Shown: positions 1-38,201 of the stretch, piece by piece
Layout: every line of letters starts with the position of its first letter
Position numbering within the stretch: the first letter of the stretch is position 1
Source: a virus
Length of the DNA stretch: 38,201 bases
Direction: 5' to 3' (one strand)
IMG/VR virus record: IMGVR_UViG_3300047300_000255
Coordinates: 1-38,201 of that record
Made by a program: the position numbers and the translations under genes
Notes under the pieces: model-generated
Databases searched by the model: none
What the model was told of the DNA's origin: nothing
The model's input: the letters and a program-made list of their open reading frames with translations, nothing else

Positions 1-2
1 TT

Positions 3-611
3 GAAGCATTGATGAGTCAAACCAATGGAGTTACTTCAGTTGGTATGCGCTCTAATCATCCGCTTGTCTTGGTTACTAACGACACAGAACGCGCCCGTAT
101 TGATACCAGCGGTAACTTGCTGGTGGGGGGAACAAGTCAAACTAATTCAGCAAAAGTTGAATCGTTTTTTAATGGGGCAACATTAAACGGGTTTGTTTCA
201 AACGACACATCATCAGCAAACGGAACTACCTTTTTTATGTGTTCCAACAATGGAACAAACATTGGAACTATTGCTCGTGTGGGTACAACATCTGCTGTTG
301 TGTATAACACCACTTCAGATCAACGTCTTAAATCAAACATTGAAGATTCAGCACCAGTTCTTAAAAAATTGATGGATGTAAAAGTTCGTCAATATGATTG
401 GACAGAAGGAGAGTTACATCAAGATTATGGTTTCGTTGCTCAAGAGCTTGAACCTATTTTGTCCGGAATTGTGACAAAAGGTAAAACAGAAGAAGATGTT
501 TGGCAACTTGATTATGCAAGGTTAACTCCACATTTAGTCAAAGCCATCCAAGAACAACAAGCCATCATTCAAACGCTAACAAGTCGTATTGAGGCTTTGG
601 AGAACAAATGA
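3..611 (+). CDS. Tail fibre/spike protein, C-terminal part with S74 intramolecular chaperone (partial)
   Basis: The frame is open at the left edge, so this is the C-terminal 202 residues of a longer protein whose start lies outside the window. The first part is fibre-like (ERARIDTSGNLLVGG, a motif also found in the fibre cut by the right edge). It is followed by an S74 endosialidase-type chaperone: SDQRLKSNI at about nt 316-341, then the conserved GFVAQEL, and a C-terminal heptad-like helix (QEQQAIIQTLTSRIEALENK). In this family the domain trimerises the fibre and then cuts itself off at the Ser-Lys site; both residues are visible. The gene overlaps the next one by ATGA, so the two are probably translated together. 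The role in host-receptor binding is inferred from the family. Confidence 0.88.
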   Translation, partial: EALMSQTNGVTSVGMRSNHPLVLVTNDTERARIDTSGNLLVGGTSQTNSAKVESFFNGATLNGFVSNDTSSANGTTFFMCSNNGTNIGTIARVGTTSAVVYNTTSDQRLKSNIEDSAPVLKKLMDVKVRQYDWTEGELHQDYGFVAQELEPILSGIVTKGKTEEDVWQLDYARLTPHLVKAIQEQQAIIQTLTSRIEALENK

Positions 612-1726
612 GTATCACAGTAAACGGAACCAATGGCCTGACTTTCAATGATGGGTCAGCACAGAACACAGCAGCTACTGGCTTTGGCTTCAAGAACCGC
701 ATCATCAATGGTGCGATGATGATTGACCAGCGTAATGCTGGGGCTAGTGTTACTCCTACAAATGCTCAATATTCTGTTGATCGTTGGGCGGCAGTGTTGA
801 CGCAAGCATCAAAGTTTACGATGCAGCAGAACGCTGGTTCTGTTACTCCACCAGTTGGGTTTACAAATTACCTCGGTATTACATCATCTTCTGCATACAG
901 CGTTTTAACTGGCGATGCTTTTGGTTTTTATCAGTGGGTTGAGGGATTCAACTGTGCCGACCTAGCGTGGGGTACGGCAAATGCTCAAACCGTTACGTTG
1001 TCGTTCTTGGTTCGCTCTAGTCTTACAGGTACTTTTGGTGGCAGTATCATCAACAATGCGGCAAACAGATCGTATGTGTTTAGCTACACCATTAGCGCCG
1101 CAAACACATGGGAACAGAAGACCATCACGATTGCCGGAGACCAATCAGGAACTTGGCTGACTAATAACGGCGCAGGCATCATGGTGCGCTACGGTATTGG
1201 TTCTGGTTCTACATTCACAGGTACTGCTGGTTCTTGGGGAGCAGGTAATATTGTTCAACCAACAGGTTCTGTTAGCGTAGTCGGAACATCTGGAGCCACT
1301 TTCTACATCACAGGCGTTCAACTCGAAAAAGGCTCAACCGCCACATCGTTTGACTACCGCCCGTATGGTACTGAGTTGGCTTTGTGTCAGCGGTATTACG
1401 CAAAGACCTTTCCGCAAGGGACAGCGCCAGCGCAAAACGCAGGGGTAGGCGGTGCTGTAGGCGGTCAAGATAGTGGAAGCGGCGCTTATGGGTCACAGTT
1501 ACAGTGGCGTTTCCCAGTAACAATGAGAGCGTCTCCAACAGTTGTTTCGTATAACCCGTCAGCTGCAAATTCAAACATACGGAACACAGCTTTGAATACA
1601 GACTGCACAACGGTTGCTTCAAACATAACCACTTCGGATTCTGAAACTAGCTTAGTGGGTGTATCTTCTACGCCAACAGCAGGGACAAACCTAGCAGTTC
1701 ATTTCACAGCATCTGCGGAGCTATAA
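608..1726 (+). CDS. Tail fibre / receptor-binding-type structural protein
   Basis: This 372-residue protein begins with the phage fibre pattern SITVNGTNGLTFNDGS and then RIINGAMMIDQRNAGAS and YSVDRW, which mark a common family of phage tail proteins with a beta-sandwich, carbohydrate-binding-like domain. Near residues 240-260 it has the typical ITGVQLEKGSTATSFDYRPY followed by ELALCQRYY. The C-terminal part (about residues 270-372) is a low-complexity beta-rich tip that usually varies between phages. It follows the S74 fibre with an ATGA overlap. Base composition looks somewhat richer in GC than the capsid genes, which fits an exchangeable fibre module. Identification as a fibre is firm; the receptor is unknown. 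Confidence 0.8.
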   Translation: MSITVNGTNGLTFNDGSAQNTAATGFGFKNRIINGAMMIDQRNAGASVTPTNAQYSVDRWAAVLTQASKFTMQQNAGSVTPPVGFTNYLGITSSSAYSVLTGDAFGFYQWVEGFNCADLAWGTANAQTVTLSFLVRSSLTGTFGGSIINNAANRSYVFSYTISAANTWEQKTITIAGDQSGTWLTNNGAGIMVRYGIGSGSTFTGTAGSWGAGNIVQPTGSVSVVGTSGATFYITGVQLEKGSTATSFDYRPYGTELALCQRYYAKTFPQGTAPAQNAGVGGAVGGQDSGSGAYGSQLQWRFPVTMRASPTVVSYNPSAANSNIRNTALNTDCTTVASNITTSDSETSLVGVSSTPTAGTNLAVHFTASAEL

Positions 1727-1924
1727 ATGTATAAGCAAATCAAACCATTGCAGGGTGTTGTTTTGAGTAATGTTGTTCAGCGCATCCAAGACAACGCATT
1801 TATCCCTTTCGACCCCGCCAACACAGACTACCAAGCCTATTTGAAATGGCTGGACGCTGGTAACGCTCCTCTTGGAGCTGATACTCCAGAGGCTGCTGAC
1901 GCAGCGCCAGCTCAAGAAGGCTAA
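1727..1924 (+). CDS. Small fibre-associated protein (possible tail fibre assembly chaperone)
   Basis: A 65-residue protein starting immediately after the stop of the fibre gene. The core FIPFDPANTDYQAYLKWLDAGN matches a short motif (IPxDPxNxDYQxYLxWxxxGN) found in small proteins encoded just downstream of phage fibre genes. The C-terminus is Ala/Pro/Glu rich and probably disordered. Position and motif suggest a fibre-assembly helper or fibre-associated protein; there is no direct evidence for the activity. The gene closes the fibre block, and a strong promoter follows. Confidence 0.65.
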   Translation: MYKQIKPLQGVVLSNVVQRIQDNAFIPFDPANTDYQAYLKWLDAGNAPLGADTPEAADAAPAQEG

Positions 1925-1957
1925 CTAAAATAATTACAAAAAAGTACACAAAAGTGC

Positions 1958-1986
1958 TTGACAAGACATAAAAAATAGTATATATT
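1958..1986 (+). promoter_or_regulatory. Sigma70-type promoter for the head/tail operon
   Basis: TTGACA at 1958-1963, a 17-base spacer, and TATATT at 1981-1986. This is close to the host housekeeping consensus and lies in the 93-base gap before the gene at 2018. Predicted transcription start is about 1993, giving a leader of roughly 25 bases. It would drive the scaffold, capsid and tail genes. Confidence 0.75.
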
Positions 1987-2017
1987 ACGTTCTTATTAAC
2001 TATATAGGTCTCCTTCA

Positions 2018-2260
2018 ATGGACAAAGATCTTACAAAATTCTACGATGATGCCTTCGACATGATGGCTATGCCGGGTTGGAAAGACCTCATGGAAGACAT
2101 CCTCAAAGTAAAGAATAGCTACGACAAGATATCTGCTGTCACGGAAACACACCCTTTAGATTTTCGTCGGGGACAGTTAGATATTTTGAACTGGTTATAC
2201 GGGCTAAAGGGAGCCTATGAGCAAACTTACAAAGATTTGCAAGAGACAGGTGAGATTTAA
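2018..2260 (+). CDS. Conserved small phage protein, function unknown
   Basis: An 80-residue acidic protein with the core FYDDAFDMMAMPGWKDLMEDI and, later, RRGQLDILNWLYGLKGAYEQTY. Proteins with this F(Y/D)-GWK-RG-LN layout are found next to head genes in several marine and freshwater podoviruses, but I know of no assigned function. No signal peptide or membrane segment is seen. It is the first gene after the promoter at 1958 and is followed six bases later by the zinc-ribbon gene. Confidence 0.7.
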   Translation: MDKDLTKFYDDAFDMMAMPGWKDLMEDILKVKNSYDKISAVTETHPLDFRRGQLDILNWLYGLKGAYEQTYKDLQETGEI

Positions 2261-2265
2261 AAGTC

Positions 2266-2499
2266 ATGCCTCGTCGTATATTTGAATTTCTTTGTGAGAA
2301 TGGTCATCGTACTGAAGCTTTTGTTGACACAGAATGCCACGCAACTCCTTGTAAGGAATGTGGCGCTGAGGCAATAAGAGTCGTAAGTGCCCCTACCATG
2401 AAGTTAGAAGGCTTTACAGGCTCTTTTCCAACAGCCTATGACGCATGGGAACGAAAGCGGGCTGAAAAGCTTGCTATCGAAAAGAAGCAAAACGCTTAA
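2266..2499 (+). CDS. FmdB-like zinc-ribbon protein
   Basis: A 77-residue protein. The N-terminal half is a putative zinc ribbon: IFEFLCENGH at residues 4-13 supplies Cys and His, and CKECG near residues 30-34 supplies the second pair, followed by AIRVVSAP. This is the layout of the FmdB/CxxC_CXXC_SSSS regulatory-protein family, common near phage scaffold genes. The C-terminal half is helical and basic. It sits between the unknown protein at 2018 and the scaffold. Its role in the phage is not known; nucleic-acid or protein binding is an inference. Confidence 0.7.
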   Translation: MPRRIFEFLCENGHRTEAFVDTECHATPCKECGAEAIRVVSAPTMKLEGFTGSFPTAYDAWERKRAEKLAIEKKQNA

Positions 2500-2518
2500 C
2501 GGCAATTTGCGTAAAGCA

Positions 2519-2545
2519 GAACTCATAAGTAGCGATACCGAGTTC
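2519..2545 (+). promoter_or_regulatory. Inverted repeat before the scaffold gene
   Basis: GAACTC at 2519-2524 pairs with GAGTTC at 2540-2545. An inner GTA-GCGA-TAC would close with a GNRA-type tetraloop. AT-rich sequence with T-runs follows (to about 2571). It may be an mRNA processing or pausing structure in the 85-base gap upstream of the scaffold gene. The stem is short, so the call is weak. Confidence 0.3.
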
Positions 2546-2605
2546 ATATTTTAAATATTTTTATCCTAGAACCACATCTTAAACGTGGCAGGAAAAGGAA
2601 TTAGT

Positions 2606-3379
2606 ATGTTAGTAGATGATAATGAAGATAGTACTTTAGGTGAACTCGACGTAGTTGAACAACTCACCACACCGCCTAAGATTGAAGAGGATCATCAAGC
2701 AGAAGACACAATCCCTGAAAAATACAAAGGGAAGTCAGCTCAAGAGATCATCAAGATGCACCAAGAGGCTGAAAAGCTCATTGGTAAACAGGCACAAGAA
2801 GTTGGCGAGGTACGTAAACTTGCTGATGAATTGTTGAAACAAAGTCTATCAAGCAATAAACCTACTACTACTGAAGTAGAGCCTGAAATTGACTTTTTCG
2901 AAGATCCTCGGAAAGCAGTTCAAAAAGCTGTAGAAACTCATCCGGATATTCTCGCTGCACGTCAAAGTGCTCAAGAGTTTAAAAAGATGCAGATTCAACA
3001 GAAGTTGGCACAGAATCATCCTGACTTTGGCAACATCGTTCAAGATCCTGAGTTTGCGGAGTGGGTAAAACAGTCTCCTATTCGCACTCAGTTGTACGCA
3101 AAAGCCGATGGTGAGTTTGATTATGACAGCGCAAATGAATTGTTGTCTACCTTCAAACAACTTAAACAAGTTAAGACAAAACAGGTAGAAACTGCTGGTA
3201 AAGAAACACTGAAACAGAACTTGAAAGCTGTTGCTGTGGATACTGGAGGTACTGGTGAATCTTCAAAACGAGTCTATCGTCGGGCCGACCTTATTCGGCT
3301 TCGAATGAGTGATCCGGATCGTTATGAAGCTTTGGAGCCTGAAATCATGAAGGCTTACGCTGATGGGCGTGTTCGGTAA
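2606..3379 (+). CDS. Scaffolding (capsid assembly) protein
   Basis: A highly charged, largely helical protein of 257 residues directly before the major capsid gene, the standard position for the scaffold of T7-like phages. The N-terminus is acidic and disordered. IPEKYKGKSAQEIIKMHQEAEKLIG (about 36-60) is a typical scaffold-like segment, followed by a helical region. The basic, helical end (residues ~220-257) would be the capsid-binding part by analogy. I chose ATG at 2606 because AAGGA sits six bases upstream; an in-frame GTG at 2585 has no ribosome-binding site and would add seven residues. Expected role: internal scaffold for procapsid assembly, lost before or during packaging. Confidence 0.8.
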   Translation: MLVDDNEDSTLGELDVVEQLTTPPKIEEDHQAEDTIPEKYKGKSAQEIIKMHQEAEKLIGKQAQEVGEVRKLADELLKQSLSSNKPTTTEVEPEIDFFEDPRKAVQKAVETHPDILAARQSAQEFKKMQIQQKLAQNHPDFGNIVQDPEFAEWVKQSPIRTQLYAKADGEFDYDSANELLSTFKQLKQVKTKQVETAGKETLKQNLKAVAVDTGGTGESSKRVYRRADLIRLRMSDPDRYEALEPEIMKAYADGRVR

Positions 3380-3416
3380 TTTATTAATTTAATTTGTATA
3401 TTTAGGAGTATTTAAA

Positions 3417-4361
3417 ATGGGTCTCGGTACTAATCACGTAACCACCACTACAGCAGCTAACTTTATTCCAGAGATTTGGAGTGATGAAATTGTAGCTGCA
3501 TATAAGCGCAACTTGGTTGCTGCTAACCTCATCAAGAAAATGAACTTCAAGGGCAAGAAAGGTGACACCGTTCACATTCCAGCTCCTACTCGTGGTTCCG
3601 CTTCTGCTAAGGCTGCATCGACTCAAGTGACTCTGATCGCTGCTACAGAATCAGAAGTTCAAGTGTCTATCAACAAGCACTATGAGTACAGCCGCTTGAT
3701 CGAAGATATCGTTGAAGCACAAGCTTTGTCGAGCCTGCGTTCGTTCTACACTGACGATGCTGGCTACGCTCTGGCTAAACAAGTTGATACTGACCTGATC
3801 CGTTTGGGTCGTATCTCTAACGGTGGTGTTGTCGGTACTTCTGACTACGCTACTTCTGCCACTAGCACCAACGCTTTCATCGGTTCTAACGGTACTACTG
3901 TGTACAACAGCTCTAGCTCTAACGCTGCTGCTTTGACTGATGCTGCTATCCGTCGCACTATTCAACGTCTGGACGACAACGATGTGCCTATGGATGGTCG
4001 TTTCTTCATCGTTCCTCCCTCAAGCCGTAACACTTTGATGGGCTTGGCTCGTTTCACTGAACAAGCTTTCGTTGGCGAACAAGGTGGTAACAACACTATC
4101 CGTAACGGTGAAATCGGTGATGTGTATGGCGTGAAAGTGTATGTGTCTACTAACGCTGACACTGCTGCTGGCACTTCTGGCACTGACCGTATCGCTTTGA
4201 TGGGTCACAAAGACGCTTACGTGTTGGTTGAACAACAAGGTATCCGTTCACAAACTCAGTACAAACAAGAATACCTCGGTACTCTGTTCACTGCTGACAC
4301 TTTGTACGGTGTTGCTGAGTTGCGCGACTACTCTAGCGTGGCTTTGGCTGTTCCAGCTTAA
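3417..4361 (+). CDS. Major capsid protein
   Basis: A 314-residue protein after the scaffold gene with TTTTAANFIPEIWSDEIVAA near the N-terminus, then KGKKGDTVHIPAPTRG, and a C-terminal part with GEIGDVYGVKVYVSTN and YVLVEQQGIR. This layout is that of the HK97-fold coat proteins of T7-like marine podoviruses. Codon choice is strongly biased (CGT, GGT, AAC, GCT), more so than in neighbouring genes, as expected for the most abundant virion protein. A clear AGGAG lies 10 bases before the ATG. A stem-loop follows the stop codon. Confidence 0.92.
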   Translation: MGLGTNHVTTTTAANFIPEIWSDEIVAAYKRNLVAANLIKKMNFKGKKGDTVHIPAPTRGSASAKAASTQVTLIAATESEVQVSINKHYEYSRLIEDIVEAQALSSLRSFYTDDAGYALAKQVDTDLIRLGRISNGGVVGTSDYATSATSTNAFIGSNGTTVYNSSSSNAAALTDAAIRRTIQRLDDNDVPMDGRFFIVPPSSRNTLMGLARFTEQAFVGEQGGNNTIRNGEIGDVYGVKVYVSTNADTAAGTSGTDRIALMGHKDAYVLVEQQGIRSQTQYKQEYLGTLFTADTLYGVAELRDYSSVALAVPA

Positions 4362-4377
4362 TATTAGCTAGACTGAA

Positions 4378-4400
4378 GGGGACTCTCATAAGGAGTCTCC
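4378..4400 (+). terminator. Stem-loop after the capsid gene (weak terminator or mRNA end)
   Basis: GGGGACTCT (4378-4386) pairs with AGGAGTCTCC up to 4400, leaving a five-base loop; one G-U pair lies in the stem. Only three T residues follow, so it may be a partial terminator or an mRNA-stabilising 3' structure that makes the capsid message more abundant than the distal one, as after gene 10 in T7. Confidence 0.5.
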
Positions 4401-4429
4401 TTTGGCCTATCTAATAAGAGGTTAATAAT

Positions 4430-4624
4430 ATGTCAGCTACATTTCGTTGTCTTATCAGCGGTCAAACCGTTACATTTGAGCATCAAGTCGATATTGACTC
4501 AATGAAGAACCATCCTGACTATGAGCCTGTGGTGGAACCTACTCCAGCAACTGTGGTAGAGGAAGCACCTAAGAAATCAGTGGGCCGTCCCAAGAAGACT
4601 GAAGCATCTAACGAAGGTGCTTAA
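4430..4624 (+). CDS. Small conserved head-region protein with AT-hook-like tail
   Basis: A 64-residue protein preceded by an AGAGG ribosome-binding site. The first half (FRCLISGQTVTF ... DIDSMKNHPDYEPV) matches a short family encoded after the capsid gene in many podoviruses. The second half is Pro/Glu/Ala rich and ends with KKSVGRPKK, an AT-hook-like GRP core. It could be a minor head component or decoration protein; DNA contact through the GRP motif is only an inference. No membrane segment is seen. Confidence 0.65.
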   Translation: MSATFRCLISGQTVTFEHQVDIDSMKNHPDYEPVVEPTPATVVEEAPKKSVGRPKKTEASNEGA

Positions 4625-4626
4625 TC

Positions 4627-4830
4627 ATGGATGAAGTCTCAGCTCGTGAGTTTGGGAAGTTGGAAGCACAAGTAGAAGCCCTACAAGAAGAAGTTTCTAG
4701 TTTACGAAAAGATGTTAAATGTCTTCTTGAGCTTGCCAATAAATCCAAAGGTGGTTTCTGGATGGGGATGACTATTGCCTCTGTTGTTGGTGGTCTATTT
4801 ACCTTCTTCGTAGATAGATTTTTTAAATAA
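4627..4830 (+). CDS. XhlA-like coiled-coil membrane protein
   Basis: A 67-residue protein. Residues ~7-42 form a heptad-type helix (FGKLEAQVEALQEEVSSLRK), followed by GG and one hydrophobic segment (FWMGMTIASVVGGLFTFFV, ~45-63) and a basic end. This is the layout of XhlA-type (haemolysin/holin-accessory) small phage proteins. It lies two bases after the previous gene, in the head-tail region rather than the lysis cassette, so a structural or ejection role is equally possible. Confidence 0.65.
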   Translation: MDEVSAREFGKLEAQVEALQEEVSSLRKDVKCLLELANKSKGGFWMGMTIASVVGGLFTFFVDRFFK

Positions 4831-4839
4831 GGATAAATA

Positions 4840-5019
4840 ATGGCTACTAAACCTAAGACAAAAAGTGCTAAACAAGCTAAAGTTGGTAAAGTCATGCACG
4901 AGTTCAAAACAGGTACTCTGCATAGCGGTAAAGGCGGCCCTGTCGTTAAGTCTCAGAAGCAAGCAGTAGCTATTGCAATGTCTGAAGCTGGCATGTCAAA
5001 GAAGACTAAGAAGAAGTAA
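4840..5019 (+). CDS. Small basic protein, DUF6496-like
   Basis: A 59-residue, very basic protein. Its core VGKVMHEFKTGTLHSGKGGP followed by VVKSQKQAVAIAMSEAG matches the small family I recall as DUF6496, common in bacteria and phages. Lys-rich ends flank the core (starts MATKPKTK, ends SKKTKKK). A GGATAA motif precedes the ATG, and the gene fits exactly between its neighbours at 4830 and 5025. Function is unknown; nucleic-acid binding is suggested only by charge. Confidence 0.75.
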   Translation: MATKPKTKSAKQAKVGKVMHEFKTGTLHSGKGGPVVKSQKQAVAIAMSEAGMSKKTKKK

Positions 5020-5024
5020 CCATC

Positions 5025-5687
5025 ATGGCACTGCCTACCTATCTCTCCCTTGTTAACGAAGTATTAGTACGTCTTCGTGAGCCTCAAGTAACTACAGTTA
5101 ATGAGAATTCAGTAAGTTCTCTTGTTGGTTTGTTTGTTAATGATGCTAAACGTGAATGTGCTGATGCTTATGATTGGGATGCTTTTAACTTTGCTGTGAC
5201 AGTTACCACAGTGGCTGACCAATATGAAGGTTATAGCGTAACAGGCGCTGGTGTCCGTTGTAAAGTGATGGACGTTATCAACACTAGCCGTCAATATCCT
5301 CTTGAGCCGATGGATCATGCAACATTGGACTTGATGGCTTACGGTACAGCTAACCCACAAAAGACAACCCCATTCAACTATATCTTTGACGGTGTTGACA
5401 GCAACGGCGATGCTAAGGTTAATTTTTGGCCTATCCCTGATGCTGCTTACAACATTCGATTTAGCTTGAATGTCCCTGAAGAGAACTTCTCATCTGATTC
5501 AGACACAACATATCTTCCTAAAGAACCTATCGTCCTCGGTGCTCTAGCTCGTGCTTTGGTGGAACGTGGTGAAGACGGTGGCTTGACTAGCTCTGAGTGC
5601 TATGCCTTGGCTAAGAAGTCTTTAGGTGATCTGATTGCTATTGAGTTGTCTCGTTCTCCTGAAAACGATTCTTGGGTTCCTAAGTAA
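5025..5687 (+). CDS. Tail tubular protein A-like head-tail adaptor
   Basis: A 220-residue protein whose start (LPTYLSLVNEVLVRLREPQV) and end (LGALARALVERGEDGGLTSSECYALAKKSL) are those of the gp11-like adaptor of T7-type podoviruses. In that family it forms the dodecameric ring between portal and tail nozzle. FNYIFDG and KVNFWPIPDAAY lie in the central beta region. The stop codon overlaps the start of the next gene (TAATG), matching the conserved adaptor-nozzle gene pair. Confidence 0.85.
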   Translation: MALPTYLSLVNEVLVRLREPQVTTVNENSVSSLVGLFVNDAKRECADAYDWDAFNFAVTVTTVADQYEGYSVTGAGVRCKVMDVINTSRQYPLEPMDHATLDLMAYGTANPQKTTPFNYIFDGVDSNGDAKVNFWPIPDAAYNIRFSLNVPEENFSSDSDTTYLPKEPIVLGALARALVERGEDGGLTSSECYALAKKSLGDLIAIELSRSPENDSWVPK

Positions 5688-7234
5688 TGACTCAACCTTT
5701 ACAAGCCTTTTCTATTACAGCTCCCGGCTTCATGGGGCTTAATACTCAGGACTCATCTCTTGATTTAGCCTCCGGCTTTGCTTTGGTAGCTAATAATGCC
5801 ATCATTGACCAATATGGTCGTGTAGGTGCTCGTAAGGGTTGGAGTAAACAACACAGTACCTTAGCTGCTCTAGGCACTGCTGATGTTAAGACTATTGCTG
5901 AGTTGACCGATGCTGCTGGAAATACGTATACTGTTTGCGCTGGTAATAATAAGCTATTTAAGCTTGTCAGTGGTGTTCTTACTGAACTTACTTTTAACGG
6001 TGTAGGCACTGCTCCTACGATTACAGATAGCAACTGGTCTACTGCCTTCCTTGATGGCGACTTGTACTTCTATCAACGTGGTCATGTTCCTATTGGTTTT
6101 GATCCCGGCACTTCTACTACGACCTACTACCGTGTAGACCAAGAAACAGGTTATAACGGTACAGTTCAACAAGCTAATATTGTTATCAGTGCCTATGGTC
6201 GTATTTGGAATGCTGATACATCTACAGACAAAGTAACTGTTCAATGGTCAGACACCAAGAATCCCCATAAGTTCGGATCAGGTACAGCAGGTACACTAGA
6301 CACAACTACTGTGTGGCCTAAAGGTGGGGATGTTATTGTAGGCTTGGCTGCTCATAATAACTTCTTGTTTATCTTTGGTAAGCATAACATTCTTGTCTAT
6401 CAAGGAGCTAATACACCATCTACGATGACTCTGTATGATGTCATTACAGGTATTGGCTGTATCGCTCGTGATTCTATTGTTAATACAGGCACAGATGTAA
6501 TCTTCTTGTCTGATACTGGCGTTCGTAGCATTACTCGTACTATTCAAGAGAAGTCAGCACCTATGCGCGATTTGTCTAAGAATGTGCGTAATGATTTGAT
6601 GTCTGCTGTAGCAAGTGAGGACAAAGCAACAATTAAAGCTGTCTACTCTCCGCTTGATGCTTTTTATCTGCTGACTCTCCCTGTATTGAAGACAGTATAC
6701 TGTTTTGATATGCGGGGAGTGCTTCAAGATGGTGCAGCAAGGGTGACTACTTGGACAGACATGGAGCCTAAGAGCTTCTGTGTCTTAACTGATGGCTCTT
6801 TGTTAATCGGTAAAGAAGGATTTATCGGTAAGTACACAGGGTATTTGGATGACACAGATACTTATCGTTTCCAATACTTCACAAACCATACTGATCTAGG
6901 TCAGCCTTCAGTTACTTCGGTATTGAAACGATTGAGTGCTGTTGTTGTAGGCGGAACAAATCAAGCTGTGACTTTTAAGTGGGGTTATGACTTCACTGGT
7001 AATTATCAAGCTCAAAACGTATTGATTCCTACACAAGGTGTATCTTATTACGGTGTAGCAGAGTATAATACTTCAGCAGCGGAATATAGCACAGGTATTG
7101 CTTTGCAAACATTAAAAGTGTATCCAACTGGTTCAGGTAAGGTAATTCAAACAGGATACGAAGCAGATATTAACAATGCACCTTTGTCCATTCAAAAAAT
7201 TGAGATACACGCTAAGAACGGAAAACTTCTATGA
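5687..7234 (+). CDS. Tail tubular protein B-like nozzle protein
   Basis: A 515-residue protein, shorter than T7 gp12 (about 790), but following the adaptor as in all T7-like phages. The N-terminus has the recurrent GFMGLNTQDSSLDLASGFAL and NAIIDQYGRVGARKGW. It continues as beta-propeller-like repeats (VQWSDTKNPHKFGSGTAG, FLFIFGKHNILVYQGA, VIFLSDTGVRSI). Such proteins form the tail nozzle and help seal and open the DNA channel. It overlaps the next gene by ATGA. Confidence 0.85.
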   Translation: MTQPLQAFSITAPGFMGLNTQDSSLDLASGFALVANNAIIDQYGRVGARKGWSKQHSTLAALGTADVKTIAELTDAAGNTYTVCAGNNKLFKLVSGVLTELTFNGVGTAPTITDSNWSTAFLDGDLYFYQRGHVPIGFDPGTSTTTYYRVDQETGYNGTVQQANIVISAYGRIWNADTSTDKVTVQWSDTKNPHKFGSGTAGTLDTTTVWPKGGDVIVGLAAHNNFLFIFGKHNILVYQGANTPSTMTLYDVITGIGCIARDSIVNTGTDVIFLSDTGVRSITRTIQEKSAPMRDLSKNVRNDLMSAVASEDKATIKAVYSPLDAFYLLTLPVLKTVYCFDMRGVLQDGAARVTTWTDMEPKSFCVLTDGSLLIGKEGFIGKYTGYLDDTDTYRFQYFTNHTDLGQPSVTSVLKRLSAVVVGGTNQAVTFKWGYDFTGNYQAQNVLIPTQGVSYYGVAEYNTSAAEYSTGIALQTLKVYPTGSGKVIQTGYEADINNAPLSIQKIEIHAKNGKLL

Positions 7235-7932
7235 GTAATTATACCAAAAGCACTAACTTTACTAGCAAGGACAGTCTTTCCTCTGGTAATCCTTTAAAGA
7301 TTATTAAAGGTTCAGAGTTTGATACTGAATTCAATGCTATTGCTACTGCTGTAGCCACTAAAGCCGATTCTACAAGCCCTACTTTAGTTACTCCAGTGTT
7401 GGGTACACCTGCTTCAGGCACTCTGACAAACTGTTCAGGTCTTCCTTTGTCTACAGGCGTTACAGGAACTCTTCCAGTGGCTAATGGTGGCACAGGTGTA
7501 ACTACTTCAACAGGCACAGGTAATACTGTTCTTTCAGCAGCTCCTACTTTGACAGGCGATGCAACAACTACTGGAACTTTCAAAGCTACAGGATCTTCTA
7601 GTATGCTTGGGTATAGTGGGAGTGCTCGTACTTCTGTTACTCAAACAGCTGGCTTAACTATTACCGTAGATCGTCCAAGTTTTACTTTGACAACACATAA
7701 TGGAACATCATATGCTAACGGGGCTAGTTTTACTTTTACAGTGAATAACGCTTTGGTAGACACAACAAGTACTATTATTATCACAGATTCTACTGCGTGG
7801 TCTGTTTCTTATTCTGTATGGCGTGTAGAGGCTTTTTCTTTAGCTAGTGGGTCTTTTAAGATTCGAATGACTAATGTAAGCGGTGCAACAACGACAGCAG
7901 GTATGACAATGAATATCACTGTCTTATCTTAA
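7231..7932 (+). CDS. Fibre-like virion structural protein
   Basis: A 233-residue protein. The N-terminus (YTKSTNFTSKDSLSSGNPLK, then GSEFDTEFNAIATA) is a typical virion-attachment segment of podoviral fibres. It is followed by the glycine/threonine-rich stretch PTLVTPVLGTPASGTLTNCS and TGTLPVANGGTGV seen in many phage fibres. The C-terminal ~110 residues are beta-rich. It lies between the nozzle gene and the ejection-protein genes and overlaps the nozzle by four bases, so it may be a short fibre or tail tip attached to the nozzle. Confidence 0.7.
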   Translation: MSNYTKSTNFTSKDSLSSGNPLKIIKGSEFDTEFNAIATAVATKADSTSPTLVTPVLGTPASGTLTNCSGLPLSTGVTGTLPVANGGTGVTTSTGTGNTVLSAAPTLTGDATTTGTFKATGSSSMLGYSGSARTSVTQTAGLTITVDRPSFTLTTHNGTSYANGASFTFTVNNALVDTTSTIIITDSTAWSVSYSVWRVEAFSLASGSFKIRMTNVSGATTTAGMTMNITVLS

Positions 7933-7953
7933 TTACTACTAAGGATAAAGAAT

Positions 7954-8901
7954 ATGGGAATGTTTGATAGTATTACAAGTGCAATAAGTGATCTTGCTCC
8001 TATTGCAACTACAGCAGCGGGCGTATACACAGGTAATCCTGCTTTGATTGCTGGTGGCTTGGGGATGCTTGGCGGTGGTCTTCAAGGACGTGCAGCTCAA
8101 CAAGGCAATCAACAAGCAGCAGGAGCTACTCAGTTTAGACCTGTAGGTATTACTAATACGTTCGGTACATCTAACTTTACTGTCGATCCTACGACAGGTC
8201 AACTGACAAGTGCTGGCTATACATTGTCACCTCAGTTGCAAGCTGCTCAGAATACTCTGATGGGTGGCTTAGGTCAGAACTTGCAAGACACAGCCAACAT
8301 TCAAGCTATGGGCCGTCAATACATGGCTCAGTCCCCACAAGAGCAAGCTCAACAATACATTGCTAATCAGCAAGCTCTGTTGGCTCCTTTGCGTGAACAG
8401 CAATCAGCTCAGTTGTTGAATCAGTTGAGCAATACAGGTCGTACAGGCTTGTCTGTCGCTCAAGGCGGTAACTTAGGTATGGCTAATCCAGAGTTCCAAG
8501 CTCTAGCGAATGCTCGTGCCATGCAAGACCTCCAGTTGGCTGCTAATGCTACTCAAGCAGGTCAACAGCAGTATCAGTTTGGTCAGGGCTTGCTTTCTAG
8601 TGCTTATCAGCCTTATAATGCTGCTTTGACTACAGCAGGTGCTACTGAAGCTCTTGGACAACAACCATTGGAGTTGAGTGCTTCATTGGCTGGTCGTTCT
8701 GCTACAGCTGGCGCTAATGCTGCTCCATACTTAAAAGCTGCTACATCATATAGCCCCACAGGTTCTTTGTTGTCTGGCTTGGCTGGAAATACAGCTTTTA
8801 CAAATGCTTTAGGTAGCTGGTTTGGTTCAAGCCCTTCCCCTGCAAACATGGGAGACACTTCAGCTGTTGATTACGCTTTTGGTGGCGGTGGTTGGTACTA
8901 A
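7954..8901 (+). CDS. Internal virion / DNA-ejection protein candidate (gp14-like position)
   Basis: A 315-residue Ala/Gln/Gly-rich protein. Residues ~10-50 form a hydrophobic glycine-rich stretch (ISDLAPIATTAAGVYTG ... LGMLGGGLQG) that could insert in a membrane. A long Gln/Ala-rich helical part follows, and the C-terminus has Gly-rich FGGGGWY. First of three similar-sounding genes between the tail and the lysis cassette, the place where T7-like phages encode internal core proteins. Assignment rests on position and composition, not on a specific match. Confidence 0.6.
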   Translation: MGMFDSITSAISDLAPIATTAAGVYTGNPALIAGGLGMLGGGLQGRAAQQGNQQAAGATQFRPVGITNTFGTSNFTVDPTTGQLTSAGYTLSPQLQAAQNTLMGGLGQNLQDTANIQAMGRQYMAQSPQEQAQQYIANQQALLAPLREQQSAQLLNQLSNTGRTGLSVAQGGNLGMANPEFQALANARAMQDLQLAANATQAGQQQYQFGQGLLSSAYQPYNAALTTAGATEALGQQPLELSASLAGRSATAGANAAPYLKAATSYSPTGSLLSGLAGNTAFTNALGSWFGSSPSPANMGDTSAVDYAFGGGGWY

Positions 8902-8914
8902 TTAAGGAATAATA

Positions 8915-10159
8915 ATGGCAACAACAGATAACATGGCTGGCTTATTTGCCACTCCTGAACAATATCAACAAGCTCAGTTAGCTCAACAGCAAGCCCTAGC
9001 AGCTCAGATGGCTCAGTTGACTCCTGAGCAACAAGCTAATGCAGGCCTTCGTGTAGCTGGTTATCAACTTGGTAGCGGCATTGCAGGCGCTTTGGGTGCT
9101 CAAGATCCTATGTTGAAACTTCAAACAATTCGTAATCAAATTATACGTAATGTAGATCAAACGAATCCTCAATCTATGATGCAGGCTGCTCAGCAGTTGG
9201 CTCAAGCTGGAGACGCGCAGGGAGCTTCACAATTAGCTCAATTAGCTCGTACTGCAAACGAACAATTAGCTAAAACAAGTTCAGAAAGTGTTGTTGGAAA
9301 AGCTCTTGTGTCTGGAAAATATACTCCAGAAAGCCTAGCTAAATTTCAAACGTCTGGTAATGTAGCTGATTTAGAAGCCATTGACCTTTCTGCAAAACCT
9401 TCTGAAGATTGGCTGGCAGTTGCTCGTGAAATGGGATTGAAAGCTGGTAAATCTTTTAATGATTATACCCCTACCCAAGTTGCTGAAGTCAATAAACAAG
9501 TTTTTTCTAAAGATATTCAAAAGAAAGCGGCAGGGGCTGCTGCAATCCGTCTTGATATTGGTTCAGCTATTGAAAAAGCTTTCTTGGTTAAAGACCGTGA
9601 AAAAGCTGCCGAAGCGTGGGCGCAAGCTGGAGATGCTTACAAAGCTTCAACAAATACATTAGCCTCTTTAGATACTTTTGAACAGACAGCTAAGGCCGGT
9701 TTTACAGGAGCAGGCGCTGATGCTAAGTTAGCTTTGTCTAAAGCTATGAGTGCAATGGGTGTTCCAATTAGTGCTCGCGCCTCAGACACTGAAATCTCTA
9801 ATGCTTTGTCTTCTACTTTGGTTCAACAAATAGCTAAGGTATTTCCCGGGAGTCAATCTAACAAAGAATTGAGCGAATTGCTCAAGAGTAAACCAAATAT
9901 TTCTCAAGAACTTCCAACAATCTTGCGTTTGATTAACAAGATGCGTATTGAATTGAAGGCTAAGAACTTGACTTACGAACAAGGCGCTGCTTTGTCGGAT
10001 CAAGAACGTTCTTCTTTTAATCCTAATTTGGCTGAAGGTAAAAATTTTGCTAAATTAACACGATACGATACTTTGACTAAAAAGTATCAATCTGGTAATA
10101 TTACACCTGCTGAACGTGCAGAAGCTAAAAAGATTCAAGAAGAATTGAAACTTGATTAA
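8915..10159 (+). CDS. Internal virion / DNA-ejection protein candidate (gp15-like position)
   Basis: A 414-residue protein preceded by AAGGAATAATA. The N-terminal third is extremely Gln/Ala-rich (QYQQAQLAQQQALAAQMAQL) and helical; the rest is helical and basic with no catalytic motif that I recognise. The C-terminal part (LTRYDTLTKKYQSGNITPAE) resembles the end segments of podoviral internal virion proteins. The middle position of three large genes before the lysis genes supports a role in the internal core ejected with the DNA. Confidence 0.6.
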   Translation: MATTDNMAGLFATPEQYQQAQLAQQQALAAQMAQLTPEQQANAGLRVAGYQLGSGIAGALGAQDPMLKLQTIRNQIIRNVDQTNPQSMMQAAQQLAQAGDAQGASQLAQLARTANEQLAKTSSESVVGKALVSGKYTPESLAKFQTSGNVADLEAIDLSAKPSEDWLAVAREMGLKAGKSFNDYTPTQVAEVNKQVFSKDIQKKAAGAAAIRLDIGSAIEKAFLVKDREKAAEAWAQAGDAYKASTNTLASLDTFEQTAKAGFTGAGADAKLALSKAMSAMGVPISARASDTEISNALSSTLVQQIAKVFPGSQSNKELSELLKSKPNISQELPTILRLINKMRIELKAKNLTYEQGAALSDQERSSFNPNLAEGKNFAKLTRYDTLTKKYQSGNITPAERAEAKKIQEELKLD

Positions 10160-10167
10160 GGATTAAT

Positions 10168-12300
10168 ATGGCAGGAATTAACTGGGATGAAGCGCCTTCA
10201 ATGACACAAGGCCCTTCTAGGGAAGATATCGTAAATAAAGAAAGACAATTAAACCAAGCACGTATGGCTTTGGCAGGTGCTTTGTCTCCTTTGCCTGTTG
10301 AACAAGCCACTAACCTTCCCGGACTCGGCGGTCTTTTGGGAGGTATTGCTCCTTTTGTTGCCCCTGAAGCAGCGGTCATGCGTCCTATTATGGCACTGAC
10401 CTCTAAAGCTCCAGCAGCGGCTCGTCCTTTTATACCTTCTCTTGCCGGCTCAACTGCTGGAACTGTTGCGGGTACTTTAGGGGAACAAGCAGCGATTGGT
10501 CAAGACATCCTTAGCTCGGATACAGGTCGTAAACTCATTGCTAATACACTTGAGAATGCTGCTTTTGATGCTGGCGGTAATTTGGTATTCTCTGCACTAG
10601 GCAAGACATTTAAAGTAGCTAAAGGAACTTTTAAGACAGAAGGCGGTTTGTCTTCTATTCTTCCTGAAGAGGAACAAGCTCGTCGTGCAGCTCAAGAATG
10701 GCTATCATCTCGTAATGCTACCTTGACTAAAGGTCAGTTGACAGGGGATGTAGGTGTACAAGCTATTGAAGGCGCTTTAAAGTATTCCTCAGGAGCTGAA
10801 GCTTTTGCTAAACAACAAGCAGATGTTCGGAAGGCTATTGAGCAAGGATCTAAGGAAGTTATGGGTACTTTGGATACCTCAGATGCTTTCCAGATGGCTT
10901 TGAAACAAGGCGATCCTACTCAAATGGCTGTCGGTGATCGTTTCCAGACAGCTTTGAAGACTGCTGAACAGGCAATGAAAGATCAGTTTAAGCCTGTTTA
11001 CGAACGTGTTGAAAAAGAAGGTGACGGCATTTTCATCAACATGAAACCTATCAAAGATGCTGCGCAACAAGAATTGGCTAAATTAGCTAAACGTAAGTTT
11101 GTAGGATCAGGTGAAGATCGTGCTGCTGTATTACGTCAAATTCTTGAGCAAGACGATAGTGTTCCTTTGTCTGTCGCTCATGGTTTACGTAGCGACTTAA
11201 TGGCAGGTGCTCGTGATTTGCAAAAAGAAGGTGTAGCTACGACAGCTAAAGAGGCTGAATATAACCGCCAAGCTTCTGCTATTCAACGTAGCATGGATTC
11301 AGTGATGGTCGCTACGTTCGGTAACGAAGAAGAGAAAGCATTAGCTCGTAAACTAGGCATGTATGGCGGCATTGATTCACCTGCTGGACTACGTTCTGGT
11401 CAAGTGATGAACTATTCTCAAAACTTAGATCAGTTCTTGTCTAAGATTGGAATGACTCCTGCCAATACAGCTAATAATGAGTTGCTTCGTTCGTATTTCA
11501 ATGCTCAAAAGGGGTATGGGGATGCGATGAAGGGTTTTTACAGTGGAACAGTATCTTCTGCTCTGAAAGCTGAACCATCTGCCGTGGGTGAGTATTTGTT
11601 TAATACTGATCGTCCTGAGCGTATGCGTGAGACTTTTGGCGCGATTGCACAGATGCAGAAATACTTACCTAAAGAACAATCTAAAGGCTTAGTAGATGAG
11701 CTGCGTTATGGTTATTTGAATAAGATGCTAGCTACTCCTGAAGACGTGGCTGCTTTTGGTAAGAAATTGAAAGATCCTACATTCAAAGAACCTTTTAATT
11801 ATTTGTTCAGTAATCAGCAGCAACGTAAAACAGTTGAAGACCTAGCCAATGCCGCAAACTTTGGTACTGAAACATTCCAAGGTAGTTCTGCTTTGCGTAC
11901 AAAAGGGATTACTACTGCTATTGGCGCTGCTGAGACAGCTGCTTTGGGTGCTGGTGCTTACCTATTGCTTCCTAAAGACATTACAGATAAATTAGATGTT
12001 ACTAGCTCTGCTTTATCTGCTGGTGTTCTTTATTTAGCTCCAAAGATGGTATCTCGTGCGTTGACAAGTAAAGAAGGAATGGACGCTTTGGCAATGTTGG
12101 CTAAAGCTCAAAAAAGTCCTAAATTTGCTGGAGCTGCATCAGCTAAGATTGCTGATATGATGAATAAATCAGGCATCATTGATAACGAATATCTTAAAGA
12201 ATCTGATGCTTGGTTTCATGGTGGTCAGCAAGGGCAGCAACAGCAGACTCCTGCACAGGCTCCACAAGGTATCAACTGGGACGTAGCTCCGGGTCAATAA
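10168..12300 (+). CDS. Large internal virion / DNA-ejection protein
   Basis: A 710-residue protein, the longest in the window. It starts GINWDEAP and ends GINWDVAPGQ, so the same short motif sits at both tips. Residues ~35-70 (LSPLPVEQATNLPGLGGLLG, then IAPFVAPEAA) and ~585-630 (TTAIGAAETAALGAGAYLLL) contain hydrophobic stretches. The central ~400 residues are helical and charged. No lysozyme or transglycosylase motif was found. By size and order it takes the place of T7 gp16; function in channel formation during ejection is inferred. Confidence 0.6.
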   Translation: MAGINWDEAPSMTQGPSREDIVNKERQLNQARMALAGALSPLPVEQATNLPGLGGLLGGIAPFVAPEAAVMRPIMALTSKAPAAARPFIPSLAGSTAGTVAGTLGEQAAIGQDILSSDTGRKLIANTLENAAFDAGGNLVFSALGKTFKVAKGTFKTEGGLSSILPEEEQARRAAQEWLSSRNATLTKGQLTGDVGVQAIEGALKYSSGAEAFAKQQADVRKAIEQGSKEVMGTLDTSDAFQMALKQGDPTQMAVGDRFQTALKTAEQAMKDQFKPVYERVEKEGDGIFINMKPIKDAAQQELAKLAKRKFVGSGEDRAAVLRQILEQDDSVPLSVAHGLRSDLMAGARDLQKEGVATTAKEAEYNRQASAIQRSMDSVMVATFGNEEEKALARKLGMYGGIDSPAGLRSGQVMNYSQNLDQFLSKIGMTPANTANNELLRSYFNAQKGYGDAMKGFYSGTVSSALKAEPSAVGEYLFNTDRPERMRETFGAIAQMQKYLPKEQSKGLVDELRYGYLNKMLATPEDVAAFGKKLKDPTFKEPFNYLFSNQQQRKTVEDLANAANFGTETFQGSSALRTKGITTAIGAAETAALGAGAYLLLPKDITDKLDVTSSALSAGVLYLAPKMVSRALTSKEGMDALAMLAKAQKSPKFAGAASAKIADMMNKSGIIDNEYLKESDAWFHGGQQGQQQQTPAQAPQGINWDVAPGQ

Positions 12301-12301
12301 T

Positions 12302-13072
12302 ATGCCTCTCTTAATCCTTGCTGGTGCTCTCAAGGCTGTTGAGGCTATCCAGCAGGGATGTGAGCTATATAAGGAATATAAAGGGACTGTCCTCAAAGCT
12401 AAGGAAACCTTTGATGAAGTCAAGGGTATAGCTACTGAAGTTACTGAGGTCAGTACAGGTATATGGGGATTCATTCAGAGTCTATTCACCACAAAATCTG
12501 ATGCGATTAAACCCCCTAATCGACTCATAAAAGAAGACAAAACTGAACAACGCACTGAAAGTGCTCAGAAGGTTACAGAAAGTGCAACTAAACGAGCAGT
12601 AACTGTTCCTGAGTATGATGAGCAGATAATAAAGCAAGAGCTTATAAAGAACCTAAAGAAGTTCTTTAAAGCAATGATAGCGATTAATAAGAAGATTGAA
12701 GCTCAGCAGTTAAGGATAGACACTGAAGAGATTGAGCCTGATGAGTTACTAGATGTCTCTTTAGACTTAGTTGTAGCTAAGAAGGAGATGGAGAAGGCTC
12801 AGAAGGAGATTAGAGAGGTGATGGTCTATCAGAGTCCTCCTGAGTTAGGTGCTCTGTATACAGACGTTATTGAGATGTTTGGAATCGTTAAAGAGAAGCA
12901 GGAAATTACTCACCTGTTGACTATAAAACGAAGGAAAGACGAAGTATTAAATAAGACAAGAATTATAAATAAGATCCGTAAGAGGATAGCTTGGGTCGTG
13001 GTAATGGCTTTAATAGTATTGGAAACATGGGGACTAATAGCAGCAATTCTTCTAGCGAGACGGCCTACATAA
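12302..13072 (+). CDS. Coiled-coil protein with C-terminal membrane anchor, unknown function
   Basis: A 256-residue protein. After a short hydrophobic start (LLILAGALKAVEAI) it is helical and Lys/Glu-rich (about residues 90-225). It ends with one strong transmembrane segment (WVVVMALIVLETWGLIAAILL, ~231-251) and RRPT. It uses more AGG/AGA/ATA codons than the virion genes. It opens the membrane-protein cluster before the endolysin, so a lysis role or a membrane-bound late function is plausible. It is not a recognisable spanin (no N-terminal anchor). Confidence 0.6.
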   Translation: MPLLILAGALKAVEAIQQGCELYKEYKGTVLKAKETFDEVKGIATEVTEVSTGIWGFIQSLFTTKSDAIKPPNRLIKEDKTEQRTESAQKVTESATKRAVTVPEYDEQIIKQELIKNLKKFFKAMIAINKKIEAQQLRIDTEEIEPDELLDVSLDLVVAKKEMEKAQKEIREVMVYQSPPELGALYTDVIEMFGIVKEKQEITHLLTIKRRKDEVLNKTRIINKIRKRIAWVVVMALIVLETWGLIAAILLARRPT

Positions 13073-13182
13073 GTTTCCTTGTGTTACTTACGTTACTGTT
13101 TTTCCTTATATTACCTTTTGAGTTATATCTTTATATTATTGTTAATGACGCAGTACAGATGTGTTATAGAGGAACTAAATAA
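13027..13182 (+). CDS. Small single-span membrane protein overlapping the previous gene
   Basis: A 51-residue protein from ATG at 13027 (GGA six bases upstream); a TTG start at 12991 would add 12 residues. It overlaps the end of the preceding gene in another frame by 46 bases, and its stop overlaps the holin ATG (TAATG), which supports it being translated. The N-terminus is Ser/Asn-rich, then comes a long hydrophobic segment (FLVLLTLLFFLILPFELYLY). No lipobox is seen, so it is not an Rz1. It may be an accessory holin or antiholin; function not shown. Confidence 0.5.
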   Translation: MGTNSSNSSSETAYISFLVLLTLLFFLILPFELYLYIIVNDAVQMCYRGTK

Positions 13183-13637
13183 TGAATGAATTACTAGGAT
13201 TGCTTAAAAATGCAGCACCTGCTCTAGCGACTGCTGTAGGAGGCCCTCTAGGTGGTATGGCTATGAACGCTATAGCTTCTAAATTAGGCGTAGAAAACAC
13301 TCCTTCTGCAATCTCTACGGCCCTAAAAGACAATCCTGAGTTGGCTTTGAAGCTTAAAGAGATTGACTGTAAAGAATACGAGATTGAACAAAACAACCTG
13401 ACAGAGCGTATGAAGGCTGATATGTCTTCTGACTCTTGGTTGTCTAAGAACATTCGTCCTATGGTGTTAATCTTCTTGTTGGTTGCCTATAGTGGTTTCG
13501 CTATTGCTTCCATCTTCGAATATGAGACACGAGGGGCTTATGTAGAGCTGTTGGGTCAGTGGGGTATGCTGGTTATGTCCTTTTACTTCGGTGGTCGAAC
13601 AATGGAAAAACTAGCTGATAAGGTAGCTAAAAAATGA
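13182..13637 (+). CDS. Holin, 3TM-type (GTA holin-like family)
   Basis: A 151-residue protein with the N-terminal LLKNAAPALATAVGGPLGGM, a charged helical middle (LKEIDCKEYEIEQNNLTERM), then DSWLSKNIRPMVLIFLLVAY and a second hydrophobic segment (LGQWGMLVMSFYFGGRTME). The SWLSKNIRP signature is typical of the small 3TM holin family found in gene transfer agents and proteobacterial phages. It would make membrane lesions that release the endolysin. Start and stop overlap both neighbours (TAATG and ATGA). Confidence 0.78.
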   Translation: MNELLGLLKNAAPALATAVGGPLGGMAMNAIASKLGVENTPSAISTALKDNPELALKLKEIDCKEYEIEQNNLTERMKADMSSDSWLSKNIRPMVLIFLLVAYSGFAIASIFEYETRGAYVELLGQWGMLVMSFYFGGRTMEKLADKVAKK

Positions 13638-13846
13638 ACTTAAAGAACTTCTGTGTAATAACAGCTACAGGCTCTCTGGTGCTTGTTGTTGTTGCTATGG
13701 TGGCAATGTTTGTCATCGCTCTCTTGGACTCTACTGTAGATGACAAGATTGTGTTTGACATTGTAGGCCCTGCCTTCCAGACTATCGTTGGTGGCTTTAT
13801 TGGCTTGATTACAGGTATCAAAGTAGCTGAAGGAGGTGGAGAATGA
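13634..13846 (+). CDS. Small two-span membrane protein in the lysis cassette
   Basis: A 70-residue protein with two hydrophobic segments (ITATGSLVLVVVAMVAMFVIA, ~9-29, written here in part; and IVGPAFQTIVGGFIGLITGI, ~43-62) separated by a short acidic linker. It overlaps both the holin and the endolysin by ATGA. Size and topology suit a class II holin or an antiholin partner to the 3TM holin. No family was recognised with certainty. Confidence 0.62.
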   Translation: MNLKNFCVITATGSLVLVVVAMVAMFVIALLDSTVDDKIVFDIVGPAFQTIVGGFIGLITGIKVAEGGGE

Positions 13847-14295
13847 ATCTGAGCGAACATTTTACCCTTGAAGAGGCTACCTATAGCGAGACAGCTATTC
13901 GTAATGGTATCGACAATCAACCTTCCTCGTTGCAACTGGAGAACATGAAAGTAGCAGCGGCTAAACTGGAGCAAGTACGTTCAGCTACAGGCCCTCTTCG
14001 AGTTAACTCTTGGTTGCGCTTACCAGCTGTTAACGTGGCTGTTGGAGGCTCTAAAGTCTCTTCTCACATGGACGGTTGGGCTATTGATGTCTCTTCATCT
14101 AAGTTGACCCCTTACCAACTGTGTCAGGAAGTAAAGAAAGCTGGTATCAAGTTCGATCAGATGATTCATGAGTTTGGTCGTTGGATGCATATCAGCTTTG
14201 CACCTGAGATGAGACAACAAGAACTCACTATCTTCAAACCTGAGAATAAGTATAAGCCGGGTATTCTAACTGAAGAGGAATATCACAAAGCGTAA
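13843..14295 (+). CDS. Endolysin, M15-family peptidase
   Basis: A 150-residue protein with the M15 (D-Ala-D-Ala carboxypeptidase/L-Ala-D-Glu peptidase type) pattern. It starts LSEHFTLEEATYSETA, has SSHMDGWAIDVS giving zinc ligands His75 and Asp82, and WMH giving His116. It cuts the peptide part of peptidoglycan for cell lysis. There is no signal peptide, so release depends on a holin, and holin-like genes lie directly upstream. It is the last gene of the rightward virion/lysis operon; the terminator follows within ten bases. Confidence 0.88.
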   Translation: MNLSEHFTLEEATYSETAIRNGIDNQPSSLQLENMKVAAAKLEQVRSATGPLRVNSWLRLPAVNVAVGGSKVSSHMDGWAIDVSSSKLTPYQLCQEVKKAGIKFDQMIHEFGRWMHISFAPEMRQQELTIFKPENKYKPGILTEEEYHKA

Positions 14296-14301
14296 TAACA
14301 G

Positions 14302-14327
14302 AAAGGCCCCTTTTGAGGGCCTTTTTA
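14302..14327. terminator. Rho-independent terminator between converging operons
   Basis: AAAGGCCC (14302-14309) pairs with GGGCCTTT (14317-14324) around a seven-base loop, then more T residues follow (TTTTT in all). On the opposite strand the stem is also followed by a short T-rich stretch, so it could stop both the rightward late transcript and the leftward early transcript, which ends at 14332. Confidence 0.85.
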
Positions 14328-14331
14328 GTTT

Positions 14332-14484
14332 CTATACAAACAAGAAAGAGATTGTAAAGAAGCCTAAGTGGATCATTACGCAGCTACAGAATTCATATAC
14401 GTCTTCTGCTGTCTCCACCACTGCTGTATCATTCTGTTGAATTCCTACAACAAGTCCTCCTGCCCAAGAGATATCTACTACCAT
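14332..14484 (-). CDS. Small protein at the end of the leftward operon, unknown
   Basis: A 50-codon frame whose ATG (14484) overlaps the end of the glutaredoxin gene by seven bases. It begins VVDISWAGGLVVGIQQNDT, has an acidic middle, and ends with a hydrophobic segment (VMIHLGFFTISFLFV). The tight overlap, the exact fit between glutaredoxin and the terminator, and a composition like real phage small proteins support it. It may be membrane-associated. No function is known to me. Confidence 0.55.
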   Translation of the reverse strand: MVVDISWAGGLVVGIQQNDTAVVETAEDVYEFCSCVMIHLGFFTISFLFV

Positions 14485-14669
14485 ACTTCATCCTTTACAT
14501 CAACTACATGAGGGACTGAACGCACAGTAGGGAATTTATCCTTAAAGGCTTCAATGGACATATCCTTGCCTAGGTGAACCTCAACAAAGTCAACCCCTTC
14601 CGAGGTCAACTTCGTCTTCAGTTGCACACACGCCGGACAGTTATCTTTTGTGTACACAATTTTCTTCAT
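14478..14669 (-). CDS. Glutaredoxin-like thiol oxidoreductase
   Basis: A 63-residue protein with the redox motif CPAC at residues 11-14 after IVYTKDN, and the cis-proline-type segment VRSVPHVV near residues 50-57: a minimal thioredoxin fold. I chose ATG at 14669 because GGAGG lies just upstream; a longer frame from 14687 has no such site. It would keep ribonucleotide reductase reduced, and it lies two genes downstream of the class II RNR, separated by an HNH gene. Its ATG overlaps the stop of that gene (ATGA). Confidence 0.82.
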   Translation of the reverse strand: MKKIVYTKDNCPACVQLKTKLTSEGVDFVEVHLGKDMSIEAFKDKFPTVRSVPHVVDVKDEVW

Positions 14670-15154
14670 AAAGAACCTCCTTGCCATCTAGCGACTGCTC
14701 TACACCACATAATAAAATCAGTGTTATCCATAGCTCGTTTCATCATATTTAAATCCTTATGTACGATTTGAATGTTGTCTAGTGTATAACCTTTTGAACT
14801 GTCTATACGATCCACAGAAGCATCGTACCCAAATACAACATGAAAGCCTGTAAAGGCACAACACTCTCGTTGTTTGTTGTACTGGTTATAAATGTCTTCA
14901 ATAGTGATTTCAAAAGGTAGGCTACGTCTTTCAGCATCTCTTTTCAGTTTACTGAAGACTTTACCGGGAACACAACCAAAGCCCTTCCACGCAGGATTCT
15001 TTTCTTTAGCCTTAGTCCCTGTACGTTTAATGTTATTAGCTACAGTACGACAAGAGAAACAGGAAGTTCCCCTCTTTTCAGCTTGCTTTAAAGCTGACTT
15101 TCCAGAGAACTCCCGTTCCTTACCGCAAGTAGGACAAGCAAGATTAAATTTCAC
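14666..15154 (-). CDS. Free-standing HNH-type endonuclease 1
   Basis: A 162-residue protein starting at GTG 15154, overlapping the last 11 bases of the RNR gene. The N-terminus has two zinc-ribbon pairs (CPTCG, CFSC). The C-terminal part carries the phage HNH-type signature ECCAFTG ... ASVDRIDSSKGYTLDNIQIVH followed by NMMK (a DRID form rather than canonical DH). Such genes behave as intron-less homing endonucleases. It separates RNR from glutaredoxin, genes otherwise likely to be adjacent. Related to the frames at 23988 and 33356 by the same C-terminal block. Confidence 0.8.
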   Translation of the reverse strand: MKFNLACPTCGKEREFSGKSALKQAEKRGTSCFSCRTVANNIKRTGTKAKEKNPAWKGFGCVPGKVFSKLKRDAERRSLPFEITIEDIYNQYNKQRECCAFTGFHVVFGYDASVDRIDSSKGYTLDNIQIVHKDLNMMKRAMDNTDFIMWCRAVARWQGGSL

Positions 15155-17042
15155 AATTACCTGCTGTGCAACTTAACATTTGAGCGCCTTCGACGTTATC
15201 AGTGTTTTCAGTCATCTTTTCCCAGTCGATTGTAGCAGGCATGATTGCCAAGGCTTCTTCATATTCTTCTTTAGTGCAAGAGGAATAAGGGGCCTGCCTG
15301 TAACTTCCACCGTCCATAGGTAGATACGATACACCAGTGATTTCATCGAAGTGCTCCCATGTCCATGCTCCTACTTTAGGCCACTCATTCTCGTTAACTG
15401 AGATTGTAACTGAAGGCTTATGCTCACACCAGTAACGCTGGAATGTCAACCACAGTTGCAAGTGCTCAATAGCTGACAAATCTTCACGTAGACGAGCACC
15501 TTCAGGTGTCTTCATGGGGAAGCTAAAGACCACAGTAGAGTCAGGCTTCATCACGCAAGGCTCCCAAGGAAATCCTGAATCCTTCAAGAAAGAAGTAAGC
15601 GGATCTTTGGCATCAGAGCGTACACGGCGAATGAAATAACTACTATGTTGAGGATGAATGCCGCTGGCAGTACCAGTGAGCTGACTAACAGTTCCTTCAG
15701 GCTTGACACACGTGATCGCAGCAGAAGAATTGATGCCAAGTTCAGCAGCAAGGTGCTTATTAGTATCCACAGCAACATTCTTCAATTCCTCAAGTCGTTT
15801 AGAAAGTTCTAAATCATAGACGTTATTTAACAACGTATTGTCTAGGATACCTGTCATGGAGACACCCAACAGACGCTCTTCCTCGGTGTTAGTCTGCCAC
15901 ACCTTACGAAGATAAGGAAAGCTAGTTAGCGTCGATTGGAAAGTGCCGAGGATTGTTGCAATAGTGACTTTCTCTTTAAGAGACTCCATATCATCATCCG
16001 AGCGAACAATGACTGAGCTGAGATTGCAAAACTGATAAGGACGGAGAATGATTTCAGAGCAAGGGTTAGTGCCCCACTCTTTACCCAATACACGACGACC
16101 ATTCTTAGCAGCTTGAGATTCTGACGCATACCGGTTAAAGATCCCTCGTTCACCTGAGTGTGATTCATAAATGTTACTCCATTCACGCATGAACTGACCT
16201 ACATCAGGCTTAACGTCATACACGGCTGAGTTGTTAGCCAAGGCTCGTTGACCATTACCGTCCCACCAGTTACCTGCCTTAGCGTGAGCCATACGGTCAT
16301 CATCCAAGTCAGACAAAGAGATCATCGCTGATCGGCGTACACCGCCAACGACAACTACTTCGCCAATCTTGCAAAGTATGTCATGCACTTCAATAGAATA
16401 GAGTTTTCGTCCTTGGGCTGATTTAAACTTATTGGTAACGTATCGGAAGAGTTCAACGAGAGGATCTGGCCCGGACGCACGGCCTCCAAAGGTTTTGAGT
16501 CTTGTACCCGCAGGGCGAACAGAGGAGACATCCCACTTAGGCGCTTCACCAGAGTAGAGTAACGCGATAAGTTGACGCAACGCCTTTGCCCATCCCTCCT
16601 TCGAGTCCTTAACCGAGATGGTTGTGTTACTTTCATAGATTTTCTCCGGAATTTCAGGTAAACGGTTAACATATTTGCGCTCTACAGAAAAGCCCACACC
16701 AGTGCCACAAAGCAGAATATACATTGCTTCGTCGAAAGCTTTGGGGTCATCAATAGGAAGGTAACTACAGTTATAGCCAGCTACGTTTTGACGTTCAAGA
16801 GCTTCCCCAGCAGTCATCAAAGAGCGCATGGAAGGCATAACGTCCAAACCCACAATAGCATTGTAGATACGGTCGTAAAGATTCCCATCAAGCGTATAGT
16901 TATGTTTCTCACGAAGGTGTTTAGACATAAAACTCATGTACCGATGTACTGTTTCATGCCAGTGTTCACGACGGCCTTTATCGTCCAAGTAGCGGCTATA
17001 GCGGCTCTTAGCGATATAGGTTTGGTAAGGTGTCATTTTCAT
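15144..17042 (-). CDS. nrdJ: Class II (adenosylcobalamin-dependent) ribonucleoside-triphosphate reductase
   Basis: A 632-residue monomeric-type RNR that reduces ribonucleotides to deoxyribonucleotides using coenzyme B12. All key residues known from the Lactobacillus leichmannii enzyme have counterparts: Cys92 (GYNCSYLPI), Cys328 and Glu330 (NPCSEI), Cys339 (QFCNLSS) and the C-terminal redox pair Cys625/Cys630 (SCTAGNC). The 11-residue gap between Cys328 and Cys339 equals that between C408 and C419. It is near full length, so probably active. The HNH gene downstream starts inside its last codons. It is a hallmark of SIO1/cobavirus-type podoviruses. Confidence 0.93.
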   Translation of the reverse strand: MKMTPYQTYIAKSRYSRYLDDKGRREHWHETVHRYMSFMSKHLREKHNYTLDGNLYDRIYNAIVGLDVMPSMRSLMTAGEALERQNVAGYNCSYLPIDDPKAFDEAMYILLCGTGVGFSVERKYVNRLPEIPEKIYESNTTISVKDSKEGWAKALRQLIALLYSGEAPKWDVSSVRPAGTRLKTFGGRASGPDPLVELFRYVTNKFKSAQGRKLYSIEVHDILCKIGEVVVVGGVRRSAMISLSDLDDDRMAHAKAGNWWDGNGQRALANNSAVYDVKPDVGQFMREWSNIYESHSGERGIFNRYASESQAAKNGRRVLGKEWGTNPCSEIILRPYQFCNLSSVIVRSDDDMESLKEKVTIATILGTFQSTLTSFPYLRKVWQTNTEEERLLGVSMTGILDNTLLNNVYDLELSKRLEELKNVAVDTNKHLAAELGINSSAAITCVKPEGTVSQLTGTASGIHPQHSSYFIRRVRSDAKDPLTSFLKDSGFPWEPCVMKPDSTVVFSFPMKTPEGARLREDLSAIEHLQLWLTFQRYWCEHKPSVTISVNENEWPKVGAWTWEHFDEITGVSYLPMDGGSYRQAPYSSCTKEEYEEALAIMPATIDWEKMTENTDNVEGAQMLSCTAGNCEI

Positions 17043-17395
17043 TTGTTGTTCTCTTGGTTGTCAAAGTTGAGTAGAAATAGCAAACAGCAAATAGCGTGTG
17101 CCAGATGAGAAAGCCCCGTCTCACTGTCCGCCTTGTCTTCAAGCTTGTAAGCTACGATATGGCGCATTGCTGCATCCCAATACCTAGCCTGAGCGTTGTC
17201 AACGTGCTTCCAGTTGTCAGGGGCGTATTTTTTGGCCCCAAATTCTAGCACTTTTACGACCTCTTGTAAAGAGTCTAGAGGAATTAAACTGTAACGTAGT
17301 TTACTACCATCAAATTTGATACCTTTAGTATTAACTTCAGGCAAATTCAATGCAGCCTTGTACTCTTCAATTTCCTTTATTGTCGGTTTTCCCAC
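17039..17395 (-). CDS. MazZ/DUF5664-like nucleotide pyrophosphohydrolase
   Basis: A 118-residue protein starting at GTG 17395 (AGGAAG just upstream; a longer ATG frame from 17440 would overlap the previous gene further). It has the family pattern GIKFDGSKLRYSLIPLDSLQ, LEFGAKKYAPDNWKHV, RYWDAAMRHIVAY, DSETGLSHLAHAI and CCLLFLL. This family (N-terminal dATP/dGTP diphosphohydrolase type) is all-helical and uses acidic residues and histidines to bind metal. Its stop overlaps the RNR start (ATGA). It probably trims the (d)NTP pool, but substrate is not known. No PurZ homologue is present in the window. Confidence 0.75.
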   Translation of the reverse strand: MGKPTIKEIEEYKAALNLPEVNTKGIKFDGSKLRYSLIPLDSLQEVVKVLEFGAKKYAPDNWKHVDNAQARYWDAAMRHIVAYKLEDKADSETGLSHLAHAICCLLFLLNFDNQENNK

Positions 17396-18149
17396 TGTAC
17401 TTCCTCTCCAAGTATTCGATTGATAAAAACATCTCGTCAAAGTGTCCGTCTTCTACCTCATTCATCACCAATAAGCCTCGCCAATGACGATTGCTTAACT
17501 GATCCATGTAGTCTTCATCATGTAGATAATAACTGCCAGCGACAATAGCACAGATAGGTTTTCCATCAGCGCGTTTGCCATAAGCGATTTGTTTTCCTTG
17601 TTGGTGACCAGCGACACAAGACATATGAAGCTTGCTAATGATAGCGGCAGGAGAAGCAGCAGGGCGTCCCATCGCACCAACAGGCCAGTAATGGTTAAAC
17701 CCAACACCATTAATGAAAACAGGATGTAGAAACTCATGTACTTCCCAATCTTTCAAGTTAAGGTCATCATAGGTCAATAAACCTTCAAGCATAGGATTGT
17801 TGTTAACAGCCCTTGTCAGTCGATTCTCATGGTTACCCTTCAAGAAGACCATACGAGGCTTGTACACCTTCTGTTTGTTCTCTTTCTGACTCTTTTGGAG
17901 AGCGTGTAGAGGATTCAACAGAGTCATCATTCCTGTATTCCCTGCTGCGACATCAGCAAGATAGCGTTTACCTTCGAAGTATTTGCTACCTGCTTTGTCG
18001 TGGCTAGAGAGACTAGGAAAGTCCCAATGATCCCCTAAGTGAACAACTACATCAGGACGGTACTCACAGATTGCTTTCCCTGCCCATGTTAGGTGTTCTT
18101 GAGGTGCATCAGGCTTACATTGAGTATCTGGAATGCAAAGGATCCTCAT
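17367..18149 (-). CDS. Calcineurin-like metallophosphoesterase
   Basis: A 260-residue protein with the metallophosphoesterase motif set: IPDTQ (start), VVHLGDHWDFPS, FLKGNHENRL and VAGHQQGKQ, supplying the Asp/His/Asn ligands of a two-metal centre. Start chosen at ATG 18149, two bases after the previous stop, because IPDTQ then lies at the N-terminus as usual; AAGGAAG lies 11-17 bases upstream. A frame from 18179 would add ten residues. Such enzymes occur in SIO1-like and other marine phages; proposed roles are DNA repair or nucleotide turnover. The substrate cannot be told from sequence. Confidence 0.82.
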   Translation of the reverse strand: MRILCIPDTQCKPDAPQEHLTWAGKAICEYRPDVVVHLGDHWDFPSLSSHDKAGSKYFEGKRYLADVAAGNTGMMTLLNPLHALQKSQKENKQKVYKPRMVFLKGNHENRLTRAVNNNPMLEGLLTYDDLNLKDWEVHEFLHPVFINGVGFNHYWPVGAMGRPAASPAAIISKLHMSCVAGHQQGKQIAYGKRADGKPICAIVAGSYYLHDEDYMDQLSNRHWRGLLVMNEVEDGHFDEMFLSIEYLERKYSGKTDNKGN

Positions 18150-18150
18150 T

Positions 18151-18597
18151 TTATTTAAACACTTCCTTAGAAGGCCCATTGAAGTAGCCAGTGGTGTAGA
18201 CTTCAGGGAAGGCTAACAAGAGCTGCTGAAGAACTTCATCATTCAAGCTACGACCATAGCCTGCTATAGGTTTTCCAGTAAAGGGGTTAATATCATTGAG
18301 AGGGAATTGCACTGAATAGTAAACCTGATCTTTGATGCTATAGCCGTAATGTTTCTCCATTTCGTCCATTATACGGTCAAGGACTTCCATCCAAGTGGTC
18401 TCGTGAGGCTCAATGATATAGGTGTGCTTAATAGGCCGTGTCTCACCATTCTCATCAATCCACTCATTCGTCACCATTTCAAAAGCCCAATAATCATCAT
18501 CTAAAACTTCTTGTTCTACGAAAGCTACAGGTTTAGTCCACAAGTTCTTGATCTTTTCAAGTTGTTCAGTGAACCACATTGAAAGTTTTAACATCAT
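18151..18597 (-). CDS. Hypothetical protein
   Basis: A 148-residue protein starting at the ATG-ATG at 18597 with AAGGAAAC upstream. The start (MLKLSMWFTEQLEKIKNLWT) is amphipathic. The rest is acidic with YIIEPHETTWMEVLDRIMDE and VQFPLNDINPFTGKPIAGYG, suggesting a folded cytoplasmic protein. I do not recognise a family. It lies between the phosphoesterase and a small unknown in the nucleotide-metabolism part of the operon. Confidence 0.65.
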   Translation of the reverse strand: MMLKLSMWFTEQLEKIKNLWTKPVAFVEQEVLDDDYWAFEMVTNEWIDENGETRPIKHTYIIEPHETTWMEVLDRIMDEMEKHYGYSIKDQVYYSVQFPLNDINPFTGKPIAGYGRSLNDEVLQQLLLAFPEVYTTGYFNGPSKEVFK

Positions 18598-18640
18598 AGT
18601 TGTTTCCTTTTTAGGTTGGTTGATTACATGGAAATAGTCG

Positions 18641-18847
18641 TCAAGTGTCATTGAAGTCTCCGTCTACTGGATGATACACGACCCATTGTGTCTCAAAGAT
18701 TCCGTTACCGTAGTCTTTAATCACTTTGGATGTCTGTATCATTCTACACCCTAATCGAGGATGGTCAGTTACGTACACTTTATAACACCCGTCAGTCCAA
18801 TCAGGATGGAAAGGTGGAGGTTTATAGTGAACTATTAGCTTACTCAT
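18641..18847 (-). CDS. Small hypothetical protein
   Basis: A 68-residue protein (start ATG 18847, overlapping the previous gene by eight bases). It begins SKLIVHYKPPPFHPDWTDGC and is Pro/Asp/Tyr-rich with VIKDYGNGIFETQWVVYHP, typical of small beta-rich folds. No known motif. Tight coupling with the genes on both sides supports it being real. Confidence 0.6.
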   Translation of the reverse strand: MSKLIVHYKPPPFHPDWTDGCYKVYVTDHPRLGCRMIQTSKVIKDYGNGIFETQWVVYHPVDGDFNDT

Positions 18848-19127
18848 AGTTGTCCCATTCTTCAACTACAAACATGAGTCGATAGTAAGGCTTTCCCTCA
18901 AAAGTATGTTTAGATACAAAAAAGCCACCTGAGGCTGTTGTGTATTCTTCGTGTCCGACACATGACTTCATAAGATATCGTGCAAATTTACGAAGCTGAC
19001 TTATACTAGGTGTTTCTGGATAAGTACTATGCCATGTCCACTCTAAAGTTTCCATTGTCTTCTGAACCTTATCAAAGTCAAATTCATCTAGGAATTCTTC
19101 AATGAGATCATTTTCATCCTTGTTCAT
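18840..19127 (-). CDS. Hypothetical acidic protein
   Basis: A 95-residue protein with an acidic N-terminus (NKDENDLIEEFLDEFDFDKV) and a core SQLRKFARYLMKSCVGH, then GGFFVSKHTFEGKPYYRLMF. Its ATG overlaps the end of thyX by 14 bases. No family recognised. Probably cytoplasmic. Confidence 0.6.
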   Translation of the reverse strand: MNKDENDLIEEFLDEFDFDKVQKTMETLEWTWHSTYPETPSISQLRKFARYLMKSCVGHEEYTTASGGFFVSKHTFEGKPYYRLMFVVEEWDNYE

Positions 19128-19752
19128 ACAGCTCCTTTATCGTTGGAAACTCAGCAAAGATGATATCACGACATTGATTAGCTACGTCACGATGTTCCTT
19201 CTGTGTTGCTGAATCACAACGGATGTCAATGTAGTGCAACCAGCTACGTAGAGTTCCATTCATGTACATCTTAGACATTGTGAGGCCTTCAGGGAGAAGC
19301 TTACGAGCTACTTCCTTAGCAACACCTTTGTCTAGAGCTGATGAGTACAAGAACTTAGCCTCATCTACGATTCTACGTTGGACACCTTCCCACCAATACT
19401 GAAGACTCACATCATCAGTGTAGAGACTATTCTGACGATTCTTTTCGTCTTGTAGTCGTACCTGTGATGTTTGAATGAAACCTTCAGAGACTGCGTAGCG
19501 TTGAGAGAACTCTTGGAAAGAGAAGCTACGATGACGCAAGATCTGACGAGCTATGTCACGAGTAGTCTCAATTTCCATGCAGACGTTCACCATCTCAAAA
19601 GGAGACCAGTGTTTGTTCTCAATAAGGTACTTTAGCAGTTTCGTCGCAGATGCAGTGTTGTTCTGGTTTGCCGGATTTGACACACGAGCCATATACGCAA
19701 TCTTTTGTTCCGCCTCCGGTGTCACCCACACTAGCTTGACTTGTTGGGACAT
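19114..19752 (-). CDS. thyX: Flavin-dependent thymidylate synthase ThyX
   Basis: A 212-residue protein with the ThyX motif RHRSFSFQEFSQRY at residues 73-86, which binds FAD and dUMP. It also has SPFEMVNVCMEIETTRDIAR before it and RSWLHYIDIRCDSATQKEHR after it. Length is normal. It makes dTMP from dUMP with methylene-tetrahydrofolate, NADPH and FAD, complementing the RNR in the same operon. GAGGAAGG lies just before the ATG. The upstream gene runs 134 bases into it in another frame. Confidence 0.95.
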   Translation of the reverse strand: MSQQVKLVWVTPEAEQKIAYMARVSNPANQNNTASATKLLKYLIENKHWSPFEMVNVCMEIETTRDIARQILRHRSFSFQEFSQRYAVSEGFIQTSQVRLQDEKNRQNSLYTDDVSLQYWWEGVQRRIVDEAKFLYSSALDKGVAKEVARKLLPEGLTMSKMYMNGTLRSWLHYIDIRCDSATQKEHRDVANQCRDIIFAEFPTIKELYEQG

Positions 19753-19891
19753 ACTGTTTACCTTCCTCTACTGCTCTTTTTAACATTTCAACTAAACCAA
19801 AATTGACTAACTGTTGTACCTCCAGTGGAGATAGAGTCAAGTCAAAGTCAGCACTACCGTCTTCATTTTCCTTCGTTAAGATAAGCTCCAT
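19619..19891 (-). CDS. Hypothetical protein overlapping thyX
   Basis: A 90-residue frame with a GGAG 8 bases before the ATG. The N-terminal half (LTKENEDGSADFDLTLSPLE, then VQQLVNFGLVEMLKRAVEEG) looks like small phage proteins with this EDGSADF start. The C-terminal 44 residues are read through the start of thyX in another frame and are Cys-rich (five Cys) but may simply be overlap. Also overlaps the end of the endonuclease I gene by 29 bases. Function unknown. Confidence 0.6.
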   Translation of the reverse strand: MELILTKENEDGSADFDLTLSPLEVQQLVNFGLVEMLKRAVEEGKQYVPTSQASVGDTGGGTKDCVYGSCVKSGKPEQHCICDETAKVPY

Positions 19892-20318
19892 CTTTCAAAC
19901 TCCTTCTGCGTTCCTTAATCCAATGATCTGGAATCTCTCTATCAGCAAACTGAAAGCCATTCTTGTTACACCAATCAGCGTAAGTAGTTCGACTAGCTTT
20001 ACTGATCTTTTGCTTGCTATTAGAGAAGACAAATCGGATGTCTAGGTGGGGTTGCTGGCGCTTAATCAGTAAGTGCTTCTTACGATCAGCTACTAAGAAC
20101 CTACCTTTACTCTCAATGATGATCCCATTCTCAAGTTCAAAATCTGCTGTGTACTGGTGCTCAGTAGCAGGTTGAATGTACCTGATCTTAGTCTCTTCAT
20201 AAGTGTACTTGACACCTCTAGCTCTCAAGGATTCCGCTAAGTCCTCTTCAAGACCTGAGCGATAACCATTCTTGATAGCGTGTGCTCGTCGTTTACTTAC
20301 AATCTTACGAGTTACCAT
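19863..20318 (-). CDS. Endonuclease I (T7 gp3-like Holliday junction resolvase)
   Basis: A 151-residue protein with the catalytic set Glu24 (GLEEDLAESL), Asp59, Glu69 and Lys71 (YTADFELENGIIIESKGRF). The spacing matches T7 endonuclease I (E20, D55, E65, K67) exactly, shifted by four. The basic N-terminus contacts DNA in T7. It resolves branched DNA before packaging and, in T7, helps break down host DNA. It sits with the exonuclease as a recombination/degradation pair. Confidence 0.93.
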   Translation of the reverse strand: MVTRKIVSKRRAHAIKNGYRSGLEEDLAESLRARGVKYTYEETKIRYIQPATEHQYTADFELENGIIIESKGRFLVADRKKHLLIKRQQPHLDIRFVFSNSKQKISKASRTTYADWCNKNGFQFADREIPDHWIKERRRSLKDGAYLNEGK

Positions 20319-20320
20319 AG

Positions 20321-20605
20321 TTACAGTTTTGTTCTTTCATACTGATGTAACAACTGACCAAAAGCATCAATGAAAACCTCATCGTGCTGTGAATGCCCCA
20401 TAGAGAACATGATAGCGTGTACGAGTTCATGGAAGAATGTTTGCTCAGTGTAGTTCTTGTTCATTCCATTACGAATGTAGATCATCTGAGTAGCACAATC
20501 ACACTTACCGTACTCGCTAAGATCATCTACGAACTTGACGTTCCACTGACACCCAACGAGGTAGAAGCTAGTGGGCACATCTGGTTTGGTTCTCTTCGTA
20601 GCCAT
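20321..20605 (-). CDS. Small HExxH zinc-metallopeptidase-like protein
   Basis: A 94-residue protein with QTFFHELVHAIMFSMG (His59-Glu60-x-x-His63, a zincin signature) and downstream acidic DEVFIDAFGQLLHQY that may give the third ligand. KCDCATQMIYIRNG lies before it. It resembles the minimal ImmA/IrrE- or SprT-like peptidase cores seen in phages. The first 26 codons overlap the exonuclease gene in another frame. Target unknown; a role in cutting a host regulator would be speculation. Confidence 0.72.
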   Translation of the reverse strand: MATKRTKPDVPTSFYLVGCQWNVKFVDDLSEYGKCDCATQMIYIRNGMNKNYTEQTFFHELVHAIMFSMGHSQHDEVFIDAFGQLLHQYERTKL

Positions 20606-21252
20606 AAAAGATTCAAGTTTTCATCGACACGAAGTTGATTACCATCGTAAGCTTTGAGACAAGCGTCATAGTATTCCCTTTCAGTTTTACAATCCTTTAA
20701 AAGCTTTTCAGCCTTCTTAGGCCCAATGCCTTTCAAGCCAATGATGTTGTCAATACGATCCCCTGTGAGCACTTGAGTGAATAAGTTACGTAGACCTTCT
20801 TCCTCAGTAACGTAGTATTCCTCTTTCTTCACAAAGTTGTAATGCCATCCTGCAACTTGATCTAGGTCTTTGTCGATGGAGACAATCCATCCACCTGTCT
20901 TAGTTGCCTCGATAGCCACTGCATCATCAGCTTCTTGACCCTCTACCAGTTCTGCACCGAGGCGCTGGAGATGGTTCCTGATAGCTGTGTAATGTACTGG
21001 CTTCTTAGCATCCTTTCTGTTCCCTTTGTAAGGCTCAGTGACTGCAATCTCATTCCTGAAGTTACCACGACCTGTAATGTAAGCTTTGTAGTCATCACAC
21101 TTCAAGTCATCGTAAACGATCTCATGGATCAACTGAGTCACACGAGCCAAACAAATATCTTCACTAACATCTTCGCTGGCAAAACCTACTCGATAGCAGA
21201 TAATGTCAGCGTCAATGATGGCTAGACGAGGCTTATCGTTAGAGAGCTTCAT
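20527..21252 (-). CDS. 5'-3' exonuclease (T7 gp6-like, FEN/PIN fold)
   Basis: A 241-residue protein with AIIDADIICYR at the N-terminus, VEGQEADDAVAIEA, WIVSIDKDLDQVAGW and the helix-hairpin-helix segment TGDRIDNIIGLKGIGPKKAE. These are the acidic metal sites and DNA-binding turn of the FEN family. In T7 the enzyme removes primers and takes part in host DNA breakdown. The C-terminal ~26 codons overlap the metallopeptidase gene. The start overlaps the SSB end by 14 bases. Confidence 0.9.
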   Translation of the reverse strand: MKLSNDKPRLAIIDADIICYRVGFASEDVSEDICLARVTQLIHEIVYDDLKCDDYKAYITGRGNFRNEIAVTEPYKGNRKDAKKPVHYTAIRNHLQRLGAELVEGQEADDAVAIEATKTGGWIVSIDKDLDQVAGWHYNFVKKEEYYVTEEEGLRNLFTQVLTGDRIDNIIGLKGIGPKKAEKLLKDCKTEREYYDACLKAYDGNQLRVDENLNLLWLRREPNQMCPLASTSLGVSGTSSS

Positions 21253-21658
21253 CTTCCTCAGCTTGTGGCTCAGGTGTATAAGTTACAACTTCAGTCACCA
21301 TCAGCTTCTTGATAGTAGGTGAGTTACCATACTTAGCTGACATACGATGAGTGTAAGCAGTGATAACAGCGGTACATTTAGAACCATTACCGAGAGCTTT
21401 CACATCCACTTCTTTCATGGTGTCATCAGTAGGGTTGAACAAGTACTTGCTCTTAGCCACGATGAAGTTACCCATAGAATCCTTGTGCTTGACTTTGATG
21501 CCCAAGCTTGTCAATTTAGCTGCATCGTCATCACTGATGTTACCGATGGTGCACTCATAGCGGTCATTGTCGTTGTTGAATGCTGTGTTGAACTCAGCCA
21601 TCCACTTAGACCAAAACAATTCACCGTTAATCTTTACTGGTTTCAAATCACCTGACAT
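21239..21658 (-). CDS. Single-stranded DNA-binding protein (gp2.5-like role)
   Basis: A 139-residue protein starting after AAAGGAAAC. It has a beta-rich core (VKINGELFWSKWMAEFN, RYECTIGNISDDDAAKL, CTAVITAYTHRMSAKYGNSP) and an acidic C-terminal tail ending AEEDEAL, typical of phage SSBs that contact the polymerase and helicase with the tail. It lies between DNA polymerase and exonuclease genes, as in related podoviruses. The family match is by pattern and position. Confidence 0.75.
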   Translation of the reverse strand: MSGDLKPVKINGELFWSKWMAEFNTAFNNDNDRYECTIGNISDDDAAKLTSLGIKVKHKDSMGNFIVAKSKYLFNPTDDTMKEVDVKALGNGSKCTAVITAYTHRMSAKYGNSPTIKKLMVTEVVTYTPEPQAEEDEAL

Positions 21659-21700
21659 TTTAAAGTTTCCTTTTTAAGTTTAAGAACCCTACTGGGTACG

Positions 21701-21886
21701 TTATTGCAAATAGCTACCTTCTTTACGAGAGGCTGCTTCTGCTTCATCCTCAATGTACGCTAGAGCTGCTGAGAGCACTAAGTATACATCGAGAATATCT
21801 AGATCATCGCTGTGCAGTAGCATGAAAGATTCATCGCTAATGTTCAGCATGATCTGAGATTTTAGTTTATTTGATCTGTCTATCAA
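21701..21886 (-). CDS. Small acidic hypothetical protein, TTG start
   Basis: A 61-residue acidic protein. The best start is TTG at 21886: GGAGGGAG lies seven bases upstream, and TTGA overlaps the polymerase stop codon. An ATG at 21937 has no ribosome-binding site and would overlap polymerase by 55 bases. The core SDESFMLLHSDDLDILDVYL followed by ALAYIEDEAEAA is helical. No family recognised. Confidence 0.55.
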   Translation of the reverse strand: MIDRSNKLKSQIMLNISDESFMLLHSDDLDILDVYLVLSAALAYIEDEAEAASRKEGSYLQ

Positions 21887-23604
21887 TGGGTCTCCCTCCA
21901 GTTCTTCCCAATCTTGTATTCCCCATCGAGAGGACATCGTAGATTATACGCTAACCCTGCGTCAATGATTGCTTGTCTACCTGCTTTGCCTACTTTTTCA
22001 GCAATGTCTGCTTTACATTCTATCTGAAATTCATCGTGGACGTTAGCTACAAACTTAGCATCCCATTTATTCTTCTGAATTGTATCATTTAAGATACACA
22101 GAGCCTTCTTCATCACGATTGCACCCGCGCCCTGAAGTAAGCTATTGAGTGCCGCATGTTCAGAACGAACCCAAATTTTACGACCATCCAGCCCGGGTAC
22201 ATAGCCCTTGGACGCATATGCGGATACTTTACTACGTAAACGCTTGAGTGCGGGAGTCCCTTCAAGAAAGGAAGCGATAAGCTTTTCTCCATCTTTACTA
22301 TTACCACCGACAATCGAGCCAATCTTCGCTGGCCCTGCGCCGTAGAGGAACGCATAGATGAAAGTCTTCGCTTGGTCACGTGTTTGTAACGAGGCTGCTT
22401 TCTGGTTAACCGTGTGGACATCCGTACCGTTCTTAGACGATCCCTCACAGACTGTTTTGACATAATCTTCATCCTTCATGTAATGAGCCAACATGCGTAG
22501 CTCTAAACCACTTGCGTCACAACCAACTAAGACGTTACCTTCCTCAACTGTCCAGCACTGACGGCATTCAGGGCCATATGGTGAACCTGAGTTAGGAATC
22601 TGTGCCATGTTAGGTTTCATGTGAGTCATACGTCCTGTTACAGCACCATTGGTGATTACTCTGCCGTGTACTCGTCCATCAGAGCCTACAACTTCCAACC
22701 AAGATTCAATCTGAGCAATACGCTTTTGAAGCATCATGTACTCAGCAAGCATCTGAGCAATAGGATACTTCAAACCCATAAGTGTAGATTCATCAACGAT
22801 CACTGAACCCTTATCAGTCTTCTTTGTAGGTTTCCACCCTAAGCCGATAAGTTTCTCAGCAATCTGTTGTCTACTCGCAGGGTTAAACGTAATCAGTTCA
22901 GGCTTCAATACCTTCCCTGTCTTTTCAGAGATACGTTCAACCTCATACGGTGGATACAGCTCTTGCATCTTGTCATAGATGACACCCATCTTCAGTTTCA
23001 AATCAGACAAAAGACAAGTAGCGTGAACTACATCGAGCTTGAAGCCATTACGTTCTTGCTTGGCTATGATAGCTGCTACTTGGTGCTCAAGGTGAACGGA
23101 ATCAGGAGAGAATCCTTGATTAACAAGAGATCCAACTGACAAGCGAACAAAAAGACTACTAAGCACTTTAACATCACGTTTACAGTAGAACTCCAATAAA
23201 GCTTCGATAGGAGCATCAAAGCATTCACCATCGTATTCTTCCCTTCTGTTCATCATCCATTGCCATGTAGCTTTGTAGTCTAACTTAGCTACTCCAAGTT
23301 CCTTACCCCAAGCATCAAGAGAGTGTCCTTGTTCCCTTGTTGGTTCTAGTAGTCGAGATACCACTAGAGTGTCGTAGGCCTGTTTGAGTCCTATCTTTGT
23401 CTTCCAGAGCTTGTTTAAGATCGGAAAGTCGAATCCTATCCCGTTGTGGCTTACGATCAACGTAGCGTCCTTTAAGTAGTCCCAAAGTCCTGTTGGAGCT
23501 TTCCATACTTTTACCTCCTGTGTGTCAATGTCCTGAGTAACACATAGATGAATCACATCATGTGCCATGTTAGTCTCAATATCGAGAGCAATACGTTTCA
23601 TCAT
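21883..23604 (-). CDS. DNA polymerase, family A (T7 gp5-like) with 3'-5' exonuclease
   Basis: A 573-residue polymerase, shorter than T7 gp5 (704). Exonuclease motifs: Asp8/Glu10 (LDIET), Asp59 (HNGIGFDF) and Asp144 (YCKRDV). Polymerase motifs: Asp363 in GCDASGLELRMLAHYM, the O-helix RDQAKTFIYAFLYGAG with Tyr417 at the position equal to E. coli Phe762/T7 Tyr526, and VHDE (Asp524). The tyrosine is typical of lytic T7-like enzymes. The thioredoxin-binding insertion of T7 seems reduced or absent, judging by length. The ATG overlaps the stop of a 48-residue membrane protein gene (ATGA). Confidence 0.95.
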   Translation of the reverse strand: MMKRIALDIETNMAHDVIHLCVTQDIDTQEVKVWKAPTGLWDYLKDATLIVSHNGIGFDFPILNKLWKTKIGLKQAYDTLVVSRLLEPTREQGHSLDAWGKELGVAKLDYKATWQWMMNRREEYDGECFDAPIEALLEFYCKRDVKVLSSLFVRLSVGSLVNQGFSPDSVHLEHQVAAIIAKQERNGFKLDVVHATCLLSDLKLKMGVIYDKMQELYPPYEVERISEKTGKVLKPELITFNPASRQQIAEKLIGLGWKPTKKTDKGSVIVDESTLMGLKYPIAQMLAEYMMLQKRIAQIESWLEVVGSDGRVHGRVITNGAVTGRMTHMKPNMAQIPNSGSPYGPECRQCWTVEEGNVLVGCDASGLELRMLAHYMKDEDYVKTVCEGSSKNGTDVHTVNQKAASLQTRDQAKTFIYAFLYGAGPAKIGSIVGGNSKDGEKLIASFLEGTPALKRLRSKVSAYASKGYVPGLDGRKIWVRSEHAALNSLLQGAGAIVMKKALCILNDTIQKNKWDAKFVANVHDEFQIECKADIAEKVGKAGRQAIIDAGLAYNLRCPLDGEYKIGKNWRETH

Positions 23605-23747
23605 TTAAGATTCAAGAATAAACCTACCTGTGCAAATGCGTAACCAATCCAGATCATACCATTAGCGTACTCACCTTTGAGGCTTTGTAGCGTCCCGACT
23701 ATGGCGTACCCTATTCCAGTACTACCTACGATTAACATTTCAATCAT
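23601..23747 (-). CDS. Small membrane protein directly before DNA polymerase
   Basis: A 48-codon frame (ATG 23747 to TGA 23601). The protein is glycine-rich and hydrophobic (VGSTGIGYAIVGTLQSLKGE, then MIWIGYAFAQVGLFLNLK), giving one or two short membrane segments. It overlaps the upstream zinc-ribbon gene by eight bases and the polymerase by ATGA, so the three are translationally coupled. Similar G-Y-A-x-x-G / QxxKG small proteins occur in phages, with unknown function. Confidence 0.68.
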   Translation of the reverse strand: MIEMLIVGSTGIGYAIVGTLQSLKGEYANGMIWIGYAFAQVGLFLNLK

Positions 23748-23973
23748 CTTTTTTTACCTCTTTAAGTGCCTCTTTAAAGCCTTTATCGTATCCAGCATCA
23801 AAACCTTTATTATAAGACTCAACTGAGAATTTGTTCTTTGGATCTTCTTCCTGTTGCTGCTGCTGTACTTTTAAACATTCTCTGTGAAACGTGTTCCACT
23901 CTTTGAAATTATCTGAATAAGGAACATCAATGGATGCCCCACAGCGGCAAGTTGCTTTATAGTTTGAACTCAT
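23740..23973 (-). CDS. Small zinc-binding-like protein with polyglutamine run
   Basis: A 77-residue protein from ATG 23973 (GAGAGGAAC upstream). It has CRCG at residues 8-11 and HREC at ~30-33, a possible zinc site, then five consecutive Gln, then YNKGFDAGYDKGFKEALKEV, a charged helix. No known function. It lies between an HNH gene and the small membrane protein before DNA polymerase. Confidence 0.6.
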   Translation of the reverse strand: MSSNYKATCRCGASIDVPYSDNFKEWNTFHRECLKVQQQQQEEDPKNKFSVESYNKGFDAGYDKGFKEALKEVKKDD

Positions 23974-23987
23974 AGTTCCTCTCCAGA

Positions 23988-24434
23988 TCAAAGCTCTTCC
24001 AAAGTAACTTCATTCAACGCTGCTATCGCAGCTTTCCGTCCAATGTTCATCTTCAAAACAGCTTCAGCAAAGCGTACTAGCTCGTCCTGTGTTGCATTAT
24101 TCTTCATAGTGTTTGCCTTTGTTGAGATCACTTGAATGTTTCCTTTTACATAGCCTTTCAAAGGATCTATACGATCCAAAGAAGGGGCTGCCTCACCACC
24201 AAGGTACTTAAGCTCAATCCCTAAATACGGACAGAACTTAGGAATCTTCACATCTTCATGTGTTAAATCAAAATCCCAACCTTTGTCCTTTGCTCGTTTC
24301 TTAGCAGCTTTGACCATGTATTTTTCAGGGTTCTTTTCTCTAAACTCTTTGTTAGTTTTCTTTTTCTTCTCGATGATCTCAAGACGGTGTTTTTCATAGT
24401 ATTTTCGATTAGATTCGTAGTATTTGTGTGTCAT
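23988..24434 (-). CDS. Free-standing HNH-type endonuclease 2
   Basis: A 148-residue protein. The basic N-terminus (YYEKHRLEIIEKKKKTNKEF) is a DNA-contacting type. The C-terminal block has FCPYLGIEL, SLDRIDPLKGYVKGNIQVIS and NTMKNNAT, the standard phage HNH endonuclease arrangement with DRID and N-x-x-K. It sits between the primase-helicase and polymerase genes. It is distantly related to the frames at 14666 and 33356 in the DRID/GNxQ block only. Confidence 0.82.
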   Translation of the reverse strand: MTHKYYESNRKYYEKHRLEIIEKKKKTNKEFREKNPEKYMVKAAKKRAKDKGWDFDLTHEDVKIPKFCPYLGIELKYLGGEAAPSLDRIDPLKGYVKGNIQVISTKANTMKNNATQDELVRFAEAVLKMNIGRKAAIAALNEVTLEEL

Positions 24435-24480
24435 GTTTACTCCAAAACTCCACTATACCACAAATCTGTTCAAGAAACAA

Positions 24481-26088
24481 CTACAATTCTTCCACAGCAT
24501 TAAGATCACATTCAGACAACAAACCAGTGTTGCGTTCATACCACAGTCCAATTTTCTCGGCTGTAGCACGACCAGTAAAGCGATCCTTCAAGACACGGAA
24601 CGTAGTTGTTTGACGTTTACGTTCATCTTCATCCTGCTTATTACGCTCAAGACCAAACATAAAATGTGACCATCGTGCAATAGCTCGTGAGCCAGTGAAG
24701 TGCTTCTCCATTACTCGACCGCCTTCTTCATGGGGTTTACCATCGGGCGTTGTCAAATGGCTAATGAAGTGAATAATCAACCCATCTGACTGAGCAAGAG
24801 AGGCCATGTCAGCCATGATACCGTCCAATGCTCGACGTTCATCTTCTTCGTTAGCGATCAAAGCAGTCAAATGGTCAAGGTAGATATGTTCAACATCGTA
24901 GACCTTAGCGAAGTACTTCATGATGCTCTTAACTGTCTTCCAGTCTTTAGCACCGAAGTGATCCATCAAAATAAGTTGTTTGCGATCTCTAAGGTTATTA
25001 AGACTAGCGACATACTCATCACGAGTCCACATACCGTCAGGAATGTGATATAGACGACTATCAAGTTTCCCTGCCACACGTTGTACAGTTTCTTCAACAG
25101 GCTGTTCAAGATAGATAACCCCTACTTTCTTCTTTAAAACGTCAATGTCATAAGCGATCTGCTGCGTGAACACATCAGTCTTACCTACACCTACACCTGC
25201 ACCAAAGGCGTAGAGTTCCCCTTTACGACGACCATAGGTTAGTTTAGTAAGCGAAGGAAAGCACCATGCCACACCTTCTTGAGGAGGTGCCAAAAGACGT
25301 TCCATTAGATCGTCAACTGTAACAATCCCTTCTGGACGATACTGCTCTGCCCGCCACCAAGCATTCACATAAGCTTCTGACTTACCTGAGATGAGGTAAT
25401 CACAGGCATCTTTGCACTCCTTTAAGTGTTTAACAATTTTAACCTTATTACCGAACAGTTCAGCTACATCCTTAGCTGCCTTCTGACCGGGTTCATCAGC
25501 GTCAAAGCAGATCACGATAGTCTCGAAGCTATCTAGGTACTCGTACTGAGCCTTGCAGTCTTTAACAGCCGCTGAAGCCCCATTACGAATGCTCACAGTA
25601 GGCCATTTTGAGCCTGTCATCTGATAAGAAGCTAATGCGTCTAGCTCACCTTCAACAATGGTGATGTACTTCCCGTTTTTCTGAAACAGATTCTGTCCAA
25701 AGAGCGTAGCTTTATTAAAATTCCCTGCAATGGAGAACGTCTTGTTCTCTACAGATCGGATCTTTTCAGCTACTTTAGCACCTGTTTCGTCAAAATAAGG
25801 ATAGAAGTGTTTACCTTCCATCTGAGTAACACCAAAGTATTCACAAGTCTCCCGTGAGATACCTCGATCTACAATAGTCTTTACTTCCCCTTGTGTCTTC
25901 ATTTGAAATACTTTCACTTGTTGTTGTTTTTGTACCACAGGCTCATCATCTGAGCTTGCTTTGTATGTGTTACACGAGAAACAGTACTGATGTCCATCAT
26001 CGTAGAGTCCATTAGCGTCACTAGAATTACATTCAGGATTCTCACAAGGTACGTGCTTGATGAACTTAGAAGCTACTTTTAGATTCAT
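24481..26088 (-). CDS. Primase-helicase (T7 gp4-like)
   Basis: A 535-residue bifunctional replication protein. The zinc-binding primase domain has Cys15, Cys20, Cys36 and Cys39 (CENPEC ... CFSC). The TOPRIM domain shows Glu146 (IVEGELDA) and Asp196/Asp198 (CFDADEPG). The RecA-type helicase starts near residue 250 with Walker A FGAGVGVGKTD (~295-305), HIYLDHLTAL as Walker B, and FISHLTTPDG and the GSRAIARWSH segment as later motifs. GAGGTGAAG precedes the ATG. It unwinds DNA and makes primers. Confidence 0.95.
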   Translation of the reverse strand: MNLKVASKFIKHVPCENPECNSSDANGLYDDGHQYCFSCNTYKASSDDEPVVQKQQQVKVFQMKTQGEVKTIVDRGISRETCEYFGVTQMEGKHFYPYFDETGAKVAEKIRSVENKTFSIAGNFNKATLFGQNLFQKNGKYITIVEGELDALASYQMTGSKWPTVSIRNGASAAVKDCKAQYEYLDSFETIVICFDADEPGQKAAKDVAELFGNKVKIVKHLKECKDACDYLISGKSEAYVNAWWRAEQYRPEGIVTVDDLMERLLAPPQEGVAWCFPSLTKLTYGRRKGELYAFGAGVGVGKTDVFTQQIAYDIDVLKKKVGVIYLEQPVEETVQRVAGKLDSRLYHIPDGMWTRDEYVASLNNLRDRKQLILMDHFGAKDWKTVKSIMKYFAKVYDVEHIYLDHLTALIANEEDERRALDGIMADMASLAQSDGLIIHFISHLTTPDGKPHEEGGRVMEKHFTGSRAIARWSHFMFGLERNKQDEDERKRQTTTFRVLKDRFTGRATAEKIGLWYERNTGLLSECDLNAVEEL

Positions 26089-26333
26089 GCTTCACCTCTT
26101 GCTCGGATTGCTGCTGCACAGTCCCAAATTGTTTCGCAAAGAGGGCCATATTCTTCTTGCTGCTCACACACCTTTGCACACGCCTCACGCTCACGTTCCA
26201 CTGCTTTAGCAATTACCAGTTTGGCAAAGGCTTGAATTTCAAAAGACCAAGGCACTAGAACCTCATCGTTTAATTCAGCCTGTCTAGCCATCTTCAGAAC
26301 TTCGTTCTTGTCAATGATTTCATCTCGTCCCAT
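26085..26333 (-). CDS. Conserved small phage protein (AAAIRARG family)
   Basis: An 82-residue helical protein. The segment EREREACAKVCEQQEEYG and the end CAAAIRARG match a short family present in many proteobacterial phages, particularly those of Burkholderiales in my memory. The function is unknown. It overlaps the primase-helicase ATG by four bases, so it is translated with it. Confidence 0.75.
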   Translation of the reverse strand: MGRDEIIDKNEVLKMARQAELNDEVLVPWSFEIQAFAKLVIAKAVEREREACAKVCEQQEEYGPLCETIWDCAAAIRARGEA

Positions 26334-26541
26334 TGTTCAGCTCCTTACAGAAGTCAATGTCCAACTCGAACACCTGTAGTTGCAAGAGCTTTTTCTTAGC
26401 ATGGTATATCTCACGTTTACGAGCATTAGCCCTGTCCATAGTCTCTCGTTTGAAGACCCTACGCTTGCCAGCTATACGATCAGGCGCTACATACTCATAA
26501 GGCCAACATTCTTTGATGTGTACTGACTTAATCGTAGTCAT
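26320..26541 (-). CDS. Small basic hypothetical protein
   Basis: A 73-residue, Arg/Lys-rich protein starting at ATG 26541 (GAGGAAG eight bases upstream). It contains ECWPYEYVAPDRIAGKRRVF and RANARKREIYHAKKKLL, which could bind nucleic acid. No family recognised. Overlaps the next gene by 14 bases. Confidence 0.6.
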   Translation of the reverse strand: MTTIKSVHIKECWPYEYVAPDRIAGKRRVFKRETMDRANARKREIYHAKKKLLQLQVFELDIDFCKELNNGTR

Positions 26542-26800
26542 GGTCAACTTCCTCACGATGTCCACAAGTGTCACAGAATAGATACATCTTAGTCCCTGTC
26601 AATACCAACTGACCTCGACATACAGGGCATTCCTCTACGTCTGTTTCATCATAATCCTCGTTAAAGTCTTCGTTATCATGTTCGTCAATCATGGGTTTGT
26701 TCTTCCTAAAAATGTTGTCAAAGTTGTTTCGGTAGGCTTCATTGTCCTCGTTACGTCTTACAGAACCCTTACCACCATCTGACATAGGTTTACTTGTCAT
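26528..26800 (-). CDS. Small conserved phage protein with C-terminal zinc ribbon
   Basis: A 90-residue protein from ATG 26800 (AGGAG upstream). The start SKPMSDGGKGSVRRNEDNEA, then YRNNFDNIFRK, is a known small-phage-protein pattern (SDGGKGSxxRP... NWDxIF). The middle is acidic. The end has CPVCRG and FCDTCGH, two CxxC pairs of a zinc ribbon. Function unknown. Confidence 0.68.
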   Translation of the reverse strand: MTSKPMSDGGKGSVRRNEDNEAYRNNFDNIFRKNKPMIDEHDNEDFNEDYDETDVEECPVCRGQLVLTGTKMYLFCDTCGHREEVDHDYD

Positions 26801-26811
26801 GTGTTCTTCTC

Positions 26812-27303
26812 CTACGAAAAATTCTTTTCCTTGAGTTTGGCTTCGATGGCTTGGGCGGCGTTTAATTCCCAAGCCCAATCTCCAGTTGACGAACATTCAA
26901 TCAGGATGTTTTTTCTTTCATCATCCGTCAGCCCAACCCATGTGCGCTGTGGTGGGGTGGTGTAGATAGGGAAATCGCCATCCTCTCGGTGCATTTCAGA
27001 CCACATGCGCCCATTTCCAGATAACCAATTTTCTTTGTCGGTGAAACGGAAAGGCTCCTGCTCTGGCTGTGCCAAGGAACGGGTTTCGGCGCGGCAAACA
27101 GGACAGTGCTCTGGCCCTGCTTCACAATGCGCCACAGGCTCCAAGTGCTCGTTAGCATTGCGCTGCTCTGGCTGTGCCCCGTCGCTTTGCGGCATTAAGG
27201 CTTCTTCAACAGCCCTGATAACATCTTCAAGAGGCGCGTCACAATAAGGTGGACGCAACACACCTAAGACCAGCTTCAATGCTTCACGTTCTTTTGAGTT
27301 CAT
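26812..27303 (-). CDS. Hypothetical protein, GC-richer than neighbours
   Basis: A 163-residue protein. I chose ATG 27303 because it overlaps the previous stop as ATGA. It contains CPVCRAE in a Glu/Gln/Pro-rich middle and the recurrent phrase IYTTPPQRTWVGLTDDERK, found in many phage and prophage proteins of Burkholderiales. The DNA here is visibly richer in G and C than the flanking genes, suggesting recent arrival. Function unknown. Confidence 0.65.
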   Translation of the reverse strand: MNSKEREALKLVLGVLRPPYCDAPLEDVIRAVEEALMPQSDGAQPEQRNANEHLEPVAHCEAGPEHCPVCRAETRSLAQPEQEPFRFTDKENWLSGNGRMWSEMHREDGDFPIYTTPPQRTWVGLTDDERKNILIECSSTGDWAWELNAAQAIEAKLKEKNFS

Positions 27304-27503
27304 ATCTTGACACCATCCCATTTAGACAAGTCACTGATAATGTCTGCTAGAACGCTCTCAGACAGGCCTTTATAGGCTGTGTAGCCCTGAGTAAGCCCCT
27401 TGAGTGATTCAAGCAGCTGACAAGCCTCTAAAGCCTTCTGAGCGCACTTATACGCATAGACTTCCTCAGACTTAGTCAAATCATATTCAATCGTTGCTTT
27501 CAT
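27300..27503 (-). CDS. Small hypothetical protein
   Basis: A 67-residue protein starting KATIEYDLTKSEEVYAYKCA, then helical (EACQLLESLKGL ... DIISDLSKWDGVKI). AAGGATGGTGA precedes its ATG. This mKAxIEYdL start is common among small phage proteins of unknown role. Confidence 0.65.
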   Translation of the reverse strand: MKATIEYDLTKSEEVYAYKCAQKALEACQLLESLKGLTQGYTAYKGLSESVLADIISDLSKWDGVKI

Positions 27504-27504
27504 T

Positions 27505-27582
27505 TCACCATCCTTTAATTAAGTACATCAAGTTAGTTAAAAACATTCCAACAATAACACCAGTAAAGAAGTCATCATTCAT
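27505..27582 (-). CDS. Possible 25-residue membrane microprotein
   Basis: ATG at 27582 to TGA at 27505, in the 125 bases between two likely genes. The protein starts MNDDFF and is then hydrophobic (TGVIVGMFLTNLMYLI) with a KGW end, a plausible single membrane span. AAAGGTG lies upstream. Its stop lies within the ribosome-binding site of the next gene. No conservation evidence; tentative. Confidence 0.35.
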   Translation of the reverse strand: MNDDFFTGVIVGMFLTNLMYLIKGW

Positions 27583-27628
27583 TTTAATGACACCTTTATC
27601 AATGTTAAGACAAATACAAACAGGCTTA

Positions 27629-27799
27629 TCACCATTGTTTCTCTCCCATAGCAGTCCTTAGATCACCTATGACTTTATCCCATCCATACAAGACAATCAA
27701 TTCCACAAAAGCATTAATTGTGTGGACATAATGGGCTTCTTCTTGCATTAGAGACAACTCTCTAACTTCTTTGTCTTCAATGTGCTTAAAATCTTTCAT
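27629..27799 (-). CDS. Small hypothetical protein (56 residues)
   Basis: ATG 27799 to TGA 27629, 56 residues, with GGGG 6-10 bases upstream. Starts MKDFKHIEDKEVRELSLMQE, then EAHYVHTINAFVELIVLYGW, then a short helix. The composition (no Cys, balanced charges, codon use like its neighbours) is that of a folded protein. It fills an otherwise empty gap in the operon. Function unknown. Confidence 0.6.
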   Translation of the reverse strand: MKDFKHIEDKEVRELSLMQEEAHYVHTINAFVELIVLYGWDKVIGDLRTAMGEKQW

Positions 27800-27807
27800 G
27801 TTATACC

Positions 27808-27893
27808 CCTTTATACTTTAAAGTTCTTTAAAGTAGTTTTAATGATAATAACAGTAAAGTAAGTATTTTTACTTTAATGTTAACTTTAATGTC
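27808..27893 (-). repeat. AT-rich intergenic stretch with repeated CTTTAA motifs and a hairpin
   Basis: The motif (A)CTTTAA occurs at least five times in about 85 bases, including palindromic ACTTTAAAGT-like copies. TAAAGTAA and TTACTTTA form an 8-bp stem with a six-base loop within it. It lies between the genes at 27895 and 27799 in the leftward operon; an RNA-stability or processing structure, or a promoter-like region, would fit. Confidence 0.45.
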
Positions 27894-27894
27894 T

Positions 27895-28170
27895 TTAACG
27901 ATCATCAAAGTCTACAGAGTCTTCTCTATAGTTACTTATTAGATCATCAAAGTCTTCTAGTGAATCCCCTGTGTCCAGTTCCCTAATGTCTTCCTCACAT
28001 GGGTCGTCTAAGTCAGCCTCAGTTATCAAGTCTTTCCTGTCGATAACCTTCACAAATGGCTTGATGTCTTCAAAACAAACTTTACACAGATCGAAATACT
28101 TGCCAGTAACAGCGTTTTTTCTGGTGCTTTCGTAGTCGGTGAGTAGTTTGTTGCAAGATGTGCAGTGCAT
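27895..28170 (-). CDS. Acidic zinc-finger-like protein
   Basis: A 91-residue protein with two Cys pairs (HCTSCNKLL at residues 2-10 and LCKVCFED near 28-35) forming a likely zinc finger, followed by a strongly acidic C-terminal half (DDPCEEDIRELDTGDSLEDF). A zinc head with an acidic tail suits a protein-binding or DNA-mimic role, but that is inference. The AT-rich repeat region follows it. Confidence 0.62.
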   Translation of the reverse strand: MHCTSCNKLLTDYESTRKNAVTGKYFDLCKVCFEDIKPFVKVIDRKDLITEADLDDPCEEDIRELDTGDSLEDFDDLISNYREDSVDFDDR

Positions 28171-28175
28171 GATTG

Positions 28176-28235
28176 TTAAATTCCTCTCAATTCGAGTCGA
28201 ACATAGCTACCTAGGGCTAGGTATAGGTGTTTCAT
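28176..28235 (-). CDS. Possible 19-residue leader peptide
   Basis: ATG 28235 to TAA 28176 with a strong AGGAAGG nine bases upstream. The coding part contains the inverted repeat TACCTA-GGGC-TAGGTA (28208-28223). The peptide (start MKHLYLALG) has no family. The good ribosome-binding site and hairpin suggest a leader or regulatory ORF rather than chance, but this is tentative. Confidence 0.3.
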   Translation of the reverse strand: MKHLYLALGSYVRLELRGI

Positions 28236-28267
28236 TTTAAGTGCCTTCCTGCTCGTTTTAGAGCGTT

Positions 28268-28462
28268 TTAGAACCTATAAGAGCCTTGAGGTTTGCTCAA
28301 GTCTTTAAAAACATTGTCTCTAATGTCTTCAAGCTCTGAAATTACATCAGTTAAGAAGTCCATTTTAGTGACCCATCCAGCATGGTCGAAATTATCCCTT
28401 AGCTTTACAAAGCCTTCACCTAGATTATCATCCCACATGAGGGACATTAGTGCGTATTTCAT
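28268..28462 (-). CDS. Small hypothetical protein
   Basis: A 64-residue protein from ATG 28462 (AAGGA ten bases upstream; the TTG two codons earlier is less likely). Contains KYALMSLMWDDNLGEGFVKL and FLTDVISELEDIRDNVFKDL. Acidic, helical, no known motif. Confidence 0.55.
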   Translation of the reverse strand: MKYALMSLMWDDNLGEGFVKLRDNFDHAGWVTKMDFLTDVISELEDIRDNVFKDLSKPQGSYRF

Positions 28463-28474
28463 GTTCAAAAATCC

Positions 28475-28630
28475 TTACATTGGTGCATCGTCAATGCTCT
28501 TACGTTGGAGCTTTGCATAGGCTTTTACTTCCTTAGGTGTCCAAGGTTTCAAAGGGTTGTCCTTAGTCGGGAAAGGCCAATAAGGGTCTCGAGGGAACTC
28601 GTCATTGGGTCGTGGCAGTTCATTTACCAT
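28475..28630 (-). CDS. Small hypothetical protein (51 residues)
   Basis: ATG 28630 (GGAG eight bases upstream) to TAA 28475. A Pro/Trp-rich N-terminal half (ELPRPNDEFPRDPYWPFPTK) is followed by PWTPKEVKAYAKLQRKS, a helix. The position, close to both neighbours, and the ribosome-binding site support it. Function unknown. Confidence 0.6.
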   Translation of the reverse strand: MVNELPRPNDEFPRDPYWPFPTKDNPLKPWTPKEVKAYAKLQRKSIDDAPM

Positions 28631-28679
28631 AGATCATGCTCCATTATTAGATCAACACAAAAGAAAATGAGAATCATTG

Positions 28680-29036
28680 TCATTTAGATTCACCTTTAAT
28701 GCTAGGGAATGAATCTAGGGGGTTTTTACCATCAAAGAAGGCATCTTGCAAGGCCGTTGATGATTCCTCAATGTGGACTTCCATAGCCGCCCAATTAAGC
28801 CGTTCATAGGCTTTATCGTAGGCTTTGTCGATTGATTCAGCTTCAATGGTGTATTCATCAAAGAAGTTACCATTAAAGTCTTCAACATAGACATCATAGG
28901 TTTTCATAGGTTTTTTATCTTTTATCATCATGTAAATTTCTCCACAATCCGTGCATTGTTTAGCTTCTGAGAAGCCGATATTAGCCCAGTCCCATGCGTC
29001 AGAGCCACATTTAGGGCATTTTACGTTGTCATTCAT
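28680..29036 (-). CDS. Zinc-ribbon hypothetical protein
   Basis: A 118-residue protein from ATG 29036 (GGAGAG upstream). N-terminal CPKCGSDAWDWANIG and CTDCGEIYMM form a zinc ribbon. The C-terminal part (YDVYVEDFNGNFFDEYTIEA, then ESIDKAYDKAYERLNWA) is an alpha/beta domain resembling small proteins of phages with the AEsxdkAyexA pattern. Role unknown. Confidence 0.65.
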   Translation of the reverse strand: MNDNVKCPKCGSDAWDWANIGFSEAKQCTDCGEIYMMIKDKKPMKTYDVYVEDFNGNFFDEYTIEAESIDKAYDKAYERLNWAAMEVHIEESSTALQDAFFDGKNPLDSFPSIKGESK

Positions 29037-29038
29037 GT

Positions 29039-29284
29039 TTACTCTCCAAGGTGATACGTTAAATTGTCGATTGAGTCCCCGAAATTGTCCCATTCTTTGA
29101 AGAATTCGAGATCGTCAGCCTCTGACAGTCCATTGATGACAGGTGAGTACTTTTCTAGTACTTTTCTAGCCTGAGACAATAGATAAATCAATTCATCCCT
29201 TGTTGATGTCAATTCGTCAGTCAATGGGTTGCCTTCACGCCATAATCGGCGCTCTAATGCTATAAATTCGCTATTGTTTAGCAT
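29039..29284 (-). CDS. Small hypothetical helical protein
   Basis: An 81-residue acidic helical protein (RDELIYLLSQARKVLEKYSP, then DLEFFKEWDNFGDSIDNLTY). Its stop lies two bases before the next ATG. No family recognised. Part of the early small-gene cluster. Confidence 0.58.
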   Translation of the reverse strand: MLNNSEFIALERRLWREGNPLTDELTSTRDELIYLLSQARKVLEKYSPVINGLSEADDLEFFKEWDNFGDSIDNLTYHLGE

Positions 29285-29287
29285 GGT

Positions 29288-29479
29288 TTAACCTTTCAAA
29301 AAGACATAGACAGGTTCAGGAATGTATGTTTTACCGATTAGACGCCCAGTATCGTCCAATAAACTGTACTGACACCCGTGAAATTCCGACATCCTTTCTG
29401 TTTCTGCAATGGCTTCTTCTTCGGTTCCGTCATATCGTTTATACCAAGCCGTGTTAGAGTTTATTATCATGTATTTCAT
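29288..29479 (-). CDS. Small hypothetical protein
   Basis: A 63-residue protein starting KYMIINSNTAWYKRYDGTEE, then CQYSLLDDTGRLIGKTYIPE. The alternation suggests a small beta-rich fold. Overlaps the upstream gene by ATGA. Confidence 0.58.
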   Translation of the reverse strand: MKYMIINSNTAWYKRYDGTEEEAIAETERMSEFHGCQYSLLDDTGRLIGKTYIPEPVYVFLKG

Positions 29480-29658
29480 ACATCAAGACCTTTCGTGAGA
29501 CAGATTTGAGAAACACCGTTCTCTCGCTTGGTGTGTCGTTCATAAGTGATTTCCCCTTCAGCTTTGAGGAATTCATGCTCCGATACCTCGACAATGTCGG
29601 CTTCTTCGCCCTCATAGTCAAAGACAAAGAACCTAACAGGTAGAGTAGAGAATGACAT
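29476..29658 (-). CDS. Small hypothetical protein
   Basis: A 60-residue protein with the core RFFVFDYEGEEADIVEVSEH and EITYERHTKRENGVSQICLT. AGGGG lies five bases before the ATG. No family recognised. It overlaps the next gene by ATGA. Confidence 0.58.
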   Translation of the reverse strand: MSFSTLPVRFFVFDYEGEEADIVEVSEHEFLKAEGEITYERHTKRENGVSQICLTKGLDV

Positions 29659-29673
29659 GTTAAGCCCCTCTTA

Positions 29674-30000
29674 TTAGAATTGACGATATACGATAGAGTA
29701 AGACGTTTGACCAATGAGTACGTCTTGATCTGCTAAGTAGTCCAATACTGCGGCTTCTTGTTCATCCTCTGATTCGTTTTCGTCAATCTCGATAGAGTAG
29801 TCAGAGGCGATAGACTGCCAAGTGCCTTCAGCGAATTCACAACAGACACCGATAACGTCCAATTCTGTCTCAATACCGGATGATTCTTCGATCTCTGTGA
29901 AATAGTCAAAGAGGATGTCTAAGCCACAGAGACTGAAATTGTCAGGACGTACTGCCTTGAATGCGTCAGCGAATTGGCCTTTGTTGATTGTGATGTGCAT
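29674..30000 (-). CDS. Conserved phage protein of unknown function, early gene
   Basis: A 108-residue acidic protein from ATG 30000 (GGAG nine bases upstream). It has FADAFKAVRPDNFSLCGLDI, LFDYFTEIEESSGIETELDV and IGVCCEFAEGTW, a family widespread in phages and mobile elements of proteobacteria, in which the pattern NFSxxGLxxLxxYxxxxExxxG-x-LDVIxxCCxxxE is conserved. I know of no proven activity. Its place near the start of the leftward operon suits host takeover, which is inference. Confidence 0.75.
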   Translation of the reverse strand: MHITINKGQFADAFKAVRPDNFSLCGLDILFDYFTEIEESSGIETELDVIGVCCEFAEGTWQSIASDYSIEIDENESEDEQEAAVLDYLADQDVLIGQTSYSIVYRQF

Positions 30001-30092
30001 GATGATTTTCTCCGATACTTGGAAAGTTGATAGACAGGTACAGTGTACCCCATAAAACCCCATTGCTGAGGCTTTACAGACTAGACTGTATC

Positions 30093-30167
30093 TTACAATG
30101 TAAGCCATACGACTAGAACGGCCACGAAATAAAGACAGTATAAGACACGATCAGCGAGTATTGGCAT
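30093..30167 (-). CDS. Possible 24-residue hydrophobic microprotein
   Basis: ATG 30167 (AAGGG nine bases upstream) to TAA 30093. The peptide (starts MPILADRV) has one hydrophobic segment, LYCLYFVAVLVVWLTL. It sits between the first and second larger genes of the leftward operon. Tentative; no conservation evidence is available. Confidence 0.35.
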   Translation of the reverse strand: MPILADRVLYCLYFVAVLVVWLTL

Positions 30168-30193
30168 GGTAGTTTCCCTTATTTGTTGGTTAA

Positions 30194-30424
30194 TTATTGA
30201 GCGTTAGATTGACGAATAGACAACACCCATTCAGGCGCGTCTGTGTCGGTGTCGTCATAAGCCTCTAATGCCCATACTTTTAGACAATCTGAACAGCATT
30301 TACCGCGGAAGTCTGCAAGATGTAGAGGCGCATAAGCTCCATGCGCTTTTGTGTCGTCTGCTGACATAGTGTTGATACAGAATAGACGACCAGCGTTATA
30401 GCCTGTTTCGGTGAGGTGAATCAT
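30194..30424 (-). CDS. First gene of the leftward operon, conserved small phage protein
   Basis: A 76-residue protein. The start MIHLTETGYNAGRLFC is a recurrent pattern in small phage/plasmid proteins (HLTxxGYNAGRxxC), and CCSDCLKVW gives a second Cys cluster, so a zinc site is likely. As the first gene of the operon it would be among the earliest expressed. No function is known to me. Confidence 0.68.
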   Translation of the reverse strand: MIHLTETGYNAGRLFCINTMSADDTKAHGAYAPLHLADFRGKCCSDCLKVWALEAYDDTDTDAPEWVLSIRQSNAQ

Positions 30425-30500
30425 GATGTGCTAATCCTTTGCAAGTTGTTGATTGTGTCGTTGTTGACGTATGAACTATTGCAAACACTGTGCCAGTTAC

Positions 30501-30568
30501 TTAAATGTAATACTATAATGTACATAATATACACTGTAATTTTTAAATGTAATACTTAAATGTATACT
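30501..30568 (+). repeat. Three copies of a TTAAATGTAATACT-type repeat
   Basis: TTAAATGTAATACT at 30501-30514 and again, identical, at 30543-30556, followed directly by TTAAATGTATACT at 30556-30568. The first copy overlaps the -10 of a possible leftward promoter and the second starts three bases beyond its -35. They could be operators or iterons in an unwinding region. Confidence 0.6.
30512..30540 (-). promoter_or_regulatory. Possible leftward (early) promoter
   Basis: On the minus strand ATTACA (30540-30535), a 17-base spacer and TATAGT (30517-30512) resemble a sigma70 promoter (4/6 and 5/6). It would start transcription near 30505, about 80 bases before the first leftward ATG. AT-richness makes chance matches likely, so confidence is limited. 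Confidence 0.4.
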
Positions 30569-30585
30569 GTTGTAAATAAACAACA
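30568..30585. other. Small hairpin TGTTGT-N6-ACAACA
   Basis: A perfect 6-bp inverted repeat with an AAATAA loop directly after the third AT-rich repeat. It may help strand opening or bind a dimeric protein; evidence is the symmetry alone. Confidence 0.35.
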
Positions 30586-30610
30586 CTTATGATGCACCAT
30601 TACAGTACAT

Positions 30611-30840
30611 TTATGCACTAATATGAATAAACTGTGAATAACTTTTACGCATATTGGTGCATATTTACTTACGCCTAACTGACTGTTGTTTTTATGCAAC
30701 ACTTGATAGACTAGGTGTTTACCCTATGAATACTGAAGTGGTACATAATAGGTGCTACATAGCCCTACATGTTCATAACCTGTGGATAACTTAGTATGTA
30801 TACTTACTATTATGTCTCTCTGTGGATAACTTGTGAGTAA
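30611..30840. other. Cluster of DnaA-box-like 9-mers (putative replication origin)
   Basis: TTATCCACA, the canonical DnaA box, occurs twice on the minus strand (30781-30789 and 30821-30829, 40 bases apart). TTATTCACA, also a consensus box (TTATNCACA), is at 30633-30641 on the minus strand. Near-matches TTATGCACT (plus, 30611-30619) and TTACTCACA (minus, 30832-30840) add to the cluster. AT-rich repeats lie just to the left. The combination looks like a DnaA-dependent origin. Confidence 0.6.
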
Positions 30841-30919
30841 CTTGATAGGGGGGGAGGGGTGTGCTTGTGAGTTTACTTTTGTGGGAGCCTCTAAAGCATA
30901 CAAAAAAGAGTATTTTAGA

Positions 30920-30940
30920 AGTGCCTAAAAAGTAAGCACT
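30920..30940. repeat. Dyad element copy 1: AGTGC-N11-GCACT
   Basis: AGTGC at 30920-30924 and GCACT at 30936-30940 are perfect inverted half-sites 11 bases apart. The first 14 bases (AGTGCCTAAAAAGT) are repeated exactly at 31047-31060. The form is that of a dimer-binding operator. Confidence 0.5.
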
Positions 30941-31046
30941 AAAGTCAATAAAGACAACAACTTATGGAATAATTAGGGACAGGTTAGTTTCTGTGGAGTA
31001 ATTCTATGGAGAATCTGTGCACAGGAGGCCTGTATAGAGGCTCTTG

Positions 31047-31067
31047 AGTGCCTAAAAAGTGTGCACA
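31047..31067. repeat. Dyad element copy 2: GTGC-N11-GCAC
   Basis: The same 14-mer as at 30920, again followed two bases later by GCAC, so the half-site spacing of 11 is kept. It lies 65 bases before the -35 of the rightward promoter at 31132. Confidence 0.5.
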
Positions 31068-31131
31068 AGAGGTCTATAAAGTAAGGAATTGTCACCTATG
31101 TGACTATAATGAAAATAAATTCAAAAAAGAC

Positions 31132-31159
31132 TTGACAAATCAGAAAAGATGTATATAAT
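31132..31159 (+). promoter_or_regulatory. Strong sigma70-type promoter for the terminase operon
   Basis: TTGACA at 31132-31137, a 16-base spacer, and TATAAT at 31154-31159: both hexamers are perfect consensus. Transcription would start near 31166 and make a leader of about 250 bases before the terminase small subunit ATG at 31418. Confidence 0.85.
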
Positions 31160-31166
31160 TCTCTTT

Positions 31167-31386
31167 GAAGGTTATCCTTCCAAGAACTCAAATGAAAACT
31201 TTGTAGACGGGCTACTTAGTTAATACGGGAAGTTTCTTAGGAGTAGACAACAAAGTTCTACTTCCTTAGTTTTTCCTAGTCTGTACACAAGAGGTAAGTA
31301 AAGTAGTAATATACTTCATTTAGATTCTTGTACTTAAGAGGCTTTTAAGCCGTAAGTTAAATTATAGAGATACTTTATAGTCTCTA
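31167..31386 (+). promoter_or_regulatory. Structured 5' leader with possible attenuator
   Basis: Stem-loops in order: GAAGG-TTAT-CCTTC at about 31167-31180, right at the 5' end. AGTAGA (31242-31247) with TCTACT (31257-31262), extended by AGG/CCT with one bulge and followed by TAGTTTTT, terminator-like. GGCTTTTAAGCC near 31341. TAGAGA (31365-31370) with TCTCTA (31381-31386). The second could act as an attenuator before the terminase genes. Confidence 0.45.
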
Positions 31387-31417
31387 GCTTATTCCATGTC
31401 CTAAAGAAAGGGTAAAC

Positions 31418-31852
31418 ATGGCTGATACTGAACAACAACAACAACTAAAAGATCCATTGAAGCCTCGCGGTAGAGGTAGACCCAAAAAGGGTGAGATAGT
31501 AGCTAAAAAGCCTAAGAACAGAGGAGTCATTGGTAGACCTCCCGGTGATAAGGCTATTATGGATGAGTACAAAGCTAGGATGCTTAACTCACCTAAGTCA
31601 GCTAAGGTCTTAGAGACTATTCTTAATGCTGCACTGGATGATAATCATAAGAACCAAGCTGTAGCATGGAAGCTAGTTATTGATAGGGTAGTCCCAGTAA
31701 GTGCATTCGAGCAAGCAAAGCAAGGCAATAGTGCTCCTGCTATTAGCATTAACATTATGGGTCTTAACCAAGCTAATACTACTATTGACCAAGATAGTGT
31801 CAGCGATAGCGTCGATGTTGACATCTCGGACGTAGAGGCTAAGTATGACTAG
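31418..31852 (+). CDS. Terminase small subunit
   Basis: A 144-residue basic protein directly before and overlapping the large terminase (eight bases). The N-terminus is Gln-rich and has RGRGRPKKGE, an AT-hook-like motif, and GVIGRPPGDK. The core SPKSAKVLETILNAALDDNH followed by KNQAVAWKLVIDRVVPVSAF matches small terminase proteins of T7-like podoviruses. It would recognise phage DNA for packaging. AAAGAAAGGG precedes the ATG. Confidence 0.78.
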   Translation: MADTEQQQQLKDPLKPRGRGRPKKGEIVAKKPKNRGVIGRPPGDKAIMDEYKARMLNSPKSAKVLETILNAALDDNHKNQAVAWKLVIDRVVPVSAFEQAKQGNSAPAISINIMGLNQANTTIDQDSVSDSVDVDISDVEAKYD

Positions 31853-33104
31853 TCTCAACTTTGAACTCCTAAAGTGGCAACAAGAGGTCTTTAAGGACAA
31901 GCATCGCTTTAAAGTAGTAGCAGCAGGGCGTCGATGTGGTAAGTCTAGACTATCAGCAGTATCGTTACTCATTGAAGGTCTGAACTGTCCTGAAGGTTCA
32001 GCTGTGATGTACATAGCTCCTACCCTCGGTCAAGCTAGGACTATTATGTGGGACTTACTGAATGACTTAGGTAGGCCTGTCATCAAGTCAGCTCACGTTA
32101 ATAACTTAGAGATTACACTTATAAATGGACGTAAGATTCTCGTTCGTGGGGCAGATAACCCTGATTCTCTTCGTGGTGTATCTCTCACTTATGTAGTCCT
32201 TGACGAGTGTGCCTTTATTAAAGAGGATGTCTGGCAGAAGATCATTCGAGCTTCTCTGTCTGATAAAAAAGGTAGAGCTTTGTTCATTAGTACCCCTAGT
32301 GGACGTAACTGGTTCTATGATGTCTTTAAGCTAGGTCAGGAAGAGACAGACGAAGAGTGGGGTAGCTGGCATTTCACAACCAAGGACAATGAGACTATTG
32401 ATCCTAAAGAGATTGAAGCTGCTGAGAGAACTCTAAGCTCCTTTGCCTTCAAACAAGAATATCTTAGCTCGTTCGATACAGCAGGGGCTGATCTGTTCAA
32501 AGAAGAGTGGTTAAAGTACAAAGATGAGCCTCAGTATGGTGATTATGTCATCGCTATTGACTTAGCTGGCTTTGAAGATGTAGCTAAGTCAGCAGGAGCT
32601 GCTAAGAAGCGTCTAGACGAATCAGCTATTACTATCTGTAAGATCCTAGACAATGGGGATTGGTGGGTTAAGAAGATTGTTCATGGTCGCTGGGACATTC
32701 GAGAGACTGCTTCTAAGATCCTTCTAGCCATCCGTGAGCATCGTCCTATCGCTGTAGGTATTGAGAGAGGTGCTCTAAAGAATGCTGTGATGCACTACCT
32801 TGAGGACTTGATGAGGAAGAATAATGTCTATTCCCACATCACAGACTTGACACACGGGAACAAGAAGAAGACTGATCGTGTTGTATGGGCCTTACAAGGC
32901 CGCTTTGAGCATGGACGTATCTCCTTGAACTCAGAAGAGGATTGGAAAGAATTTGAAGATCAATACTTGATGTTCCCTACTTCAGGGGTACATGATGACT
33001 TGATCGACTCATTGGCTTACGTGGATCAGCTTGCTATGTCTAATTACCAGCAAGACTACGAAGATGATGACTATGAGGTTTTAGATGTTATTTCAGGGTA
33101 TTGA
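31845..33104 (+). CDS. terL: Terminase large subunit (packaging ATPase and nuclease)
   Basis: A 419-residue protein with Walker A AAGRRCGKSR (26-35), Walker B YVVLDECAFI with Asp121/Glu122, and the coupling motif FISTPSG. The nuclease domain has Asp240 (AIDLAGF), Glu308 (GIERGA) and Asp385-Asp386/Asp389 (HDDLIDS), typical RNase H-fold acidic residues. It pumps DNA into the procapsid and cuts concatemers. Length is normal for compact podoviral terminases. Confidence 0.94.
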   Translation: MTSLNFELLKWQQEVFKDKHRFKVVAAGRRCGKSRLSAVSLLIEGLNCPEGSAVMYIAPTLGQARTIMWDLLNDLGRPVIKSAHVNNLEITLINGRKILVRGADNPDSLRGVSLTYVVLDECAFIKEDVWQKIIRASLSDKKGRALFISTPSGRNWFYDVFKLGQEETDEEWGSWHFTTKDNETIDPKEIEAAERTLSSFAFKQEYLSSFDTAGADLFKEEWLKYKDEPQYGDYVIAIDLAGFEDVAKSAGAAKKRLDESAITICKILDNGDWWVKKIVHGRWDIRETASKILLAIREHRPIAVGIERGALKNAVMHYLEDLMRKNNVYSHITDLTHGNKKKTDRVVWALQGRFEHGRISLNSEEDWKEFEDQYLMFPTSGVHDDLIDSLAYVDQLAMSNYQQDYEDDDYEVLDVISGY

Positions 33105-33107
33105 TAT

Positions 33108-33362
33108 ATGACAATCAAACGTGGTAAAGAAGAGTTTGCAGGTTACAACAAACCTAAACGTACTCCCGGACACCCAACTAAGAGTCATGCTGTCTTGGCT
33201 AAAGAAGGTGACGAGGTCAAGCTGATTCGTTTTGGTCAGCAAGGCGTCTCAGGTAGCCCTGACGGTTCAGCCCGTAATGATGCCTTTAAAGCTCGTCACG
33301 CTAAGAACATCGCTAAAGGTAAGATGTCTGCTGCTTATTGGAGCAATAAAATAAAATGGTGA
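33108..33362 (+). CDS. Conserved small phage protein, DUF6321-like
   Basis: An 84-residue basic protein: KRGKEEFAGYNKPKRTPGHP, then VKLIRFGQQGVSGSPDG and FKARHAKNIAKGKMSAAYWS. This pattern (RFGQQG ... FKARHxxNIxKGxxSAAYWxNKxxW) is a well-conserved small protein encoded after terminase in T7-like phages; I recall it as DUF6321. Role unproven. Its stop codon overlaps the start of an HNH gene by seven bases. Confidence 0.75.
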   Translation: MTIKRGKEEFAGYNKPKRTPGHPTKSHAVLAKEGDEVKLIRFGQQGVSGSPDGSARNDAFKARHAKNIAKGKMSAAYWSNKIKW

Positions 33363-33847
33363 GCAAAGGTCTAGACGGACGTTGGTATAAACCTTGCCCT
33401 AGTTGTGGGACGATGCAAAGCTATCTTCGTAAGAACTACGCTGAAGAATCTGAACGGTTAAACAAAGAATGTAAAGCTTGTTCCAATAAAAAGACAGATA
33501 ACTGTAGCCGAGGCTTTTACGAGGATATTCGACTCTCTTGGTTTAATAAGTTTCAAAGCGGCGCAGAACTTCGGAATTTAGCTTTTAACCTTACGCCCAC
33601 ATACCTTTGGGAATTGTTCAAAGAGCAGGACTATCGTTGTTCTTTGACAGGTTGGCCTATAGGATGGGCAGAGGTAGGGTCTAATCACACAGCCTCTATT
33701 GACCGTATAGACTCCGATAAAGGTTATGTTGTCGGTAATGTGCAGCTTGTACATAAAGATGTCAATATGGCTAAACAGCAGTTCTCGCAAGAGTACTTTA
33801 TTGAAATGTGTTCTGCTGTCGCTGATAAAAATAAAGTTAAGTGGTAA
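33356..33847 (+). CDS. Free-standing HNH-type endonuclease 3
   Basis: A 163-residue protein with N-terminal zinc pairs (CPSCG, CKAC) and the block CSLTGWPIG ... ASIDRIDSDKGYVVGNVQLV and HKDVNMAK, which closely parallels the first HNH (14666): same HKD-N-M-x-K ending. It lies between terminase/DUF6321 and the portal promoter. A homing role, cutting related phages in nearby packaging genes, is the family expectation. Confidence 0.82.
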   Translation: MVSKGLDGRWYKPCPSCGTMQSYLRKNYAEESERLNKECKACSNKKTDNCSRGFYEDIRLSWFNKFQSGAELRNLAFNLTPTYLWELFKEQDYRCSLTGWPIGWAEVGSNHTASIDRIDSDKGYVVGNVQLVHKDVNMAKQQFSQEYFIEMCSAVADKNKVKW

Positions 33848-33850
33848 TAG

Positions 33851-33879
33851 TTGACAAAAGTATTCATTTGTGGTAGAGT
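33851..33879 (+). promoter_or_regulatory. Sigma70-type promoter before the portal gene
   Basis: TTGACA at 33851-33856, a 17-base spacer and TAGAGT at 33874-33879 (4/6 to TATAAT). It lies in the 62-base gap after the HNH gene and would start a transcript about 25 bases before the portal ATG. Confidence 0.6.
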
Positions 33880-33909
33880 ACACACAATTTATTAAGAAAG
33901 CTACATTAC

Positions 33910-35976
33910 ATGGCTGATACAGAGAACGAAAAAGAAGCTCCTCCTTTTGAGGAACCAACGGAAAACGATAAAGAGTTAGTCTCTTGGGTTATCGACCACG
34001 TTGAGCGTTGGCGTGACTTCCGTGATAATAACTACATGGACTCATGGGAAGAGTATGAGCGTATCTTCCGTGGTCAATGGGAAGCAAGTGACTCCACTCG
34101 TGAGTCAGAGCGTTCACGTATCATCTCCCCTGCCACTCAGCAAGCTGTTGAGACATCCCATGCTGAGATCATGGAAGCTATCTTCGGTCAAGGTGAGTTC
34201 TTCGACATTGAAGATGATGTCAAGGATGTCAACGGTAATCCTATTGATGTTGAGGCACTTAAAGCTCAGATGTCTGAGGACTTCGCTAAAGACAAGATCC
34301 GTAAAAGTATCGACCAGATCGGTTTGATGGCTAAGATTTACGGTACAGGTATTGGCGAACTGGTTGTTAAGACAGTCAAAGAATACGTTCCTTCTACACA
34401 GCCTATTCCCGGCGTACAAGGCCAAGCAGCCATTGGTGTGATCGAACGTGATCGCATCTCTGTCTCCTTGAACCCTATCAACCCTAAGAACTTCTTGTTT
34501 GACCCTAACGGTACATCGGTGGATGACTGTATGGGTGTAGCTATTGAGAAACCTGTGAGCTTGCATAAAATTGTAGCAGGTATGGAGGCAGGTATCTATC
34601 GTAAGGTAGACATCAATGCTTACATGGACGATGATAGCTTAGAAGCTACTCAAGAAGTACGTCAGTACCAAGACGGTAAAGCTACGATGTTGACCTACTA
34701 CGGTTTGGTTCCTCGTGAGTACTTGGATTCATTGGGCGAGAACAAAGACGTTCAAGATCTGTTCCCTGAAGACTCCACAGCAGATGAGTACTGTGACATG
34801 GTTGAGGCCATTATCGTTATCGCCAACGGTAATCTCTTGTTGAAAGCTGAAGAGAATCCTTACATGATGAAGGATCGTCCTGTGATGTCTTATCAGGATG
34901 ACACAGTACCTAATCGTCTGTTGGGTCGTGGTGTGGTCGAGAAGGCCTACAACATGCAAAAAGCCATTGACGCTCAGTATCGTGCCTATTTGGACTCATT
35001 GGCATTGACTACAGCGCCTATGATCGCTATGGATGCTACTCGTCTTCCTCGTGGTGCTAAGTTTGAAGTTAAACCCGGTAAAGCTTTGCTGACCAACGGT
35101 AATCCTTCTGAGATTATGATGCCATTTAAGTTTGGAACTACCGATGGTAATGCTCCAGCGGCTGCTCAGAACTTCGAACGTATGCTCTTGCAAGCTACTG
35201 GCACGATGGACACCAATGGCATGATTAGCCAAGTCTCACGTGATGCCTCTCAAGGCGGTATCTCGATGGCTGTAGCTTCTCTGATTAAGAAGAATAAGCG
35301 TACTTTGACGAACTTCCAAGAGGATTTCCTGTCTCCTTTCATCAAGAAGGCAGCTTTCCGCTTCATGCAGTTTGACCCTGATCGTTATCCTTCAGCTGAT
35401 TTGAACTTTGTACCTACAGCTACTTTGGGTATCATGGCTCGTGAGTACGAACAATCTCAGTTTATTGCTCTCTTGCAGACTTTGGGGCCAAATACACCTG
35501 TGTTGCCATTGATCTTGAAGGGTGTGATTGCTAATTCTTCTCTGTCTAACCGTGATGAGATGGTAGAGGCTCTTGATAAGATGGCTCAACCTGATCCACA
35601 ACAGACTCAAGTTCAGCAACAACAGACACTTCTTCAGTTGCAAGGCTTACAAGCACAGATTGAACTTGCTCTGTCTCAAGCTGCACAAAACAAAGCTGAT
35701 GCAACTAAGACAATGATCGAGGCTGAATTGAAGCCTAAAGAGGTTGAAGCTAAGATTGCCTCTGCTTTGACACAAAATTTACCTAATAATGATGATTTAG
35801 CTCAACGAGAATTTGATCGTCGTGTTAAAATAGCGGAGTTGCAGCTTAAACAGGCAGATATTCAAAACAAATCTAAGATTGTTGAGATGCAGATGTCTGA
35901 AAGCAAGAACAAATTAGGTGGAATGGAAGAAGATTTCCTCACTAAACTCCAAGAGAAGCTAAATAATGGACATTAA
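33910..35976 (+). CDS. Portal (head-tail connector) protein
   Basis: A 688-residue protein with podoviral portal features: acidic N-terminus, RDFRDNNYMDSWEEYERIFR, RSRIISPATQQAVETSHAEI and MEAIFG, then NPINPKNFLFDPNG, PVMSYQDDTVPNRLLGRGVV with EKAYNMQKAIDA, and KKNKRTLTNFQEDFLSPFIK. The C-terminal third is Gln-rich and helical (LQGLQAQIELALSQAAQNKA), probably the barrel. It forms the ring through which DNA enters. It ends 11 bases into the next gene. Confidence 0.88.
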   Translation: MADTENEKEAPPFEEPTENDKELVSWVIDHVERWRDFRDNNYMDSWEEYERIFRGQWEASDSTRESERSRIISPATQQAVETSHAEIMEAIFGQGEFFDIEDDVKDVNGNPIDVEALKAQMSEDFAKDKIRKSIDQIGLMAKIYGTGIGELVVKTVKEYVPSTQPIPGVQGQAAIGVIERDRISVSLNPINPKNFLFDPNGTSVDDCMGVAIEKPVSLHKIVAGMEAGIYRKVDINAYMDDDSLEATQEVRQYQDGKATMLTYYGLVPREYLDSLGENKDVQDLFPEDSTADEYCDMVEAIIVIANGNLLLKAEENPYMMKDRPVMSYQDDTVPNRLLGRGVVEKAYNMQKAIDAQYRAYLDSLALTTAPMIAMDATRLPRGAKFEVKPGKALLTNGNPSEIMMPFKFGTTDGNAPAAAQNFERMLLQATGTMDTNGMISQVSRDASQGGISMAVASLIKKNKRTLTNFQEDFLSPFIKKAAFRFMQFDPDRYPSADLNFVPTATLGIMAREYEQSQFIALLQTLGPNTPVLPLILKGVIANSSLSNRDEMVEALDKMAQPDPQQTQVQQQQTLLQLQGLQAQIELALSQAAQNKADATKTMIEAELKPKEVEAKIASALTQNLPNNDDLAQREFDRRVKIAELQLKQADIQNKSKIVEMQMSESKNKLGGMEEDFLTKLQEKLNNGH

Positions 35977-37522
35977 GAAGCTAACCCAAGAAGTTTTACT
36001 GAAAAACATGACTCCAGAGCAGCAACTAGCTGTTTTGGAGAGTGTTACAGCCTCCGTTAAAGAGGCTAAAGCAGTTCAGAAGCAAAAGATTGCTGAGAAT
36101 GTAGACTTGGTGTTGCAAGCTTTGAAGCGTATCGAATCTGATATGCTCAAACGTGTCCAAGATTCCGCTAAAACTGTTGAAGACCGTGTTAAAACTATCA
36201 AAGACGGTAAAGATGGTAAGAACGGTGTTGACGGTAAAGCTGGTAAAGACGGTATTAACGGCAAAGACGGTAAAGATGGTCGTGACGGACGTGATGGCTT
36301 AAACGGTAAAGCAGGTGAGCGAGGTCAAGACGGTGTAGGCGTTCAAGATGCTCACATTGACTTTGACGGTAGCCTGATTATCAAACTCACTAACGGTCAA
36401 GAGCTGAATGTTGGTGAAGTTGTACCTTTTGATGTCGCTGAGAAAATCAAAGTCATCGGTAATGGCGGCGGTACTAGCCAATACGTTCTAGATGCTCTTG
36501 CAGCTCTTCAAACTGAGATTGATAACTTTGAAGCTCTGCCCTCTCAGACAGGCAATGCAGGTAAGTTCCTCACAACTGATGGTACTACAGCATCTTGGGC
36601 CTCAGTTGTTGGTGGTTTGAGCTACAAAGGTACTTGGAATGCTTCCACGAACACTCCAACACTCACGTCTAGCTCAGGAACTAATGGTTTTTACTATGTT
36701 GTAGGGACTGCTGGTTCTACTAACTTAGATGGTATTACAGATTGGCAAATAGGGGATTGGCTCCTCTTTAATGGCTCTAATTGGCAAAAGATTGACCAAA
36801 CTAACTTGGTTACTTCCGTTAATGGACAAACAGGCGCTGTAGTTCTGTCTACTACCAATGTCTCTGAAGGGACTAACCAATATTACACTGATGCTCGTGC
36901 TCGTGGCGCTATCAGTGCTTCCGGTTCGTTGAGCTACAACAGCACCACCGGTGTGATGAGCTATTCAACACCTACAACAGACGGTGTTTCTGAAGGATCA
37001 ACTAATAAGTATTACACTGATGCTCGTGCAAGAGCTGCTGTAAGTGCTGGTACAGGTATTAGTTACGATAGTACAACAGGTGTAATTACTAACTCATCTC
37101 CAGATCAAACAGTTGCTCTTACAGGTGCAGGCACTACAGTAGTTACAGGAACATACCCTAACTTTACTATTACCTCAGCTGATTCAACCACAGGTACAGT
37201 TACTTCAGTGGGCGGTACAGGTACTGTTAACGGCTTGTCTTTGTCAGGTACGGTCACTTCCATAGGTAACTTGACTTTAGGTGGAACTCTTGACTTATCA
37301 GCTCCTCCTGCCATTGGTGGAACTACTCCAGCGGCTGTGACAGGAACTGTGGTAACAGGTTCAAGTGTTGTAGCTAGTAATGGAATTGTGGTAAACTCTC
37401 AGACTATCAGTTCGAACTATACTATTGCTTCAGGAAACAATGGTGGTTCTTTTGGCCCTGTCACAGTGGCCTCGGGTGTAACGGTTACAATTTCTAGCGG
37501 ATCGGTTTGGACTATCGTATGA
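35966..37522 (+). CDS. Collagen-like tail fibre/structural protein
   Basis: A 518-residue protein. The N-terminal ~70 residues are helical. About 14 consecutive G-x-y triplets follow (nt 36206-36340; DGKDGKNGVDGKAG and similar), a phage collagen-like trimer stalk. Two copies of a ~35-residue repeat contain YYTDARARxAxSA and STTGV (nt ~36858-36963 and 36985-37090). It ends with IASGVTVTISSG-type beta sequence, a frequent fibre tip. It overlaps the next fibre gene by ATGA. An adhesive fibre or fibre-anchor role is likely. Confidence 0.78.
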   Translation: MDIKKLTQEVLLKNMTPEQQLAVLESVTASVKEAKAVQKQKIAENVDLVLQALKRIESDMLKRVQDSAKTVEDRVKTIKDGKDGKNGVDGKAGKDGINGKDGKDGRDGRDGLNGKAGERGQDGVGVQDAHIDFDGSLIIKLTNGQELNVGEVVPFDVAEKIKVIGNGGGTSQYVLDALAALQTEIDNFEALPSQTGNAGKFLTTDGTTASWASVVGGLSYKGTWNASTNTPTLTSSSGTNGFYYVVGTAGSTNLDGITDWQIGDWLLFNGSNWQKIDQTNLVTSVNGQTGAVVLSTTNVSEGTNQYYTDARARGAISASGSLSYNSTTGVMSYSTPTTDGVSEGSTNKYYTDARARAAVSAGTGISYDSTTGVITNSSPDQTVALTGAGTTVVTGTYPNFTITSADSTTGTVTSVGGTGTVNGLSLSGTVTSIGNLTLGGTLDLSAPPAIGGTTPAAVTGTVVTGSSVVASNGIVVNSQTISSNYTIASGNNGGSFGPVTVASGVTVTISSGSVWTIV

Positions 37523-38201
37523 CGATTACTATTAACGGAACAACTGGTATTACTACGCCAGAAGTTACTTTAGACAACTCAACGGCTGATGGCGGTCAAG
37601 TTGTATTGAAGTCTTCAGGGTATAGCAACTGGAACTTAGACAGCTATAGCGGTCGTTTCCGTGGCTACTACGGCTCAACAGAATACTTCACTGTTGATGC
37701 GTCAGGGAACATGGGTATTGGTACGAGTTCTCCTAATGCAAAACTGTACGTTGCAAGTGCGGCTACCCAAGCAATCGTTGTTGGTCAAGGGACTATTGGA
37801 ACTGACTATGGCATTGGTCGTGACAACTCAAATGGCGCTTTAACTTTTTACGGAAATCAAACAGGCGCGGTCAGTTACATTTTTAGTGGTGTCAATGGCG
37901 AACGTGCCCGTATCGATACCAGTGGTAACTTGCTGATTGGGTATTCAGGGGCATCAAACTATCGTATGTGGGTGGCAGCAAACGCTACAACATACAGTGC
38001 TTATTTTGCAAACGCAAATGCAGCTCCTTACGGTTTGTATATTCAACATTCAGCAGCCTCTCCAAATGGTGCAAGCAATGAATTTATGGCTTGTTGGGAC
38101 TCTACCGCTGCACGTTTTGTTATTCGCTCAAATGGCGGTATTGCCAACTACAGCGCAAACAACGTCAACCTGTCTGACAGCCGCGAAAAGACAAACGTAA
38201 A
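37519..38201 (+). CDS. Tail fibre protein with S74 chaperone domain (cut by right edge)
   Basis: Starts with MTITINGTTGITTPEVTLDN, then GSTEYFTVDASGNMGIGTSS and ERARIDTSGNLLIGY, repeated beta segments typical of fibres with an S74 end. The last residues in the window, LSDSREKTNV, are the start of the S74 self-cleaving chaperone (SDxRxKxN). The rest lies outside. It shares the ERARIDTSGNLL motif with the fibre fragment at the left edge. Confidence 0.8.
   Translation, partial: MTITINGTTGITTPEVTLDNSTADGGQVVLKSSGYSNWNLDSYSGRFRGYYGSTEYFTVDASGNMGIGTSSPNAKLYVASAATQAIVVGQGTIGTDYGIGRDNSNGALTFYGNQTGAVSYIFSGVNGERARIDTSGNLLIGYSGASNYRMWVAANATTYSAYFANANAAPYGLYIQHSAASPNGASNEFMACWDSTAARFVIRSNGGIANYSANNVNLSDSREKTNV

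Follow-up and report, generated by a model that had tools for sequence, protein, structure and literature searches.

The question raised by this locus is whether a phage with a T7-like replisome could hand the start of its replication to the DnaA protein of its host. For T7-type replisomes, the starting point is taken to be a transcript made by the phage's own RNA polymerase, and DnaA is not known to load a T7-type primase-helicase. The initial annotation of IMGVR_UViG_3300047300_000255, a complete 38,201-bp IMG/VR virus record from an uncultured phage, analyzed here over its whole length (the window), had proposed such an origin from a cluster of DnaA boxes.

Genome layout and replication genes

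The genome is organized in two arms that diverge from positions 30425-31417, at 993 bp the longest noncoding stretch of the window, which the ORF list and family assignments define as the intergenic control region between a leftward replication operon and a rightward terS-terL-structural operon. Besides small early genes, the leftward arm (30424 to 15144) encodes a T7-type primase-helicase (24481-26088, minus strand), a family A DNA polymerase (21883-23604, minus strand), an exonuclease, ThyX and a B12-type ribonucleotide reductase, and the T7-like replisome described by the initial annotation is therefore borne out by the finding of both the polymerase and the primase-helicase. The rightward arm begins with a probable small terminase gene (terS; 31418-31852, plus strand), assigned by its position before terL and its conservation in relatives, with no family match, and continues with the large terminase gene (terL; 31845-33104, plus strand), the portal and tail genes. 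A perfect sigma-70 promoter (TTGACA-N16-TATAAT, 12/12) is directed towards terS and terL at 31132-31159 on the plus strand. Several of the small early proteins encoded between 26812 and 30424 (minus strand) are conserved and have no family matches; for two of the early proteins, a product of about 90 aa encoded at 27895-28170 and a 56-aa product from near 27.6-27.8 kb, relatives were present in 46 of the 49 related phages tested. Each arm also encodes one endonuclease VII-like protein (23988-24434, minus strand; 33356-33847, plus strand), both belonging to PHROG family phrog_3322.

A T7-type RNA polymerase (PF00940) was found neither in the window, as the initial annotation had reported, nor in 17 relatives searched, while both positive-control phages (LUZ100 and YIMV22061) were detected. 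The DnaA C-terminal (DNA-binding) domain or a DnaA-like protein was likewise sought in the phages and not found, nor was a phage-encoded sigma-54 activator. Searches of the phage DNA against 50,697 phage records gave no match, leaving no DNA in common with any GenBank phage, and a host search with TerL and the G-tract block described below against 84,980 bacterial and archaeal genomes gave no relative. The comparisons that follow rest on 90 distinct IMG/VR relatives, 80 loci having been fetched by TerL and further ones by a conserved word.

DnaA boxes and the origin question

Two exact copies of TTATCCACA, at 30781-30789 (context AGTTATCCACAGG) and 30821-30829 (context AGTTATCCACAGA), lie 40 bp apart, start to start, on the minus strand, and a third box, TTATTCACA (30633-30641, minus strand), is one of three position-5 variants that are also enriched in relatives; all three are exactly where the initial annotation had placed them. 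Its location of the boxes in the long noncoding region is equally correct, since three of the four TTATNCACA matches fall within 30425-31417 and only one elsewhere, at position 299. The window alone is nevertheless weak evidence for a cluster, its total of four matches being mildly above chance (shuffle mean 1.77; 8 of 100 shuffles reach four). It is the relatives that make the enrichment decisive. Among the 90 genomes, TTATNCACA occurs 152 times in the 500 bp to the left of a universally conserved G-tract and 19 times in the other 5.5 kb examined, and boxes are nearly missing from the 3 kb of flanking sequence. Counted over 520 bp on that side of the tract, exact TTATCCACA ranks first among 23,169 nine-mers, with 113 copies against 0.6 ± 0.7 (maximum 3) in Markov shuffles and one copy each of two control words, the reversed word being one of them. 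Only the position-5 changes (15, 12 and 10 copies) and TTATCAACA (9 copies) are well represented among its one-letter neighbors, and position 5 is where the DnaA box is tolerant. Neighboring boxes on one strand are often 30-44 bp apart. The enrichment, together with variants like those of DnaA, indicates that the boxes are selected DnaA sites, and the predicted boxes very probably bind the protein. An artefact of the composition of an AT-rich spacer, for which the window-wide count by itself leaves room, is refuted by the contrast between the relatives and their shuffles and control words, and the comparison with shuffled sequence advised by the initial annotation is thus answered by the relatives much more clearly than by the window.

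The distribution of the array sets a limit to its role. Exact boxes are found left of the G-tract in 52 of the 90 relatives and are missing from the other 38, although these have the same terminase. On the TerL tree the box state changes 21 times, against 22.5 times with shuffled labels, which is to say at random, and two relatives with identical TerL (L038 and L039) have opposite states. Of 46 phages from a more distant sister group (TerL 69% identical), 7 also have boxes at the same place, to the left of the G-tract. The array is a quickly exchanged module, and its scattered absence means that DnaA is not indispensable and that the replisome manages without the array in many relatives. Conservation in related phages, by which the initial annotation had proposed to judge its claim, accordingly holds for the larger part of the group only, and absence from close relatives, which it had named as contrary evidence, is partly observed. 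We also looked for a swapped initiator gene, but no left-arm gene convincingly tracks the box state (the best P value among about 28 families was 0.0085, probably an effect of coverage), so no alternative initiator was found.

The neighborhood of the boxes is AT-rich, as had been noted before, and a nearest-neighbor stability scan finds the 100 bp of lowest stability in the 38.2-kb record at 30494-30593, a candidate unwinding region that adjoins both the box cluster and, being directly upstream of it, the sigma-54 site discussed below. The minimum of the cumulative GC skew, another of the proposed checks, is indeed adjacent to the boxes, at 29-30 kb; the genes change strand at the same point, however, so that the minimum adds no independent evidence. 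Three further elements lie in the same region, namely the palindromes TGTTGTAAATAAACAACA (30568-30585), a candidate activator or repressor site, and TGTTGTTTTTATGCAACA (30684-30701), and the conserved element AATAGGTGCTACAT (30747-30760), which is present as GGTGCTACA in 45 of the 90 relatives; in about half of the relatives the element stands some 90-100 bp left of the G-tract.

The proposal of a DnaA-dependent origin is therefore upheld as far as the selected boxes, the T7-like replisome and the lack of an RNA polymerase are concerned, and weakened by the relatives without boxes and their random placement on the tree. Moreover, both operons have their predicted promoters in this region, which is also a probable packaging site, so that boxes need not mean an origin. 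Judged from these patterns, there is about an even chance that the array marks a site where replication starts.

A predicted sigma-54 promoter and the G-tract block

Probably the most surprising neighbor of the boxes, missed by the initial annotation, is a predicted sigma-54 (RpoN) -24/-12 promoter with a perfect motif, CTGGCACAGTGTTTGCA, at 30480-30496 on the minus strand. It is the sole match in the window, where 0.04 would be expected, and is directed into the replication operon, whose first ATG (30424) is 56 nt away. The site has GG at -24, GC at -12 and the TGGCAY...TTGC spacing; a leftward motif on the same strand is present in 61 of the 90 relatives, compared with two matches in 408 kb of flanking sequence. 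The aligned sites, in which TGGCAY and TGC are near-invariant and their spacing fixed, agree with the E. coli RpoN consensus TGGCACnnTTnTTGC (PMC8743547). An extended -10 sigma-70 promoter was considered at the same position and rejected, because the bases past TGC do not fit TATAAT and TGGCAY is nearly invariant at a fixed spacing. We are thus fairly confident that the predicted leftward promoter depends on sigma-54.

Upstream of it, by 113 bp, lies an NtrC-box-like dyad with one mismatch, TGCACCATTACAGTACA (30593-30609, plus strand), which alone is not above chance and carries weight because its placement matches that in the relatives. There, 66 TGCAC-N7-GTGCA dyads were counted in 46.8 kb, compared with 8 in 369 kb, and their centers mostly precede the sigma-54 site by 112-115, 144-149 or 201 bp on its upstream side; their unforced positions 6-7 and 11-12 read C/T-A...T-A/G, reproducing the published NtrC box of E. 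coli, TGCACCAnnnTGGTGCA (PMC8743547). Enhancers of sigma-54 promoters usually lie 70-150 bp upstream (PMC3844500), and the relatives show the distance expected of them. Fifteen relatives have TGTCG-N6-CGACA dyads instead and none has both types, which suggests a different activator; carriers of this second dyad include L030, L055, L059, L075, L077, L095 and L179.

A second kind of sigma-54 site, rightward and facing the G-tract, was found in 1 of the 52 box-bearing and 15 of the 38 box-less relatives (Fisher P = 4e-6). Corrected for kinship, this exclusion comes down to about four independent pairs, nearly all in the same direction (P = 0.125), and the hint that the region may be activated either by DnaA or by transcription is a lead, not a result.

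The G-tract itself (GGGGGGGAGGGG; 30848-30859, plus strand; 0.01 expected) and the conserved block that follows it, ACTTTTGTGGGAGCCTC..ACAAAAAAG (30875-30908, plus strand), kept in the relatives, had also escaped the initial annotation. In 12 of 13 records the genome has a single GGGGGGAGGGG tract, and its core is present in 49 of 50 dereplicated relatives. Tract and block precede terS in the large sister group as well, where a search of ten longer records gave no DnaB-type helicase (0/10) and a family A polymerase in one, as a weak match; in phage L360, which combines a related primase with an RNA polymerase, the block is missing. The G-tracts of L296 and L360 proved to be coding. Because it accompanies terS and terL in phages without the T7-like replisome and is missing from L360, the block follows the terminase and not the replisome. 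This co-occurrence with terS and terL, whatever the replication module, is what a packaging site would show, and the block is more likely a packaging initiation site than part of an origin. Contig ends are rare at the G-tract, and of eight contigs that are near-complete, five are closed by exact overlaps of 121-127 nt at scattered points, so that a cos site with fixed ends is not favored and circularly permuted or concatemeric DNA fits better. A hairpin considered in the block after the G-tract was discarded, since on inspection of the alignment its arms are not kept by compensation.

Known systems and competing explanations

Each part of this region has a parallel elsewhere. In lambda, host DnaA boxes have been footprinted near the phage origin and the promoter pO, and transcription and replication are coupled (PMC3985674). 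Lambda, however, brings its own initiator O and the helicase loader P, working with host DnaB, whereas the present phage has a T7-type primase-helicase and polymerase and no recognized initiator. The Autographiviridae RHEph01, LUZ100 and YIMV22061 have a related primase-helicase (46-48% identity) and a family A polymerase, but they encode a T7-type RNA polymerase and their structural module is unrelated; no box cluster, sigma-54 site or G-tract was found in the part of each of these genomes that was compared. Lacking the single-subunit RNA polymerase of that family, the phage does not belong to the Autographiviridae. It is closer in design to the Cobavirinae (Siovirus: SIO1, ICBM1), which share the size of about 40 kb, the layout in two convergent arms, ThyX, PolA, the primase-helicase and the ribonucleotide reductase, and ICBM1 also has no annotated RNA polymerase. 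Their primase is, however, only 36% identical to that of this phage, they have direct terminal repeats, and the cobavirus comparators showed no DnaA-box cluster, sigma-54 site or comparable G-tract block; despite the similar layout and gene set, close kinship of the core genes was not found, and the phage is not demonstrably a member of the Cobavirinae.

Bacterial sigma-54/NtrC promoters, such as those of the E. coli NtrC regulon, have the same TGGCAC..TTGC motif and TGCACC-type 17-bp dyads 110-150 bp upstream (PMC8743547). Here, unlike there, they stand on a phage replication operon and the type of enhancer is swapped among relatives. NtcA is a CRP-type regulator that works with sigma-70 polymerase. 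Cyanophage promoters for NtcA also place phage genes under a host nitrogen regulator (PMC3037559), and differ from the sigma-54 promoter and enhancer seen here at a replication operon. Within one open-access library we found no phage that has its replication operon under a sigma-54/NtrC promoter and nothing direct on DnaA-dependent T7-like phages; phages exploiting NtcA, and one phage with a gene for a sigma-54-type regulator, were found. DnaA boxes with an AT-rich stretch have been taken as a putative phage origin in Ori-Finder predictions such as that for PseuGes_254 (PMC11512268), made on a single genome, whereas the array described here has statistical support across about 90 relatives.

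The explanation that we favor is that the cluster is a host-DnaA array within a composite control region operated by the host. Host sigma-54 RNA polymerase, with an NtrC-type activator at the upstream enhancers, would turn on the leftward replication operon, while host sigma-70 would serve the rightward structural operon. In box-bearing members, DnaA on the array (30633-30829) would help to melt the adjacent AT-rich DNA, where the phage primase-helicase and polymerase would then enter and start replication. Motifs, enrichment, spacing, gene context and the failure to find an RNA polymerase or a DnaA homologue are what this account is built on, and from them we infer protein binding, promoter use and, most of all, that bound DnaA leads to the start of replication; for the composite region as a whole, with DnaA opening the DNA for replication, we consider the case evenly balanced.

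The closest rival, possible although we lean against it, holds that DnaA regulates transcription from the divergent promoters, or serves as an architectural protein, and that the boxes tune early expression while replication starts by another route, for instance through recombination or from a transcript that the host makes. Boxes that stand in a promoter region, 25-375 bp upstream of the sigma-54 site, could just as naturally have a role in transcription, and at the lambda origin, too, the sites for host DnaA act close to the promoter pO (PMC3985674). The near-exclusion between boxes and rightward sigma-54 sites also looks as if both drove transcription across the region, but it shrinks to the few independent pairs mentioned above; besides, most boxes are distant from the -24/-12 element, and the adjacent stability minimum, the lowest of the genome, suits an origin.

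We think it unlikely that the whole region is primarily a packaging or terminus region (terS recognition, pac or cos) with the boxes as mere passengers. The sister phages that keep the G-tract block beside terS and terL without a family A polymerase or a DnaB-type helicase, its absence from L360, and the genome ends that cobaviruses, of the same two-arm layout, have at this position all speak for packaging; they bear on the G-tract, however, rather than on the boxes, which appear and disappear beside a constant G-tract, and the scattered closing points of the contigs are against a fixed cos end. Still less probable is that the boxes titrate DnaA and so slow initiation on the host chromosome during phage replication. 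High-affinity consensus boxes do dominate (113 of 150) and would be multiplied by phage copy number, but most members have just one to four boxes per genome, and a decoy would need no conserved placement within a single 500-bp stretch.

Returning to the composite, host-operated region, a more far-reaching version would have this single locus governed by two circuits of the host, with a sigma-54/NtrC switch and interchangeable starters serving a T7-like replisome that has lost its RNA polymerase; taken as a whole we regard it as rather improbable. In it, nitrogen status may turn on the replication genes through sigma-54/NtrC, and the starter may be host DnaA or, in box-less relatives, a rightward sigma-54 transcript running into the G-tract. 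Such a transcript into GGGGGGAGGGG, which resembles the mitochondrial CSBII or ColE1 G-rich elements, may prime replication as an R-loop. If this joint reading is true, infection would be coupled to host physiology through two host circuits.

What is new here is the combination of known kinds of host dependence on a T7-like replisome. The predicted elements suggest that both the switching-on of the replication genes and the start of replication have been handed to host proteins, and, if that is true, a T7-like replisome without its own polymerase would have been rewired to the cell-cycle and nitrogen signals of the host. In this widespread, uncultured group it would also offer a testable account of how infection by uncultured phages could depend on growth state.
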